Origin: Stenotrophomonas sp. ESTM1D_MKCIP4_1
GTDB taxonomy: Bacteria; Pseudomonadota; Gammaproteobacteria; Xanthomonadales; Xanthomonadaceae
DNA length: 64,000 bases
NCBI RefSeq assembly: GCF_003086895.1
Contig: NZ_CP026004.1
Span: 3,446,731 to 3,510,730 of the forward strand
Direction of reading: 5' to 3'
Of the stretch, positions 1 to 64,000 are shown one piece after another. Position numbers and translations under genes: made by a program. A model generated the notes under the pieces. That model saw only the letters and a list, made by a program, of their open reading frames with translations, did no database searches and had not been told where the DNA came from. Each line of letters opens with the position of its first letter. Position 1 is the stretch's first letter.

Positions 1-2571
1 CGCGCCGCCGGCACTCTGGTACTCGCGCGATTCGCCCTTCCAGTTGATCTGGGCGTACTGCGGCAGCTCCTCGCGGGTGACCTGCTGTGCCCAGGCGATG
101 GCCTCGCCCAGCGGGTAGCCCGGCGCCAGGCCGGCACTGATGGTGATCGAACGCAGGCGGTTGAAGCGGTTCAGGGTGCCGGCCTCGGCCACTTCGCTGA
201 GGGTGACCAGGTTGGACAGCGGCACCAGTTCGCCGGAATTGGCGCGCACGCGGATGGCGGCGAGGTCGGCCGGGCTGGCGCGGCCATCGCGGCCGGCCTG
301 CACCAGCACGTCGTACTCCTCGCCGTTGTCGACGAAGGTGGTGACGCGGCGCGAGCCCATCATGGTTTCCAGTGCCGAACCGATCGCGGTGACCGGCACG
401 CCCAGATCGGCCGCACGCTGGCGGTCGATGTTCACCCGCATCTGCGGACGGGTTTCCTTGTAGTCCGAATCGGGGCCGACCAAGCCCGGATTGTCGGCCA
501 TGCGCAGCAGGATGCGGTCGCGCCACTGGGCGATTTCCGCATACTCGGGGCCACCCAGCACGATCTGGAACGGCTGGCCGCCGCTGCGCACCAGGCCGCC
601 ACCGACCTGGGTGCGCACGCGCACGCCGCGCAGGGTGTCCAGTTCCTTCTGCAGGTCGTTGGCCACGTCCACGGTGTTTTCGCTGCGCTGGCGCCACGGC
701 TGCAGGAACACGCTGACCCGGCCGGTGTGCATTTCCTCGCTGGCGCCAAAACCACCGGGCACGCGCGGGTTGGCGCGGGCGATGGTCTTGTCGGCACCTA
801 CGTGCGGGGCCAGCAGCGCTTCGACCTGCTGCACCTGCTGCACGGTGTAGTCGTAGCCGGCGCCTTCCGGGCCATCGATCATGATCTGGAACGAGCCACG
901 GTCTTCGGCCGGGGCCAGCTCGGACGGCAGGATCTTCATCAGGCCCCAGCTGGCAGCCAGCGCCAGCGCCATCACCACCAGGTAGATCCAGGTGCGGTCG
1001 ACGTGGTGGTCGAGCACGCGGCCATAGCCCGAGGCCACGCGTTCCAGGTTGCGGTTGATGAAGCCATGCAGGCCTCGCGGCGCCTGGCCGGTATGCGGCT
1101 TGAGCAGCTTGGAGGCCATCATCGGCGTCAGCGTCAGCGCGACGAATGCCGACAGTGCGACCGCTGCGGCCAGTGCCACCGCCAGTTCGCGGAACAGGCG
1201 GCCGGTGTTGCCTTCCAGGAAGCCGACCGGCAGGAACACGGCCACCAGCACGGCGGTGGTGGCGATGACCGCGAAGGCCACCTGCGTGGTGCCGCGCTTG
1301 GATGCGACCAGCGGCGGTTCGCCCAGGTCGATGCGGCGCTGCACGTTTTCCACCACCACGATGGCATCGTCCACCACCAGGCCGATACACAGCACCAGCG
1401 CCAGCAGGGTGAGCAGGTTGATCGAGAAGCCGAAGGCGTACAGCGCGATGAAAGCTGCGACCAGGCACACCGGCACGGTCACCGCTGGAATGAGCGCCGC
1501 GCGGAAACTGCCCAGGAACAGCCAGATGACGGCCAGCACCAGCAGCATCGCTTCAACCAGCGTCGCATAGACGCGGTCGACGGCCGCTTCGATGAAGGTA
1601 GTGTTGTCGAAGGTCACCACGATCTGCGTGCCTTCTGGCAGCGTCGCGGCCACTTTCTCTGCTTCCGCGCGCGCGGCGCGGGCCACATCCAGCGAGTTGG
1701 CGGTGGAGGTCTTGACGATGCCCAGGCCCACGCCCGGTTCACCATTGCTGCGGAAGTAGGCGCGGCGTTCGGCTGACGCCAGCTCGATCTTCGCGACATC
1801 GCCCATGCGCACCACGTAACCATCGCTGCCCTTGCCGAGCGGGATGGTGGCGAAATCCTCGGGCTTCACGTAGTTGCGTTCGACGCGCAGGGTGAAGTCG
1901 CGGTCGGTGGATTCGATGCGGCCGGCCGGCAGTTCCACGTTCTCGTTGCGCAGCGCGGTTTCCACGTCGCCCGTGGTAAGCCCGCGCGCGGCCAACTGGT
2001 CGCGGTCCAGCCAGATGCGCATGGCATAGCGCTGGCGGCCACCGATGCGGACCTGGGCCACGCCGTCCAGGCTGGAAAAGCGGTCGACCACATAGCGGTC
2101 GGCATAGTCGCTCAGTTCCAGCGTGTCCATCGTGGTGGAGGACATGTTGAACCAGATGATCGGATCGGCATCGCTCTCGACCTTGGCGATTTCCGGCGGA
2201 CGCGCCTCTTCCGGCATGCGATCGGCCACGCGGCTGACCGCATCGCGCACATCGTTGGCGGCCGCTTCGATATCGCGGTTGGAGGTGAACTCGATGCTGA
2301 CCTGCGAGCGGCCGTTGCTGCTGCGCGCGTTGATCGTATCGATGCCTTCGATGCCGGCCAGCGCGTCTTCCAGCACCTGTGTGACGCGGCTTTCGATGAC
2401 CGCCGCCGAGGCGCCGGTGTAATCCACCGACACCGAGACGATGGGCGGATCGATGGCGGGCAGCTCACGCAGGGTAAGGCGGGTGAAGGACATGATGCCC
2501 AGCACCACCAGCAGCAGGCTCATCACTACGGCAAACACCGGCCGCTGGATGGAGATGTCCGACAGTTTCAT
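1..2571 (-). CDS. RND multidrug efflux permease, partial (C-terminal part beyond the window)
   Basis: Inner-membrane resistance-nodulation-division transporter of the AcrB/MexB (HAE1) type, which exports drugs using the proton gradient. The 857 residues present cover the N-terminal transmembrane helix, the first large periplasmic porter region, helices 2-7 and the start of the second periplasmic region. The paired aspartates expected in helix 4 are visible in GLVVDDAIVV, and the helix 5-6 region is well conserved. The reading frame is open to base 1, so the C-terminus is missing. The ATG overlaps the TGA of the adaptor gene by four bases (ATGA), so the two are translated as a coupled pair. 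No outer-membrane factor gene follows the adaptor on the side seen. In S. maltophilia the two-gene SmeMN pair has this arrangement and may be the same locus, but I could not verify that. Confidence 0.93.
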   Translation of the reverse strand, partial: MKLSDISIQRPVFAVVMSLLLVVLGIMSFTRLTLRELPAIDPPIVSVSVDYTGASAAVIESRVTQVLEDALAGIEGIDTINARSSNGRSQVSIEFTSNRDIEAAANDVRDAVSRVADRMPEEARPPEIAKVESDADPIIWFNMSSTTMDTLELSDYADRYVVDRFSSLDGVAQVRIGGRQRYAMRIWLDRDQLAARGLTTGDVETALRNENVELPAGRIESTDRDFTLRVERNYVKPEDFATIPLGKGSDGYVVRMGDVAKIELASAERRAYFRSNGEPGVGLGIVKTSTANSLDVARAARAEAEKVAATLPEGTQIVVTFDNTTFIEAAVDRVYATLVEAMLLVLAVIWLFLGSFRAALIPAVTVPVCLVAAFIALYAFGFSINLLTLLALVLCIGLVVDDAIVVVENVQRRIDLGEPPLVASKRGTTQVAFAVIATTAVLVAVFLPVGFLEGNTGRLFRELAVALAAAVALSAFVALTLTPMMASKLLKPHTGQAPRGLHGFINRNLERVASGYGRVLDHHVDRTWIYLVVMALALAASWGLMKILPSELAPAEDRGSFQIMIDGPEGAGYDYTVQQVQQVEALLAPHVGADKTIARANPRVPGGFGASEEMHTGRVSVFLQPWRQRSENTVDVANDLQKELDTLRGVRVRTQVGGGLVRSGGQPFQIVLGGPEYAEIAQWRDRILLRMADNPGLVGPDSDYKETRPQMRVNIDRQRAADLGVPVTAIGSALETMMGSRRVTTFVDNGEEYDVLVQAGRDGRASPADLAAIRVRANSGELVPLSNLVTLSEVAEAGTLNRFNRLRSITISAGLAPGYPLGEAIAWAQQVTREELPQYAQINWKGESREYQSAGGA

Positions 2572-3674
2572 CCGCCGTTGCCCTCAGCCGCAGCTGCAGC
2601 CGGCGCTTCGACCGGTGCGGTACCGCTGGCCGGCGCCGCGTTGGTCGCCGCGACCTTCAGGCCGGCGCGCAGCTTGCCGGTGCCATCGACGACGATGCGT
2701 TCACCGCCCTGCAGGCCCTGGCGGATCTCGACCACGCCCGCACGACGTGCGCCGGTGGTCACGTCCACGCGTTCGACGGTGTCATCGGCCTTGATGCGGT
2801 ACACGAAGGTATCGCGGCCGACCTGCACCACGGCGATTTCCGGCACCACCAGCGCCGGGCGCTCGGGGCGGAACAGGCGCACGTCCAGCAGCATGCCCGG
2901 GCGCAGCGCGTGGTCGCTGTTGGCGAAGTCGGCGCGGACGGTCACCGCGCGGGTGGCCGGATCGATGCGCGCATCGATGGTGGTCACGTCACCTTCAAAG
3001 GTGCGCCCCGGCCAGGCCACGCTCGTTGCGCTGACCTTGTCGCCGAGGGAAAGCGCGGCCATTTCCACTTCCGGCACCTGGAAATCGACGTGCATGCGCT
3101 CGAGGTCATCCAGGGTGGCGATGACCGTGGTGGGGGTCAGCAGCGTGCCCGGGCTGACCTGGCGGATGCCCAGCACGCCGGCGAACGGCGCACGCACGCG
3201 GCGGTCACCGATGTCCGCCTGCATCTGCGCCACGCGCGCTTCGGCGGCGTCGCGGATCGACTTCTGGGTATCGAGGGTGGCGCTGGACACGAGGCGCTGG
3301 ATGGCCAGCTCACGCTGCCGCTTGTACAGCTGGTCGGCTTCGTGGAAGGTTGCCTGCGCCTGCACCAGCGCGGCTTCCTGGGCCTGCCCGCGCAGGGTTA
3401 CCAAGGGAGCACCCGCGGCAACCTGCTGGCCACTTTCAAAGTGCACGCGCTCGACGATCTCGCTGACCTTGGCGGTGACGCTGATGGATTCACGTGCCTT
3501 GGCCGTACCCAGCGCCTGCAGGGTGTCGTTCCACTGCGAGGGCTGCACGACCTGCGCGGTGACCGGCACCGCTTCGCCCTGCCGACGCGCGGCGGCCTCC
3601 TGTTTGCCTGCGCACCCGGCCAGGACGGCCAGGCAGAGGCCAAGGGCCAGGGTCGAAGTGATACGAGCCAACAT
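2568..3674 (-). CDS. RND efflux periplasmic adaptor (membrane fusion) lipoprotein
   Basis: The 368-residue product links the RND permease to an outer-membrane channel. It starts at MLARITSTLALG and has a lipoprotein signal ending in LAVLAGC at about residue 21, so it should be anchored by lipid to the inner membrane. Next come a biotinyl-lipoyl-like half-motif, an alpha-helical hairpin (about residues 90-150), the second lipoyl half (VRAPFAGVLG) and beta-barrel and membrane-proximal domains. The last 25 residues are rich in Ala, Pro and Glu. The frame stays open to an earlier ATG at 4079, but that extension has no family counterpart and lies partly in repeat DNA, so the start at 3674 was chosen. 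The gene is first in the operon, upstream of the permease. Confidence 0.93.
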   Translation of the reverse strand: MLARITSTLALGLCLAVLAGCAGKQEAAARRQGEAVPVTAQVVQPSQWNDTLQALGTAKARESISVTAKVSEIVERVHFESGQQVAAGAPLVTLRGQAQEAALVQAQATFHEADQLYKRQRELAIQRLVSSATLDTQKSIRDAAEARVAQMQADIGDRRVRAPFAGVLGIRQVSPGTLLTPTTVIATLDDLERMHVDFQVPEVEMAALSLGDKVSATSVAWPGRTFEGDVTTIDARIDPATRAVTVRADFANSDHALRPGMLLDVRLFRPERPALVVPEIAVVQVGRDTFVYRIKADDTVERVDVTTGARRAGVVEIRQGLQGGERIVVDGTGKLRAGLKVAATNAAPASGTAPVEAPAAAAAEGNGG

Positions 3675-3937
3675 GAAAGGTCCTGGTTGATCCACGGCCG
3701 CCGAGTGTAGGCAAGGGGCTGCGAAGACGATATGTGCCAAGCGTTTACCGGCGTGGAACGGGCCATGCGGTAGCGCCATGAACCCCTTCCGTGCAAGGCT
3801 CCCGGGGGCAGTGTCGACGTATGTCGGGATGTATCCAGGGGCACTTTGTCGTGCGCTGTCATCGTACAGTCGAGTCTGCTTGGCAGAGGGCGCCAGGCGG
3901 GGGTCGGCCCTGGCGGGGTCCGGCCCCGTTTTTTTTG
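3675..3937. other. non-coding leader of the efflux operon
   Basis: No convincing gene is present in these 263 bases. They should contain the promoter of the efflux operon, but no clear -35/-10 pair could be chosen. A GC-rich stem followed by eight T residues (about 3900-3936, plus-strand sense) resembles a terminator. No plus-strand gene lies upstream of it, so it may belong to the repeat that starts at 3938. Confidence 0.4.
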
Positions 3938-4142
3938 GGTCTCGGCAGGGCTTGCAGCCCTGCACCTGCAGAAGCCAGAGCCGAAGCAACAGCAGAAGCG
4001 GGCTATCCGTGGGATGGCGGGGGGGGGTCCGGTTGAGGGGGACGGCGTGAATCCGTCCATGGAGCCTCGGTCGCGCCATCCATGGCGCTCACGCCCCCTC
4101 AACCGGACCCACCCCGCCTTCGACAGTTTCCTGCGAGCTGTA
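3938..4142 (+). repeat. structured intergenic repeat, copy A (inverted relative to copy B)
   Basis: A composite palindromic element of about 205 nt. It opens with a small hairpin around GGGCTTGCAGCCC (3949-3961). A conserved CCGTGGGATGGCGGGG stretch follows and leads into a long stem: the 5' arm is at 4016-4041 and the 3' arm at 4094-4118, pairing with one internal mismatch. The 52-nt interior (4042-4093) carries its own hairpin, GCGCCAT-CC-ATGGCGC, at 4073-4088. Homology to copy B resumes after the stem, up to about 4142. No protein is encoded. Confidence 0.8.
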
Positions 4143-4163
4143 GGAACCTGCTGCTGATGGTGG

Positions 4164-4184
4164 GTGCCGACCGTTGGTCGGCAC
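4164..4184. repeat. short palindrome of the GTGCCGACC type
   Basis: Perfect 9-bp inverted repeat (GTGCCGACC, loop GTT, GGTCGGCAC). It resembles the stems of SMAG elements but lacks the GTAG end. It lies between the two large structured repeats. Confidence 0.7.
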
Positions 4185-4215
4185 CGATGAATTCATTCGA
4201 TATCTGACGGATTTC

Positions 4216-4238
4216 ATCCACGCATGGCGTGGATCTAC
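4216..4238 (-). repeat. SMAG (GTAG) palindromic element
   Basis: ATCCACGC and GCGTGGAT arms around a 3-nt loop, with CTAC on the plus strand (GTAG on the minus strand). It is flanked by imperfect direct copies of TCGATATCTGAC at 4198 and 4266, which could mark an old duplication around the insertion. Confidence 0.85.
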
Positions 4239-4280
4239 TGGCCAAGCCCTGACCCCAGATGAATATCGATATCTGACAGA

Positions 4281-4482
4281 TACAGCCGCCAGCCAACTGT
4301 CAGAGGTGGGGCGGTGTGGGTGGGCAGGACCGTTGGCGCCATGGATGGCGCCATCGAGCCCCCATGGATGGGTTTACGGCGTGTCCTGACCACCCACACC
4401 GCCCCGCCATCCCACGGAATGCCCGCTGTTGCCTTTGACGTTGACGTCAGCAGGTGCAGGGCTGCAAGCCCTGCCGAAACCC
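4281..4482 (-). repeat. structured intergenic repeat, copy B (inverted)
   Basis: Same architecture as the element at 3938-4142, in opposite orientation. The long stem arms are 4308-4330 and 4383-4405 (23 bp, one mismatch; the 3' arm can be read to 4408 to match the 26-nt arm of copy A). They enclose a 52-nt interior (4331-4382) that is identical to copy A at about 42 of 52 positions. The hairpin around GCTGCAAGCC and the block CCATCCCACGG are shared with copy A. It ends seven bases before the stop codon of the LysR-type gene. Confidence 0.8.
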
Positions 4483-4488
4483 CACCCC

Positions 4489-5472
4489 TCAGACCGTGAT
4501 GGTCTGGGTCAGCGATTCCCACGTCGGCGGCACCGGCCATGCGGCGGCCTGGTTGCCATCCAGCACCCGCCGCAGGTCGCGCGGATCGATCTGTGGCGCC
4601 AGCACATGCACCAGCTCCAGCGCGTAATCGCGCAGCACCCGGTCGCGCGGCAGCACCGCCCATGCGATGCACTCGGTGATCGGTTCCGGCGCCGGCCACG
4701 CGCGCAGGTCTTCGTCGTTGGAACTGACCGCCATCTCGGCCAGCAGGCCCACGCCCAGGCCCGTGCGTACATAGGTCTTGATCAGGTCGGCATCCAGCGC
4801 GGTCAACGCCAGGTCCGGTACCAGGCCGCTGCCCGCGAAGGCGCGCTGCAGCGAAGAATTGGGGCGGGTGGAGGATTCGTAGCTGATCAACGGCTGGCGG
4901 GCCAGCGCGGCCAGGTCCGGGGCGCGACCGGCGCGGTCCAGCGGGTGGCCCTTGGGCACCACCACCAGCCGCCGCCAGCGGAACAACGGCACCGCGATGC
5001 CATCGGTCGGCTCACCACCGGCCGTGCTGATGATCGCGATATCCGCATCCCCCTGGTTCAGGCGGTCCAGCGCATCCGCCTCACCGGCCTGTTGCAGGTG
5101 CACGCTCACCTGCGGGTACGCCTGCTTGATTGCCGCCACCGCTGGCGGCAGCACGAAGCGCGCCTGGGTGTGGGTAGTGGTCAGGATCAGCTGGCCCTGG
5201 CTCTCGCGCCGCTGGTTCGCGGCGTAGGTGCGGATGTTGTTGGCCTCGGCCAGCACCGCGCGGGCGCGGGAAATCACTTCGGTCCCGGCCGGCGTGACCG
5301 ATTCCAGGCTGCGCCCCTTGCGTACGAACAGCAGGAAGCCCAGCTCGTCCTCCAGCTGCTTGAGCTGCTTGGACAGGCCGGGCTGGGTGGCGTGCACGCG
5401 CGATGCCGCGAGCGTGATGTTCATCTCGGCATCGGCGATGGCAACCAGGTAGCGCAGCTGGGTAAGCGTCAT
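4489..5472 (-). CDS. cysB: LysR-family regulator of the CysB type
   Basis: The 327-residue product is close to the 324 residues of E. coli CysB. An N-terminal winged helix-turn-helix (about residues 1-60, TQPGLSKQLKQLEDEL) is followed by the CysB effector-binding domain. The conserved blocks TTTHTQARFVLP and DADLIKTYVRTGLGVG are characteristic of the CysB/Cbl subgroup, which binds O- or N-acetylserine and activates sulfate assimilation and cysteine synthesis. It is transcribed divergently from cysM, which supports a role in controlling cysteine biosynthesis and its own gene. Assignment to the CysB subgroup is strong. Whether it is the only CysB of the genome cannot be told from this window. 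Confidence 0.88.
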   Translation of the reverse strand: MTLTQLRYLVAIADAEMNITLAASRVHATQPGLSKQLKQLEDELGFLLFVRKGRSLESVTPAGTEVISRARAVLAEANNIRTYAANQRRESQGQLILTTTHTQARFVLPPAVAAIKQAYPQVSVHLQQAGEADALDRLNQGDADIAIISTAGGEPTDGIAVPLFRWRRLVVVPKGHPLDRAGRAPDLAALARQPLISYESSTRPNSSLQRAFAGSGLVPDLALTALDADLIKTYVRTGLGVGLLAEMAVSSNDEDLRAWPAPEPITECIAWAVLPRDRVLRDYALELVHVLAPQIDPRDLRRVLDGNQAAAWPVPPTWESLTQTITV

Positions 5473-5679
5473 GGCGGGCGGGGGCGCAGGGGCGGATGTC
5501 CACTCTAGGGTCTATTACCGTCACCAGCTTATAACCAAACGTTGTTTAAGAAAGGCATCTGGTCATTTCCGGGCGTCATATGCGGGCGCTACGGTCAGCC
5601 GGCAGCCGCTGGCCTGAACGGCCAGCCTCCCTCTTCCGCCCCGCCGGCCCCCGGCGCGGCCCGCTTCCGGAGCGCTTCC
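5473..5679. promoter_or_regulatory. divergent cysB-cysM control region
   Basis: The 207-bp gap between the divergent regulator and cysM includes an AT-rich patch at about 5525-5560 (TTATAACCAAACGTTGTTTA) in otherwise GC-rich DNA. CysB-type activators bind AT-rich, weakly dyadic sites, so this is the most likely operator and promoter area. The exact promoter was not resolved. Confidence 0.45.
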
Positions 5680-6639
5680 ATGGCCCTGTACGACTCCATC
5701 CTCGACACCGTCGGCAACACCCCCATCGTCAAACTGCAGCGCCTGGCCCCGCAGGGCGTGACCCTGTACGCCAAGGTCGAGTCGTTCAACCCGGGGGGCT
5801 CGGTGAAGGACCGCCTGGCCCTGGCCATCATCCTCGATGCCGAGGCCCGCGGCCTGCTCAAGCCCGGCGACACGATCGTGGAAGCCACCTCGGGCAATAC
5901 GGGCGTGGCCCTGGCCATGGTGGCCGCGGCGCGCGGCTACAAGTTCGTCGCCACCATGGTCGAGACCTTCTCGGTGGAACGGCGCAAGCTGATGCGTGCC
6001 TATGGCGCCAAGGTCATCCTGACCCCGGCAGCCGAGCGTGGCAGCGGCATGGTACGCAGGGCGCGCGAGCTGGCCGAAGAGCACGGCTGGTTCCTGGCCA
6101 GCCAGTTCGCCAACCCGGCCAACCCGGCCTATCACCGCAACACCACGGCGGCGGAGATCCTGCGCGACTTTGCCGGCAAGCGGCTGGACTACTTCGTGAG
6201 TGGCTGGGGTACGGGTGGCACCCTCACCGGCGTTGGCGAAGTGCTGAAGGTCGCCCGGCCGCAGACGCGCATCGTGGCCACCGAACCGGCCGGCGCGGCG
6301 CTGCTGAAGGGGGATGACTGGAAGCCGCACAAGATCCAGGGCTGGACCCCGGATTTCGTGCCGGACGTGCTCAACCGCGACGTGGTGGATGAACTGCTGA
6401 CGGTCGAAGATGACCGCGCGATCGCCACCGCGCGCCGCCTGGCGGCCGAGGAAGGCCTCTTCGTCGGCATCTCGGCCGGCGCCACGGTGGCCAGCGCGCT
6501 GGATGTGGCCAGCCGCGCCGAAGCCGGGTCGGTGATTCTGGCGATGCTGCCGGACACCGGCGAACGCTACTTCTCCACGCCGTTGTTCGCCGATGTGAAC
6601 GAAGGATCCGACGACGACTGGCTGGCCGGCCTGCCGTAA
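5680..6639 (+). CDS. cysM: cysteine synthase, CysM-like (PLP-dependent)
   Basis: The 319-residue PLP-dependent fold-type II enzyme makes cysteine from O-acetylserine and sulfide or thiosulfate. The PLP lysine lies in NPGGSVKDR (about residue 43). The substrate loop TSGNTG and the phosphate-binding loop GTGGT are both present. Its length and sequence suit the CysK/CysM family; CysM is preferred on overall character but CysK cannot be excluded. The start MALYDSILDTVGNTP matches the family N-terminus. The upstream in-frame ATG at 5542 would add 46 unconserved residues that run through the promoter area. The divergent CysB-type regulator fits the pathway. Confidence 0.85.
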   Translation: MALYDSILDTVGNTPIVKLQRLAPQGVTLYAKVESFNPGGSVKDRLALAIILDAEARGLLKPGDTIVEATSGNTGVALAMVAAARGYKFVATMVETFSVERRKLMRAYGAKVILTPAAERGSGMVRRARELAEEHGWFLASQFANPANPAYHRNTTAAEILRDFAGKRLDYFVSGWGTGGTLTGVGEVLKVARPQTRIVATEPAGAALLKGDDWKPHKIQGWTPDFVPDVLNRDVVDELLTVEDDRAIATARRLAAEEGLFVGISAGATVASALDVASRAEAGSVILAMLPDTGERYFSTPLFADVNEGSDDDWLAGLP

Positions 6640-6643
6640 GCCC

Positions 6644-6683
6644 GGGGTCGGATCCCTTTCCCGCAGGGAAAGCCTCTGACCCC
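6644..6683. repeat. GGGGTC-type 40-nt palindrome
   Basis: Begins GGGGTCGGATCCC and ends with the complementary CTCTGACCCC, around a CTTTCCCGCAGGGAAAG hairpin. It sits four bases after the cysM stop codon and could end its transcript, although no T-run follows. It is a member of the seven-copy family described in the findings. Confidence 0.75.
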
Positions 6684-6705
6684 AGACCAACGTAAACCGA
6701 AGATA

Positions 6706-6745
6706 GGGGTCAGCGCCTTTTCCATGCGGAAAAGGATCTGACCCC
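6706..6745. repeat. GGGGTC-type 40-nt palindrome
   Basis: Second copy in the cysM-macro-domain gene gap. GGGGTCAGCGCC pairs with GGATCTGACCCC around CTTTTCCATGCGGAAAAG. The sequence between this copy and the gene at 6909 holds nothing else recognisable. Confidence 0.75.
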
Positions 6746-6908
6746 TTTCTGCTTCAGCCTGCGTGAAGGTGCTGCCCCCCATCGTGCGTGAAGGCCGTAA
6801 ATCGCAGCGCGTGAGACGGTCATGACGCAGCATGGATGCCCTCTCCACTACGGTGGGTGCAGCCAGCGCGGGCACGGCGCGCAACAACAACAGGCAGGAG
6901 ACGGACGC

Positions 6909-7505
6909 ATGAAGATCGAAGTGTGGCAGGGCGACATCACGACCCTGGCGGTGGATGCGATCGTCAACGCGGCCAATGAAACCCTGCTCGGCGGGGGTGG
7001 CGTGGACGGTGCCATCCACCGCGCGGCCGGGCCGGATCTGCTTGCCGAGTGCGAGCGCCTGCCGGAACTGCGGCCGGGCGTGCGCTGCCCGACCGGGGAA
7101 GTGCGCGCCACGGGTGCCCATGCCCTCCCCGCGCGGCATGTGCTGCATACGGTCGGCCCGGTGTGGCATGACGGACAGCGCGACGAGCCGGCCCTGCTGG
7201 CCAACTGCTACTGGAAATCGCTGCAGTTGGCCGAGTCGCTGGGCGTGCAGTCGATCGCGTTCCCGGCCATCAGCTGCGGTGTCTATGGCTACCCGCTGTA
7301 CCAGGCCGCGCAGGTGGCAGTGACCGAAACACTGGCGTGGCAGCGCAGCCATGCGCAGCCGATGCGCATCGTGCTGGTCGCTTTCAACACCGCGACCGCC
7401 AAGGCATACCAGCAGGCACTGGCTGCCGCCGGCCAGGCGGTGGAAGCCGAACGCATCGTGCCGCTACCGCCGCTGGGCGATACCGGATTTGCCGCGGCGC
7501 ATTGA
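6909..7505 (+). CDS. macro-domain protein (O-acetyl-ADP-ribose deacetylase-like)
   Basis: The 198-residue single macro domain is of the MacroD/YmdB type, which binds ADP-ribose and removes O-acetyl-ADP-ribose or mono-ADP-ribose from proteins. The ADP-ribose signature [20 protein letters not shown] is at about residues 22-41, and GVYGYP in the distal phosphate loop is also present. The start [11 protein letters not shown] is preceded by AGGAGA at a good distance; the longer frame from 6822 has no domain match. The C-terminal 25 residues extend beyond the domain. It is monocistronic, with no DarT-like toxin next to it, so a housekeeping rather than antitoxin role is more likely. Confidence 0.88.
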
Positions 7506-7552
7506 GGCGCTGCAATGAGCGTGGATGCGACACGGCATCCACGCATCACGGC

Positions 7553-7575
7553 ATCCACTCATGGCGTGGATCTAC
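7553..7575 (-). repeat. SMAG (GTAG) element supplying a stop codon
   Basis: Arms ATCCACTC and GCGTGGAT with CTAC at 7572-7575, in the convergent gap between the macro-domain gene and the lipoprotein gene. The TAG of GTAG is the stop codon of the lipoprotein gene. Confidence 0.85.
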
Positions 7576-8306
7576 TGCGCTTCGGTGCGCTGGACGTCCA
7601 ACGTGAAATCGCCGGTGTCCCCAGCGTCCAGGCTGCTGACAGTGAGGGTGTAGCGGCCGGGCTGCAATGCCAGGCGGATGCGCGAGTCGGTTCCCTCACC
7701 GTCTTCGTCATCGTCGTTCTCGACATCCTCGCCCTCACCCTCCAGCGCCAGCACGGTGTCGAACGCCTCCGAGCGCAGGTCGATGCCGTAGTGGCCCGGT
7801 GTGTCCACCTGCAGGGTGTACGTCTGCGACGGGTCCAGCAACAGGTCGGCAATACGCCCGGTGTTGATGATCGGCTTGCCATCGTAAGGCGCGAGCACTT
7901 CGGCACGCAGCCGGAACAGACCGTAGGACTCCGGCCCGAAAGCATTCACTGCGATCTGGTAGGTGCCCGCACCTGCGGCACGGAACGCGACAGCGGCGTT
8001 GCCGCCCTCATAGCCGGTGTGGCTGCGGGTGATCACTTTCCCATCATGGAAAATGGTCATCGCGCCGCTGAGCGCGCCGGTCATCGTGATACCGACCCGC
8101 TGCTTGTCCTGCAGGGTGATCTGGTACAGCTGATGGTGGCTGCCATCGTTGAAGTTCACGCCGCTGCGCGAGGTGATTTCGCCGGATACGGGTTTGTCGA
8201 ACTGCAGGACCGGCACCGTGCCCGATGGCCCCGGTGGGCCGATACGGTTGCAGCCTGCCGCGCAGAGCACGGTGGCCAGGCCCAGCGCGAGGGTGGTGGT
8301 ACGCAT
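7572..8306 (-). CDS. predicted lipoprotein with a PPC-like beta-sandwich domain
   Basis: The 244-residue product has a lipoprotein signal (MRTTTLALGLATVLCAAGC). A short Gly/Pro segment (GPPGPSG) follows, and then two beta-rich repeats of the kind found in bacterial pre-peptidase C-terminal (PPC) domains, each ending in a YxLxV-type strand (TYTLQVDTPGHYGIDL, RYTLTVSSLDAGDTGDF). A very acidic stretch (EDVENDDDEDGEGTD, about residues 200-215) interrupts the second domain and could bind cations. No enzyme signature is visible. It starts at the ATG preceded by GGGAGA. It is probably periplasmic or outer-membrane anchored, function unknown. The fba terminator separates it from fba, so it is likely monocistronic. 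Confidence 0.75.
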   Translation of the reverse strand: MRTTTLALGLATVLCAAGCNRIGPPGPSGTVPVLQFDKPVSGEITSRSGVNFNDGSHHQLYQITLQDKQRVGITMTGALSGAMTIFHDGKVITRSHTGYEGGNAAVAFRAAGAGTYQIAVNAFGPESYGLFRLRAEVLAPYDGKPIINTGRIADLLLDPSQTYTLQVDTPGHYGIDLRSEAFDTVLALEGEGEDVENDDDEDGEGTDSRIRLALQPGRYTLTVSSLDAGDTGDFTLDVQRTEAQ

Positions 8307-8379
8307 TGAGCATCTCCCTGGCCTTTCCGTATACCCCAGGCGCACAGGCCTTGCGCGAGGGAGCAGCAACGATACCCGC

Positions 8380-8412
8380 AAAAGCAGACGCCGGCAGGAT
8401 GCCGGCGTCTGC
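8380..8412 (-). terminator. rho-independent terminator of fba
   Basis: Perfect 12-bp stem (GCAGACGCCGGC, loop AGGAT) at 8384-8412, followed on the minus strand by TTTTGC. It lies 30 bases after the fba stop codon. Confidence 0.85.
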
Positions 8413-8441
8413 GTGTCACGTCATGCAGGGAATGGGACGGC

Positions 8442-9446
8442 TCAGCCGTTCCACTTGCCCAGCGCGGCCAGGCCGTTGTCCTTGGCGCGCTCGTACACGG
8501 TCTTCTGTGCAGCGGCGTAGTTGCCCTTCATGTCCTTGGCCCACAGCTTCAGCGCCGCCTGCTGCATGGCACGGCCGTAGGAGAAGCTCAGCGGCCACGG
8601 CAGGTTGCCCAGCTGGTTCATCGCGTTCAGGTGCTCGGTGGACTGCTCGTCGGTCTGGCCGCCGGACAGGAACACCACGCCCGGCAGGATGGCCGGCACG
8701 GTGCTCTTCAGGCACATCACGGTCGACTCGGCCACTTCCTCGACGTCGGCCTGCTCATCGCAGCCCTTGCCGGAGATGACCATCGAGGCCTTCAGGATGG
8801 TGCCTTCCAGCAGCACGTTCTGCTGGTAGAGGGCGTCGAACAGCGAACGCAGGGTGGCTTCGGTGACTTCGTAGCAGGTCTCGATGTCGTGGTCGCCGTC
8901 CATGATGACTTCCGGCTCGACCATCGGCACCAGGCCGCATTCCTGGCACAGCGCGGCATAACGGGCCAGCGCATGGGCGTTGGACTCGATGCAGGTGCCC
9001 GACGGGGTGTTGTCACCGATGTTGATGACCGCACGCCACTTGGCGAAGCGCGCACCCAGCTTGTAGTACTCCTGCAGGCGCTCGCGCAGGCCGTCCAGGC
9101 CTTCGGTGACCAGCTCGCCCGGGCAGCCGGCCAGCGGGTGTGCACCCTTGTCCACCTTGATGCCCGGAATCATGCCGTGGTCGGCCATGTACTTGGCGAA
9201 CGGCACGCCGTCCTTCGTCGACTGGCGGATGGTTTCGTCGTACAGGATGGCGCCGGAAATGTGCTCGTTGAGCTTCGGCGTGGTCAGCAGCAGCTCGCGG
9301 TAGGCACGACGGTTCTCCTCGGTGTTCTCGATACCGACGCCGGCGAAACGCTTGGCGATGGTAGCGGTGGATTCGTCGATCGCGATGATGCCCTTGCCCG
9401 GGGCGACCATGGCCTGGGCGGTTTCAGCCAGCTGTTCGATGCTCAT
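8442..9446 (-). CDS. fba: class I fructose-bisphosphate aldolase
   Basis: The 334-residue cytoplasmic enzyme interconverts fructose 1,6-bisphosphate with glyceraldehyde 3-phosphate and dihydroxyacetone phosphate. It is of the metal-free, Schiff-base (animal-like) class I type: the N-terminal block GKGIIAIDESTATIAKRF and the Schiff-base lysine in GTILKASM (about Lys219) are present. Length is normal apart from a slightly short C-terminal tail. It lies downstream of pyk, HAD and pgk on the same strand, in a loose glycolytic cluster. The 225-bp gap after pyk, with two palindromes, suggests its own promoter. Confidence 0.95.
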   Translation of the reverse strand: MSIEQLAETAQAMVAPGKGIIAIDESTATIAKRFAGVGIENTEENRRAYRELLLTTPKLNEHISGAILYDETIRQSTKDGVPFAKYMADHGMIPGIKVDKGAHPLAGCPGELVTEGLDGLRERLQEYYKLGARFAKWRAVINIGDNTPSGTCIESNAHALARYAALCQECGLVPMVEPEVIMDGDHDIETCYEVTEATLRSLFDALYQQNVLLEGTILKASMVISGKGCDEQADVEEVAESTVMCLKSTVPAILPGVVFLSGGQTDEQSTEHLNAMNQLGNLPWPLSFSYGRAMQQAALKLWAKDMKGNYAAAQKTVYERAKDNGLAALGKWNG

Positions 9447-9567
9447 GTATTTCCTGTGGCGGGTGCGGGAAAAACGTAAGTATAGCCCCGCTGCCCGTTG
9501 CCTCGCCGTGGAGGACAGGATGGAAACGCTTCCAGATGTGCGCAGGACAAAACATGTCCTGCGCTGT

Positions 9568-9597
9568 GGGGTCGGAGCACCTGCGGGATCCGACCCC
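9568..9597. repeat. GGGGTC-type palindrome, short form
   Basis: GGGGTCGGAGC pairs with GATCCGACCCC around a short loop, in the pyk-fba gap. A separate small hairpin, CAGGACA/TGTCCTG, precedes it at 9543-9561. Confidence 0.65.
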
Positions 9598-9607
9598 AGG
9601 TCGGCGT

Positions 9608-9638
9608 GGGGTCAGATCCCCGCAGGGGCTCTGGCCCC
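9608..9638. repeat. GGGGTC-type palindrome, short form
   Basis: GGGGTCAGATCCCC pairs with GGGGCTCTGGCCCC. It is 10 bases from the previous copy and 34 bases after the pyk stop codon, where it could act as the end of the pyk transcript. Confidence 0.65.
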
Positions 9639-9671
9639 GGCCCGGCAGTGCCGAGCCGATGCCGTCAGGGC

Positions 9672-11138
9672 TTACAGATCGCCCAGGCCGCTGGCGCGGC
9701 CGTCTTCGCCCACTTCCAGCAGGCGCAGGGTGTTGGTGGCGCCCAGGGTTTCCATGTGCTCGCCGCTGGTGAACACAACGCGGTCACCGGCCTGCAGCAG
9801 GTCCGATTCGACCAGCAGGCGGATGCTGCCGCGGGCCGCTTCGCGCGGGGTCAGGCCACGGCTGTCGAAGTTGATCGGGTACACATCGCGCATCAGCGCC
9901 ATCTGGCGGCGGGCGCCGTCATGGCGTGTCACCGCGAACACCGGGGCCTTGGCGCGGAAGCGCGACAGGTAACGGGCGGTACCGCCGGATTCGGTCATCG
10001 CCACGATGGCGCGCACGCCCACGTGCTGCGACAGGAACATGGTGGCCATGGCGATGGCTTGGTCGGCACGTTCCAGGTTGCGCGGCGAGGCGTTGAAGTC
10101 GGTCTCGGTCTGGAACTGGCGCTCGGCGCCCAGGCAGATGCGGGCCATCGCCTCGACCGCCTTCACCGGGTAGGCACCGGCGGCGGTTTCGGCCGACAGC
10201 ATCACCGCATCGGTGCCGTCGATGACCGAGTTGGCCACGTCCAGCACCTCGGCACGGGTCGGGATCGGGCTTTCCACCATCGACTGCAGCATCTGCGTGG
10301 CGGTGATCACCACCTTGTTCTGCGCCAGCGAGGCCTTGATGATCTTCTTCTGCAGGCCCGGCAGTTCGGCATCGCCGATTTCCACGCCGAGGTCGCCACG
10401 GGCCACCATCACCACGTCACTGGCTTCGACGATCTCTTCCAGATTCTCGATGGCTTCGGTGCGTTCGATCTTGGACACCAGCGCGGCATAGCAGCCGTGC
10501 GATTCGGCGATCTGGCGCGCATCGTTCATGTCCTGCGCGTTGCGGCAGAAGGACACTGCGATGAAGTCGACGCCGATCTTGGCAACGATGCCGATCAGTT
10601 CCTTGTCGCGCTCGGTCAGCGCGCCCAGCGACAGGCCGCCGCCCTGCTTGTTCAGGCCCTTGCGGTCGGACAGCGCGCCATCGTTGAGCACGGTGTTGAT
10701 GATGCGGTCGCCCTGCACTTCAACCACCTGCAGCTGCATCAGGCCATCGTCGAGCAGCAGGACGTCGCCGGGGCCCACGTCCTGCGGCAGGCCCAGGTAG
10801 CTCACGCCCACCTGGGAGGCATCGCCCGGGCCGGCGCTTTCGCTGGCGATCAGGTCGAAACGGTCACCGGCCTTCAGGTAAACCTTGCCCTCGGCAAAGC
10901 GTTCGATGCGGATCTTCGGGCCCGGCAGGTCGGCCAGGATGCCCACTTCCACGCCCACGCGGGCCGCGGCGGCACGCACGTCGGCAGCACGCTTGGCCTG
11001 GCCGGACGGATCACCGTGGCTGAAGTTGAGGCGCACCACGTTCACGCCGGCGCGGAACAGATCCTCCAGCACGCCCGGCGGGTCGGTCGCTGGACCGAGG
11101 GTGGCTAGGATCTTGGTGCGACGCTGACGCTCGAACAT
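9672..11138 (-). CDS. pyk: pyruvate kinase
   Basis: The 488-residue glycolytic enzyme transfers phosphate from phosphoenolpyruvate to ADP. The N-terminal RRTKILATLGPA, the NFSHG substrate loop, the catalytic barrel motif MVARGDLGVEI and the ADP/metal site TATQMLQSM are all present. A C-terminal domain of about 120 residues suggests allosteric control, as in type II enzymes. Start MFERQRRTKI is the first ATG. It lies downstream of HAD and pgk with a 212-bp gap containing a palindrome. Confidence 0.96.
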   Translation of the reverse strand: MFERQRRTKILATLGPATDPPGVLEDLFRAGVNVVRLNFSHGDPSGQAKRAADVRAAAARVGVEVGILADLPGPKIRIERFAEGKVYLKAGDRFDLIASESAGPGDASQVGVSYLGLPQDVGPGDVLLLDDGLMQLQVVEVQGDRIINTVLNDGALSDRKGLNKQGGGLSLGALTERDKELIGIVAKIGVDFIAVSFCRNAQDMNDARQIAESHGCYAALVSKIERTEAIENLEEIVEASDVVMVARGDLGVEIGDAELPGLQKKIIKASLAQNKVVITATQMLQSMVESPIPTRAEVLDVANSVIDGTDAVMLSAETAAGAYPVKAVEAMARICLGAERQFQTETDFNASPRNLERADQAIAMATMFLSQHVGVRAIVAMTESGGTARYLSRFRAKAPVFAVTRHDGARRQMALMRDVYPINFDSRGLTPREAARGSIRLLVESDLLQAGDRVVFTSGEHMETLGATNTLRLLEVGEDGRASGLGDL

Positions 11139-11303
11139 GGTGAATGGGCCTCTCCCGTGAAAGGGGGGAAATTAGCACATCCTTCACGCCCCATGTATAC
11201 GGTTACACCCTTGTGGCGCCTGACTCTTCGGGACATGGACCGGACAGCGCCCGGACAGGGAACGGATGTAATCGGTTCCCGCCCCGGCACGGGCATGGCC
11301 GAC

Positions 11304-11342
11304 GGGGTCAGAGCCCTCTTCGCTGGAGAGGGATCCGACCCC
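11304..11342. repeat. GGGGTC-type palindrome
   Basis: GGGGTCAGAGCCCTCTT pairs with AGAGGGATCCGACCCC around CGCTGG. It ends nine bases from the stop codon of the HAD gene and probably forms the 3' hairpin of the pgk-HAD transcript. Confidence 0.75.
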
Positions 11343-11350
11343 TGGGTCGG

Positions 11351-12019
11351 TCAGGCCAGCAAGGTGATCAGCTGCGCCGGTTCGCGGGCCAGCTGGCCGG
11401 CGCCGGCCTCGGTCAGCTCGGCTTCGCCGCCGAACCCCCACAGCACACCCACGTTGCGCAGGCCGTGGTGGCGGGCGCCCTCGATGTCCATGCGGCGATC
11501 GCCGATCATCCAGCACTGTCCCGGTTCCAGCTGCAGACGCTGCAGCGCCTCACCCACCAGCTGCGGCTTGCTGCTGCGCGAGCCATCCGGTGTGGAGCCG
11601 ATCACATCATCGAACAGCTCGCCGAACGCCAGGTGCTCGACGATGCGGCGTGCGTGCGGTTCGTTCTTGGCCGTGACCACCGCCAGCCGATGGCCACGGC
11701 CATGCAGCGCGCGGACGGTGGCTTCGATCTCCGGGTAGACGGTGTGCTCACGCCACCCTTCCACGTCGAAACGCTCGCGGTACAACGCCACGGCTTCCTC
11801 CACCCGCACGTCGTCGCCGAACAGCGGGGTGAAGGTGGTGCGCAGGGACGGGCCGATCCAGCCGAGCAGGGTTGCCTGCGGTGGCACCGGCTGGCCCATC
11901 TTCTGCAGCGCATAGGCGATGCAGCGGGTGATGCCCACTTCCGAATCGATCAGGGTGCCGTCCATGTCGAAGAAGAGCGTGGCACGCTCTTCTCCGTCAG
12001 CGCGCAGCGCCGCGCTCAT
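11351..12019 (-). CDS. HAD-superfamily hydrolase, phosphoglycolate phosphatase-like
   Basis: The 222-residue haloacid-dehalogenase phosphatase has motif [13 protein letters not shown] (nucleophile and acid/base Asp), motif II VVTAK, the conserved Lys in SSKPQLV, and motif [14 protein letters not shown]. The helical C1 cap and overall sequence resemble Gph/PpaX-type enzymes that hydrolyse 2-phosphoglycolate or pyrophosphate. Its ATG overlaps the pgk stop codon by four bases (ATGA), so it is translated with pgk. This fits a role in clearing a side-product phosphate from central metabolism. The exact substrate is not established by sequence. Confidence 0.87.
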
Positions 12020-13191
12020 GCGCCGCGTGCGGCCAGAGCAGCCACGGCCGGCAGGGTCTTGCCTTCCAGGAACTCAAGGAACGCGCCGCCACCGGTGGAG
12101 ATGTAGCTGACATCACCGGCAATATCGAACTTGTCGACTGCCGCCAGAGTGTCGCCACCACCGGCAATGGAGAACGCCTTGGAGCTGGCGATGGCGCGGG
12201 CCAGCGCTTCGGTGCCCTTGCTGAAGGCCTCGAACTCGAACACGCCCACCGGGCCGTTCCAGACCACGGTGCCGGCCTGATCGATCAGCTGCGCGTACTG
12301 CGCGGCGGTCTGCGGGCCGATGTCCAGGATCAGATCATCCTCCGCCACGGCATCGACGGCCTTCACTTCCGCTGTCGCATCGGGCAGGAACTGCTTGGCG
12401 GTCACCACGTCCACCGGCAGCGGGATGGCGGCGCCACGGGCCTGGGCGTCGGCGACGATCTTCTTCGCGGTATCCAGCAGGTCCGGCTCGTACAGCGACT
12501 TGCCCACCTTGTAACCAGCGGCGGCGATGAAGGTGTTGGCGATGCCGCCACCGACGATGAGCTGGTCGACCTTGCCGACCAGATTGGCCAGCAGTTCCAG
12601 CTTGGTGCTGACCTTGCTGCCGGCCACGATGGCCAGCAGCGGCTTGGCCGGGGCATCCAGTGCCTTGGCCAGCGCATCCAGCTCAGCCATCAGCAGCGGG
12701 CCGCCGGCAGCCACCGGGGCGAAGCGGATGACGCCGTGGGTGGAGGCCTGGGCGCGGTGCGCGGTGCCAAAGGCATCCATCACGAACACGTCGCACAGGG
12801 CGGCGTACTTCTTCGACAGGGCTTCGTCATCCTTGCCCTCGCCGACATTCATGCGGCAGTTTTCCAGCAGTACCAGCTGGCCCGGCTGCACGTCCACGCC
12901 GTCCACCCAATCGCGCACCAGCGGAACCTCGCGGCCAAGCAGTTCGGACAGCCGCTGGGCGACCGGTGCCAGCGAATCGGCTTCGCTCCACACGCCTTCC
13001 TTCGGACGGCCCAGGTGCGAGGTGACCATCACCGCAGCGCCCTGCTCCAGCGCCCGCTTGAGCGTCGGCAGCGAGGCGGTGATGCGCTGTTCGGAGGTGA
13101 TGCGGCCATTCTCGATCGGCACGTTCAGATCCTGGCGGATCAGCACGCGCTTGCCGGAGAGGTCGAGGTCGGTCATGCGGACGATGGACAT
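12016..13191 (-). CDS. pgk: phosphoglycerate kinase
   Basis: The 391-residue glycolytic kinase transfers phosphate from 1,3-bisphosphoglycerate to ADP. The N-terminal signature [12 protein letters not shown], the substrate block SHLGRP, the hinge and the nucleotide site GGGDTLAAV near the C-terminus are present. The ATG at 13191 was chosen; a TTG two codons upstream would add only Met-Pro. It is the first gene of a coupled pgk-HAD unit, followed by pyk and fba on the same strand. Confidence 0.96.
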
Positions 13192-13270
13192 GGGCAACTC
13201 TTTGGCTCAGGGACGGGATGCCGGAGTACGGCAGACGGCCATTGTATCGGCTGCCGGTGGCCACCGCCCT

Positions 13271-13326
13271 GTAGAGTCGAGCTTGCTCGACTGACGCGTG
13301 GGGCAGTCGAGCGAGCTCGACTCTAC
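13271..13326. repeat. two SMAG elements in inverted orientation
   Basis: GTAGAGTCGAGC-TT-GCTCGACT (13271-13292) and its mirror AGTCGAGC-GA-GCTCGACTCTAC (13305-13326), with the GTAG ends facing outward and a 12-bp spacer. Together they can fold into one long stem. The pair lies between the end of the DUF3999 gene and the start of pgk, so it may end the DUF2339-DUF3999 transcript. Confidence 0.85.
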
Positions 13327-13346
13327 GGGGCGCGGCCGCCGGGCGG

Positions 13347-14723
13347 TTACGCCGAGGGCGCGGGCTTCTGCCGCAGCAGGCTGAGCGCCAGGCCGCCCAC
13401 CACCAGCACGCCCAGGCCCAGCAATGCCCACAGCAGCCAGGCCTTCCAGTCGCGCGGCGGCTTCAGCGCGGCATCGCCGGCCAACGTCTCCGGTGCGCCT
13501 TCCAGACGCGCCAGCGTCGGCTGCCACGCGGGGTCGTTGCGTTGGCGCAGTTCCTCGATCAGCACCGCGATCGGTGCTTCGGCACGGCGTGCGGTTGCAC
13601 TGCCCACCGCCAGCGCGTACGGCGCCGCGCCCTGGCTCAGGAACACCATCACTTCGGGTTGGTAGCCCAGGCGCAGGGTCGGCGCGGTGGCGGTTTCCAC
13701 CGGGCTGGCCACCAGTTTCCAGTAGCGGTCACGCCAAGGGCCGCCCAGTGCCTGCGCGGCAGACTGCTGGCGCTGGCCCGGTGCGCCCTGCTGTACCTGA
13801 TAGGCGATCCAGGGGGCACTGCGGCGCTGCCATTCGGCACCGGGGTCGTCGCGGCTGTACAGCGTCCACTGCACCAGGCTGTTGTCGGCGCTGGCCACGT
13901 CGGCCCTGCTGACCGGGAACCGCCCGTCCAGTTCAAAGGTGTACTCGCCCGTACCCGCGGCGGTCGGTTGCAGCGACAGCCACTCCCACGGCACCGTCGC
14001 CGGCGCGGGTGGCAGTTCGGCCAGCACGCTGCGCAGCACCGGCAGGCGCGCGTCGCCCTGCGGCAGGACGCGCAGGTAACGCGCATTGCCATCCACCTGC
14101 AGCCGCCGCTGCAGCAGGCGCTTGCCGGCGCGCTGCAGATCCACCAGCGGCACATCGCGCGCCACGGCCCGCCAGTGCTGCAGGTCGTCGCTGGCATCCA
14201 GCTGCACCTGTGCCTGCAACGGCTGCCCGCTGTCGGCCCAGTCCAGCACCAGCGCGGCCAGCGGCTGCTGGCCCAGCACGCTGGCGTCGATCAGCCAGCC
14301 GCCCTGCCCGTTCGCCACCGCACCACCGCCCACGCGCGCTTCAACCCGGCGCACGCGGCCGTCGGTATCGCGCTCGGTCAGCAGCTGCAGATCATTGCGC
14401 TGTGCTTCGGCCAACCGCGGCAGCGCGAACCACGGCAGCTCCCGCTGCACCGGCGGCTGGGCCAGCGGCTGGTCCGGGGCGAGCAGCGCCGATGGCAATG
14501 CCTGACCGGCGGCGTTGAATACCTGCAGATCTGCCAGATCGGCACGGCCGGCGCGGCGGTAGATGGCGGGCTCCAACACCACGCGATAGGCGCCGGACTG
14601 CGCGCTGGACAGGCTCAACGGCCACTGTTCGGCATAGTGCGCGCGGTAGTCGGTGGCCTGCGCGGATGCCACGCTGGCCAACGCCAGCAACATCGGCAGC
14701 AGTGCCGCACTCCACTTCTTCAT
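13347..14723 (-). CDS. DUF3999 family envelope protein
   Basis: The 458-residue product has a cleavable signal peptide (about residues 1-24, ending ASVASAQA), a long beta-rich periplasmic region, and one C-terminal transmembrane helix (about residues 428-448) followed by a short basic tail. The pattern and the neighbour match the DUF3999 family, which is found next to DUF2339. No catalytic motif is apparent. The start MKKWSAALLP overlaps the stop of the DUF2339 gene by four bases (ATGA). The large domain should face the periplasm, tethered to the inner membrane. Confidence 0.82.
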   Translation of the reverse strand: MKKWSAALLPMLLALASVASAQATDYRAHYAEQWPLSLSSAQSGAYRVVLEPAIYRRAGRADLADLQVFNAAGQALPSALLAPDQPLAQPPVQRELPWFALPRLAEAQRNDLQLLTERDTDGRVRRVEARVGGGAVANGQGGWLIDASVLGQQPLAALVLDWADSGQPLQAQVQLDASDDLQHWRAVARDVPLVDLQRAGKRLLQRRLQVDGNARYLRVLPQGDARLPVLRSVLAELPPAPATVPWEWLSLQPTAAGTGEYTFELDGRFPVSRADVASADNSLVQWTLYSRDDPGAEWQRRSAPWIAYQVQQGAPGQRQQSAAQALGGPWRDRYWKLVASPVETATAPTLRLGYQPEVMVFLSQGAAPYALAVGSATARRAEAPIAVLIEELRQRNDPAWQPTLARLEGAPETLAGDAALKPPRDWKAWLLWALLGLGVLVVGGLALSLLRQKPAPSA

Positions 14724-17365
14724 TGCGTGTTCTCCACGGTTGGCGCGGTGCCCGGGGGCGCCGGCGCCAGATAGCCCACGACCGTGCACAGCAGGCCGTA
14801 GGCAATGAACGATGCGATACCCAACAGGTTGCCCAGGTGCTGGCGGTCGATCAGTACCAGCTTGGCCAGCACTACCGCCATCAGCACGGCACCGACCATC
14901 CACAGGATGCGCTGGCCACGACGCGAGCCCCAGACCCAGGCGATGACGCCCAGCACGCTCCACAGCACGGTCAGGCTGGTCTGCGCCAGGCTTTCGCGGG
15001 CCATCGACGGCGCCCACGGCACGCCTCCCCAGTGGTGCACGCCATGCAGCACCGTGCTGGTGAGCGCGATGAATCCGGCCAACGCCAGCAACGGCACGCG
15101 CAGGCGCTGCAGCGCGGCCGGGGCCTGGCCGCCGAACAGCCAACGGGCGGCCAACAGCAGGCCCAGCCACTGCGACAGTTCGGCGGGGTTGAGTACCGGC
15201 AGCCACGGCAGCGGCGCGGCATCGCCGGCCAGGCTGATACCGATCCACCATGCGCAGGCCAGCACAGCGAACACCACGCTCTGCAGCGACGTGCGTGCCG
15301 CATCGAAGGCGTCGCCCAGCGGCCAGCGCAGCCATGCCCAGCGCCACAGCGACACGGCCGCCAGCAGCAGCCACGGCAGAGTCACCAGCAACGCGGTCCA
15401 ACCCTGCGCCAGATGCGCGGCATCGCCGCCCCACAACGCAAGCAGGGACAGCAGCGAAGGCCACAGCAGCCACCACAGGAACTGGGCGATGCGGGCCACG
15501 CCATCGCCGCCCTGGCGCAGGCACAGCAGGGTGCGCACGCCCAGCACCGCAAACACCGCCCAGCCCAGCGCGCCGTACCCGGCGAACGGCTGCTGGTGCG
15601 CATCGCTCTGCAGCAGGGCCAGCGGGAAGCCTGTCGCCAGCATCACCAGGGCGGTCACGCCCAGCGCGCGCGCGGGCTGGCGGCGCTGCGCTTCCGCAGC
15701 CAGCCAGGCGGTCAGTGCGGCCAGCACCAGCAGGGCGTCAGCCTGCGCAGTGCGCTCGATGAAGCGGCCGATCTCATGAATGAAGCCGCCCAGCCACCAC
15801 AGCAGGCCCCACAGGTAATAGACCAGCGCCACGTCGTGCCGCGCGCGGCGCTGGTAGCTCCATGCACTGGCGAAGCCGGCCAGCGCCAGCAGCAGCGCGC
15901 CGATGGCGGTGGGGTTGAGCAGGAACCGCGCGTCCGCGTGCCAGTAGTCGGCGCCCACCACGAACGCGAAGGCGGCCCCGAGCTGCAGCAGCGCGGCAGC
16001 CACCTGCGGCAGCCAGCGCTGCTGGCGCAGCCCCAGCCAGGCCAGGCCCGCACCTTCCAATGCGAACACCGCGCCGGTGGCGCGCGCCGACAGCGCCAGC
16101 GGCACCGCCAGCGTGGCAAAGCCCACCGCCAGCACCGCGTGCGACTGCGCCAGCACGCGGTAGGACGCGCGATGGATCAGCGCGCGCGCCAGCACCGCAT
16201 AGATCGCCGCCAGGCCCAGCGCGCACAACGCCAGCGTCATCGGCTGCTCATGCAGCATGCCGGCCTGCAGCGAGAACGCGATCAGTGGCGTGCCGAACAC
16301 AAGGCTGCCGTCGACCAGATCGCGGCGCTCGGCCGGCTGGCGGCGCGCGTACAGCAGCGGAATCAGCAGGTAGAAGGCGAAGAACAGCAGCAGGAACGGT
16401 TCGGTGCTGGTGAACTTGTCGGCGCGGTACTGCAGCACGCCCCAGAAGGTGCCGATGCCGAAGGTGAAGGCAAAGCCCAGCAGATTGAGCGCACGCCACG
16501 GGCGGAACCAGGCGATGGCGAAGATGCCGGCATTGAGCACCGCGTAGTAGCTGAACAGGCCCACATGGTTGCCGCTGCCGGTGGACAGCCACAGCGGCGC
16601 CATGAAGCCGGCGAGGATGCCCAGCACCGCCAGCGTGCGCGAGTTCTGCACCACGGCCAACACGCACAGCCCGGCCACCAGCAGGATCGAACTGGCGAAG
16701 GCGAAGCCGGGGTTGATGAGTTCAAAGCGCTTGAAGGCCGCGAAGATGGTCAGCAGCAGCACGCCGATGGCGCCGCCCTGCAAGGCCAGGGCAAACAGCC
16801 GGCGGCGCTCGCGCTGGTACCAGCCGAAGCCCAGCAGGCCCAGCGCGCCGACCGTGATGGCGGCCAGGCGCAGCTCGATCGGCAGCACCAGCCAGCCCTG
16901 ATCGCTGACGTACTTGAGCAGCGCGGCGACGCCGGCCAGCAGCACCAGCATGCCGATCTTCACCGGCACATTGCCTTCGGTGAACCAGCGTTTGACCGCG
17001 CCCACGGCGCGTTCGATCACGTTGGGCTGCACAGGCTCCGGCGGCAGGGGTGGCGGCGCCGGGACCGGCGGCGGCACGGCGGCGGGCTGCGCAACAGCCG
17101 GTGCGGGCGACAGCGGCTGCGGGGCAGCAGCAGCCGGGCGCAGGAATGGCGGTTCGCTGGCCTCGGCCAAAGGTGCAGCAGGTTCTGCGGCGGCGGCCGG
17201 CTCGACCGCGCGTGGCGCGGCGGCAACGGCGGGAACGCCTTGGGCCAAGGTGCTTTCCAGTGCGGCCACGCGCCGGCGCAGGCCGGCAATCATCACCAGC
17301 GCCACCACCAGCAGCAGCGGTATCGCCAGCAGGGCCAAAACCACCAGGACGATCAGTGCTTCCAT
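14720..17365 (-). CDS. DUF2339 polytopic membrane protein
   Basis: The 881-residue product has one N-terminal helix (MEALIVLVVLALLAIPLLLV), a short coiled segment, an Ala/Pro-rich linker (about residues 45-115) and then more than twenty predicted membrane helices to the C-terminus. This is the layout of the DUF2339 family of large bacterial membrane proteins of unknown function. It is coupled by an ATGA overlap to the DUF3999 gene, so the two products probably form a membrane complex. The upstream gap contains the gap terminator hairpin. Confidence 0.85.
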   Translation of the reverse strand: MEALIVLVVLALLAIPLLLVVALVMIAGLRRRVAALESTLAQGVPAVAAAPRAVEPAAAAEPAAPLAEASEPPFLRPAAAAPQPLSPAPAVAQPAAVPPPVPAPPPLPPEPVQPNVIERAVGAVKRWFTEGNVPVKIGMLVLLAGVAALLKYVSDQGWLVLPIELRLAAITVGALGLLGFGWYQRERRRLFALALQGGAIGVLLLTIFAAFKRFELINPGFAFASSILLVAGLCVLAVVQNSRTLAVLGILAGFMAPLWLSTGSGNHVGLFSYYAVLNAGIFAIAWFRPWRALNLLGFAFTFGIGTFWGVLQYRADKFTSTEPFLLLFFAFYLLIPLLYARRQPAERRDLVDGSLVFGTPLIAFSLQAGMLHEQPMTLALCALGLAAIYAVLARALIHRASYRVLAQSHAVLAVGFATLAVPLALSARATGAVFALEGAGLAWLGLRQQRWLPQVAAALLQLGAAFAFVVGADYWHADARFLLNPTAIGALLLALAGFASAWSYQRRARHDVALVYYLWGLLWWLGGFIHEIGRFIERTAQADALLVLAALTAWLAAEAQRRQPARALGVTALVMLATGFPLALLQSDAHQQPFAGYGALGWAVFAVLGVRTLLCLRQGGDGVARIAQFLWWLLWPSLLSLLALWGGDAAHLAQGWTALLVTLPWLLLAAVSLWRWAWLRWPLGDAFDAARTSLQSVVFAVLACAWWIGISLAGDAAPLPWLPVLNPAELSQWLGLLLAARWLFGGQAPAALQRLRVPLLALAGFIALTSTVLHGVHHWGGVPWAPSMARESLAQTSLTVLWSVLGVIAWVWGSRRGQRILWMVGAVLMAVVLAKLVLIDRQHLGNLLGIASFIAYGLLCTVVGYLAPAPPGTAPTVENTQ

Positions 17366-17444
17366 TCTTCGTCTACCCCAACGCAGCCGCGCCCCAGCGG
17401 CAGCGGTCCGTGGCCCATGCTACGTCAGCCGGGCCCATGAACGA

Positions 17445-17468
17445 CGAACCCCGGCAAGCCGGGGTTCG
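17445..17468 (-). terminator. hairpin after gap
   Basis: CGAACCCCGG pairs with CCGGGGTTCG around a 4-nt loop, 20 bases after the gap stop codon. No long T-run follows, so it may be a rho-assisted or 3'-stabilising hairpin. Confidence 0.6.
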
Positions 17469-17488
17469 TGTACGGATCTTCGTGGGCC

Positions 17489-18626
<1,138 letters not shown>

Positions 18627-18686
18627 AGCGTTAGCGCGGCGTGAGGCCGAGACTGGCCGCATCTACCCCGTAACGAGAACACCCCG

Positions 18687-19316
18687 ATGCGCAAGACCTC
18701 CCCCCTGATCCTGGCCGGCCTGGCCGCCGCCGTATCCCTGGCCGCCACCCCGGCCATGGCCCAGTCCAAGGGTGACTGGACCGTCTCCGCAGGCGTCCAC
18801 CAGGTCGCCCCGAAGTCCAACAACGGCTCGCTGGCCGGTGGCACCCTGAAGGTGGACGTGGACAACGACGTCAAGCCGACCATTACCGGTGAGTACTTCA
18901 TCGCCGACAACCTGGGCATCGAAGTGCTGGCCGCCCTGCCGTTCAAGCACGACATCAACATCAACGGCCTGGGCCGGGTGGGCAGCAGCAAGCAGCTGCC
19001 GCCGGTGGTGACCCTGCAGTATCACTTCAATAGCAAGGGCAAGGTTTCGCCGTTCGTGGGTGCGGGCCTGAACTACACCACCTTCTTCAGTGAAGACACC
19101 ACTGGCGCGCTGGCCGGCAGCAAGCTGAAGCTCGAAGACTCCTGGGGCCTGGCCGCGCATGCCGGCGTGGACTTCGCCATTGGCGAAAAGGGTGCACTGC
19201 GCGTGGACATGCGCTGGATCGATATCGACAGCAAGGTGAAGCTGGACGGCGAGAAGATCGGCACGGTGAACATCGACCCGCTGGTGTACGGCGTGTCGTA
19301 CGTCTTCAAGTTCTAA
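18687..19316 (+). CDS. ompW: OmpW-family outer-membrane protein
   Basis: The 209-residue product has a signal peptide (about residues 1-25, ending PAMA) followed by an eight-stranded beta-barrel of the OmpW/AlkL family, which forms a narrow hydrophobic channel. Family landmarks are WTVSAGVHQVAPKS near the N-terminus, the PPVVTLQYHF strand, PFVGAGLNYT, and a C-terminal aromatic residue (YVFKF) for barrel assembly. An FNR/Anr box lies upstream and a strong terminator downstream, so it is a one-gene unit likely induced at low oxygen. Confidence 0.93.
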   Translation: MRKTSPLILAGLAAAVSLAATPAMAQSKGDWTVSAGVHQVAPKSNNGSLAGGTLKVDVDNDVKPTITGEYFIADNLGIEVLAALPFKHDININGLGRVGSSKQLPPVVTLQYHFNSKGKVSPFVGAGLNYTTFFSEDTTGALAGSKLKLEDSWGLAAHAGVDFAIGEKGALRVDMRWIDIDSKVKLDGEKIGTVNIDPLVYGVSYVFKF

Positions 19317-19341
19317 GACCCCCAGACCCTCGCAGCAGATT

Positions 19342-19369
19342 GCCCCGGTGTGTGTGCCGGGGCTTTTTT
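19342..19369 (+). terminator. rho-independent terminator of ompW
   Basis: GCCCCGG pairs with CCGGGGC around TGTGTGTG, followed by six T residues. It lies 25 bases after the stop codon. Confidence 0.9.
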
Positions 19370-19375
19370 CCTGGA

Positions 19376-19515
19376 GCATCCACGCATGGCGTGGATCTAC
19401 ACGTCTGTGTGCATCCACGCATGGCGTGGACCTACACGTCTGTGTGCATCCACGCATGGCGTGGATCTACACGTCTGTTTGCATCCACGCATGGCGTGGA
19501 TCTACACGTCTGTGG
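19376..19515 (-). repeat. four tandem 35-bp units, each with a SMAG element
   Basis: Units start at 19376, 19411, 19446 and 19481. Each consists of a 23-bp SMAG (ATCCACGC-ATG-GCGTGGAT-CTAC) plus the constant tail ACGTCTGT and a few bases. The units are nearly identical: the second has C for T before CTAC, and tail bases vary slightly. The fourth unit overlaps the 3' end of the diguanylate cyclase gene and its GTAG provides the stop codon. This is not a CRISPR: the units abut without variable spacers. Confidence 0.92.
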
Positions 19516-20629
19516 CCACTTCCACGCGGTTGCGGCCGCCCGCCTTGGCGCGGTACAGGGCTTCGTCGGCGCGTGCCAGTGCGCGCTCCAGCGTGTCGCC
19601 GCCGTCATCGTGCCAGCGCGCCACGCCGATGCTGACGCTCACCACCGGCGCGGCCTCTGAATCCACGTGGGCGATGGCCAGGGCCTGCACCTGCTGCCGC
19701 ATCTGCTCGAAAGGCGCGGTTTCCGGCGTCCCCGGTGTCCAGTACCCCAGCGCGACGAACTCCTCGCCGCCATAGCGGGCCACGACCGAGCCGGCATCGC
19801 GCAACTGCGCTGCCAGGGTGACGGCCACCGCATGCAGCACGGTGTCGCCGGCCGGGTGGCCGTGACGGTCGTTGTAGCGCTTGAAAAAGTCGATGTCGAT
19901 CATCGCGATGCGCAGTGCGCCGCGCGCATGCGGCGTGCGCAGGTAGCCCTGGAAGACCTCGCGTGCACGGCGGTCGAACGCGCGCCGGTTCAGCAAGCCG
20001 GTCAGGCCATCATGGTTGGCCATGGCATCGAGCTGCTGCTCGGCCCGCCACGTGGCCCGCGCCTGCCGTTCGGAAATGTAGCTGCCGACAATGCCTGCCA
20101 GGTTGCTGGCCAGCACGAACATCACCCCCTGCAGCATCTGCGCCCATTGCCGGCCTACCTGGATTTCGGCCAGGACGAAGGCGGCGGTGATCAGCGTGCC
20201 GGTCAGCGTGGCCACGCCGAAGCGCAGGCCGCAGAGGAAGTAGTTCAGCAGCAGGAACAGGCTGATGCCTTCATAGGGGTAATCCACACCGGCACGATGG
20301 GCGGTCCAGATCATCGTCACCAGGGCCAGCCCGGCAACCAGCACCACGCAGCCGCCCAGTGCCTGCAGGCGCTGCCTGAACGGGGGAACGAACGTCAGCA
20401 GGACCCCCAGCAGCAGCACCGGCAGCAGCACCCCCAGCCGCCAGCGCAGTACCACCGCGTTGACCTCGGGCGGCAGCCAGAACTGATCGAGCACGGCAAA
20501 GCCCACAGACAATGCCGCCGCCAGCGCGCACGCGCAGCGCATGCGCCACCGCACCTGGGTATTGAATGCGGAGGCGAAGCCGTCATCGCCTGGATGCCCT
20601 GCGGTGATGCGCCTGTCCGTGATCGCCAT
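19502..20629 (-). CDS. membrane-bound diguanylate cyclase (GGDEF)
   Basis: The 375-residue product has about six transmembrane helices (residues 32-185) followed by a GGDEF domain with the active signature GGEEF at 287-291 and metal-binding aspartates in MIDIDFFKRYND (about 243-254). It should make cyclic di-GMP, which commonly promotes adhesion and represses motility. The residues just before GGEEF do not form an RxxD inhibitory site, so product feedback may be absent. The start MAITDRR has GGGAGGGG upstream; an ATG 16 codons earlier is less likely. The stop TAG lies in the fourth 35-bp repeat unit. Confidence 0.88.
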   Translation of the reverse strand: MAITDRRITAGHPGDDGFASAFNTQVRWRMRCACALAAALSVGFAVLDQFWLPPEVNAVVLRWRLGVLLPVLLLGVLLTFVPPFRQRLQALGGCVVLVAGLALVTMIWTAHRAGVDYPYEGISLFLLLNYFLCGLRFGVATLTGTLITAAFVLAEIQVGRQWAQMLQGVMFVLASNLAGIVGSYISERQARATWRAEQQLDAMANHDGLTGLLNRRAFDRRAREVFQGYLRTPHARGALRIAMIDIDFFKRYNDRHGHPAGDTVLHAVAVTLAAQLRDAGSVVARYGGEEFVALGYWTPGTPETAPFEQMRQQVQALAIAHVDSEAAPVVSVSIGVARWHDDGGDTLERALARADEALYRAKAGGRNRVEVATDV

Positions 20630-20742
20630 CGGCCCCTCCCATGCCCATCCCCACCAACGTAGTGGCGGCGGCATCAAGACCGCGTGGCGACTGGCCGCGC
20701 GGCGTCAAGCTTCGTTTCCACCACCCCCGCTAGAATGGGCGC

Positions 20743-21561
20743 ATGAAAGCCCTGCACTCCCTGATTCTCGCTGCCGCCCTTGCGCCGGCCCTGCTGACCC
20801 TGTCCGCCCCCGCCCATGCCTGGGGCGCGCAGGGTCATCGCCTGGTGGCCGAAGTGGCCGATACCCGCCTCACCCCGACCGCGCGTGCCGAGGTCGACCG
20901 CCTGCTGGCCACCGAACCCGGTGCCACCCTGGCCAGCATCGCGCCGTGGGCCGACCAGCTGCGCGCCAAGGACCCCGGCCTGGGCCGTCGCTCCGCCGGC
21001 TGGCATTACGTCAACATCGCCGAAGACGGCTGCCATTACGAGCCGCCGAAGCACTGCAAGAACGGCAACTGCATCGTCGAAGCGCTGAAGGCCCAGAGTG
21101 CCATCCTGGGCGACCGCAGCCTGACCGACGGCGAGCGCCTGCAGGCGTTGAAGTTCGTCGTGCACCTGGTGGGCGACGTGCACCAGCCGATGCACGCCGG
21201 TTACGGCCACGACAAGGGTGGCAACGACTTCCAGCTGCAGTTCGGCAACCGCGGCACCAACCTGCACTCGCTGTGGGACAGCGGCATGCTCAACACGCGC
21301 AAGCTGGATGACGCCGGCTACCTGCCGGTGCTGCGTGCGCTGCCTGCACCGAAGCTGGCGCGCCAGTCCAACCCGCAGCGCGACCCGCAGAGCTGGGCCG
21401 AGGCCAGCTGCCGCATCTCGGTGCAGCCGGGCGTGTACCCGGCTGCGCACAAGATCGGCGATGAATACACCGCGCGCTATCGCCCGGTCGCCGAAGCGCA
21501 GCTGCGGCTGGCCGGCGAGAATCTGGCACAACTGCTGAACCGCGTGCTCGGCACGCGCTGA
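20743..21561 (+). CDS. S1/P1 zinc nuclease, secreted
   Basis: The 272-residue phosphodiesterase/nuclease degrades single-stranded nucleic acids. The signal peptide is cleaved after AHA so that the mature protein begins with Trp (WGAQGH), whose amino group and side chain coordinate zinc in this family. Further ligands are visible in HYVNIAED, FVVHLVGDVHQPMHAG and NLHSLWDSG. Length matches the characterised S. maltophilia S1/P1 nuclease. It probably supplies nucleotides or phosphate from extracellular or periplasmic nucleic acid. The next gene follows 10 bases later, suggesting co-transcription. Confidence 0.93.
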   Translation: MKALHSLILAAALAPALLTLSAPAHAWGAQGHRLVAEVADTRLTPTARAEVDRLLATEPGATLASIAPWADQLRAKDPGLGRRSAGWHYVNIAEDGCHYEPPKHCKNGNCIVEALKAQSAILGDRSLTDGERLQALKFVVHLVGDVHQPMHAGYGHDKGGNDFQLQFGNRGTNLHSLWDSGMLNTRKLDDAGYLPVLRALPAPKLARQSNPQRDPQSWAEASCRISVQPGVYPAAHKIGDEYTARYRPVAEAQLRLAGENLAQLLNRVLGTR

Positions 21562-21571
21562 GGAGGTTCCG

Positions 21572-22372
21572 ATGTCGGCCCAGGTCCAATCCTTCTTCCA
21601 CCGCGACAGCAACACCTTCAGCTACCTGGTCAGCGACCCGGCCAGCGGTGAGGCCGCGCTGATCGATCCGGTGCTGGATTACGACCCCGACACCGACGCC
21701 AGCAGCGATGCGCCGGTGCGCCCGTTGCTGGAAGCCATCGACCGGCAGGGCCTCCACCTGCGCTGGCTGCTGGAAACCCACGCCCACGCCGACCACGTGT
21801 CGGCCGGGCGGCGGTTGAAGGCGCACTTCCCGCAGGCGACGCTGGCCATCGGCGAGGGAATCCGCGCGGTGCAGGCTACGTTCGCCCCCCGCTACGGCCT
21901 GGATGGGCCCGCGCTGGACACGCATTTCGACCATCTGTTCGCTGATGGCGAAACCTTCGCGCTGGGCCGGTTGCAGGGCCGCATCATCGCAGTGCCCGGC
22001 CACACCAGCGACAGCATTGCCTATCTCATCGGCGATGCGCTGTTCCCTGGCGATTCGCTGTTCATGCCCGACAGCGGCACCGCACGCTGCGATTTCCCCG
22101 GCGGTGACGCCGCGCAGCTGTACCGTTCGATCCAGCGCCTGCTGGCGCTGCCGGCTGCCACCCGCGTGTTCGTCTGCCACGACTATGGTCCGGGCGGCCG
22201 CGCGGTCGCCAACGAAACCACCATCGGTGCGCAGCGCGCGCACAACATCCACGTGCACGAAGGCGTGGATGAAGCGGCGTTCGTCAGCGTCCGGCAGGCA
22301 CGTGATGCAACCCTGGCCGAGCCGAAGCTGATGCAGCCGGCGGTGAAGGCCAACATCCAGGGCGGGGCCTGA
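21572..22372 (+). CDS. metallo-beta-lactamase-fold hydrolase, persulfide dioxygenase-like
   Basis: The 266-residue product has the MBL metal motif THAHADH (HxHxDH) at about residues 70-76 and distal ligands in VPGHTSDSIA and VCHDYGPGG. The N-terminal FFHRDSNTFSYLV, the HAHADHVSAG block and the D-S-G-T-A-RCDF segment are characteristic of the ETHE1/Blh group, which oxidises glutathione persulfide in sulfide detoxification, rather than of beta-lactamases or glyoxalase II. GAGGAG lies just before the ATG. It is probably in an operon with the nuclease, though no functional link is evident. Confidence 0.83.
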   Translation: MSAQVQSFFHRDSNTFSYLVSDPASGEAALIDPVLDYDPDTDASSDAPVRPLLEAIDRQGLHLRWLLETHAHADHVSAGRRLKAHFPQATLAIGEGIRAVQATFAPRYGLDGPALDTHFDHLFADGETFALGRLQGRIIAVPGHTSDSIAYLIGDALFPGDSLFMPDSGTARCDFPGGDAAQLYRSIQRLLALPAATRVFVCHDYGPGGRAVANETTIGAQRAHNIHVHEGVDEAAFVSVRQARDATLAEPKLMQPAVKANIQGGA

Positions 22373-22395
22373 CCGCAGCCCCGCCCTGTGCGCGC

Positions 22396-22418
22396 CACCG
22401 GGCACCGCCCGGCGCTAC
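22396..22418 (-). repeat. SMAG element (CGCCGGGC type) supplying a stop codon
   Basis: CACCGGGC-ACC-GCCCGGCG-CTAC, with one arm mismatch, in the convergent gap between the MBL and TonB-like lipoprotein genes. CTAC at 22415-22418 contains the TAG stop of the lipoprotein gene. Confidence 0.8.
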
Positions 22419-22987
22419 CGGCCCTGCGTGCGCACTACGTGCTGGCCCTTCGCGATCTCGAAGGTGAACGCGTACTGCAGGGTGACGGCTACCGGATTGA
22501 CGCGCTCGGCCCCCTCGCAACCACGCTCATCCGGCACCTTGCCCGGCGCAAAGTGGCAGACCGCTGCCGGGAAGTATTTCCAGTGGGCAACGGCCTCCTG
22601 CGCCGCCTGCAGCAGCGGGGCATTTTCCGTCAACGTTCCTGCAGTGCAGGCACTGCGGTCGGTCAATGGCTGGGTGCGATCGACCTTGCCCTCCGCATCC
22701 ACCACCACCTGCAGGCAGACCGTGGTGGGTGGCAGCGCGGTGCGTGGGTCACGCTCGCCCACTTCCGGGTCCGGACCCGCGTACAGCTGCGGCATCCGAT
22801 AGCCTTCCGTGGCGGCCAGCGTGTAGGGCTGGATCTGGCCACCGCCGCCGCCCCCCTCGGGGCTCAGGCGCTGGTGGCCGACGCTCTCGTTGCGGGTTTC
22901 AACCGTGGTCAGCCGTTCCTGGGTAGCGCAGCCGGCCAGCAGCACCGCTGTGATGCACAGCGGTGCGCGCTTCAGTGCTGCCTTCAC
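22415..22987 (-). CDS. lipoprotein with a degenerate TonB C-terminal-like domain
   Basis: The 190-residue product has a lipoprotein signal (LCITAVLLAGC, Cys at about residue 20), a low-complexity Gly stretch (about 45-50) and a C-terminal region with the TonB_C pattern (TVCLQVVVDAEGKVDRTQPL, then QAAQEAVAHWKYFPA). TonB_C-like domains contact outer-membrane partners. Here the domain hangs on a lipid anchor instead of a transmembrane helix, so it is not a classical energy transducer. It overlaps the M56/TonB gene by four bases and is the third gene of the blaI operon. Its stop codon comes from the SMAG element. Confidence 0.72.
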   Translation of the reverse strand: MKAALKRAPLCITAVLLAGCATQERLTTVETRNESVGHQRLSPEGGGGGGQIQPYTLAATEGYRMPQLYAGPDPEVGERDPRTALPPTTVCLQVVVDAEGKVDRTQPLTDRSACTAGTLTENAPLLQAAQEAVAHWKYFPAAVCHFAPGKVPDERGCEGAERVNPVAVTLQYAFTFEIAKGQHVVRTQGR

Positions 22988-24237
22988 TGCGTCTGGCCGC
23001 CGTTCGCCTCGGTGTTGTCCATGGCGTAGGTGATCGGAATGCGCAGCTTGGCGGCCACCGGCTTGCCATCCTTCGTTGCCGGCTTGAACGTCCAGCTGCG
23101 CGCCGCTGCGATCGACGCAGCCTCGAACACGCCCGGATTGGTCGCACTTTCCACACGCACATCGGTGGCCACGCCCTTTTCATTCACGGCCACGATCAGC
23201 TTCACCACACCGGTCTGGCCCTTCTCGAACGCGCCCACCGGATAGCTCGGGGGTGACATGTTCTGTACCTGGATCGGCGTGTCCAGCCCATCCTTGGCAG
23301 CATCCGCCTGGGCGTACTGGAACGGCTCGGCACTGATCGACGGTACCCCCGTCGCCGCCCCCTGGCTCGCCCAGGCCAGCGCGGCCCCACCCATGCACAA
23401 CCCCACCAGCAACATCTGACCGGTCACTTTCGACACTGCCTTCCGCTTCGACTGCTTCAACATGGCGATACGCTCCTTCAACACGGGTTGGCTGCGCCAA
23501 TGGCATGCCATCGGTGCAACCGGGTGGACCAGCTGCGCCTTGAGCAGCGTGCTGGCATAAAGGCGGCGCTGCATCGGCTGCGCGGCAACGGTACGCGCAT
23601 CGCAGGCCAGTTCCTGGTCGCGCAGGAAGCGGCGCGCGGCCCAGGGCAACAACGGGTGGAACCAGAACACGGTGCGTGCCAGCAGCAGTGCGCCGTTGGC
23701 CCAGTGGTCGCCATTACCGCGATGGCTGCGTTCGTGGCGCAGGATCAACGCCTGTTCTTCGGCATCGAACTGCTGGTCGAAGTGCGGCCCGACCACGATG
23801 CGCGGCCGCCACAGGCCGACCAGTGCGGGCAGCCCCGGATCGGCGCTGGCCTGCCAGCTGCCATCGGCCCGCGCCCGCAGCGTTCCCAGCCGGCGCTCGA
23901 AGCGGCGTTGCGCACGCAGTTCGCGCAGCGCACACAGCCCGGCGCCTGTGGCCCAGGCCAAGGCCAGCAACCAGGGCCACATCGGCAGCTGCGCCGGGAC
24001 GCCCTCAACGCCCATGGGCACGACCTTCAGCGGCAGCGTGGGCACATGCTGCAGGGCCGGCAGCACCGGCAGTGGCAGCAGCACGGCCATCAGCAGCAGC
24101 GGCAGCAGCCACCAGCTGCGGTAGGCCAGGCCAGCACCGCCCAGCTTCACCAGCAGCGGTCGCACCGCTGCCAGCAACAGAACGCCCATCGCCAGCCACA
24201 GGCTGGCCCGCCACAGTCCTTCGAGCAGCTCATTCAT
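22984..24237 (-). CDS. BlaR1-like M56 metallopeptidase fused to a TonB-type C-terminal domain
   Basis: The 417-residue product has an N-terminal multi-helix M56 domain with the zinc motif HERSH (168-172) and a downstream acidic ligand region (RDQELACDA). A transmembrane segment at about 268-290 follows, then a periplasmic domain whose sequence SPPSYPVGAFEKGQTGVVKL to WTFKPATKDGKPV is typical of TonB_C. In BlaR1/MecR1 the C-terminus is a penicillin-binding sensor; here it is replaced. By analogy with BlaR1 the peptidase may cleave the adjacent BlaI repressor after sensing an envelope signal. It overlaps blaI by eight bases. Confidence 0.87.
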   Translation of the reverse strand: MNELLEGLWRASLWLAMGVLLLAAVRPLLVKLGGAGLAYRSWWLLPLLLMAVLLPLPVLPALQHVPTLPLKVVPMGVEGVPAQLPMWPWLLALAWATGAGLCALRELRAQRRFERRLGTLRARADGSWQASADPGLPALVGLWRPRIVVGPHFDQQFDAEEQALILRHERSHRGNGDHWANGALLLARTVFWFHPLLPWAARRFLRDQELACDARTVAAQPMQRRLYASTLLKAQLVHPVAPMACHWRSQPVLKERIAMLKQSKRKAVSKVTGQMLLVGLCMGGAALAWASQGAATGVPSISAEPFQYAQADAAKDGLDTPIQVQNMSPPSYPVGAFEKGQTGVVKLIVAVNEKGVATDVRVESATNPGVFEAASIAAARSWTFKPATKDGKPVAAKLRIPITYAMDNTEANGGQTQ

Positions 24238-24595
24238 CGTCCATCTCCTGGATCAGCTTCTTCAGTTCGGCGATGTCCTGCGCCGTCAGCTGGCCACGCT
24301 CGCTGAAATGGGCCACCAGCGGCGCCACCCGGCCGTCGAACACGCGGCCGATGAAATCCTGGCTCTGCGCCTCCACCCAGGCCTGGCGCTGCAGCAGCGG
24401 CTGGTAGAGGTAGCGGCGGCCATCACGCTCTGCGGCAATCGCGCCCTTGGTCAGCAGGCGGTTGAGCAGGGTCTTGATGGTCGGCTCGGCCCACTCGCGG
24501 TGGGCCAGCGCGGCCACCACGTCTTCGGCGCTGCGGGGGGACTGCTGCCACAGCACCTCCATCACAACGGCTTCGGCTTCGCTGATCGGGCTCAT
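24230..24595 (-). CDS. blaI: BlaI/MecI/CopY-family repressor
   Basis: The 121-residue winged-helix repressor starts SEAEAVVMEVLW and has the recognition region TIKTLLNRLLTKGAI typical of BlaI/MecI (penicillinase repressor family). The C-terminal dimerisation helices are normal length. It is the first gene of a three-gene operon with the M56 protease and a TonB-like lipoprotein. Two ATTACG/CGTAAT-type dyads directly precede the ATG and are the likely autoregulatory operators. No beta-lactamase gene is adjacent, so the regulon is unknown. Confidence 0.9.
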   Translation of the reverse strand: MSPISEAEAVVMEVLWQQSPRSAEDVVAALAHREWAEPTIKTLLNRLLTKGAIAAERDGRRYLYQPLLQRQAWVEAQSQDFIGRVFDGRVAPLVAHFSERGQLTAQDIAELKKLIQEMDDE

Positions 24596-24637
24596 GATTT
24601 ACATCCGTAATCGACAGCCCGATTACGCTCGTAATCG
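24596..24637. promoter_or_regulatory. likely BlaI operators
   Basis: CGATTACG-CT-CGTAATCG at 24620-24637 is a perfect 8-bp dyad, and GATTTAC-ATC-CGTAATC at 24596-24612 is an imperfect copy. They lie immediately upstream of blaI and between it and the divergent flavin reductase gene, so both transcripts could be controlled. Confidence 0.72.
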
Positions 24638-24716
24638 ATCCGGTTGTCAACCCCCTCGACTGCAGGTTCATCGCGCCTGCCCCAGCATCGGTCGCTCCTG
24701 CCCCGCTGGAGCCCGC

Positions 24717-25274
24717 ATGAAGCCGCTGCGCAAACTGGATTTCCCGGTGGAACAGGCCCGCCGCTTCCTTGAACCCGGCCCCATCGTGCTGGTCAGCACC
24801 GCGGCCCACGGGCAACGCAACCTGATGACGATGGGCTGGCACATGGTGATGGGCTTCTCGCCCTCGCTGGTGGCCACCTACCTGTGGAACGAGAACCACA
24901 GCTTTGCGTTGGCCCGCGACAGCCGGCAGTGCGTGATCAACGTTCCCGGCGTGGAGCTGCTGGACACCGTGGTGGATATCGGCAACTGCAGTGGCCGCGA
25001 GGTCGACAAGTTCGCGCGTTTCGGCCTGGATGCGGTGCCCGCGCGCGAGGTCGCCGCGCCGCTGGTGGGCCAGTGCCATTCCAGCTTCGAGTGCCGGCTT
25101 CACGACGACAGCCAGATCGAAGCCAGCAACCTCTTCATCTGGGAAATCGTGCGCGCCCACGTCGCGCCACGGCCGAAGCTGCCGCGTACCTTCCACTACC
25201 GGGGCGATGGCCGGTTCATGGTGGCGGGCGCGGAAATCTCGCGTCGACGGCGGTTCAAGCCCGACATGCTGTAA
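24717..25274 (+). CDS. flavin reductase-like FMN-binding protein
   Basis: The 185-residue single split-barrel domain is of the flavin reductase-like family (NAD(P)H:FMN reductases and related flavoproteins). Landmarks are GPIVLVSTAAHGQRNLMTMG near the N-terminus, FSPSLVATYL, SRQCVINVPG and the C-terminal FHYRGDGRFM. The start MKPLRKLDFP is the first ATG that gives the family N-terminus; the longer frame from 24447 runs antisense to blaI. The redox partner is unknown. It is 34 bases upstream of the CoA-transferase gene and probably in its operon. Confidence 0.85.
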   Translation: MKPLRKLDFPVEQARRFLEPGPIVLVSTAAHGQRNLMTMGWHMVMGFSPSLVATYLWNENHSFALARDSRQCVINVPGVELLDTVVDIGNCSGREVDKFARFGLDAVPAREVAAPLVGQCHSSFECRLHDDSQIEASNLFIWEIVRAHVAPRPKLPRTFHYRGDGRFMVAGAEISRRRRFKPDML

Positions 25275-25308
25275 TGCCAGCACTCCCCTTGCCGCAGGAC
25301 CGCCACGC

Positions 25309-27261
25309 ATGACCGAACACCTGACCGACCTGGACGCCGCCGTAGACTGGCTGTTCGCGCGCGTGGAAGGGCCGCTGCGGGTGGGCGCTCCGCTGGCACT
25401 GGGCAAGCCGCATCGGCTGCTCAATGCCCTGTATGCGCGCGTGGAAGGGGATCCGTCGCGGCCGCTGCAGCTGTACACCGCGCTGTCGCTGAATCCGCCG
25501 AAGGCACGCGGCGACGGCCTGGAGGCGCGCTTCATGGCGCCGTTCGTGCAGCGCCATTTCGGTGAGGACTTCCCGCGCCTGGCCTATGCCGATGCGATCG
25601 CCCGTGATGCACTGCCGGCGCATGTGGAGGTGGAGGAGTTCTACATGCAGTCCGGTGGGCTGCTCGGCTCACGCCAGGCGCAGTCCAGCTACACCAGCCT
25701 GAACTACACGCACGCGGCCGATGCCGTGGCGCAGCGCGCGCCGCAGGTGATCGTGCAGAAGGTGGCGATGCGCCCGGACGACCGTCGGCTGTCGTTGTCG
25801 TGCAACAACGACATCACCCAGGACACCCTGGATGCGATGGCTGCACGCGGCCTGCCGCGGCCCCTGCTGGTGGCCGAGATCGATCCGCAGCTGCCTTACC
25901 TGGGCGGTACGGCCACGGTGGATGTGTCCTTCTTCGATCTGGTCATTACCCCGCCGCCGCCCTACCCGGCCCTGTTCGGCCTGCCGCGGCAGCCGGTGGC
26001 CGATGCGGACTACGCCATCGGCCTGTACGCCAGCACGCTGGTGCGTGACGGCGGCACGCTGCAGATCGGCATCGGCACGCTGGCCGATGCTCTGAGCCAT
26101 GCGCTGGTACTGCGCCACACCGACAACGCGCGCTACCGCCGCGTACTGAACGCACTGGACCCGCAGCTGGCCAGCCACCCGCTGGTGCAGGAGATCGGCG
26201 GCCTCGATCCCTTCGAGGTGGGCCTGTATGGCTGCAGCGAGATGCTCAACGAAGGCTTCCGGCGGCTGGTGCAGACCGGCGTCATCCGGCGCAAGGTGCA
26301 CGACGATCTGGCGCTGATGCAGCGCATCGAGAATGGCAGCACGCTGTCCATCGACCATGCCACGCTGGACGCCGAAGGTGAGTACCTGCACGGCGCGTTC
26401 TACCTTGGTTCGCCCGAGTTCTACGACTGGCTGCGCACGCTGCCCGAAAACGAATGCCGGGCGATCGGCATGCGCCGCATCAGCGAAATCAACCAGCTGT
26501 ATGGCGGCAACGAAACGCTGGAACGGCTGCAGCGCCGGCATGCGCGCTTCTTCAACTCCTGCATGATGGCCACCGCCCTGGGTGCAGCCGTCTCCGATGC
26601 GCTGGAGGATGGCCGCGTGGTATCCGGCGTGGGCGGCCAGTACAACTTCGTGGCGATGGCCCATGCCCTGCCCGAGGCGCGCAGCGTGCTGATGTTCCGC
26701 GCCGCGCGCGACGACAAGGGCCAGCGTGCCTCGAACGTGCGCTGGAACTACGGCCACACCACCATTCCACGGCACCTGCGCGACATCTACCTCAACGAGT
26801 ACGGCATCGCCGATCTGCGCGCATTGACCGACGACGACTGCGTGCAGGCGATGGCCGCGATCACCGAAGCGCCGTTCCAGGCCGGGCTTCTGCAGCAGGC
26901 CTATGCCTCGCGCAAGCTGCGTGCCGGGCGGCAGGTGGATCCACACCGTGCGCAGCGCAACACCCCGCAGGCATTGGCGGCGGCGCTGGCACCGTTCCGT
27001 GCCGATGGCACGCTGCCCGACTATCCGCTGGGCAGCGATTTCAACGAGATCGAGCAGGTGCTGGTGAAGGCGCTGGGCTGGCTGAAATCGAACACGCAGA
27101 CGCGCGCTGACATGCTGCGCACTGTCTGGGCTGCGCTGCGGCAACCTGCCGGTGATGGCGATGCGGTGTACCTGCAGCGCATGGGCCTGCAGGCGCCAAA
27201 GGATCTGGGCGAGCGCGTGAATGCACGCCTGCTGCGGCTGGCCCTCGCCCGCACTGCGTAA
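25309..27261 (+). CDS. acetyl-CoA hydrolase/transferase family protein
   Basis: The 650-residue product is of the class I CoA-transferase type (AcH1/Cat1 family). The C-terminal half contains the signature SGVGGQYNFVAMA (about residues 440-452) followed by YGHTTIPRHLRDIYLNEYG and ADLRALTD, as in acetyl-CoA hydrolase/transferase C-terminal domains. The N-terminal half is longer than that of the roughly 500-residue bacterial enzymes and the last 100 residues are additional. Substrates, probably small acyl-CoAs, cannot be assigned. The chosen ATG is preceded by AGGA; the longer frame overlaps the flavin reductase gene. Confidence 0.8.
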   Translation: MTEHLTDLDAAVDWLFARVEGPLRVGAPLALGKPHRLLNALYARVEGDPSRPLQLYTALSLNPPKARGDGLEARFMAPFVQRHFGEDFPRLAYADAIARDALPAHVEVEEFYMQSGGLLGSRQAQSSYTSLNYTHAADAVAQRAPQVIVQKVAMRPDDRRLSLSCNNDITQDTLDAMAARGLPRPLLVAEIDPQLPYLGGTATVDVSFFDLVITPPPPYPALFGLPRQPVADADYAIGLYASTLVRDGGTLQIGIGTLADALSHALVLRHTDNARYRRVLNALDPQLASHPLVQEIGGLDPFEVGLYGCSEMLNEGFRRLVQTGVIRRKVHDDLALMQRIENGSTLSIDHATLDAEGEYLHGAFYLGSPEFYDWLRTLPENECRAIGMRRISEINQLYGGNETLERLQRRHARFFNSCMMATALGAAVSDALEDGRVVSGVGGQYNFVAMAHALPEARSVLMFRAARDDKGQRASNVRWNYGHTTIPRHLRDIYLNEYGIADLRALTDDDCVQAMAAITEAPFQAGLLQQAYASRKLRAGRQVDPHRAQRNTPQALAAALAPFRADGTLPDYPLGSDFNEIEQVLVKALGWLKSNTQTRADMLRTVWAALRQPAGDGDAVYLQRMGLQAPKDLGERVNARLLRLALARTA

Positions 27262-27276
27262 CCGCGCAATGGTCGT

Positions 27277-27331
27277 GCCGGGCCACGCCCGGCGGACGCG
27301 GACCGCGATGCCAACCAAGGTTGGCAGCTAC
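27277..27331. repeat. two palindromes after the CoA-transferase gene
   Basis: GCCGGGC-CAC-GCCCGGC at 27277-27293 lies 16 bases after the stop and could end transcription. A second palindrome, TGCCAACC-AA-GGTTGGCA at 27309-27326, is followed by CTAC at 27328-27331 (a GTAG-type element on the minus strand). Confidence 0.75.
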
Positions 27332-27365
27332 AGGGGCGTCGTCGCTGACGCGGTATGCTGTGACG

Positions 27366-27917
27366 ATGAGCGACGATTCCCGTTTCCTGCATGACCTGCA
27401 GCAGCGCCAGGCTGCGGGCGAAGACCTGCGCTATCTGTGTTTCTGGGGCCACCAGCCGCCGCGCAGCGGTGTCTCTGCGTCCTGCTTCAGCCAGTGGTAT
27501 GCGGCAGGTTTCGATGTCGATGGCGTGCACTACCGCACCGCCGAGCACTACATGATGGCCGGCAAGGCGCGCCTGTTCGGTGCGACCGACCTTCTCGGAG
27601 AGATCCTCGCCAGCACCACGCCGGACAAGGCCAAGGCACTGGGCCGCAGGATCGAAGGCTTCGATGAAGCACGCTGGACCCAGGCGCGCTACGCGCTGGT
27701 GGTGGAAGGCAACAGGGCCAAGTTCGCACAGAACCCGGAACTGGGCGCGTTCCTGCGCGCCACCGCCGGCTGGGTGCTGGTCGAAGCCAGCCCGGTGGAT
27801 TTCATCTGGGGTATCGGCCTGGCCAAGGACCACGCCGACGCGCACAACCCAGCGCAGTGGCGCGGGTTGAACCTGCTGGGGTTTGCATTGATGGATGTCC
27901 GCGACGCGTTGTCGTAA
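27366..27917 (+). CDS. NADAR family (YbiA-like) protein
   Basis: The 183-residue product has the NADAR fold: YLCFWGHQPP, FSQWYAAGFDVDGVHYRTAEHYMM and KAKALGRRIEGFDEARWTQ near the N-terminus and centre, and the C-terminal PVDFIWGIGL with NLLGFALM. NADAR proteins are N-glycosidases that act on riboflavin-pathway intermediates (YbiA) or remove ADP-ribose from guanine in DNA. Which activity applies here is not clear. It is monocistronic and convergent with higA; the SMAG at 27920 lies between them. Confidence 0.88.
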   Translation: MSDDSRFLHDLQQRQAAGEDLRYLCFWGHQPPRSGVSASCFSQWYAAGFDVDGVHYRTAEHYMMAGKARLFGATDLLGEILASTTPDKAKALGRRIEGFDEARWTQARYALVVEGNRAKFAQNPELGAFLRATAGWVLVEASPVDFIWGIGLAKDHADAHNPAQWRGLNLLGFALMDVRDALS

Positions 27918-27919
27918 CC

Positions 27920-27942
27920 ATCCACGCATGGCGTGGATCTAC
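27920..27942 (-). repeat. SMAG (GTAG) element supplying the higA stop codon
   Basis: ATCCACGC-ATG-GCGTGGAT-CTAC, in the convergent gap of the NADAR and higA genes. The TAG of its GTAG (27939-27941) is the higA stop. The element begins three bases after the NADAR stop, so it fills the whole gap and can serve as terminator in both directions. Confidence 0.88.
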
Positions 27943-28226
27943 TGGCTGACATGCAGACGCTTGATCGGAGGATGCTCCCGATGCTCTGCCTGCCATAGAT
28001 CATAGGCTGCCTGCATCGCCAGCCACATCCGTGCGTTCCCCAGGCCAGCCAGTTCCAGACGGTACGCCAGCTCTGCGGAAATGCCGGCATGGCCATTGAT
28101 GATCGTCGACAGCTGCCCACGTGAGTACCCCAGGTGGAGCGCGAGTGCACTGATGGACATGTTGATCGCGGGCAGGATGTCCTCGCGTAGCGATTGCCCA
28201 GGGTGAGGCGGGTCATGCATCGGCAT
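27939..28226 (-). CDS. higA: HigA-family antitoxin
   Basis: The 95-residue helix-turn-helix protein matches the VapI/HigA family: HPGQSLREDILPAINMSISALA followed by the recognition helix RGQLSTIINGHAGISAELAYRLE. It should neutralise HigB and repress the operon. It lies 11 bases downstream of higB, the toxin-first order characteristic of higBA. Confidence 0.92.
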   Translation of the reverse strand: MPMHDPPHPGQSLREDILPAINMSISALALHLGYSRGQLSTIINGHAGISAELAYRLELAGLGNARMWLAMQAAYDLWQAEHREHPPIKRLHVSQ

Positions 28227-28237
28227 CGCACGTGCTC

Positions 28238-28516
28238 CTAGTGGTAATCAAGGTAATCGACCAATTCAACATCGATCCCCCGGAAGCGGAAGACCAGGCG
28301 CCAGCTCGCCGAAACGCTCACGGACCAATAGCCTTTGTAGTTCCCTTGCAATGGGTGCAGACGATTGCCTGGTATTCCCATATCGCCGGGGAGATTGGCT
28401 TGATCCAGCTGATGGAGCAGGCGTCGCAAGCGGCCCACATGGTCCGCGCGGACGCCTGACGCGTCAGCCCGATCGTAGAGCGCTCTCAGCCCCTTGTGCC
28501 GGAAGCTGACGATCAC
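28238..28516 (-). CDS. higB: HigB-family mRNA interferase toxin
   Basis: The 92-residue RelE/HigB-fold toxin cuts mRNA on the ribosome. The conserved block RLHPLQGNYKGYWSVSVSASWRLVFRF is present across residues 54-80. A GTG start at 28516 is proposed because it gives the family N-terminus (MIVSFRHKGL); an in-frame TTG three codons upstream is the alternative. A perfect dyad lies 10 bases upstream, and higA follows. Confidence 0.9.
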   Translation of the reverse strand: MIVSFRHKGLRALYDRADASGVRADHVGRLRRLLHQLDQANLPGDMGIPGNRLHPLQGNYKGYWSVSVSASWRLVFRFRGIDVELVDYLDYH

Positions 28517-28526
28517 GCTCGCCAAC

Positions 28527-28545
28527 TGTAAGGCATCACCTTACA
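28527..28545. promoter_or_regulatory. higBA operator dyad
   Basis: TGTAAGG-CATCA-CCTTACA, a perfect 7-bp inverted repeat immediately upstream of higB and the expected binding site for HigA or the HigBA complex. The remaining sequence to 28729 (nothing but short unsupported frames) separates it from the tkt terminator. Confidence 0.7.
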
Positions 28546-28729
28546 TCCTGCAAATGGGATATGCGTCCTGTGCACGATTCCTCCATCACCCGGACCAGGC
28601 TTGCCCGGCGAATGCCACGAAGGTCGTTGTTTTCGCAGAAAGCGCGGTAAATGCGGAAGAGGCCAACGCGACATCACCGGTTCATCGATGAAACGTTCCG
28701 GCAAAGGCAATACGTTCACCCGGAAACGA

Positions 28730-28755
28730 GAAAGGCCGGCTTGCGCCGGCCTTTC
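28730..28755 (-). terminator. bidirectional terminator, tkt side
   Basis: GAAAGGCCGGC-TTGC-GCCGGCCTTTC, a perfect 11-bp stem with A/T-rich flanks on both sides. It lies 24 bases after the tkt stop codon. Confidence 0.85.
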
Positions 28756-28778
28756 CCTTTCCTGCTTCGCAGGGCTGC

Positions 28779-30776
28779 TTACAGCGCCTTCGCCGCCGCC
28801 ACCACGTGGTCGGTGGTGATGCCGAAGTGCTTGAACAGCTTGTCCGCCGGGGCCGAGGCACCGAAGGTGTCGATGCCGATCACCGCACCGTCCAGGCCGA
28901 CGAACTGGCGCCAGAAACCGGTGACGCCGGCTTCGATCGCCACGCGCTTGCGAACCGCATTGGGCAGCACCGATTCACGGTAGGCCGCATCCTGGCGCAG
29001 GAACACGTCGGTGGACGGGATGGAAACCACGCGGGTCTTCAGGCCGGCGGCGTCCAGCTGGGCCTTGGCTTCGGTGGCCAGCGAGACTTCCGAACCGGTG
29101 GCGATCAGGATCACGTCAGGGGTGCCGGCCGCATCGGCCAGCACGTAGCCACCGCGCTCGATCTGGGCGATCTGCTCGGCGCTGCGCGGCTGGTGCGGCA
29201 GGTTCTGGCGGCTGAACACCAGGCAGCTCGGGCCGTCCTGGCGGGTGATCGCGGCCTTCCAGCTCACCGCCGATTCGACGGCATCGCACGGGCGCCACAC
29301 GTCGTTGTTCGGGATGTAGCGCAGCGAGGCCAGGTGCTCCACCGGCTGGTGGGTCGGGCCGTCTTCGCCCAGGCCGATCGAGTCGTGGGTGTAGACGTGG
29401 ATGGCGTGGGCCGGGATCAGCGCGCTCATGCGCACGCCGTTGCGGGCGTAATCGCTGAACACCAGGAAGGTGGCGTCGAACGGAATGAAGCCGCCATGCA
29501 GGGCCAGGCCGTTGGCAATGGCGGTCATGCCGAACTCGCGCACGCCGTAGTACACGTAGTTGGCGTTGGCGTCGTCGGTGGCCACCGACTTGCTGCCCTT
29601 CCACAGGGTCAGGTTCGAGTGCGCCAGGTCGGCCGAGCCGCCGACGATTTCCGGCAGCAGCGGCGCGAAGGCTTCGATGGCCAGCTGCGAGGCCTTGCGC
29701 GAGGCAATGGTGGCACCTTCAGCGGCGACCTTGGCAATGTAGGCATCGGCCTGGGCCACGAAGTCGGCCGGCAGCGCGCCGTGCGAACGACGGGTCAGTT
29801 CGGCGGCTTCAGCCGGGTACTGCGCGGCGTACTTGTCGAACTGCTGTTCCCACTCGGCCTGGCGCAGGGTGCCGGTACCGCCGGCACGCCAGCCGGCGTA
29901 GATCTCTTCCGGAATCTCGAACGGGCCGTAGTTCCAGTCCAGCGCCTTGCGGGTGGCCGCCAGTTCGTCCTTGCCCAGCGCGGCGCCGTGGCTGGATTCC
30001 TTGCCGGCCTTGTTCGGCGAACCGAAGCCGATGATGGTGCGGCAGCAGATCAGGGTCGGCTTGTCGCTCTGCGACAGGGCAGCTTCGATGCCGGCCTTGA
30101 TGCTTTCCGGGTCGTGGCCGTCGACATCGCGCACCACGTTCCAGCCATAGGCCTCGAAACGCTCGGGGGTGTTGTCGGTGAACCAGCCCTCGACGTTGCC
30201 GTCGATGGAGATGTGGTTGTTGTCCCAGAAGCAGACCAGCTTGTGCAGGCCCCAGGTACCGGCCAGCGAAGCCGCTTCATGCGACACGCCTTCCATCAGG
30301 CAGCCATCGCCCATGAACACCCAGGTGCGGTGATCGACGATCTCCAGTTCCGGGCGGTTGAAGCGCTGTGCCAGCAGCTTCTCGGCCAGGGCGAAGCCCA
30401 CGGCATTGGCAAAACCCTGGCCCAGCGGGCCGGTGGTGGTTTCCACACCCGGGGTCTCGTGGCGCTCCGGGTGGCCGGCGGTGTGGCTGCCCAGCTGGCG
30501 GAACTGCTTGAGCTGCTCGATCGGCAGGTCGTAGCCGCTCAGGTGCAGCAGCGCGTACTGCAGCATCGAGCCGTGGCCGTTGGACAGCACGAAGCGGTCG
30601 CGGTTGAACCACTGCGGGTTGTTCGGGTTGTGCCGGAGATAGTCGTTCCAGAGCACTTCGGCGATGTCGGCCATGCCCATGGGCATGCCGGGATGGCCGG
30701 AATTTGCGGTTTCAACCGCATCAGCGGCAAGGAAGCGGATGGCGTTGGCCAACTGGCGACGGGTAGGCTGCGTCAT
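28779..30776 (-). CDS. tkt: transketolase
   Basis: The 665-residue thiamine-diphosphate enzyme of the pentose phosphate pathway transfers two-carbon units between sugar phosphates. The N-terminal block [18 protein letters not shown], the ThDP motif [22 protein letters not shown], and the pyrimidine-domain motif [22 protein letters not shown] are all intact, and the length is normal. Its terminator is clear, and upstream a GGGGTC-type palindrome separates it from dctA, so it is likely transcribed on its own. Confidence 0.97.
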
Positions 30777-30874
30777 GGTTCTGTCGGAATCGGGAGGCGG
30801 CCGCGAAACTGCGGGCGCGTCATTGTCCCACAGACGCCGGGCAGGGTCAGGTCAACGTCGTCCCGGAACAGGAC

Positions 30875-30914
30875 GGGGCCGGAGCCCTTTCCTGGCGGAA
30901 AGGGATCCGACCCC
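30875..30914. repeat. GGGGTC-type palindrome
   Basis: GGGGCCGGAGCCCTTTCC pairs with GGAAAGGGATCCGACCCC around a short TGGC loop. It ends 18 bases from the dctA stop codon and probably forms its 3' hairpin. Confidence 0.75.
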
Positions 30915-30932
30915 GTTCAGGCGTCGTCGGAA

Positions 30933-32267
30933 TCAGTTGTCCAGGCGGGCGGCGGCGGCCGCGGCTTCGGCCGGGGTATCCGGCGCTTCGCCCTTGGCCA
31001 CCAGGGTGGTCAGGGCCAGGTCGCCGGTCACGTTCAGCGCAGTACGGCACATGTCCAGGAAGTGGTTCACGCCCAGGATCAGGCCGATGCCCAGCGGGTT
31101 CACGCCCACCATCGCACAGATCATCGCCACCACCGGCAGCGAGCCGGAGGGGACGCCGGCAGTGCCGATGCCGCCCAGGATGCAGACCGCCATCACCATG
31201 AACTGCTGGCCGATAGACAGGTCCACGCCGAAGAACTGGGCCAGGAAGATGACCGTCACGCCCTCGAACAGCGCGGTGCCGTTCTGGTTCGCCGTGGCAC
31301 CCACGGTCAGCACGAAGCGCGACACCCGCTGCGGCAGGCCCATCTGGTCGGCCACGCGCAGCGCGGTCGGCAGGGTGGCGTTGCTGGACGCCGTGGAGAA
31401 CGCCATCACCGTGGCTTCCTGGGTATCGCGGAAGAACGACAGCGGCGAGCGGCCCGACAGCCACACGGCGGTGCCATAGGTCACCACCATGTGCAGGCCC
31501 AGCGCCAGCACCACCACGCCCACGTACGCGCCCAGGCGGATGATCAGCTCGAAGCCGAACAGTGCAGCCAGGTTGAACATGAAGCAGGCCACCGCATACG
31601 GGGCCAGGCGGATGACCAGGTTGATCAGGGTCATCGAGATTTCAAACACGCCCTCGATGGCGCGACGCAGCGGAGCGACCTTGGCCTCGTCGGTCAGCAC
31701 CATGCCGATGCCGAACATCAGCGCGAAGAACATCAGCGACAGGATGGCGCCATTGTCCGAAGCAGCCTGCAGCACGTTGCTCGGCACGATCGACAGCAGC
31801 ATGTCCATGCCCTTGGGCGTGCCATGGATGCCGGCCACGATTTCCTTGCTGCGCTCGGCATTCTCCGAGAGCATCAGCGCGGCGGTCTGCGGGTCCACGC
31901 CGGCACCCGGCTTGAGCACGTTGACCAGCACCAGGCCGATGCCCACGGCGATGCCGGACAGCAGCACGGTGTAGGCCAGGGTCTTCCAGCCGATGCGGCC
32001 GAGGGCGCGGATGTCGCCCATCTCGGACACGCCCATGATCAGCGCCGAGAAGATCAGCGGCACGATCAGCATGAAGATCAGGTTGAGGAACAGGCCCGAC
32101 GCCGGCGTGGTGATGTAGTCCATGACCCACTTGGCACCGGCCTGCAGACCATCGACGCTGCCACCCAGGGCATGCACGGTAAGTCCCAGGACCAGGCCGA
32201 CCGCAAAGCCGATGCCCATCTTCCAGTGCAGGGGCAACTTCTTCTTGTCGGCAGCAGCTGCTGTCAT
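30933..32267 (-). CDS. dctA: dicarboxylate:cation symporter, DctA-like
   Basis: The 444-residue inner-membrane sodium- or proton-coupled transporter belongs to the DAACS/SLC1 family, which takes up C4-dicarboxylates or glutamate/aspartate. The second re-entrant region and helix 8 motifs are recognisable (GATANQNGTALFEG, then GTAGVPSGSLPV). An extra periplasmic loop rich in charged residues follows helix 4. DctA is the best name, but a GltP-like specificity is possible. Start MTAAAADKKKLPLHW is the first ATG. Confidence 0.85.
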   Translation of the reverse strand: MTAAAADKKKLPLHWKMGIGFAVGLVLGLTVHALGGSVDGLQAGAKWVMDYITTPASGLFLNLIFMLIVPLIFSALIMGVSEMGDIRALGRIGWKTLAYTVLLSGIAVGIGLVLVNVLKPGAGVDPQTAALMLSENAERSKEIVAGIHGTPKGMDMLLSIVPSNVLQAASDNGAILSLMFFALMFGIGMVLTDEAKVAPLRRAIEGVFEISMTLINLVIRLAPYAVACFMFNLAALFGFELIIRLGAYVGVVVLALGLHMVVTYGTAVWLSGRSPLSFFRDTQEATVMAFSTASSNATLPTALRVADQMGLPQRVSRFVLTVGATANQNGTALFEGVTVIFLAQFFGVDLSIGQQFMVMAVCILGGIGTAGVPSGSLPVVAMICAMVGVNPLGIGLILGVNHFLDMCRTALNVTGDLALTTLVAKGEAPDTPAEAAAAAARLDN

Positions 32268-32324
32268 ACGCGGCGTTCCTCGAAAAATGAATCTACTCTA
32301 ACAAAGCGCGCAAGCCGCGCCGGT

Positions 32325-34015
32325 TCAGGGTCGCTGCGTGGGATACAGCGGTGCCAGGCCAGTGTCGGCGGTGCGCTGCGGTGCCAACCAGTGCGGTCCG
32401 TCACGGAAGCTCTCGCGCAGGCGCGCACGCAGCGCGGACACCTCGCCCTGCCCGCCCCAGCGCGCGGCCTGCAGGTCCAGCAATACCTGGCGCTGCACAG
32501 GATCGGCCAAGCGTTCGATGACCTGCTCCAGCCGATCAACCCCGACCATCGCACACAGTTGGGCCTGCACCTGGTCGAAGCCCTCGCCATCCAGCGCGCG
32601 GCGCAGTTCGGCCACGCTGCCACGCGCTGTGCCGCCGCTGCTGGCAGCAGCAGGCGTGAGCGGCGCGGCCGGCGACGTGCGACGGCCACGGCGCCACCCC
32701 CAGGCCAGGGTCAGCAGCCACAGCACGGCCAGGCCAACGGCGGCCGCGATCCACGGCCACGGGCGTGCGTCGGCCACACCGGCCGGCACCGCGGTTAGTG
32801 CGTCCGGCGGCGCTGCATCGCCGGGCAGAGCGGCCTGGGTGTCGATGGGCTGGGCGGCCGCAGTGCCGCCCCGCCCGGCAGCCACCGCCAGGCGCAGGTC
32901 CGGCAACGTGGCCTGCTGGGCGCTGCCATCGTCGACATTCCACCAGGTCACTCTGGGCCCCGGCACCACCAGCGTGCCGGCCTGGCGCGGCACGATCGAA
33001 TAGCGCCGGGTGATCTTCAGGCGTGGCGTGCTGCCGCTGAAGGTCTCATCGTACTGGGCCGGTTCGGCGAACACCTGGCCGGCATCGCCCAGGTCGGGCA
33101 CCGGCAGATCGGTGAACTGGGCACGGGTGGCTCCCGTGGCCAGCGCTTCGACCACCACCGTGGCCGCTTCGCCGGCATGCGCACTGTCGGGCGCGCTGGT
33201 GTAGCGCAGCTGCAGGCCGTGCAGCGGCAACCACGGCTGCGGCGCCTGCGCCGGCTGCGCGCGCACCTGCAGCGTGCGTTCGGGGGCGACGGCATTCATG
33301 CGCCCATCGCCAGCGGCGCCAAAGAAATCATCGAAGAAGCCACCGGCAGTACGCCCAGTGAAGCGCGCACCAGGCAGGCGCAGCGGCCCGCTGCGTTCGG
33401 GAATCAGCAGGAAGCGCCGCTCCACCACGTTGTAGCGACGGCCGTTGATCTGCCGCACATCGGTGCGGTCCTCGCCCACCCGCTGCAGCGAGGCACCCTG
33501 GGGCGTATCCAGCACCAGTTCGCCGGAAGCGAGCTGCGAGGCGAAGTACAGCCGCACCACCACGCCCACGCTCTGCTGCACGTAGGGATGCGCATCATCC
33601 ACTTCGGTTTCGACGAAGGCGGCGGCGTTGCTCTGTGCGGTGGCCACCGTGCCAGTGCCCACCTGCAGCTGCAGCGGCTCGGTACGCTGGCTGCCGACCT
33701 GCAGCGAGGGCACCAGCAGGGTGCCGCTGCGGCGCGGGGTGAGGGTCACCGTGTAGACATTGCGCTGCTGCATGGCGCCATTGCTCCACTGCACCTGGCG
33801 GTTGCTGCTCTGCGCGCCCAGTACGAAATCCGCCTGCAACGGCGTGTAGTCCGGGCTGCCCTGGTCGGTTTCCACCTGCAGCGTGACCGGCTCGCCCAGC
33901 GTGGTGCGGGTGGGCTGCAGCCACGCGCGGGTCTGCGCCAGCGCGGCCGATGGCAGCCCGATCAGCAGCATCGCCAACAGCACCAGCCCCTGAAGTGTCC
34001 CCCGCGACGCGCCGA

Positions 34016-34019
<4 letters not shown>
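32325..34019 (-). CDS. batD: BatD-like oxygen/aerotolerance protein
   Basis: The 564-residue product has a signal peptide (about 1-28, ending AALAQ), a long beta-rich periplasmic region of BatD type (TRTTLGEPVTLQVETDQG, IPERSGPLRLPGARFTG) and one transmembrane helix (about 440-460), followed by a cytoplasmic tail of about 100 residues with a helical segment. It is the last of six coupled genes and overlaps the VWA-TPR gene by four bases. Bat proteins are linked to stress tolerance with MoxR chaperones; the molecular role is not settled. Confidence 0.85.
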
Positions 34020-35838
<1,819 letters not shown>

Positions 35839-35842
<4 letters not shown>

Positions 35843-36843
35843 CGACGTCGCTCCGGCCACAACCATGCCAGCGCGCCCAACAGCACGGCCAGGGCCAGCG
35901 GCCAGGCATAGCATTCGTTGCGCGGGCGCAGGCTCGGGCCCTTTGCCGCGATCGGTTCCAGCTGGTCCAGTTCGGCGTAGATGCCGGCCAGCTGATCGGT
36001 ATCGCGGGCGCGGAAGAAACGGCCGCCGGTCATCTCGGCGATTTTACGCAGGGTGGCTTCATCCACCGGGTCGCGGTCACTGGCGATGGGAATGCCGAAC
36101 AGACGCATGCTGCCGTCGCTGCCAAAGGCCACGGTATGCACGCGCACGCCTTCGGCACGGGCCAGTTCGGCTGCACGCAGCGGTTCCAGCACGCCGGCAT
36201 TGCTGACGCCGTCGGTCAGCAGAATCAGCACGCGCTGGCCTTCGGGCTGGCTGCGCAATCGCTTGACCGCCAGCGCGATGGCATCGCCGATGGCGGTTTC
36301 GCGTCCAGCCAGGCCGACCACGCTGTCACGCAGCTGGTCGCGTACGCTGGCCAGGTCGGCGGTGATCGGCGTGAGCGTGTAGGCGCGATCACCGAACACC
36401 AGCAGGCCCACTCGGTCGCCCGCGCGGCGGTCGAGGAAGTCGGCCAGCACGGCCTTGGCCGCGGTCAGCCGTTCCACCGCCTGCGAACCCAGCACCATGT
36501 CCGGCTCGCTCATGCTGCCCGACACATCCATCGCCAGCATCATCTGCCGGCCCTGCTGCGGCGGGGTGATCGCCTCACCCAGCTGCTGTGGCCGCGCCAT
36601 TGCTACGCACAGCGCGGCCCAGGCCAGCCACAGAATCACCGTGCGCAGCCACGATGCATCCACCCGCCCGCCGCCGGCCAGTGCCTGCAGCTCGGCAGCG
36701 GCGTACGGCACGCGCAGGGCGGCGCCGGGCTCGGCACGACGTCGCCAGAAATACATCAGCAGCGGCACGGGCAGCGCCAGCAGCGCAAGAGGCCAGGCCA
36801 GCTGCAGATCCGGCCAGGGCCAGTAACTTGCCAGCAGGCTCAT
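35839..36843 (-). CDS. VWA-domain membrane protein, BatA-like
   Basis: The 334-residue product has two N-terminal helices (the first at about residues 13-31), a VWA domain with an intact metal-ion-dependent adhesion site (AMDVSGSM, about 94-101; then TDGVSNAG) and a C-terminal helix near 312-328. It is coupled to the genes on both sides by ATGA overlaps. In contrast to the following VWA-TPR protein, its MIDAS looks functional. Confidence 0.88.
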
Positions 36844-37289
36844 CGGCGGCGCTCCTGCAGCAGTTGCAGGTAGCGTTCGCGTGCCCAGCGGCGCACATCG
36901 GCCACCTCGTCCGCCGCCACCTGCGGCCGGTAGGCGCCTTCAGCCAGCAGGCGTCGCTGCGGCTCAGCCAGGTTTTCCTTCGGGTCGATACGCTGCCACC
37001 ACGCGTGGTCGTACAGTGCCTCGCTGCCCGGCTGGGCCAGGCGGGCGGCGCGACGCAGCAGCCCGGCGATGGCCGCCAGTTCGGCCGCTGCACCCGGCGC
37101 CGCGTGCAGCTCGTCGTCGAACTGCTGCAGCCAGCGCTGGCGCCGTCGACGCCGCCGCTGGATGAAGAAGACAACGATGCCCAGCACCAGCAGCAGCGCG
37201 GCAGACAGCATCAACCATCCCGGTGCGGGCGGCCACCACGAGGGCGCGGGCGGCAGCGCGACATCGCGCAGTGGCAGGGCCGCGCTCAT
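36840..37289 (-). CDS. DUF4381 single-pass membrane protein
   Basis: The 149-residue product has one transmembrane helix (about residues 26-43, LMLSAALLLVLGIVVFFI), a following polybasic patch (RRRRRRQR), and a helical cytoplasmic domain containing LYDHAWWQRIDP. It matches the small DUF4381 proteins found between DUF58 and BatA genes in this operon type. No enzymatic motif is visible. It overlaps both neighbours. Confidence 0.8.
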   Translation of the reverse strand: MSAALPLRDVALPPAPSWWPPAPGWLMLSAALLLVLGIVVFFIQRRRRRRQRWLQQFDDELHAAPGAAAELAAIAGLLRRAARLAQPGSEALYDHAWWQRIDPKENLAEPQRRLLAEGAYRPQVAADEVADVRRWARERYLQLLQERRR

Positions 37290-38215
37290 GCCGGCACCTC
37301 GGTCGGCGCGGGGGCAAGCCAGGCATCGCTGGGCGCATCGGTGGAAAGGAGCTGCACGTCGACCCGGCGTGCGGCCAGCTGCTGGCGCATCGCCTGCAGC
37401 GGTTCGACGAAGTGCGCGCGCCAGTGTGCCTGCACTTCGCTGCGGCGCAGGTCCAGGCCGATACGCTGCTGTGCCGCCAGGAACTGCAGTGGCGCCGAGG
37501 GCGGCTGCAGTTCCAGCGGATCAACCAGCAGCAGCAGGCTCAGGTCGTGGTGCTGGGCCAGTGCACTCCAGCGTGCCGGCGCAATGCGCAGGGCCTGCTG
37601 GGGGTCGGCCAGCACCAGCATGCGCGCCCCGGGGCGCAGCACGCGGCCGGCGTGGTCCAGGGCGCGTTCCAGCCCAAGATCATCGGCGGGCGGCTGTGCA
37701 TACCAGCGGGTCAGTGCATCGAGCACGCGCAGCACGCCACGCGGTCCGCCGGCCGGTGCAACCGGGGCTTCGCGGTCACTGCCACGCAGGGCACCGATAC
37801 GATCGCCACGCCGCTGTGCGGACCATGCGGCTACCGCACCCGCGCGCGCGGCCTGCACGGATTTGAAGCGTACACGCGTGCCGAAGTAAAGCGCAGGCGA
37901 TGTGTCCGCCACGATCAGGCTGACCCGCTCGCGTTCGGCCTGGAAGAGCTTGGTGTGGGCGCGACCAGTGCGCGCGGTCACCCGCCAGTCGATGTGCCGC
38001 GCATCATCGCCGGGCACATATTCGCGTGATTCGGCGTATTCCATGCCGCGCCCCCGCATCGGTGAAGGCGCCTGCCCGGCATTGCCCACGCGGCCACGGC
38101 GCGGCGGCGGTGGCCGCTGGGCCAACCGGCGCAGGGCCACCAGCTCCGCCAGCTGCGGGCGCAGGCCATCGCCTTCAACCACGCTGGCAGGCTGTGGTAC
38201 GGATGGAGGGGACAT
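37286..38215 (-). CDS. DUF58 domain protein
   Basis: The 309-residue product carries the DUF58 signature EYAESREYVPGDDARHIDWR (about 60-79), followed by a degenerate VWA-like fold. DUF58 proteins accompany MoxR ATPases and VWA proteins and are thought to act as co-factors in assembling or activating client proteins. It begins eight bases after the moxR stop and overlaps the DUF4381 gene by four bases. Confidence 0.88.
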   Translation of the reverse strand: MSPPSVPQPASVVEGDGLRPQLAELVALRRLAQRPPPPRRGRVGNAGQAPSPMRGRGMEYAESREYVPGDDARHIDWRVTARTGRAHTKLFQAERERVSLIVADTSPALYFGTRVRFKSVQAARAGAVAAWSAQRRGDRIGALRGSDREAPVAPAGGPRGVLRVLDALTRWYAQPPADDLGLERALDHAGRVLRPGARMLVLADPQQALRIAPARWSALAQHHDLSLLLLVDPLELQPPSAPLQFLAAQQRIGLDLRRSEVQAHWRAHFVEPLQAMRQQLAARRVDVQLLSTDAPSDAWLAPAPTEVPA

Positions 38216-38223
38216 GCGCAGGC

Positions 38224-39240
38224 TCAGGGGGCCGGCACGCGGGCCAGCAGTTCCTGCACCAGGCGCTCGCCATCCCAGCCTTCCGCGGTGGCTTCGTAGC
38301 TGGGCAGCACGCGGTGGCGCAGCACGTCGGCAGCCACGGCACGCACGTCGTCCGGGGTCACGAAGTCACGACCGGCCAGCCACGCACGCGCGCGTGCACA
38401 GCGTTCCAGTGCGATGGAACCACGCGGGCTTGCGCCCCAGGCGATGCGTCGACCGAGGCTGGCGTCGTAGCGCGACGGATCGCGCGAGGCCAGCACCAGC
38501 TCGATCAGGTAGCGCTCCAGGGCCGGCGCCATGTGCAGGTCCAGCACTTCGCGGCGGGCATCGAACACCACCTGCATCGGCAGCTTGTCCGGCGCGGGCG
38601 CGGCTTCGCCGAGGGCGCCACGGGCGCGCTCACGCGCCAGGCGCAGGATCTCCGATTCGGCGGCCTGGTCGGGGTAGCCGATGCGCACGTGCATCAGGAA
38701 GCGGTCCAGCTGTGCTTCGGGCAACGGGAACGTGCCCTCCTGCTCTATCGGGTTCTGCGTGGCCATCACCAGGAACAGCGACGGCAGCGCATAGGTATGG
38801 CGGCCCACCGTGACCTGGCGTTCGCCCATCGCTTCCAGCAGCGCGGACTGCACCTTGGCCGGGGCACGGTTGATTTCGTCGGCCAGCAGGATCGGATGGA
38901 AGATCGGGCCCGGTACGAACTCGAAACGCCCTTCCTGCGGGCGCCAGATCTCGGTGCCGGTCAGATCGGCCGGCAGCAGGTCCGGGGTGAACTGGACACG
39001 AGCGAAATCCGATTCGAGGCGGGAGGCCAGCGCGCGGATGGCGGTGGTCTTGGCCAGACCGGGGGCGCCTTCGACCAGCAGGTGGCCATCCGCCAGCAGG
39101 GCGATCAGCAGGCGCTCCACCAGCGCGGCCTGGCCGACGATCTCGGCCGAGAGCGCATCGCGCAGACCGGTGAAGGCCGCATGCAGCGCGGAGGTAGTGG
39201 TCGGGGAGGCGGATTCGGGCATCGGCGGTGGCAGGTTCAT
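38224..39240 (-). CDS. MoxR-family AAA+ ATPase
   Basis: The 338-residue chaperone-like ATPase has Walker A GAPGLAKTTA (about residues 59-68), Walker B LLADEINRA, sensor 1 ATQNPIEQEGT and the C-terminal lid with AWGASPRGSIAL. MoxR proteins act with VWA partners to activate or fold substrates. The start MNLPPPMPES was chosen because upstream in-frame residues are unconserved. It is the first gene of the six-gene operon, with a repeat-containing 233-bp gap before it. Confidence 0.92.
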   Translation of the reverse strand: MNLPPPMPESASPTTTSALHAAFTGLRDALSAEIVGQAALVERLLIALLADGHLLVEGAPGLAKTTAIRALASRLESDFARVQFTPDLLPADLTGTEIWRPQEGRFEFVPGPIFHPILLADEINRAPAKVQSALLEAMGERQVTVGRHTYALPSLFLVMATQNPIEQEGTFPLPEAQLDRFLMHVRIGYPDQAAESEILRLARERARGALGEAAPAPDKLPMQVVFDARREVLDLHMAPALERYLIELVLASRDPSRYDASLGRRIAWGASPRGSIALERCARARAWLAGRDFVTPDDVRAVAADVLRHRVLPSYEATAEGWDGERLVQELLARVPAP

Positions 39241-39327
39241 GGGGGCCTTTGACCGGCGCGGAGCGGCACGGGTTCCCGCCATCATCGCAGGCCGGTCCGG
39301 GGATGGCATCAAAGGTGGCTGAACAGC

Positions 39328-39416
39328 ATCCACGCATGGCGTGGATCTACTGGGGTCTGTGGCGTGGATCTACTGGGGTCTGTGGCGTGGATCTACTGGG
39401 GTCTGTGGCGTGGATC
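39328..39416 (-). repeat. SMAG element followed by 23-bp tandem copies of its 3' half
   Basis: A complete SMAG lies at 39328-39350 (ATCCACGC-ATG-GCGTGGAT-CTAC). From 39338 the unit GGCGTGGATC+TACTGGGGTCTGT (23 bp) is repeated three times exactly (39338, 39361, 39384) and begins a fourth time at 39407 before breaking off at GGATC. Only the first unit keeps the palindromic left arm. Confidence 0.92.
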
Positions 39417-39420
39417 CACA

Positions 39421-39447
39421 ACGAGAAAGGGCCGCACGTGGCGGCCC
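39421..39447 (-). terminator. rho-independent terminator of pilMNOPQ
   Basis: GGGCCGC-ACGTG-GCGGCCC at 39429-39447, followed on the minus strand by TTTCTCGTT. It lies 27 bases after the pilQ stop codon. Confidence 0.8.
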
Positions 39448-39473
39448 CTCCCGTACATCCGGTGGTGGCAGGC

Positions 39474-41450
39474 TCAGCTCTTCTTGGCCACGCGCAGCAC
39501 CTTCGGGGTCACGAACACCAGCAGTTCGGCCTTGTCCTTGTTGCGGCCACGCTTCTTGAACAGATTGCCCAGGAACGGGACATCGCCCAGGAACGGCACC
39601 TTGCTGACGCTGCTGCGGTCGGTGAACTCGTACACGCCACCGATCACCACGGTCTGGCCGTCTTCCACCAGCACGGCGGTGTTGACCTCGCGACGGTTGA
39701 TTTCCGGAATTTCGCCGTAGCCAGCCAGGGTGATGTAGCGCTGCACTTCGTCTTTCTTGACCGCCATGTTCAGGAACACGCGGTTGTCGTCGGTGATGGT
39801 CGGGGTGACCTTCAGTTCCAGAACCACTTCCTTGAACTGCACGTTCGGGGTCTGCGCACCACCACCAGCACCGCCGCCGCTGATGGTCACGTAGCCGATT
39901 TCCTTACCCTGCTTGATGAGGGCCTCGCGCTGGTTGGTGGTCACCACGCGCGGGTTGGAGATCACTTCGCCGCGCGACTCTTCCTGCATGGCCGACAGTT
40001 CGACGTCCAGCAGGTAGCCCGCGTTGAGAATGGACAGCGCCAGCGAACCCGGATTGCTGGTGGAGGCCACCGGCAGTTCCCAGTTCAGGCCACGGGAAAT
40101 GGTCGGAGAGATCGGAATCGGCGCCGGGCCGACGCTGCCACCGGCAATCCACTCGCGCACGGCATTTGCGTTGGTGTTGGCGGTATCCACCTGCGACTGG
40201 CGGGTTGCCGCCGTCGAAGCCAGGTTGCCACCGAAGTACACGTTGTCGCGGCTGCCGCTGATGCCGAACTTGGCACCCAGCTCACGGGCAAACGTGTCGG
40301 TAGCGATGACGATGCGGCTTTCGATCAGCACCTGGTCGACCGGGCGATCGATCACGTTGATCAGCTCGCGCATGCGCGCGATCTTCTTCGGGATGTCGCT
40401 GATCATCAGGGTGTTGGTGCGCTCGTCGGCGACGATGCGGCCGCGCGCGGAGAGGAAACCACTTTCCTCCTGGCTGGCGCTGCCGTTGCCACCGGAACCA
40501 CCACCGCCCGAGCCACCACCGATGCCCTTGGCTTCGGTCAGTGCTTTGAAGATCTGCGAGGCGCTGTGGTAGTTGATCTGCACGTAATCGGTCACCAGAT
40601 CCTCGCGGTTCTCGATGGCGATGCGTGCGTCTTCCTTTTCCTGTTCGAACTTGGCCAGTTCAGCCTGCGGCGCGACCCAGATCACGCTGCCGTCCTGGCG
40701 CTTGTCCATGCCCTTGGCGCGCAGCACGATGTCCAGTGCCTGGTCCCACGGCACGTTGACCAGGCGCAGGGTCACATTGCCCTGCACCGAATCGGACGCG
40801 ACGACATTCAGGTTGGACTCTTCGGCGATCAACTGCAGCACGGTGCGCACCGGCACGTCCTGGAAGTTGAAGGTCACCGGCTTGCCACTGTAGCCACGCT
40901 GCGGCACGCCCTTGGCGGCCTGGGTGACGCTGCCAGCGGTGACCGCGCCGACCGCAGCCGGCGCCTTGCGCGCGCTGATTTCGACCACGTACTCGTTGCC
41001 GCTCTGGTAGGCCAGCGATTCAACCGCACCGCCGGTGCTCAGCACCAGCTGGGTGCCCGCGCCGGACGGCTTGGCGTCGATGCGCTGCACCGGCGTGGCG
41101 AAGTCGGTGACGTTCAGCGGCTTCTGCAGGTTGGCCGGCAGGCGGGCGTTGCCCACGTCGACCACCACGCTGTTGTCCTGCGTGCGCAGGTCAGGGATTG
41201 CGCCCTGGCCGTCGAACTGGACGATCAGGCGGCCGCTGCCGTCATCGCCGCGTTTGAAATCGATCCGCTGCACCGACAGCGACGCCGGCGCGGTGGCCTG
41301 CGGTGCGACGGCGGTGCTGGCCGGCTTTTCGGCCGGTGCGGCAGCCAGCGCCGGAGCGCAGGCCAGCATCAGCGCGACTCCCAGCGCGCTGATGCGGTTC
41401 AAGGTAGAGCGCCGGATGGGTCGCAGCCCCTTGGCTTGGTGAAAAGTCAT
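39474..41450 (-). CDS. pilQ: type IV pilus secretin PilQ
   Basis: The 658-residue outer-membrane secretin passes the type IV pilus fibre. A signal peptide (about 15-37), an AMIN domain for peptidoglycan binding (about 50-160), a secretin/TonB short N-terminal domain (about 190-250, VTFNFQDVPVRTVLQLIAEES), an N1 domain with a Gly/Ser-rich loop (about 315-330) and the C-terminal secretin barrel (VLVEDGQTVVIGGVYE) follow in order. Only one AMIN domain is apparent where some PilQ proteins have two. It is the last gene of pilMNOPQ. Confidence 0.96.
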   Translation of the reverse strand: MTFHQAKGLRPIRRSTLNRISALGVALMLACAPALAAAPAEKPASTAVAPQATAPASLSVQRIDFKRGDDGSGRLIVQFDGQGAIPDLRTQDNSVVVDVGNARLPANLQKPLNVTDFATPVQRIDAKPSGAGTQLVLSTGGAVESLAYQSGNEYVVEISARKAPAAVGAVTAGSVTQAAKGVPQRGYSGKPVTFNFQDVPVRTVLQLIAEESNLNVVASDSVQGNVTLRLVNVPWDQALDIVLRAKGMDKRQDGSVIWVAPQAELAKFEQEKEDARIAIENREDLVTDYVQINYHSASQIFKALTEAKGIGGGSGGGGSGGNGSASQEESGFLSARGRIVADERTNTLMISDIPKKIARMRELINVIDRPVDQVLIESRIVIATDTFARELGAKFGISGSRDNVYFGGNLASTAATRQSQVDTANTNANAVREWIAGGSVGPAPIPISPTISRGLNWELPVASTSNPGSLALSILNAGYLLDVELSAMQEESRGEVISNPRVVTTNQREALIKQGKEIGYVTISGGGAGGGAQTPNVQFKEVVLELKVTPTITDDNRVFLNMAVKKDEVQRYITLAGYGEIPEINRREVNTAVLVEDGQTVVIGGVYEFTDRSSVSKVPFLGDVPFLGNLFKKRGRNKDKAELLVFVTPKVLRVAKKS

Positions 41451-41471
41451 CGTGCTATCCCCAGTAAACGA

Positions 41472-42008
41472 TCATTGATCATCGAGCGCGAGCGTGGCCG
41501 GACGTTCCAGCCAGCCCCCCGCACCGTCCGGCACAAGTTCGATCAGCTCCACGCGGTCTTCGTAGACCGCGGTGACCCGCCCGTCGCTCTGCCCAAGGTA
41601 CCCGCCCGGGCGCACCCGGTAGGTCACCTTGTCCGGCCCCATCACCAGCGCGACCGTGCTGCCGCCTGTACCGATGGTGCCCACCATGTCCAACGCATCC
41701 AGCGGGAAGCCTTCAAGCGGCTCCTTGCGCCGGTTCGGGTCCGGACGGGTTCCCCCAGCCCCCTGCTGCGGATTGGCCCAGGCATCAGTGAACGGATCGC
41801 GCATGCCCTGCGCGGAGTACTCGAAGGTCTCGAACTGCTGCATCACCGGCAGCGGTTCGAGCGGCTGCGCCGGTCGCGCGCGCTCGCTTTCAACCCATTT
41901 TTCCAGATTGGGGGCGTCGCCCGGCGTGCTGGTGATGCCGCGGCCGCAGCCGGCCAGCAACAACACCGCCATCGCCATGCCACCCCGTGCAATGAAGGAA
42001 CGGATCAC
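41472..42008 (-). CDS. pilP: type IV pilus assembly lipoprotein PilP
   Basis: The 178-residue lipoprotein (MAVLLLAGCGRG, Cys at about residue 21) has the PilP C-terminal beta domain (DMVGTIG, then YRVRPGGYLGQSDGRV) that binds PilQ and the PilN-PilO complex. The start is GTG at 42008, overlapping the TGA of pilO as GTGA. The gap to pilQ is 21 bases. Confidence 0.94.
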   Translation of the reverse strand: MIRSFIARGGMAMAVLLLAGCGRGITSTPGDAPNLEKWVESERARPAQPLEPLPVMQQFETFEYSAQGMRDPFTDAWANPQQGAGGTRPDPNRRKEPLEGFPLDALDMVGTIGTGGSTVALVMGPDKVTYRVRPGGYLGQSDGRVTAVYEDRVELIELVPDGAGGWLERPATLALDDQ

Positions 42009-42658
42009 TTCTGTGCCTCCTTGCCGGGTTCAACCTGCTGTTCGGCGATCTCCGACTCATCCAGGTAACGGTAGGTCTTGACCGTACCGGACAGCTCCAG
42101 TGCACCGGCACGGATGCTGCCCCCGGTCTTGTCGGCCGGCTTCAGGTTGATGTCGTGCATGGTCAGGATGACCACGCGCGGCAACGAGGCCACGCCACTG
42201 ACGAACGCGCCGAACTGGTGGTAGCTGCCCACCATCTTCAGCTTGATCGGCTTCTCGGCGTAGAACTCCTTGATCTGTTCCTGTTCCGGCTCGAACAGCT
42301 GGTTGGTCAGGCCGCTGGACAGCGCGGTCTGCGAGATGTCGATGATCAGATCGGGCATCTCGGTCTTGCTGGGCAGCTGCCGCAGCATCTGCTGCAGTAC
42401 CTGCTCCATCTGCGCCAGCTGCTGCTTGAGCGGTTCCAGGTTCACCGCACGCGCCTGTTCGGTGCTGAACTGCTGGCGCAGCGTGGCTTCCTGCGATTCC
42501 AGGCCCTCCAGTTCCTCGCGCTTGCCGCTGATCAGCAGCATGTACGCAACGAACATGATGACCAGGGCGATCAGCGTGCAGAACACGATCTTCGCGTTCC
42601 GCGGCCAGTTGCCGATGTCGTTGAAATCCAGGCTCTTGAGGTCGACTTTCTTGCTCAT
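42005..42658 (-). CDS. pilO: type IV pilus alignment protein PilO
   Basis: The 217-residue inner-membrane protein has one helix (about 24-45, IVFCTLIALVIMFVAYMLLI), a coiled coil (about 50-95) and a periplasmic ferredoxin-like domain with the PilO block KEFYAEKPIKLKMVGSYHQF. It pairs with PilN and connects to PilP. The ATG overlaps the pilN stop codon (ATGA). Confidence 0.95.
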   Translation of the reverse strand: MSKKVDLKSLDFNDIGNWPRNAKIVFCTLIALVIMFVAYMLLISGKREELEGLESQEATLRQQFSTEQARAVNLEPLKQQLAQMEQVLQQMLRQLPSKTEMPDLIIDISQTALSSGLTNQLFEPEQEQIKEFYAEKPIKLKMVGSYHQFGAFVSGVASLPRVVILTMHDINLKPADKTGGSIRAGALELSGTVKTYRYLDESEIAEQQVEPGKEAQK

Positions 42659-43529
42659 GCGCGGTCCCCCTGCAGCGGGGCATGGAAGGCCTGCGGCGGT
42701 TGTGCCAGTCGGCTCCCTTCAGTCTTGGGCGCAGCCGGCGGATTGGCCGCTGGAGCAGGCGGGGTTGCCGGAGGCGTTGCGGGTGCGGCAGCGGGTGCCG
42801 GGGTCGCGCCGGCCGGGGCAGGTGCCTGGCCCGGTGCCGGTGCCGACGCGTCCGCGCCAGCCGCCAACGGAGCCACGGCAGGTGCCGCAGCGCCGGGCGC
42901 ACTCACGCTGCCATCGGGGTTCAGGCCGGGCGTGGTCGTCTCGTCGCTCTGCGCCGGCAGCTTCACCGTCACCTTGAACACGTACGGCAGCGCCTTGATG
43001 TCGGCCACAGGGCCGCCCGGGTGGATGTCCTTGTCCTTCTCCGGCGTGCTGGCTTCGATGATCGACAGTTCCGGGTTGGTCATCCAGCCGGACACGTCCA
43101 GGTTGCGCATGTACGCCGAAACGCGTGCGTTGGACTGGGTGCGGCCTTCCAGGGTGAGCATGTCACCGTCCTGCTGCAGCGAGGTGAGCACCACGCCATC
43201 GGGGATGGTGCGGACCAGCGCGTCGAACAGATGGACCATCTGCGAACGCTTGGCCTGCAGCTGTTCGATCACCGCCTTGCGGGCCAGCAGACGGCTCTTC
43301 TGCTCGTCGAGGCGCTTGATCTCCTCGTTCTGCTTCTGGACCTTCTCGATCTCGGCCTGCAGGTAAGCGTTGCGGTCCTGCTGCCCGCTGACCTGCATGT
43401 CGTAGTAGAACCAGATCAACAGCGACAGCAGCAGGCCACCGAGCGCGGCCATGCCCAGCATGACGCCGAACTCACGCTGGCGCTGCTTGCGCCGCTCGGC
43501 GCGCCAGGGCAATAGATTGATGCGTGCCA

Positions 43530-43530
<1 letters not shown>
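42655..43530 (-). CDS. pilN: type IV pilus protein PilN with an extended Pro/Ala-rich tail
   Basis: The 291-residue product begins with the conserved INLLPWR motif that docks into PilM (residues 4-10). It has one helix (about 25-44), a coiled coil (about 50-100) and a ferredoxin-like periplasmic domain to about residue 205. It then runs on for about 80 residues made mostly of Pro, Ala and Gly. Typical PilN proteins end near 180-220 residues, so the tail is an addition. The ATG shares one base with the pilM stop codon (TGATG). Confidence 0.94.
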
Positions 43531-47228
<3,698 letters not shown>

Positions 47229-47243
47229 GGCCGGTGTTGGCAG

Positions 47244-47390
47244 GTGCCAACCGTTGGTTGGCACTGCTTCTGCCTGGTAGGTGCCAACCGTTGGTTGGCA
47301 CTGCCTTTATGCAGCCGAGCATGGGCTCGGCTCTACCGGTAGATGCCAACTGTGGTTGGCGCTCCCGCTGATGGCCAACCAAGGTTGGCC
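47244..47390. repeat. cluster of five palindromes downstream of mrcA
   Basis: In order: GTGCCAACC-GTT-GGTTGGCAC (47244-47264, no GTAG); GTAG plus the same stem (47277-47301); an AGCCGAGC-ATG-GGCTCGGCT element ending CTAC (47313-47336); GTAGATGCCAACTGTGGTTG (47339-47363); and GGCCAACC-AA-GGTTGGCC (47373-47390). Three have GTAG ends. The first begins 16 bases after the mrcA stop and probably forms its 3' end. Confidence 0.85.
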
Positions 47391-47466
47391 ACCACCAAGG
47401 CGCGCACCTACGCAGATGTCACATCCCTGCGTTACTCTGTGGCCAGGTCGCCTCAGGAGTCTTCGC

Positions 47467-48111
47467 ATGCATCGAGCACGTCAGCATGCTGCCAGCCAGA
47501 CCCGCGAGCGGCGCCACCGCCTCGCCCACGAAGCCGCCCGCCTCATGGCCGAAGGCGGCATCCGCGACTACCACCAGGCCAAGCTGAAGGCCGCCAGCCG
47601 CCTCGGCATCCACGACGATGCCTCCCTGCCCCGCAACGTCGAGATCGAAGACGCCCTGCGCGAGTACCAGCGCCTGTTCGCCGGGGCACAGCACGGCAAC
47701 GAACTGCAGCGCCGCCGCGAGGCCGCAGTGAACGCACTGGAATTCCTGCACGGCTTCGCCCCGCGTCTGATCGGGCCGGTGCTCGATGGAACCGCCGATG
47801 CCAACAGCCCGGTGCAGCTGCACCTGCACAGCGACGATCCGGAAGCCGTACACCGCTTCCTGGACGAACATGGCATCCCCGCCGAATCGCGCGTGCGCCG
47901 GCTGCGTCTGGACCGCGAACGCAGCCTGGACGTACCGGTGTGGGTGTTCAGCGCCGAGGAACTGACCTTCGACCTCGCCGTGCTGCCCTACGATGCATTG
48001 CGCCAGGCCCCCCTGTCGCCCGTGGATGAGAAGCCGATGCGACGTGCGTCGATCAGCCAGCTACGGCAACTGCTGGCCGAGACCGAAATCACGGACTACC
48101 TCGTCGGCTGA
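47467..48111 (+). CDS. unrecognised cytoplasmic protein
   Basis: The 214-residue product has no signal peptide or membrane helix. The N-terminal third is basic and helical (MHRARQHAASQTRERRHRLA), and the remainder is mixed alpha/beta, including LHLHSDDPEAVHRFLDEHGI and VWVFSAEELTFDLAVLPYDA. CAGGAG precedes the ATG at proper distance, and codon use matches the neighbours, so it is a real gene. Weak resemblance to nucleotidyltransferase-associated proteins was considered but no catalytic motif is present. Function unknown. Confidence 0.78.
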   Translation: MHRARQHAASQTRERRHRLAHEAARLMAEGGIRDYHQAKLKAASRLGIHDDASLPRNVEIEDALREYQRLFAGAQHGNELQRRREAAVNALEFLHGFAPRLIGPVLDGTADANSPVQLHLHSDDPEAVHRFLDEHGIPAESRVRRLRLDRERSLDVPVWVFSAEELTFDLAVLPYDALRQAPLSPVDEKPMRRASISQLRQLLAETEITDYLVG

Positions 48112-48130
48112 GCCAGCCCCAGCGGCAGCC

Positions 48131-48190
48131 CGGCGGGGGCGCCTCGGTGCCCCGCCCTGATGGATGCCAACTTCCGTCGGCATCCATCAG
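48131..48190. repeat. two hairpins in a convergent gap
   Basis: GGCGGGG/CCCCGCC (48131-48155) and a perfect 12-bp stem CTGATGGATGCC/GGCATCCATCAG (48157-48190). They lie between convergent genes and are likely terminators. No GTAG end is present. Confidence 0.65.
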
Positions 48191-48212
48191 AGGGGAGAGC
48201 TATTTGGCCACC

Positions 48213-48950
48213 TTACAAGGCGTAAAGCGGATCCACCGCCTTGTCCATCAACCGCGCCATCCATGGCATCGGTGCCCGCTCGGGATACTCCTTCATCATC
48301 TTCGCGTGCATCACCTGCACATCGCCCAGTGCCCAGCCGTGGAAGACCACATCCTGGTAGGTGTCAGACCACACCGTCTGCAACCGATCCTGATCGCCCT
48401 CCAGCAGCGGCAGGTCGCCATCCGGCGCATCCAGCATCGGCCGCAGGGCCGCATCCAGATCCGCCGAACGCTGCCCCGCCCTGCGCAACCGGGACACGTT
48501 CTCGCTCACATGCCAGCACAGATACGGCGCACACACCCCCGACACGCGGATGTAATCGGAAATATCCGCAAGCATATGGGCCTGCAACTGCTTTGATTCC
48601 GCGCCGAGGTACGTGCTGCGGGCCTTCATCGCACGCAGGGCCGCCGCTCGCAGTTCCTCCGGCGTGCTGACCACCGCGCCGGGGTTTCCGCCACCGTTGT
48701 TGGCGACGGCGACGCGATGCGATGCCTGCTCGCTCATCATCCGTACCTGCACCTTTGCCGCCTCCGGATGCACACGCGGCACCGGCGGGTTGCTGAGTTT
48801 CCAGATGATCCAACAGGAATACAACAAGCCCAGGAACAGCAGGACGTACACCAGGGTCCATCCGTTGACGTTGTGCACCAGATAATTGAAACGCGCGCGC
48901 CAGATGTAAAAGCGCCGGTACGTCATGAATCGGCTGAATCGGCTGTACAT
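48213..48950 (-). CDS. unrecognised single-pass membrane protein
   Basis: The 245-residue product has a basic, aromatic N-terminus (MYSRFSRFMTYRRFYIWRAR), one helix (about 31-50, WTLVYVLLFLGLLYSCWIIW) and a helical C-terminal domain with two cysteines in CAPYLCWH (about 138-145). By the positive-inside rule the C-terminal domain would be periplasmic, and the cysteines could form a disulfide. The ATG at 48950 has AAGGAG six bases upstream; an ATG two codons earlier sits on the ribosome site. It follows the adhesin gene on the same strand, 69 bases apart. Function unknown. Confidence 0.75.
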   Translation of the reverse strand: MYSRFSRFMTYRRFYIWRARFNYLVHNVNGWTLVYVLLFLGLLYSCWIIWKLSNPPVPRVHPEAAKVQVRMMSEQASHRVAVANNGGGNPGAVVSTPEELRAAALRAMKARSTYLGAESKQLQAHMLADISDYIRVSGVCAPYLCWHVSENVSRLRRAGQRSADLDAALRPMLDAPDGDLPLLEGDQDRLQTVWSDTYQDVVFHGWALGDVQVMHAKMMKEYPERAPMPWMARLMDKAVDPLYAL

Positions 48951-49019
48951 CGCCATCTCCTTCTTGAGTGCCCCGGCGCTGGGGGCGGGTTTTGGCGCAC
49001 CACACCGGGGCAGCACGGC

Positions 49020-52000
49020 TTACCACCCGATGCCCACACCCACGCCCATGCTGCGTTCACCACTGTTGGTGAAGGCACCATTGAGGCTGAAGGTGGCCGA
49101 GCCCTTGTCGTTCAACACGCGCTGGTAGCCCACGGCCATGGCCGATTCACCCTCGCTGTAGCCCACGCCCGCGCCGAGGCGGTTGTAGGTATTCAGGCCG
49201 GCAGTGTTCATGGCCATCGCACTCTGTGCGCTGGTCATGGCTGCCATGCGGTTGAAGCGCTTGTCCATCTTGTCCAGGCGCGCATCCACCTCGCGGGAGA
49301 TGCCATCGCTGTACTCGTTGGCACGGGCCAGCATCTTCTCCAGTTCGGCGGTGTCCACCTGCGGGGTGGGTGCTTCCGGCTTGGGGGCATCGGCCTGCGG
49401 CTGCGGCGAGGACTTCGGTGCGTTGCCGGTGTCAGCCAGCGCCTTGTCCCCGGCGTTTGCCGGCGGCGTCGGCGCGGACGGCTCGTCGCCGGCAACGGTG
49501 GCCAAGGTGCGGGACTGCGGCTGGCCGTCAATGCGATGCTCCAGCCCATCCATGCGGCCGTTCAGCTGCTGCTGCATGGAGTGCAGCTGGCCACCATTGA
49601 CCGCATCGCGGCTGCCCGCGGCGATGGCGCCGTTGGCCACGTTGGACAGCACCATGCCGTTGGCACCGGCGAAGGTGAGCTGGTTGAGGCCGTCGTTGCG
49701 GACGGTGGGGGTGTCCTGGAATACCGCGTTGAGCTGGGACTCGACGCGGTCGACGCGGTTGCTGCTGGTGACGACGGCGGAGTCGAGGGTGGACAGGGCG
49801 TCGGTGAGGGTGGATTGCTGGCCGCCCTGGACGTTGAAGGACGGATTGATGATGTTGCCGTTGGCGTCGATATCACCGCCGACCGTGGCGAGGGCACCGC
49901 GGAGCTGGCCTACGGTGGCAACGTCGGTGGCGTTGCGGCCGTTGGCAACGTTGACGATGCGGCGTCTAGTGTTATCGGAGCCGACCGAGATGACACCCAT
50001 TTCACGAGCAATGGAACCACTTCCAAGCGCGGCGGACCCATCTGCCCCTTCGAGCACCAGTGCTCTGGTTCCAAGCGCCAGTCCATGGCGACTGTGCACT
50101 TCCGAAGTAGCCCCCAAGGCGAACCCGTACTCTGCATCAGGGAGCACATATGAACTGCTACCCAGAGCAATCGAATTTCCAGCCAACGCGGTAGCGTAAA
50201 AGCCAACTGCTGTAGCTCCCTCCGCAGTAACGCCGCCTGCTCTGGCTCCATCACCGATGGCCGTCGAGAACCCGCCTGCTTTTGCATTCACACTCTCATC
50301 GTCCGATGAAATGGCAATAAACCGCTTGCCACTCTCAAGGCCAGCGATGCGCTGGTTGGAAGCAAACAGCTGCCGGCCATTGACCACATCACGGCTATCC
50401 GCAGAGATCACCCCATCAGCAACACCCGTCAACCGCGCGCCGCCATAGTCGATCACATTGCCCTGCCCCGCTGCCATCATTCCATGCGACAGCAGTTCAT
50501 CGCGTTCACCGCGCAGATCGTCCAGGTCACTACGATTGCGGTCGATCTCCTGCTTTGCCTCAAACAACTGGCTACCGGTCACCGCATCACGGCTGCCGGC
50601 AGCAATGCGGCCGTCGGCCAGATTGGTCAGCACCGAGCCGTGGGCGCCTGCAAGCGCCAGCTGGTTCAGACCATCGGCACGCACCGACGGGCCATCCAGG
50701 AATGCAGATCGCAGCTTGCCTTCCAAGCTATCCACGCGGCTGTCCGCAGTGACCACGGCGCTGTCGAGTGCGGCCAAGGCATCTCCGACGTTGTTCTGAG
50801 TGCCGCCTTGGACGTTGTAGTTGGGAGCGATGATGTTGCCATTGGCATCGACCTTCGCATCGCCACCAAGTGCACGAACGGCTGCGCCAAGTTGGGAAAT
50901 GGTGGACGCGTCTGTCAAGGACTTCCCGTCGGAAACATTGGTGATTCTGCGCTGCAGTGTCGAATGTCCTACGGACACTGTCCCAGGCTCATCCGCGACC
51001 GAGAAATTCCCAAGCGCCACACTGCCGAAGGCTCCGGTCGACACACGGCTACGCGCACCAAGCGCTAGCCCTCCGCTAGCTTCAATGAGGGACTGTGTGC
51101 CGAGAGCGAATGCACTGTCTGCATTCTCGCGTACCGACGCTGCTCGACCAATGGCGACCGAATTGTCTCCAAGTGCAGCTGAGTAAGCACCAACGGAGAC
51201 CGCGCCCTCCCCCTTAGGCGAGGCAAGAGCGGAGTCACCAATTGCGACCGATATCTGACCCGCGATAGACGCATCTTGGTCGCCTCCAGCGCCAATGGAC
51301 AGGAACTGATTCAACCGCTCAATTGAGCCAATTCTCTCATTCGTAGCGAACAACTGCCCACCATTCACAGCATCCGTACTAGTTGCAGAGCTGATGTCAC
51401 CCGCAGCCACTCCGCGCAACTTCCCACCGGCGATATCCACGCTCCCATCGGCAGAAATTTTCACCACATGATCCAAGTCCGGATCGAAGTCCTCAAACTC
51501 CGAACGCAATGCATCCAGATCGCGCCGATTGTCGGCAATGTGGCCAGACTGCGCTGCCAGATCGCGGGTGTGGCCTGCAAGCACACCCGCGTTCGCCTGA
51601 ACTTTCTCGTTGGTAGCGAACAACTGTTTGCCGGTCACCGCATCGTTGCTGCTGTCGGTCAGACCTGCTTCGTCCACGTTGACGATTCGGCGCTTCAGAT
51701 CCGTCGCAGCGTTACCCACCGACACCTCGTTGGCACCGCTGGTCTCCGAGCGCTCACCCAGCGCCACCGAGTTCTCGTGCCTGGCCTTGGCATTGCCGCC
51801 GAGCGCGACCGCAGCCTTTGCCGTAGCAGAGGATGCGCTACCCAGAGACATCGCGTTGTCACCGGTTGCATTCGCACTGTTCCCCATGGCGAATGCTGCC
51901 ACGCCATCGGCCTTGGCAGCCTGCCCCAGAGCCATGGCCAGATTGCCGGTAGCGGTGGCGCGGTTACGGTCCTCGATGGCACCGGCCGTAGCCAACGCAT

Positions 52001-53906
52001 TGCCGGTGGCATCTGCCTTGATCTTGGCTTGGTTGGCAGTAGCTTGCGCAGCCGTGGCGCTGCTGTGCGCAGCGTTCGCACGGGATTGCGCTGTATCGAT
52101 GCGATCATGAGTGGCCTGCAACTGCCTGCCGGTCACGGCCTCAGTGCTGGTTGCATTGACTGCACCGTCTGCCAGTCCAACCAGGGTGCGGTTGGTATTC
52201 GACTGGTTGCGAACATCCAGTACGGTGCCTGTATTGCTGCCCCCCAGACGCACGTTGCCATCGCCCCCGGCCTGACTGACCAGACCACCAAGGGCATTGG
52301 CCTTGCCAAGCGCATCATCGGCCGCGACCTTGGCCGCTGCGGCGGCAGTCTGTGCCGTCGTCGCCACCGCACGCACCGAGGCAACATCGACATTCGTGGC
52401 ATTGAGCTGCCTACCCGTCACAGCGTCATGGCTGCTGGCGTTTACCGCACCATCAGCAACATTCACGATGCGCCGTTTGAGGCCACTGTTGCCCACAGAG
52501 ACCTGATTGCTACCGGTCGTCTGCGATTGCAAGCCCAGCGCAACGCTACCGCTGTGCGAGGCGACGGCGCGGTCGCCTAGTGCCAGTGCGCTCTGTGCAG
52601 TGGCCTGCGCGTTGTTACCCAGGGCTGCGGAGAACACCCCGCTCGCCCGGCTCTGCCGACCAATGGCTGTCGCCTGGTTGGCGGTGGCCTGTGCATCCAG
52701 ACCCAGCGCCGTCGCATGGTTGCCGTTGGCGATAGCCTCTGCGCCCATCGCCAGGGCACCCTCGCCCTGCGCACGGGCGTTCTCCTTACCCCCCATTGCA
52801 CCGCCGGCTACCAGCTTCACCAGCGGATCAAGCACCTGGCGTGTGGCGAACAGTTGCTGGCCGTTTACCGCGTCGTTGCTGGTGGCGCTGATCGTCCCAT
52901 TTCGCACACCGTTGAGATAGCGCAGCGCACCGTCCTTGTTGCTGATGGTGACCACATTGCCGGTGTTTGCGGCTCCGATGCGGATCTGGCCATTGGAAGC
53001 GGTCTGGCTGACCAGGCCGTTGACCGTATCCAGCCGCTGGTTGGTGGCATACAGCTGTTGACCGGTGACTGCATCGGTGCTGTCGCTACTCAGACGCGCG
53101 TTCTGGATATTGACAATGCGTCGCTTTGACGTGCTGGTGCCGACGGAAACTGTATTCGCTTCCGTCGCCTGCGAGTTGTGCCCCAGTGCAATCGAACCAA
53201 CCGCTGAGGCCTTCGCGTCGCGGCCCATCGCGATGGCTCCGCTTGCCGTGGTCTCAGCCTGATGACCTAGCGCGATACTGTCGTGGCTCGCCTTGGCGTT
53301 GCCGCCGAGCGCGACCGCGCCGGTCCATCCATCGGTACCCGCTTTGGCATTGCCCCCGATGGCGATGCGGGAGACGCCAGCACCACTTGCGGTGCTGGCG
53401 TTGCTGCCGACTGCGATGGAATTTTCTGTATTGGCATTGGTCCAGTGGCCAATGGCGACGGTACCAATTCCGTTGGAACTGGCATAGGCACCTACCACGG
53501 TGGAGTAACCCTGCTTTGCGGCCGCGCCATAGCCAAACGCCGCGATACGATCCCCCTGCATGCTGACGCGATGGCCGAATCCAATGGAGTAGGAGCCATC
53601 AACAGTGGCTCCGTTTCCCATTGCAAGGAAGTGCCCCGACCTCATCGTGGCGAGAACCTGCTGGAATTCCGAATCGTGCCCCCAGGTCGGCACACAGTTC
53701 AGAAGGACGTCGTATCGGCTGCATTCAATGAAGATTGCGTCGTTCGCCGCAGCAGCCTGCAGCACAGGGCAGGCCGACAGCAGTAGCGCCAGCGTTGCCT
53801 GTCGGCGCAGCGTGGATGCCGGCTTGCCGCGCGGCGAAGCCAGTTCGCTGGTCACCACCCAGCACTGCCGTGCGCTGGACCACAGACGTCGGTAGATCTT
53901 GTTCAT
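49020..53906 (-). CDS. trimeric autotransporter adhesin (YadA/Hia family)
   Basis: The 1628-residue surface adhesin has an extended signal peptide of the ESPR type (MNKIYRRLWSSARQCWVVTS, residues 1-20, then a hydrophobic core ending near 52). Many 14-residue head repeats follow with the SIALG/AxA pattern, and at least five neck (HANS) connectors of the RRIVNV...DAVTGxQL kind. Coiled-coil stalk segments alternate with these. A Pro/Ala-rich linker lies near 1495-1545. The C-terminal YadA anchor (NTYNRLGAGVGYSEGESAMA) ends in Trp. Three chains assemble into one 12-strand barrel. Synonymous base use changes abruptly inside the gene (see findings). AAGGAG precedes the ATG. Confidence 0.94.
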   Translation of the reverse strand: MNKIYRRLWSSARQCWVVTSELASPRGKPASTLRRQATLALLLSACPVLQAAAANDAIFIECSRYDVLLNCVPTWGHDSEFQQVLATMRSGHFLAMGNGATVDGSYSIGFGHRVSMQGDRIAAFGYGAAAKQGYSTVVGAYASSNGIGTVAIGHWTNANTENSIAVGSNASTASGAGVSRIAIGGNAKAGTDGWTGAVALGGNAKASHDSIALGHQAETTASGAIAMGRDAKASAVGSIALGHNSQATEANTVSVGTSTSKRRIVNIQNARLSSDSTDAVTGQQLYATNQRLDTVNGLVSQTASNGQIRIGAANTGNVVTISNKDGALRYLNGVRNGTISATSNDAVNGQQLFATRQVLDPLVKLVAGGAMGGKENARAQGEGALAMGAEAIANGNHATALGLDAQATANQATAIGRQSRASGVFSAALGNNAQATAQSALALGDRAVASHSGSVALGLQSQTTGSNQVSVGNSGLKRRIVNVADGAVNASSHDAVTGRQLNATNVDVASVRAVATTAQTAAAAAKVAADDALGKANALGGLVSQAGGDGNVRLGGSNTGTVLDVRNQSNTNRTLVGLADGAVNATSTEAVTGRQLQATHDRIDTAQSRANAAHSSATAAQATANQAKIKADATGNALATAGAIEDRNRATATGNLAMALGQAAKADGVAAFAMGNSANATGDNAMSLGSASSATAKAAVALGGNAKARHENSVALGERSETSGANEVSVGNAATDLKRRIVNVDEAGLTDSSNDAVTGKQLFATNEKVQANAGVLAGHTRDLAAQSGHIADNRRDLDALRSEFEDFDPDLDHVVKISADGSVDIAGGKLRGVAAGDISSATSTDAVNGGQLFATNERIGSIERLNQFLSIGAGGDQDASIAGQISVAIGDSALASPKGEGAVSVGAYSAALGDNSVAIGRAASVRENADSAFALGTQSLIEASGGLALGARSRVSTGAFGSVALGNFSVADEPGTVSVGHSTLQRRITNVSDGKSLTDASTISQLGAAVRALGGDAKVDANGNIIAPNYNVQGGTQNNVGDALAALDSAVVTADSRVDSLEGKLRSAFLDGPSVRADGLNQLALAGAHGSVLTNLADGRIAAGSRDAVTGSQLFEAKQEIDRNRSDLDDLRGERDELLSHGMMAAGQGNVIDYGGARLTGVADGVISADSRDVVNGRQLFASNQRIAGLESGKRFIAISSDDESVNAKAGGFSTAIGDGARAGGVTAEGATAVGFYATALAGNSIALGSSSYVLPDAEYGFALGATSEVHSRHGLALGTRALVLEGADGSAALGSGSIAREMGVISVGSDNTRRRIVNVANGRNATDVATVGQLRGALATVGGDIDANGNIINPSFNVQGGQQSTLTDALSTLDSAVVTSSNRVDRVESQLNAVFQDTPTVRNDGLNQLTFAGANGMVLSNVANGAIAAGSRDAVNGGQLHSMQQQLNGRMDGLEHRIDGQPQSRTLATVAGDEPSAPTPPANAGDKALADTGNAPKSSPQPQADAPKPEAPTPQVDTAELEKMLARANEYSDGISREVDARLDKMDKRFNRMAAMTSAQSAMAMNTAGLNTYNRLGAGVGYSEGESAMAVGYQRVLNDKGSATFSLNGAFTNSGERSMGVGVGIGW

Positions 53907-53939
53907 TGCAATACTCCTTAACAGGAAAGACAAAGAGAG

Positions 53940-53964
53940 CCCGCCGCCGCGTTCGCACGGCGGG
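53940..53964 (-). terminator. hairpin between chaperone and adhesin genes
   Basis: CCCGCCG pairs with CGGCGGG around an 11-nt loop, with CTCTCTTTGTC following on the minus strand. It may terminate or attenuate fimbrial transcription before the adhesin gene. Confidence 0.55.
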
Positions 53965-53970
53965 AGCGCA

Positions 53971-54666
53971 TCAGGGGGAGAGGGTCTGCACGTGTTCGCG
54001 ATAGCCATCGCGGGTGAGCCGGTAGCGCAGTTGCACCGTGTGGCCCGCCTGTACGGTGAAAGGCAGTTGCAGCGAGCTGCCGGGATAGAGACTTCTGGAG
54101 ACTTCGTGCGCGGTGCAGCGGCTGCCCATGCAATCAGCGATGCTGGTAACGCCCAGGCGTAACGTGCCATCGTTGTGCAGGGTGTTGCCCTGTACCCGGG
54201 GCTGCACGGTACCTTCGGGCGGCAGCACGTTTACCAGTGCGCCCCAGACCAGGCTGACGCCTACGTTGGCGGACGCTGCTTCAGCGGTGCCGCCGCGATC
54301 TTCTTCGGGGCCGGCCACACCTTCGAAGTACACCCGGTAGGCGGTCTCCCGTTCCACCGGCTGCAGCGGGATGACCCGGATGAGGCGGTTGCCGCCACCG
54401 GACAGCGCGAACTTGCCGGGGGTGACGGCGATAGCTGCCTCATCCGGTTGGACGTCTACTTCGGTTTCGTCTGCGCCGGCAGGATCGTCGATGCGCCGCA
54501 GCGAGGCCTGGATGTACTGCGGTTGCGTCGACTGCGAGTACACGCGGATCTGCGTGCCGCGCTTGGCATCCACCGAGGTGCGCATGGGATGCACGGTCAG
54601 GTTGGCCTGTGCGGGCAGCGCAAGCAGCAGGCAGAACGGAAGCAGATAGAGAGAGTGTCGTTTCAT
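53971..54666 (-). CDS. periplasmic fimbrial chaperone (PapD-like, CS1/CblB type)
   Basis: The 231-residue product has a signal peptide (about 1-21, ending PAQA) and an immunoglobulin-like chaperone fold. The N-terminal strand NLTVHPMRTSVDAKRGTQIR, the donor-strand region LSGGGNRLIRVIPLQPV and the late RYRLTRDGY match the alternative chaperones of CS1/cable pili (CooB/CblB) more than PapD itself. It keeps pilin subunits folded and delivers them to the usher. It is the last of four fimbrial genes, 18 bases after the tip gene. Confidence 0.85.
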   Translation of the reverse strand: MKRHSLYLLPFCLLLALPAQANLTVHPMRTSVDAKRGTQIRVYSQSTQPQYIQASLRRIDDPAGADETEVDVQPDEAAIAVTPGKFALSGGGNRLIRVIPLQPVERETAYRVYFEGVAGPEEDRGGTAEAASANVGVSLVWGALVNVLPPEGTVQPRVQGNTLHNDGTLRLGVTSIADCMGSRCTAHEVSRSLYPGSSLQLPFTVQAGHTVQLRYRLTRDGYREHVQTLSP

Positions 54667-54684
54667 GGAAGTTCCTGCTGGGGA

Positions 54685-55827
54685 TCAGGGCACGCCCGTG
54701 GGCACGCGCAGCTCGACCTTGAGATCGCCGCGGTAATAGCCGGGTTGCTTTTCGGCGATGGGAACGCGCGGCATATTCAGCCGCAGCGGTGTATGCACGC
54801 AGAACACGGGCTGGCTCATGCCGGGCAGCAGCACCAGTTTCAGCTTGGCGCTGTCGATGCCGGTGAGCTGCTCTTCGATGCCATTGCGCATGGGGATGAG
54901 CGCGCCGCTGTGATCAAGGGTGACGGTGTAATCCAGGCGCTCGCTGTCGCCACTGCCGCCGCTGTCACGGTGCCATGCACTGAAGCCCAATGGCCCCGGC
55001 GCACGCGCACCCGAATCGCGCACGGTGACGCCGAGGTAAGCTGCCTGCGAGCCGAGTCCGTCGTACAGACACATGTCGACCGTGGTGCCTCCGCCAACCG
55101 TCTGCGCGATGGGGTCGTAGCGCAGGTTCATGCCAACGTGGGGGGCGATCTCGTCGAACTGTGGGAAGTAGATGGCTACTGCATCACGATCAGTTATCGC
55201 AAGCTCAAGCCGAAAATCATTCTTCAGTAGCAACTGACTCGGGGGCTTGCGAAGATCGATCGAAAGCGTGGCAACCCAATGCCCGGCCACCAGCTTTTCA
55301 AGCTCTCTTTGTTGAATACGTAGGCCAAGAGCAGTCCCGGCGGGATCCCTAAAGTTGCACTCGGCCGTCTGGGAAGACCAGAGGTAGTGGGCCGTCTGGT
55401 CCCAATAGTCTGAAAAGCACGCCGCAGTCGGTTGAATCCGTAGTAGTTCACCTTCAACATCCACATCGATCCGCATTCCGCTACGCTTTTCGCGGAATTG
55501 CAAAGCAATAGTGCTCGCCCTGTTTGCAGCGGGGTCCATCGTGTCGGAGGTGGGGCATCGTCCTTGCTGCGTATCCGCACTGGAGACGCACGTGTAGAAC
55601 AGCTTTCCGTAGCCATCCAGCCCTGTTCGATCATTAGCAATCACTGTCTTTTGAGGTACCAACTCAATCATGCTGGGGACGGCTGACCGATCCCAAGACA
55701 GGTTGAAGTCTTGGCCTACATCTACGGGCGCCTGGTCCGGCGGCCGCTGCGCGAGCGCCCGCGGCGCCATCACCACCAACGCCGTGCTCAACATCACCCA
55801 CATCAATCCACGCAGCGCGCGCTTCAT
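54685..55827 (-). CDS. fimbrial tip adhesin (CooD/CblD-like minor pilin)
   Basis: The 380-residue product has a signal peptide (about 1-26) and a two-domain layout expected of a tip adhesin: an N-terminal binding domain (about 27-225, with several cysteines) and a C-terminal pilin domain (about 230-380) ending in the CS1-type tail KQPGYYRGDLKVELRVPTG. The C-terminal half resembles CooD/CblD minor pilins. The coding sequence for the N-terminal half (about 55150-55720) is visibly less GC-rich than its surroundings, consistent with an exchanged binding domain. The ATG overlaps the usher stop. Confidence 0.82.
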   Translation of the reverse strand: MKRALRGLMWVMLSTALVVMAPRALAQRPPDQAPVDVGQDFNLSWDRSAVPSMIELVPQKTVIANDRTGLDGYGKLFYTCVSSADTQQGRCPTSDTMDPAANRASTIALQFREKRSGMRIDVDVEGELLRIQPTAACFSDYWDQTAHYLWSSQTAECNFRDPAGTALGLRIQQRELEKLVAGHWVATLSIDLRKPPSQLLLKNDFRLELAITDRDAVAIYFPQFDEIAPHVGMNLRYDPIAQTVGGGTTVDMCLYDGLGSQAAYLGVTVRDSGARAPGPLGFSAWHRDSGGSGDSERLDYTVTLDHSGALIPMRNGIEEQLTGIDSAKLKLVLLPGMSQPVFCVHTPLRLNMPRVPIAEKQPGYYRGDLKVELRVPTGVP

Positions 55828-58544
55828 GGCGTACCTCCTGCCGCAGCGGTCTGCTGCGTGCCTGCAATCAACGCCTGTTCCTGCAGCAGCCGGGTTACCC
55901 GTGCCTGCTGGCGGATGTCAGCCGGCAGCTGCGCCACGGCCAGCGGCTCGCACTGCACCGCGCCCACCAGCATCACCACGCTGCGGCGTTCGCGCACCTG
56001 CAGCGGGCACTGCAGCAGGCGGTCGTCCTGCAGCAGGTACAGGGTGCGTTCGCGGCGCGGGAAATCGGCCACGAAGCCGCCGTTGCTGCCGGTACCGGGC
56101 ACGGGGGCATTGAGAATGCGGGCGCCGCCCAGCGGCACGCCGGCCACGTCGCGGGCATTGCCGATGAAGGTGTAGGTCACTTCAATCGGCACGGCCATGC
56201 GCATCAGGCGGCCGGGTGCGAGGAACAGCGGACGCGCGCCGCCCACACCGGTCACGCGGATGGCGGCATCACTGTTCAGTGCGCTGGCGTCCTGCACTTC
56301 GGCCTGATGCTGCTGGTAGGCCGGCAATGGCAGCAGGCGGCGCTCGCCCAGCGCCAGGCGCTGGCGGCGTTGTCCGCCCACCTGCAGTTCGGCGGCCACG
56401 CCGGTCAGCTCCAGATCGTCGGTGCCATCCACCTGCACGGCCAGGCCGGCCTCGGCACCCAGGCCGCCGCCCCAGTACAGGCCGCGGCGGCCCAGTGCCA
56501 GCCCGGAACTGTGCGTGGCGCTGTAGGTCAGCTCACTGCCGCCGCGCTGCCGGAAGGTCGCGACGCTGGCGCCGGTGTGGCCGTACTTGTTCTGGGTCTG
56601 CCCGCCCAGCGATGCGCTGTAGCGATCACTGTTGTTGCCGCGCAGTTCAAAGGTGGCATCGCGGTACTGCGCATCCACTTCCTGGCGCACGGTCTGCGCC
56701 GCGCTGTAGTTCACGTCCGGGCGCGCGTGCTGCGGCTGGCGCACATCCATGGCGTAGCGCCGCTGCGAGTTGCCAATGTCACGGCGCTGCAGGCGGGTCA
56801 GGCTGAGGTTGATGAAGATGCCGCGGTCGTGGCTGTCGCGCAGGCTGCTCTGCGTGCCCTGCTGCCAGACGCCCACGCGGGTGGATACGCTGAATTCCTG
56901 CCAGCGCTGCACGCGGCTGTAGCTGGCCTGCCAGGTGCGGGTGAGGTTGGGTTCGCGGCTGTAGCGCGGTTCCCACGGCAGCAGCGGGTCGAGCGCGGCC
57001 ATCGGGTCGTCGGGATCGTTGTTGAGCACGGTGCCGCGGCTCCAGGTCTGTCGGCGGGTGAAGGCCAGATAGGCGCTGCCACCGGCCACCGGCAGCGACA
57101 TCGAGGCACTGAGCGAATCAGCGCAGGCCAGGCGGTCGCGGGTATCGTTTTCAAACTGGCAGGCACGCCCGCGCAGGCGCTGCTGGTAGACGTTCCAGGA
57201 CGCCTTGCGGCGGTAGGACAGCTGGTGCTGCTGGCCGCTGCTGCCATCGCTGCCGCGCATGCCGCTGAAGCTGGCGCGCACATCCTGGGTCTTGAACATG
57301 TGGCGCAGGTCAACGCGCAGCTCGCCGTAGCTGAAGCCGCCCAGGTCGGCCACGCCGGCGGTCACGGCCGCATCGCGCCCCATCGGCACGCGCAGGCCGG
57401 CCATCGCCGCCATCTCGCCATCGAAGCGGTCGCTGCGGCGCTCGTTGCGGCGGCCACCCTGCAGGAACCACTGCACGCTGCTGTTGGCCCAGTCGCCACC
57501 CTTGTCGAAGGGCGCGTCTTCGCTACGCACCAGCACGCCGTCTTCGTAGATGCGCAGGGTGACGGTGTAGCTGCCGAACGGGAAACGCCGCGTGTCCAGA
57601 TCGTTGATGCCGGCCTGCAGGTAGAAGCTCTGCAGCAGGCGCTCGCCATCGAAGGCATCCACGCGCGCGTCCCGGGCCAGCAGCACGGTCAGCGGCGTGG
57701 TCTGTATGGCCGCTTCGGTATCCACATAGGCCTGGGTGGTGCCGATGCGCAGGCCGGCGAAGCGGTCCATCGGCAGCATGCTGAAACTGAAGGTGCCGCC
57801 CTGCGGGCTGGACAGGTTGCGGCGGTCCATGCGCCCGGCCTGCAGGTAGTGCTGCGGGCCGAGGTCATGGCGGTAATAGGCGTTGTCGAACTGGAAATCG
57901 TGGCGCCGACGGCCACCGCGGTACTGCTGGCTGTTGAAGTTCCAATCCACTGCCACGTGGCCGCGCTGGAACAGGCCGAGTGCACCGGCGCCCTGCGCGG
58001 TCAGCGCCTGGTAGCCACGGCCGCCGCTGAGGTTGAGTGTCTGCTGATGCAGGAACGCGTTTTCGGCATTGCTGCTGATCTGGTGGAAACGGCTTGCCGC
58101 AGGCTCGGCCGTGATCCACTGCTTGGCCACGAACAGGCGCACCGCGCCCTCGCCTTCGTCGTACAGCGCGCGCACAGCGTGGGGATCTTCCGGCGGATCG
58201 AGGTAGCCGCAGCCAGCCTCGGCGCCACCAAAGCGGCAGGCCAGATGGCTGTTGCGCGGCAGTGGCTGCGACAGTGCAGGCAGCAGTGCGGCCTGTGCTT
58301 CAGGCGACAGATCGAGCGCCTGCAGCACGCGCGCGGGGTCTTCCAGCTGCACGTGTTCCAGAGTAACGCGTACCGGCGACAGCCCGGCACTGCGGCCGAA
58401 CAGGCGGATGTCGAGTTGTTCGACCTGGCCATCGACCAGATCCTCGAAACCGACGGGAACGCCGCGTGCCGCGACCAGCGGCGTGGCCAACGACAAGGCG
58501 AGCGCGACCGCCAGCCGGGTGACGGCGGGGGCGGAAGCTTTCAT
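55824..58544 (-). CDS. fimbrial outer-membrane usher (CooC/CblC-like)
   Basis: The 906-residue usher belongs to the CS1/alpha-fimbrial class. After a signal peptide (about 1-26) come an N-terminal chaperone-binding region with CRFGGAEAGCGYLDPPEDPH, a long beta-barrel with many aromatic-ended strands (about 150-650) and C-terminal domains with YTFIGNARDVAGVPLGGARI typical of CS1-pilus ushers. It exports and polymerises subunits. It follows the major pilin gene by 64 bases, with a strong hairpin between, and overlaps the tip gene (ATGA). Confidence 0.9.
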   Translation of the reverse strand: MKASAPAVTRLAVALALSLATPLVAARGVPVGFEDLVDGQVEQLDIRLFGRSAGLSPVRVTLEHVQLEDPARVLQALDLSPEAQAALLPALSQPLPRNSHLACRFGGAEAGCGYLDPPEDPHAVRALYDEGEGAVRLFVAKQWITAEPAASRFHQISSNAENAFLHQQTLNLSGGRGYQALTAQGAGALGLFQRGHVAVDWNFNSQQYRGGRRRHDFQFDNAYYRHDLGPQHYLQAGRMDRRNLSSPQGGTFSFSMLPMDRFAGLRIGTTQAYVDTEAAIQTTPLTVLLARDARVDAFDGERLLQSFYLQAGINDLDTRRFPFGSYTVTLRIYEDGVLVRSEDAPFDKGGDWANSSVQWFLQGGRRNERRSDRFDGEMAAMAGLRVPMGRDAAVTAGVADLGGFSYGELRVDLRHMFKTQDVRASFSGMRGSDGSSGQQHQLSYRRKASWNVYQQRLRGRACQFENDTRDRLACADSLSASMSLPVAGGSAYLAFTRRQTWSRGTVLNNDPDDPMAALDPLLPWEPRYSREPNLTRTWQASYSRVQRWQEFSVSTRVGVWQQGTQSSLRDSHDRGIFINLSLTRLQRRDIGNSQRRYAMDVRQPQHARPDVNYSAAQTVRQEVDAQYRDATFELRGNNSDRYSASLGGQTQNKYGHTGASVATFRQRGGSELTYSATHSSGLALGRRGLYWGGGLGAEAGLAVQVDGTDDLELTGVAAELQVGGQRRQRLALGERRLLPLPAYQQHQAEVQDASALNSDAAIRVTGVGGARPLFLAPGRLMRMAVPIEVTYTFIGNARDVAGVPLGGARILNAPVPGTGSNGGFVADFPRRERTLYLLQDDRLLQCPLQVRERRSVVMLVGAVQCEPLAVAQLPADIRQQARVTRLLQEQALIAGTQQTAAAGGTP

Positions 58545-58563
58545 GGGAGGGGTGCCTGGAGCG

Positions 58564-58586
58564 GCCGGCCCGGTGGTCGGGCCGGC
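58564..58586 (-). terminator. pilin-usher intercistronic hairpin
   Basis: GCCGGCCCG-GTGGT-CGGGCCGGC, a perfect 9-bp stem 22 bases after the pilin stop, with no T-run. It probably stabilises the pilin mRNA or attenuates read-through so that pilin is made in excess. Confidence 0.6.
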
Positions 58587-58608
58587 GCGGGGTTTGACGC
58601 TGAGGGGG

Positions 58609-59109
58609 TTAGGGAGCCTGCAGCATCACTACCCGCACGATGCCGTTGTACTTACCGGCATCTGCAATTGCGGTGCTGTTGCCTTGGGCAATTCGCAGAT
58701 CCATCGGGATGGATCTGCCCGGCAGTGCGCCATCGAAGATCGCGCTTGCGTCGTAAGTACGCGCCGTGGTGGTCAGCGCTTGACCATTCAGCGACACTGC
58801 CAGCGGGATCGGGGTACCACCACCGGTATCACGCTGCAGAGTAGGGTCGAAGCCCAGGCGGACTTCGATGTCCTTGTCCGTGTCGTTGCTATGGATGCGC
58901 ACCGGCACGCTCCACGGAATCAGAAGACCTGTTGCGGCGTCGTGGGACAGCTTCACGGAGTCATCCAGCGCGGTACCGTCGGCTTTCATGAGCGACAGCG
59001 TCGGGTCAACGTCAGCCCAGACGGAGATATCGACTTCCGCGGCATGCGCGGACAGCGAAGCGGTGGCCAGCGCTGCAACCAGCGCGGCCTTCTTCAGAAG
59101 GGTATTCAT
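58609..59109 (-). CDS. major fimbrial subunit, CS1/cable (CblA/CooA) type
   Basis: The 166-residue pilin has a signal peptide cleaved after LSAHA (about residue 23). The mature part of about 143 residues starts AEVDISVWADVDPTLSLMKA, matches the N-terminal strand of CS1-family alpha pilins (CooA, CblA) and ends with the strand NGIVRVVMLQ. It lacks the cysteine pair of type 1 pilins, as expected for this class. First gene of the four-gene operon pilin-usher-tip-chaperone. Confidence 0.9.
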   Translation of the reverse strand: MNTLLKKAALVAALATASLSAHAAEVDISVWADVDPTLSLMKADGTALDDSVKLSHDAATGLLIPWSVPVRIHSNDTDKDIEVRLGFDPTLQRDTGGGTPIPLAVSLNGQALTTTARTYDASAIFDGALPGRSIPMDLRIAQGNSTAIADAGKYNGIVRVVMLQAP

Positions 59110-59366
59110 CGGTGTTGTCTCTCTCGGACAATGAAAAGAAAAAGGCTCCCCTCCCGGAGGAAGGAGGGTGGGAGGGGAGCATCACCACGCCCGCAGTGGA
59201 TGGGGAGGTGACGGGGAGAATGGTAGGAAGCCCTACCCCCCGTTGACCATTCAACGATTCCTAAATATCTGGTTGTTACGGAATTTTGGGGATGACGGTC
59301 AAGAATTGAGAGAGATACAACTTTTCGGTGTCTGTTTTGCAACTAACCTCATTGCACGCAGCATCA
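59110..59366. promoter_or_regulatory. AT-rich upstream region of the fimbrial operon
   Basis: This region is much poorer in GC than its neighbours. On the minus strand TTGACC (59302-59297) and TAACAA (59278-59273) are 18 bases apart and form a candidate promoter about 165 bases before the pilin ATG. A perfect dyad CGTTGA-CCAT-TCAACG (59241-59256) and GGTAGG-AAG-CCCTACC (59222-59238) lie in the predicted leader. No gene is seen. Confidence 0.45.
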
Positions 59367-59423
59367 GCAGATCCACGCCACGCGTGGAGGGGGCGGAAGC
59401 CGCCGGGCATGGCCCGGCGCTAC
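59367..59423. repeat. pair of SMAG-like elements
   Basis: A degenerate member with GCAG in place of GTAG (59367-59388, ATCCACGC-CAC-GCGTGGA) and a CGCCGGGC-type member ending CTAC (59401-59423). They lie between the fimbrial promoter region and the convergent end of the small-peptide transcript. Confidence 0.75.
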
Positions 59424-59431
59424 CTGGAACG

Positions 59432-59458
59432 CATCAGGCCGCCTTCGGCGGCCTGATG
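59432..59458 (-). terminator. strong hairpin after the 23-residue ORF
   Basis: CATCAGGCCGCC-TTC-GGCGGCCTGATG, a perfect 12-bp stem 23 bases beyond the stop codon of the small ORF. No T-run follows on either strand. Confidence 0.65.
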
Positions 59459-59481
59459 CTGGCTCATTCAACAGCGCTTCT

Positions 59482-59553
59482 TCAGAAGAAAATCGCGTAA
59501 AGGATCAACAACGGAATCGGCACGCCCAACAGCCAGAGCAGAATCATTTTCAT
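59482..59553 (-). CDS. 23-residue hydrophobic membrane peptide
   Basis: MKMILLWLLGVPIPLLILYA followed by IFF and TGA. AAGGAG lies nine bases before the ATG, an excellent ribosome-binding site. The peptide is one short membrane helix with a Pro-Ile-Pro kink. It follows the unknown membrane protein gene (59581-60660) by 27 bases on the same strand and precedes a strong hairpin, so it is probably the second gene of a two-gene transcript. Function unknown. It could modulate or join the upstream membrane protein. Confidence 0.68.
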   Translation of the reverse strand: MKMILLWLLGVPIPLLILYAIFF

Positions 59554-59580
59554 GGCAGGTCTCCTTGCATGGAATGCGGG

Positions 59581-60660
59581 TTACAGGTCACGGCGGCGGC
59601 CGCCCCAGGTGGCGCTGAGGCTGGCGAAGAACGCGCCGATCAGCAGGGTGATGAACAGCCACAGTGCGGCGTAGGCCGTGGCCTTACGCGCATCATCAGC
59701 GGCTTGCTTGGCGGTGTTCTTCGCCTTCTCCAGCGCCGCACGCATGCGCGTCTGCACATCGGTCACGCGGGCCTGTGCTTCGGCCGGGCTCATGCCGGTT
59801 TCGCGGGCAATCAGCTGCGACAGGTACTGGGTGTCAGCCGGATCCAGGCCATCACCCTGCAGGCTGTTGACGATGATGCGGTTCACTTCGGCGCGCACTT
59901 CGCGACGGTCACCCATCGGGCCATGGCCGGGCATTGGGCGCGGCGGCGGGCCCATGCGGGCATCACGCGGGGCGGCGTTGGCGGCCGGCGGCGGCGGTGC
60001 TGCCGCGTCCATCGGCGCAGCACCCGGTGCGCCCGGTGCCGGCGGTGCAGCAGCAGCGTCCGGGCCCGGATTGGTGGCGTTGCGGAACAGCGAATCGACC
60101 CAGTAGTTGAGGTCGCCTTCCGGCGCAGCGGCTGCAGCGCTGCCAGCACCTGCAGCAGCAACGCCCGCGGTGGAGACGGCGGCACCCGCAGTGGCGCCTG
60201 CGACCTTGGCACCGGCACCGAGCACGCCCCCGATGGCCGAAGTCAGCAGGCCCGCGGTGAGCAGCGTGGCGACGGCCCATGACACGAAGCCGTGTGCGGT
60301 ATCGCGGAAGTAGGTTTCATCGCCGTGGATCTGCGTCCACTTGGTGCGCAGGCGACCGGCGAGGTAGCCACCCAGGCCGGAGGCGGCCAGTGCGGTGAAG
60401 GTGAGCCAGGCGATGCTGGACCAGCCGAAGGTTTCCTTGCTGACGCCTTCGAAGGACCACGGCGAGACCGAGGACAGGCCCAGGCCGACGCCGAGGATCA
60501 GCAGGACGAGGGAGAGCGCGGCAGCGGCGGCGGCACCGGCGAAGATCGCGCCCCACGACACGGCGCTTTCGCTGGGCGGCGCGACGATGGGTGCGGTGAC
60601 GACAGTGGCGACGTCTGGGCCGAGCGGGCCGCGCTCGGGTGGATCGAATCGGGTACTCAT
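59581..60660 (-). CDS. membrane protein of unknown function with Ala/Pro-rich loop
   Basis: The 359-residue product has about four membrane helices in the first half, including WGAIFAGAAAAAALSLVLLI (about 36-55) and WSSIAWLTFTALAASGLGGY. A long loop rich in Ala, Pro and Gly (about 165-250) follows, then a helical segment with REVRAEVNRIIVNSLQGDGL and ETGMSPAEAQARV, and a final helix at about 332-350. The first helices resemble proteins annotated in proteobacteria as PhnA-like, but nothing supports a phosphonate role. The start MSTRFDPPERGP has GGAG upstream. Confidence 0.78.
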   Translation of the reverse strand: MSTRFDPPERGPLGPDVATVVTAPIVAPPSESAVSWGAIFAGAAAAAALSLVLLILGVGLGLSSVSPWSFEGVSKETFGWSSIAWLTFTALAASGLGGYLAGRLRTKWTQIHGDETYFRDTAHGFVSWAVATLLTAGLLTSAIGGVLGAGAKVAGATAGAAVSTAGVAAAGAGSAAAAAPEGDLNYWVDSLFRNATNPGPDAAAAPPAPGAPGAAPMDAAAPPPPAANAAPRDARMGPPPRPMPGHGPMGDRREVRAEVNRIIVNSLQGDGLDPADTQYLSQLIARETGMSPAEAQARVTDVQTRMRAALEKAKNTAKQAADDARKATAYAALWLFITLLIGAFFASLSATWGGRRRDL

Positions 60661-60766
60661 GGGGTGGACGCTCCGTATCAACCGCTGCGGGTGCAGCGTG
60701 CATCCCGAGGCTGCGCGTGCGGTTGTGAAGCTGGCGAGACCCCTGAATCACGCGGTCTTGGCGTCG

Positions 60767-60919
60767 GTAGATCCACGTGAAGGCCGTGCCAACCAAGGTT
60801 GGCATCTACCAGAGCAAGGTCGGACGTGCGTGGGTCGGCGAGCGCATCAGTAGATCCACGCCATGCGTGGATGGCTTTCCGCGAAGGTCCAATGCGTGCC
60901 AACCAAGGTTGGCACCCAC
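60767..60919. repeat. cluster of SMAG elements and relatives
   Basis: A half element GTAGATCCACG (60767-60777); GTGCCAACC-AA-GGTTGGCA ending CTAC (60786-60809); GTAGATCCACGC-CAT-GCGTGGAT (60850-60872); and GTGCCAACC-AA-GGTTGGCAC (60896-60915) with a CCACC end. They fill the gap between gltA and the unknown membrane protein gene. No gene is seen between 60661 and 60930, although the membrane gene promoter must lie here. Confidence 0.82.
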
Positions 60920-60930
60920 CCTGCGCGATG

Positions 60931-60960
60931 CAAAAAAAACGCCCCGCAATGCGGGGCGTT
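60931..60960 (-). terminator. rho-independent terminator of gltA
   Basis: AACGCCCCGC-AAT-GCGGGGCGTT, a perfect 10-bp stem, with eight A on the plus strand giving a T-run on the minus strand. It lies 24 bases after the gltA stop. Confidence 0.93.
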
Positions 60961-60984
60961 CTTCTCACGACCTACCGCAGGCGA

Positions 60985-62262
<1,278 letters not shown>

Positions 62263-62505
62263 TGTGTGCGCTCCTTCATGGGAAGGCGCCTGCCCAAGCG
62301 CATTGGTCAGGCACGTGAATGACGTCCTCGGCCTGTGCCGGGGATCAGGTCATTATCGCACAGCAGCATTTGTCGGGTGCTAGACGGAAGTCGTAGACGA
62401 CGGGCAGGACGAACCCTGCCGGCAAGCGGCCTTGATGGGCAAAGACACCATCCCCTGAACGGTCTGTTCCGGCCTTCCAAACGCCCGTTGGGTAGGCGCC
62501 GGACA

Positions 62506-62534
62506 AAAACAAACGGCCGCGCAAAGCGCGGCCG
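62506..62534 (-). terminator. terminator of rpmE2
   Basis: CGGCCGCGC-AAA-GCGCGGCCG at 62514-62534, followed on the minus strand by TTTGTTTTTG. It lies 24 bases after the stop codon. Confidence 0.88.
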
Positions 62535-62558
62535 TCGGTTCAAAGCTGGATCGACGGA

Positions 62559-62801
62559 TCAGCGCGCGTAGCGCTTCTGGAACTTGTCGATACGGCCCGA
62601 GGTGTCGATCACCTTGTGCTTGCCCGTGTAGAACGGGTGCGAAGCCGAGGAAATTTCAACCTTGACCAGCGGGTATTCATTACCGTCGGTCCAGGTGGTG
62701 GTTTCCTTGGTCGCCATGGTGGAGCGGGTCAGGATCTTGAAATCGGAAGTGACGTCTTCGAAGACGACGTCGCGGTAGTTCGGATGGATATCGGCCTTCA
62801 T
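62559..62801 (-). CDS. rpmE2: 50S ribosomal protein L31 type B (zinc-free)
   Basis: The 80-residue L31 begins [20 protein letters not shown] and has [20 protein letters not shown] near the C-terminus. It contains no cysteine, so it is the C-minus paralogue that replaces zinc-binding L31 during zinc shortage. Such genes are often repressed by Zur, but no clear Zur box was recognised upstream. Confidence 0.95.
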
Positions 62802-62839
62802 GGGCTCACACCGTAAATGGGCTGGTGGTCAAGAGCGGC

Positions 62840-62875
62840 ATTATAAACACCGGTTGCCGCGCGGGGCAACCGGTG
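62840..62875 (-). promoter_or_regulatory. rpmE2 promoter overlapping the upstream terminator
   Basis: On the minus strand TATAAT (62845-62840) is a consensus -10, and TTGCCC (62869-62864) 18 bases before it can be the -35. The same bases form an 11-bp stem CACCGGTTGCC/GGCAACCGGTG (62848-62875) followed by TTTATAAT, which looks like the terminator of the nucleoside hydrolase gene. Confidence 0.6.
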
Positions 62876-62889
62876 TGTGCACATCGGGC

Positions 62890-63828
62890 TCAGTCGGCGC
62901 CCAGCGCCTGGCGCACCAGGGCCTCGAAACGGGCCTGGTCGTAGGCCATCAGCAGATCGCAGTTGTCCGGCTGGCCGGTCTGGCGGTTCCAGTCGACGAT
63001 GGTGGCACCGCGGCTGAACGTGCCGTTCAGTTCGATGTTCAGCGGGCGCGATTCCACCTGCAGCTGGCCTTCCGGGTTCAGCGCCCAGGCCATGGCCACC
63101 GCATCGGCGGTGTACCAGCGGCCACCCTTGGCGTCTTCGGACAGCGCGCGGGTCTTGCGCGAGATCAGCTCGTAGAAGCGGGCGCGGTCGGAATCGGCCT
63201 GCAGCCACTGCTCGGCTTCCTGCAGCGGCAGGCCGTGGGCAACGGTGGCTTCCCAGTCCGACACCAGCAGGTGCTTGAACGAGGTGAACACCACATGCGC
63301 CGCTTCCGGGTCGAAGGCGATGTTGAATTCGGCCGCCGGGGTGATGTTGCCGTGGCAGGTGACTGCTCCGCCCATCACCACGATGCGCTTGATGCGCTGG
63401 GGCAGGGTCGGGTCCAGCTTCAGGGCCAGCGCCAAGTTGGTCAGCGGGCCCAGCATCACCAGCATCAGCTCGCCGGCGTACTGGTGCGACAGGCGCAGGA
63501 TGGCCAGCGCGGCATGTTCAGCCTCGGCCTGGCGGCTGGGCGGCGGCAGGTCCACATCGCCATAGCCATCGCGGCCATGCACGTGGGCGGCGTCCACTGA
63601 GGGGTGGATCAGCGGGTCAGGGCTGCCAGCGAACACCGGCACGTCGGTGCGGCCGACGATGTCGCAGAGTTTGAGGGCGTTGCGGACCGTGTAGTCCAAG
63701 CCGACATTGCCGGCGGCGATGGTCAGGGCGACCACGTCATGCCGTTCATCGGCGAAGGCCATCAGCAGGGCCAGGGCGTCGTCCACACCGGGGTCGGTGT
63801 CGATCAACAGCGGGATCTTGTGGGTCAT
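62890..63828 (-). CDS. inosine-uridine preferring nucleoside hydrolase family protein
   Basis: The 312-residue cytoplasmic hydrolase cleaves ribonucleosides to base and ribose. The calcium-binding N-terminal signature LLIDTDPGVDDALALL is at about residues 6-21. Further conserved blocks are VFAGSPDPLI, LGPLTNLALAL, the MGGAV loop, and AEFNIAFDPEAA (Asn and Asp ligands). Base specificity is not predictable. The start MTHKIPLLIDTDPG was chosen; the frame open to 63918 lies in repeat DNA. Probably monocistronic, with a terminator overlapping the rpmE2 promoter. Confidence 0.92.
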   Translation of the reverse strand: MTHKIPLLIDTDPGVDDALALLMAFADERHDVVALTIAAGNVGLDYTVRNALKLCDIVGRTDVPVFAGSPDPLIHPSVDAAHVHGRDGYGDVDLPPPSRQAEAEHAALAILRLSHQYAGELMLVMLGPLTNLALALKLDPTLPQRIKRIVVMGGAVTCHGNITPAAEFNIAFDPEAAHVVFTSFKHLLVSDWEATVAHGLPLQEAEQWLQADSDRARFYELISRKTRALSEDAKGGRWYTADAVAMAWALNPEGQLQVESRPLNIELNGTFSRGATIVDWNRQTGQPDNCDLLMAYDQARFEALVRQALGAD

Positions 63829-63903
63829 CGTTGCCGTCTTCAGATCGGCAACGAAGTGTGGACCGGGTTGGGGGCCGTTGCAAGAGCACCCTGCCCCGGG
63901 GCG

Positions 63904-63926
63904 GTAGATCCACGCCATGCGTGGAT
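63904..63926 (+). repeat. SMAG (GTAG) element
   Basis: GTAGATCCACGC-CAT-GCGTGGAT, a complete member upstream of the nucleoside hydrolase gene. Confidence 0.85.
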
Positions 63927-63944
63927 GAGTGCCACCGGAATGGG

Positions 63945-63982
63945 GGGGCAGAGCCCTTTGCTGCGCAAAGGGATCTGACCCC
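63945..63982. repeat. GGGGTC-type palindrome
   Basis: GGGGCAGAGCCCTTTG pairs with CAAAGGGATCTGACCCC around CTGCG. Nothing else is recognised from here to the window edge. Confidence 0.75.
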
Positions 63983-64000
63983 GTGCCTTACGCCGAGGCG

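Follow-up and report, generated by a model that had tools for sequence, protein, structure and literature searches.

The window analysed here, a stretch of 64,000 nucleotides from Stenotrophomonas sp. ESTM1D_MKCIP4_1 (genome G000), holds two inverted copies of a structured element between two minus-strand genes, a membrane-fusion-type one starting at about 3674 and a LysR-type one whose stop is at 4489, both named from reading of their ORFs. An earlier note on this DNA had described long stem arms that differ between the copies and pair within each, and had offered folding of an RNA, folding of a single-stranded DNA (ssDNA) intermediate or arm copying as the cause. The locus thus raises the question of what keeps the arms paired, and on which strand.

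Architecture and distribution of the element

We use O for the strand of the covariance model and O′ for its complement. Module A spans 3938 to 4142, with O on the plus strand and the presumed functional strand, O′, on the minus strand; module B spans 4281 to 4482, with O on the minus strand and O′ on the plus strand. Both were delimited by sequence and fold, and the covariance model matched them at 4008-4126 (genome positions 3450738-3450856) and 4297-4416 (3451027-3451146), respectively. The outer parts (3937-3986 and 4433-4482) are 84% complementary, and each module has an outer hairpin, GCAGGGCTTGCAGCCCTGC at 3945-3963 on the plus strand in A and its counterpart at 4456-4474 on the minus strand in B. 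The 52-nt interiors, at 4042-4093 in A and 4331-4382 in B, are equal in length and share 42 of their 52 positions, and 12 of the 26 positions differ between the 5′ arms of A and B, all of which agrees with the earlier description. Outer hairpin and stalk are joined by linkers, here at 3964-4010 and 4420-4455, that consist of variable near-trinucleotide runs (AGCAACAGC / GTTGACGTTGACG), as they do in other units.

Read along O, the stalk arms defined by pairing lie at 4016-4041 (5′ side) and 4094-4119 (3′ side) on the plus strand in A, and at 4383-4408 (5′ side) and 4305-4330 (3′ side) on the minus strand in B. Each arm indeed pairs within its own copy, but the reported single mismatch per stem was slightly optimistic: without gaps, 2 of the 26 pairs in the stalk of B are mismatched, and the stalk of A has 1 mismatch in 22 pairs, or 4 in 26 when left ungapped, owing to a one-base slip. 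The folds beat 200 of 200 shuffles both for A (z = -5.15) and for B (z = -6.28). The element encodes no protein and is distinct from the GTAG repeats, as had been proposed; the GTAG repeats sit in the spacer between A and B (4143-4280), where sequence and REP consensus forms place REP-type repeats at 4159-4184 and 4216-4238.

BLAST searches of the genome with B and with A each returned at least about 40 places, in overlapping lists. An alignment of 68 distinct copies from G000 (A1) gave a three-way consensus structure of a stalk, P1, and hairpins 1 and 2, so that the module is about 120 nt long, with a stalk of about 28 bp bearing two short hairpins. With the covariance model (R1, E ≤ 0.001, opposite-strand echoes removed) we counted at least 105 modules in G000, a lower bound, as scoring covered 150 of the 5,376 candidates from the first look. 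The modules form 64 clusters, comprising 39 pairs, 24 singles and one tandem triple, and all 39 two-module clusters face inward. Module spacing within pairs is 117-435 nt, with a sole exception of 848 nt that encloses a KDPG-aldolase-like gene. A and B are thus two modules that face inward and form a single dimer of the dispersed element; the dimer unit, the loop motif described below and the spread of the family across a class go beyond the earlier note. Inward pairs are also frequent outside G000 (L158, L171, L213, L220, L221 and L241, with a +-+-+- array at L214), and other arrangements occur there as well (++ at L156 and L170, -+ at L169). The triple (L037, G000:C1:2436945-2437745) has three modules of the same orientation in tandem with a 341-nt period and is a possible VNTR locus. 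Modules at L030, L108, L118 and L315 carry a hairpin-rich insert of about 80-100 nt inside the hairpin 1 loop, as if a second small element targeted this loop; a different insert lies within a hairpin-2 loop at L320.

With G000 included in each sample, matches were found in 49 of 61 genomes of the genus, many with at least 59 matches per genome, in 37 of 149 genomes and 15 of 54 genera of the family, and in 45 of 274 genomes and 40 of 221 genera of the class Gammaproteobacteria. All 31 positive genomes among the 398 of the phylum sample fall within the same class. Genomes of the S. maltophilia complex have modules behind the LysR gene, with arms and cores that differ among strains; modules also follow this gene at six Xanthomonas loci (L156, L158, L169, L170, L171 and L173). 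Longer IS-like inserts, recognised from translated starts, lie within or beside the dimer at this site in L112 and L118. A contig titled Bacillus subtilis (L140) carries a LysR-type relative that is 88% identical and ranks among the Stenotrophomonas loci; it is probably a contaminated or mislabelled assembly.

An Rfam scan of window positions 3400-5100 returned no family at gathering score, and in 15 further loci tRNA alone reached it, the known CsrB and RsmX/Y/Z families not being matched. Matches to microRNA, Ysr224 and C4 in the window were all below gathering score and were taken as chance. Six core strings were absent from the literature searched by text, and the family is undescribed in the literature searched, including the available portions of PMC3733652, PMC12889724, PMC7652899 and PMC7694677. 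We regard it as solid that the copies belong to a class-wide family of structure-conserved dispersed elements for which no description was found.

Stalk pairing and its strand polarity

We further investigated how far the stalks are held together by compensated changes. In A1, 97.2% of 2,174 stem cells pair, compared with 79.3% after shuffling; 26 of 32 pairs covary through two-sided changes, compared with 15.8; and the covariation score is 0.458, compared with 0.152. None of 500 shuffles reached any of these values, which together with the folds of A and B excludes chance pairing, and the covariation signal was lost when partner columns were slid by 1-3. The compensated changes seen in two copies therefore extend to 68, and the outcome that the earlier note had named as counting against its proposal, many copies with no covariation in the arms, is the opposite of what was found. 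Stalk length in a set of 89 non-redundant modules ranges from 19 to 37 positions, with a median of 28, and in distant families the arms appear unrelated and still pair. At the LysR site, the first module showed 56 two-sided and 15 one-sided differing pairs over 23 close strain pairs and the second 7 and 5 over 11, counts that are rough because the strain pairs share history and the arm register differs between some strains. In L322, the G002 counterpart of the dimer at 3578323, the hairpin-2 stems are rewritten in A and T with the loop kept (AAAAAC-ATCCAT-GTTTTT), which is an extreme compensated change. A possible origin of the arms by copying from flanking target DNA was unsupported, as conserved flanks stand beside unrelated arms in the Stenotrophomonas copies inspected by eye.

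Pairing by itself treats both strands alike, but the rare mismatches do not. The 89 modules were taken from 155 of 186 alignment rows, after which near-identical rows were removed, and their stalks contain 2,339 Watson-Crick pairs, 69 others and 14 gaps. Raw mismatches were A-C on O, equivalent to G-U on O′, in 75 cases and G-T on O in 7; counted as distinct events with their neighbours, they amount to 54 G-U and 7 A-C on O′. Fifteen further modules (15 of 21 rows of alignment A4; 3 without recognisable hairpins and 3 of odd length were dropped) gave 17 G-U and 3 A-C on O′. In 40 modules of other families (A5) the polarity was clearly weaker (31 and 15). When G000 modules were split by genomic strand, G-U exceeded A-C on O′ by 18 to 1 on the plus strand (n = 32) and by 19 to 4 on the minus strand (n = 34), so the polarity is not a replication-strand effect. 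For the 89- and 15-module sets and the strand split, the loop finder accepted a loop only if its two central bases were pyrimidines. A model built on O favours G-U on O, and the observed bias toward O′ is thus opposite to that of the model. As a control, REP hairpins in the same DNA showed no polarity (4 vs 7 distinct events in 112 copies).

Taken together, these data point to O′, the complement of the strand read in the earlier note: either O′ is the strand on which folding counts, be it RNA or ssDNA, or it is the one that bears a transcription-type mutation bias. Of the causes offered earlier, folding of one strand is thereby favoured, and symmetric arm copying is unlikely to account for everything. 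The polarity does not separate RNA from ssDNA: G-T pairs are also tolerated in DNA hairpins, so that the polarity alone fits ssDNA too, and the share of G-U among O′ stalk pairs, about 3% (75 of 2,490), is low for an RNA stem.

Loop motif and candidate functions

On O′, hairpins 1 and 2 each present a six-base loop, A-N-G-G-A-N, on a closing C-G pair. In A the loops read ATGGAC (hairpin 1, 4055-4060) and ATGGAT (hairpin 2, 4078-4083) on the minus strand; in B both read ATGGAT (hairpin 2, 4341-4346; hairpin 1, 4364-4369) on the plus strand. By a search that prefers the motif, ANGGAN is possible in both hairpins of 196 of 238 distinct modules; the distance from one loop start to the other is 23 nt in 181 of these modules and stays within 22-25 nt in all 196. 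The second base of the hairpin 1 loop is free (T126, G52, A20, C9), the A, GG and A are kept, and the sixth base is mostly a pyrimidine (C115, T90, A1, G1). With no letter filter, ANGGAN was found in hairpin 1 in 50 of 63 rows of A3 and A4 and in hairpin 2 in 57, fractions lowered by the opposite-strand echo rows that A2-A4 include (and, in A4, by partial rows). In A5, the most independent set, the corresponding counts were 34 and 33 of 40 rows, and hairpin 1 has the form AC[ANGGAN]GU in 31 of the 40 modules. Minimum free energy folds of O′ for the 89 modules placed the motif in both loops in 42 cases, in one loop in 33 and in neither in 14. Conservation along the module peaks in the loops and joints.

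These features resemble binding sites of CsrA/RsmA. According to passages of PMC7652899, the SELEX consensus is RUACARGGAUGU, with ACA and GGA fully conserved and loops mostly of six nucleotides, the hexaloop contacted by RsmE is ANGGAN, where N varies, and sites separated by 10-63 nt are bridged by CsrA. The A5 form of hairpin 1 matches both this consensus and the RsmE hexaloop, the motif lies in the loops of short hairpins, and the 23-nt spacing of the two sites falls within the bridging distance. The core of the CsrA/RsmA reading is that this match occurs on the strand that the stalk mismatches had singled out independently. CsrA (PF02599) was found in 54 of 58 element-bearing genomes, including 49 of the 50 that are at least 90% complete; G397, element-bearing and 98% complete, had no CsrA match. 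Its occurrence in 16 of 18 element-free genomes means that the presence of CsrA hardly discriminates.

We hypothesized that O′ works in single-stranded, folded form, most probably as RNA, and that the long stalk, its sequence nearly immaterial as long as it pairs, would present two short ANGGAN hairpins onto which a CsrA/RsmA dimer could dock. On the sequence evidence, no other single reading covers loops, spacing and polarity as well as an O′ RNA element that docks CsrA/RsmA, and we put the chances that this reading is correct at about even. The computations establish the family with its fold, its covariation and its strand polarity, the motif and spacing of the loops, the geometry of the dimer and the differences between species in whole units; from these features we infer transcription of O′, binding of CsrA/RsmA and a regulatory effect. 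The O′ RNA might have one of three sources: read-through from opposing genes, the other module of the dimer, or its own start; as the modules of a pair face inward, read-through from either side would carry one module in the O′ sense. The approximately 100 modules could then serve as scattered CsrA/RsmA docking or titration sites in 3′-UTR and intergenic RNA. Gene orientation gives no support for O′ and weighs against the O′ RNA reading: among 76 modules of other species, co-directional flanking genes run with O in 25 cases and with O′ in 12 (30 contexts are convergent, 8 divergent and 1 undetermined), where gene strands come from a simple composition score and individual calls may be wrong, and the ratio for single modules in G000 is 6:6. 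The minimum free energy folds, in which fewer than half of the modules show the motif in both loops, also count against this reading, as do the low G-U share and the weaker polarity in A5.

The main rival to CsrA/RsmA docking is a mobile ssDNA element of REPIN-like kind, in which one strand folds, a strand-specific transposase reads loops and joints, and the dimer moves. The polarity fits a folded ssDNA strand, all G000 pairs face inward, and presence is patchy, with 12 of the 61 genus genomes free of matches and matches in about a quarter of those of the family sample. Species also differ in whether a gene-flanked site holds the whole unit, as we saw when the joined flanks of ten G000 units were searched in 12 relatives and four sites were aligned. 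Unit-free sites were found for 2521333 in G008, for 1055846 in G003 and, by alignment, G008, for the dimer 3083109 in G002 and G003, and for the dimer 3578323 in G003 and G004. These sites differ across the whole intergenic stretch, where insertion is not separable from deletion, and at the four sites aligned with and without the unit no target duplication, the mark of a MITE-type insertion, was recognisable. Against mobility, G000 has six Y1-transposase loci with no module within about 1.5 kb of any of them, and a Y1_Tnp match, the enzyme searched for, is absent from 16 of 56 element-bearing genomes (and from 7 of 16 element-free ones), so that a Y1 transposase is not required. At the loci inspected the elements share no gene. 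Plasmid and phage collections gave no match (E ≤ 1e-5), with one exact core pattern on one viral contig. We consider ssDNA mobility unlikely, though a serious contender. An autonomous element between modules was looked for in three inward pairs of the class sample, whose modules lie about 1.3-2 kb from each other, and no transposase was seen: the interiors at L244 and L245 are ordinary genes by ORF reading (aroA-like and GspE/PilB-like), and at L243 (1166-2681) the approximately 1.5 kb between inward-facing modules has no ORF of at least 120 aa.

Two further explanations dispense with a binding partner. Quasi-palindrome correction is established for bacteria, and replication template switching could copy arm onto arm with no selection on folding. 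In line with this, transversion pair switches are as common as transitions in A1 (for example, G-C 40 and C-G 27 at columns 36-89, and C-G 38 and G-C 30 at columns 71-80), and one-sided intermediates are rare. Such correction leaves three features unaccounted for, namely the bias toward one strand, the invariance of loops and joints and the uniform 23-nt distance between loops; as a neutral explanation of the element it appears rather improbable, but it may well act in addition. Alternatively, the modules could be generic 3′-end hairpins that terminate transcription or protect mRNA ends and have no dedicated binding protein, as many lie no more than about 100 nt from the 3′ end of a gene and they are frequent between convergent genes (the 30 of 76 above). 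Yet no T-run follows the stalks of the copies inspected by eye, conservation is highest in loops and joints, and a palindromic stem would need no strand polarity, and we regard this explanation as improbable.

Returning to CsrA/RsmA docking, we tentatively propose, with somewhat less than even confidence, that the class-wide repeat is a self-contained RNA docking device, combining a sequence-free stalk with two CsrA/RsmA loops at bridging distance, and acts as a regulatory sponge. If so, as the repeat spreads or is lost, entire genomes would have their Csr/Rsm network rewired or titrated, and REP-looking, seemingly inert intergenic repeats in many Gammaproteobacteria would be hidden high-copy CsrA/RsmA sites; the element would also be a direct, testable candidate in searches for RsmA-binding RNAs in xanthomonads. 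Even without CsrA, stems that are free in sequence but kept paired, the polarity and the fixed loops amount to a natural experiment on compensatory evolution, and the family merits a curated entry.

Comparison with known systems

ERIC/IRU sequences are enterobacterial repeats of more than 100 bp, imperfect palindromes that are intergenic and dispersed, and our element is like them in size, palindromic form and placement. The difference rests on an indirect comparison, a search of 20,395 E. coli records in which the core had no match (E ≤ 1e-5).

CsrB/RsmZ-type sequestering RNAs, as known from parts of PMC7652899 and general background, likewise carry several ANGGA-loop hairpins on one RNA strand. 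In contrast to them, our element has two loops on one long hypervariable stalk, occurs in about 100 dispersed copies and lacks an Rfam match in the 16 loci or stretches scanned. RsmU of Xanthomonas campestris, as described in sections of PMC7694677, resembles it as a 3′-UTR RNA with GGA motifs that binds RsmA, but is a single locus behind comEA, of 77 nt plus a terminator. RsmU was rejected as a member of the family, as none of six comEA loci examined has a module (E ≤ 0.5).

REP, BIME and REPIN sequences, including the GTAG repeats of S. maltophilia (SMAG), are dispersed intergenic palindromes as well, often in pairs of opposite orientation and mostly downstream of genes, according to portions of PMC3733652 (see also PMC3116915). 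The association with RAYT transposases that marks REP/REPIN systems has no counterpart at the Y1 loci of G000, and the GTAG/CGTC tag is absent from the stalk end. REP-type repeats measure 20-40 bp, whereas our element is about 120 nt long and folds into three helices, with hypervariable arms around a conserved core that is shared across a class.
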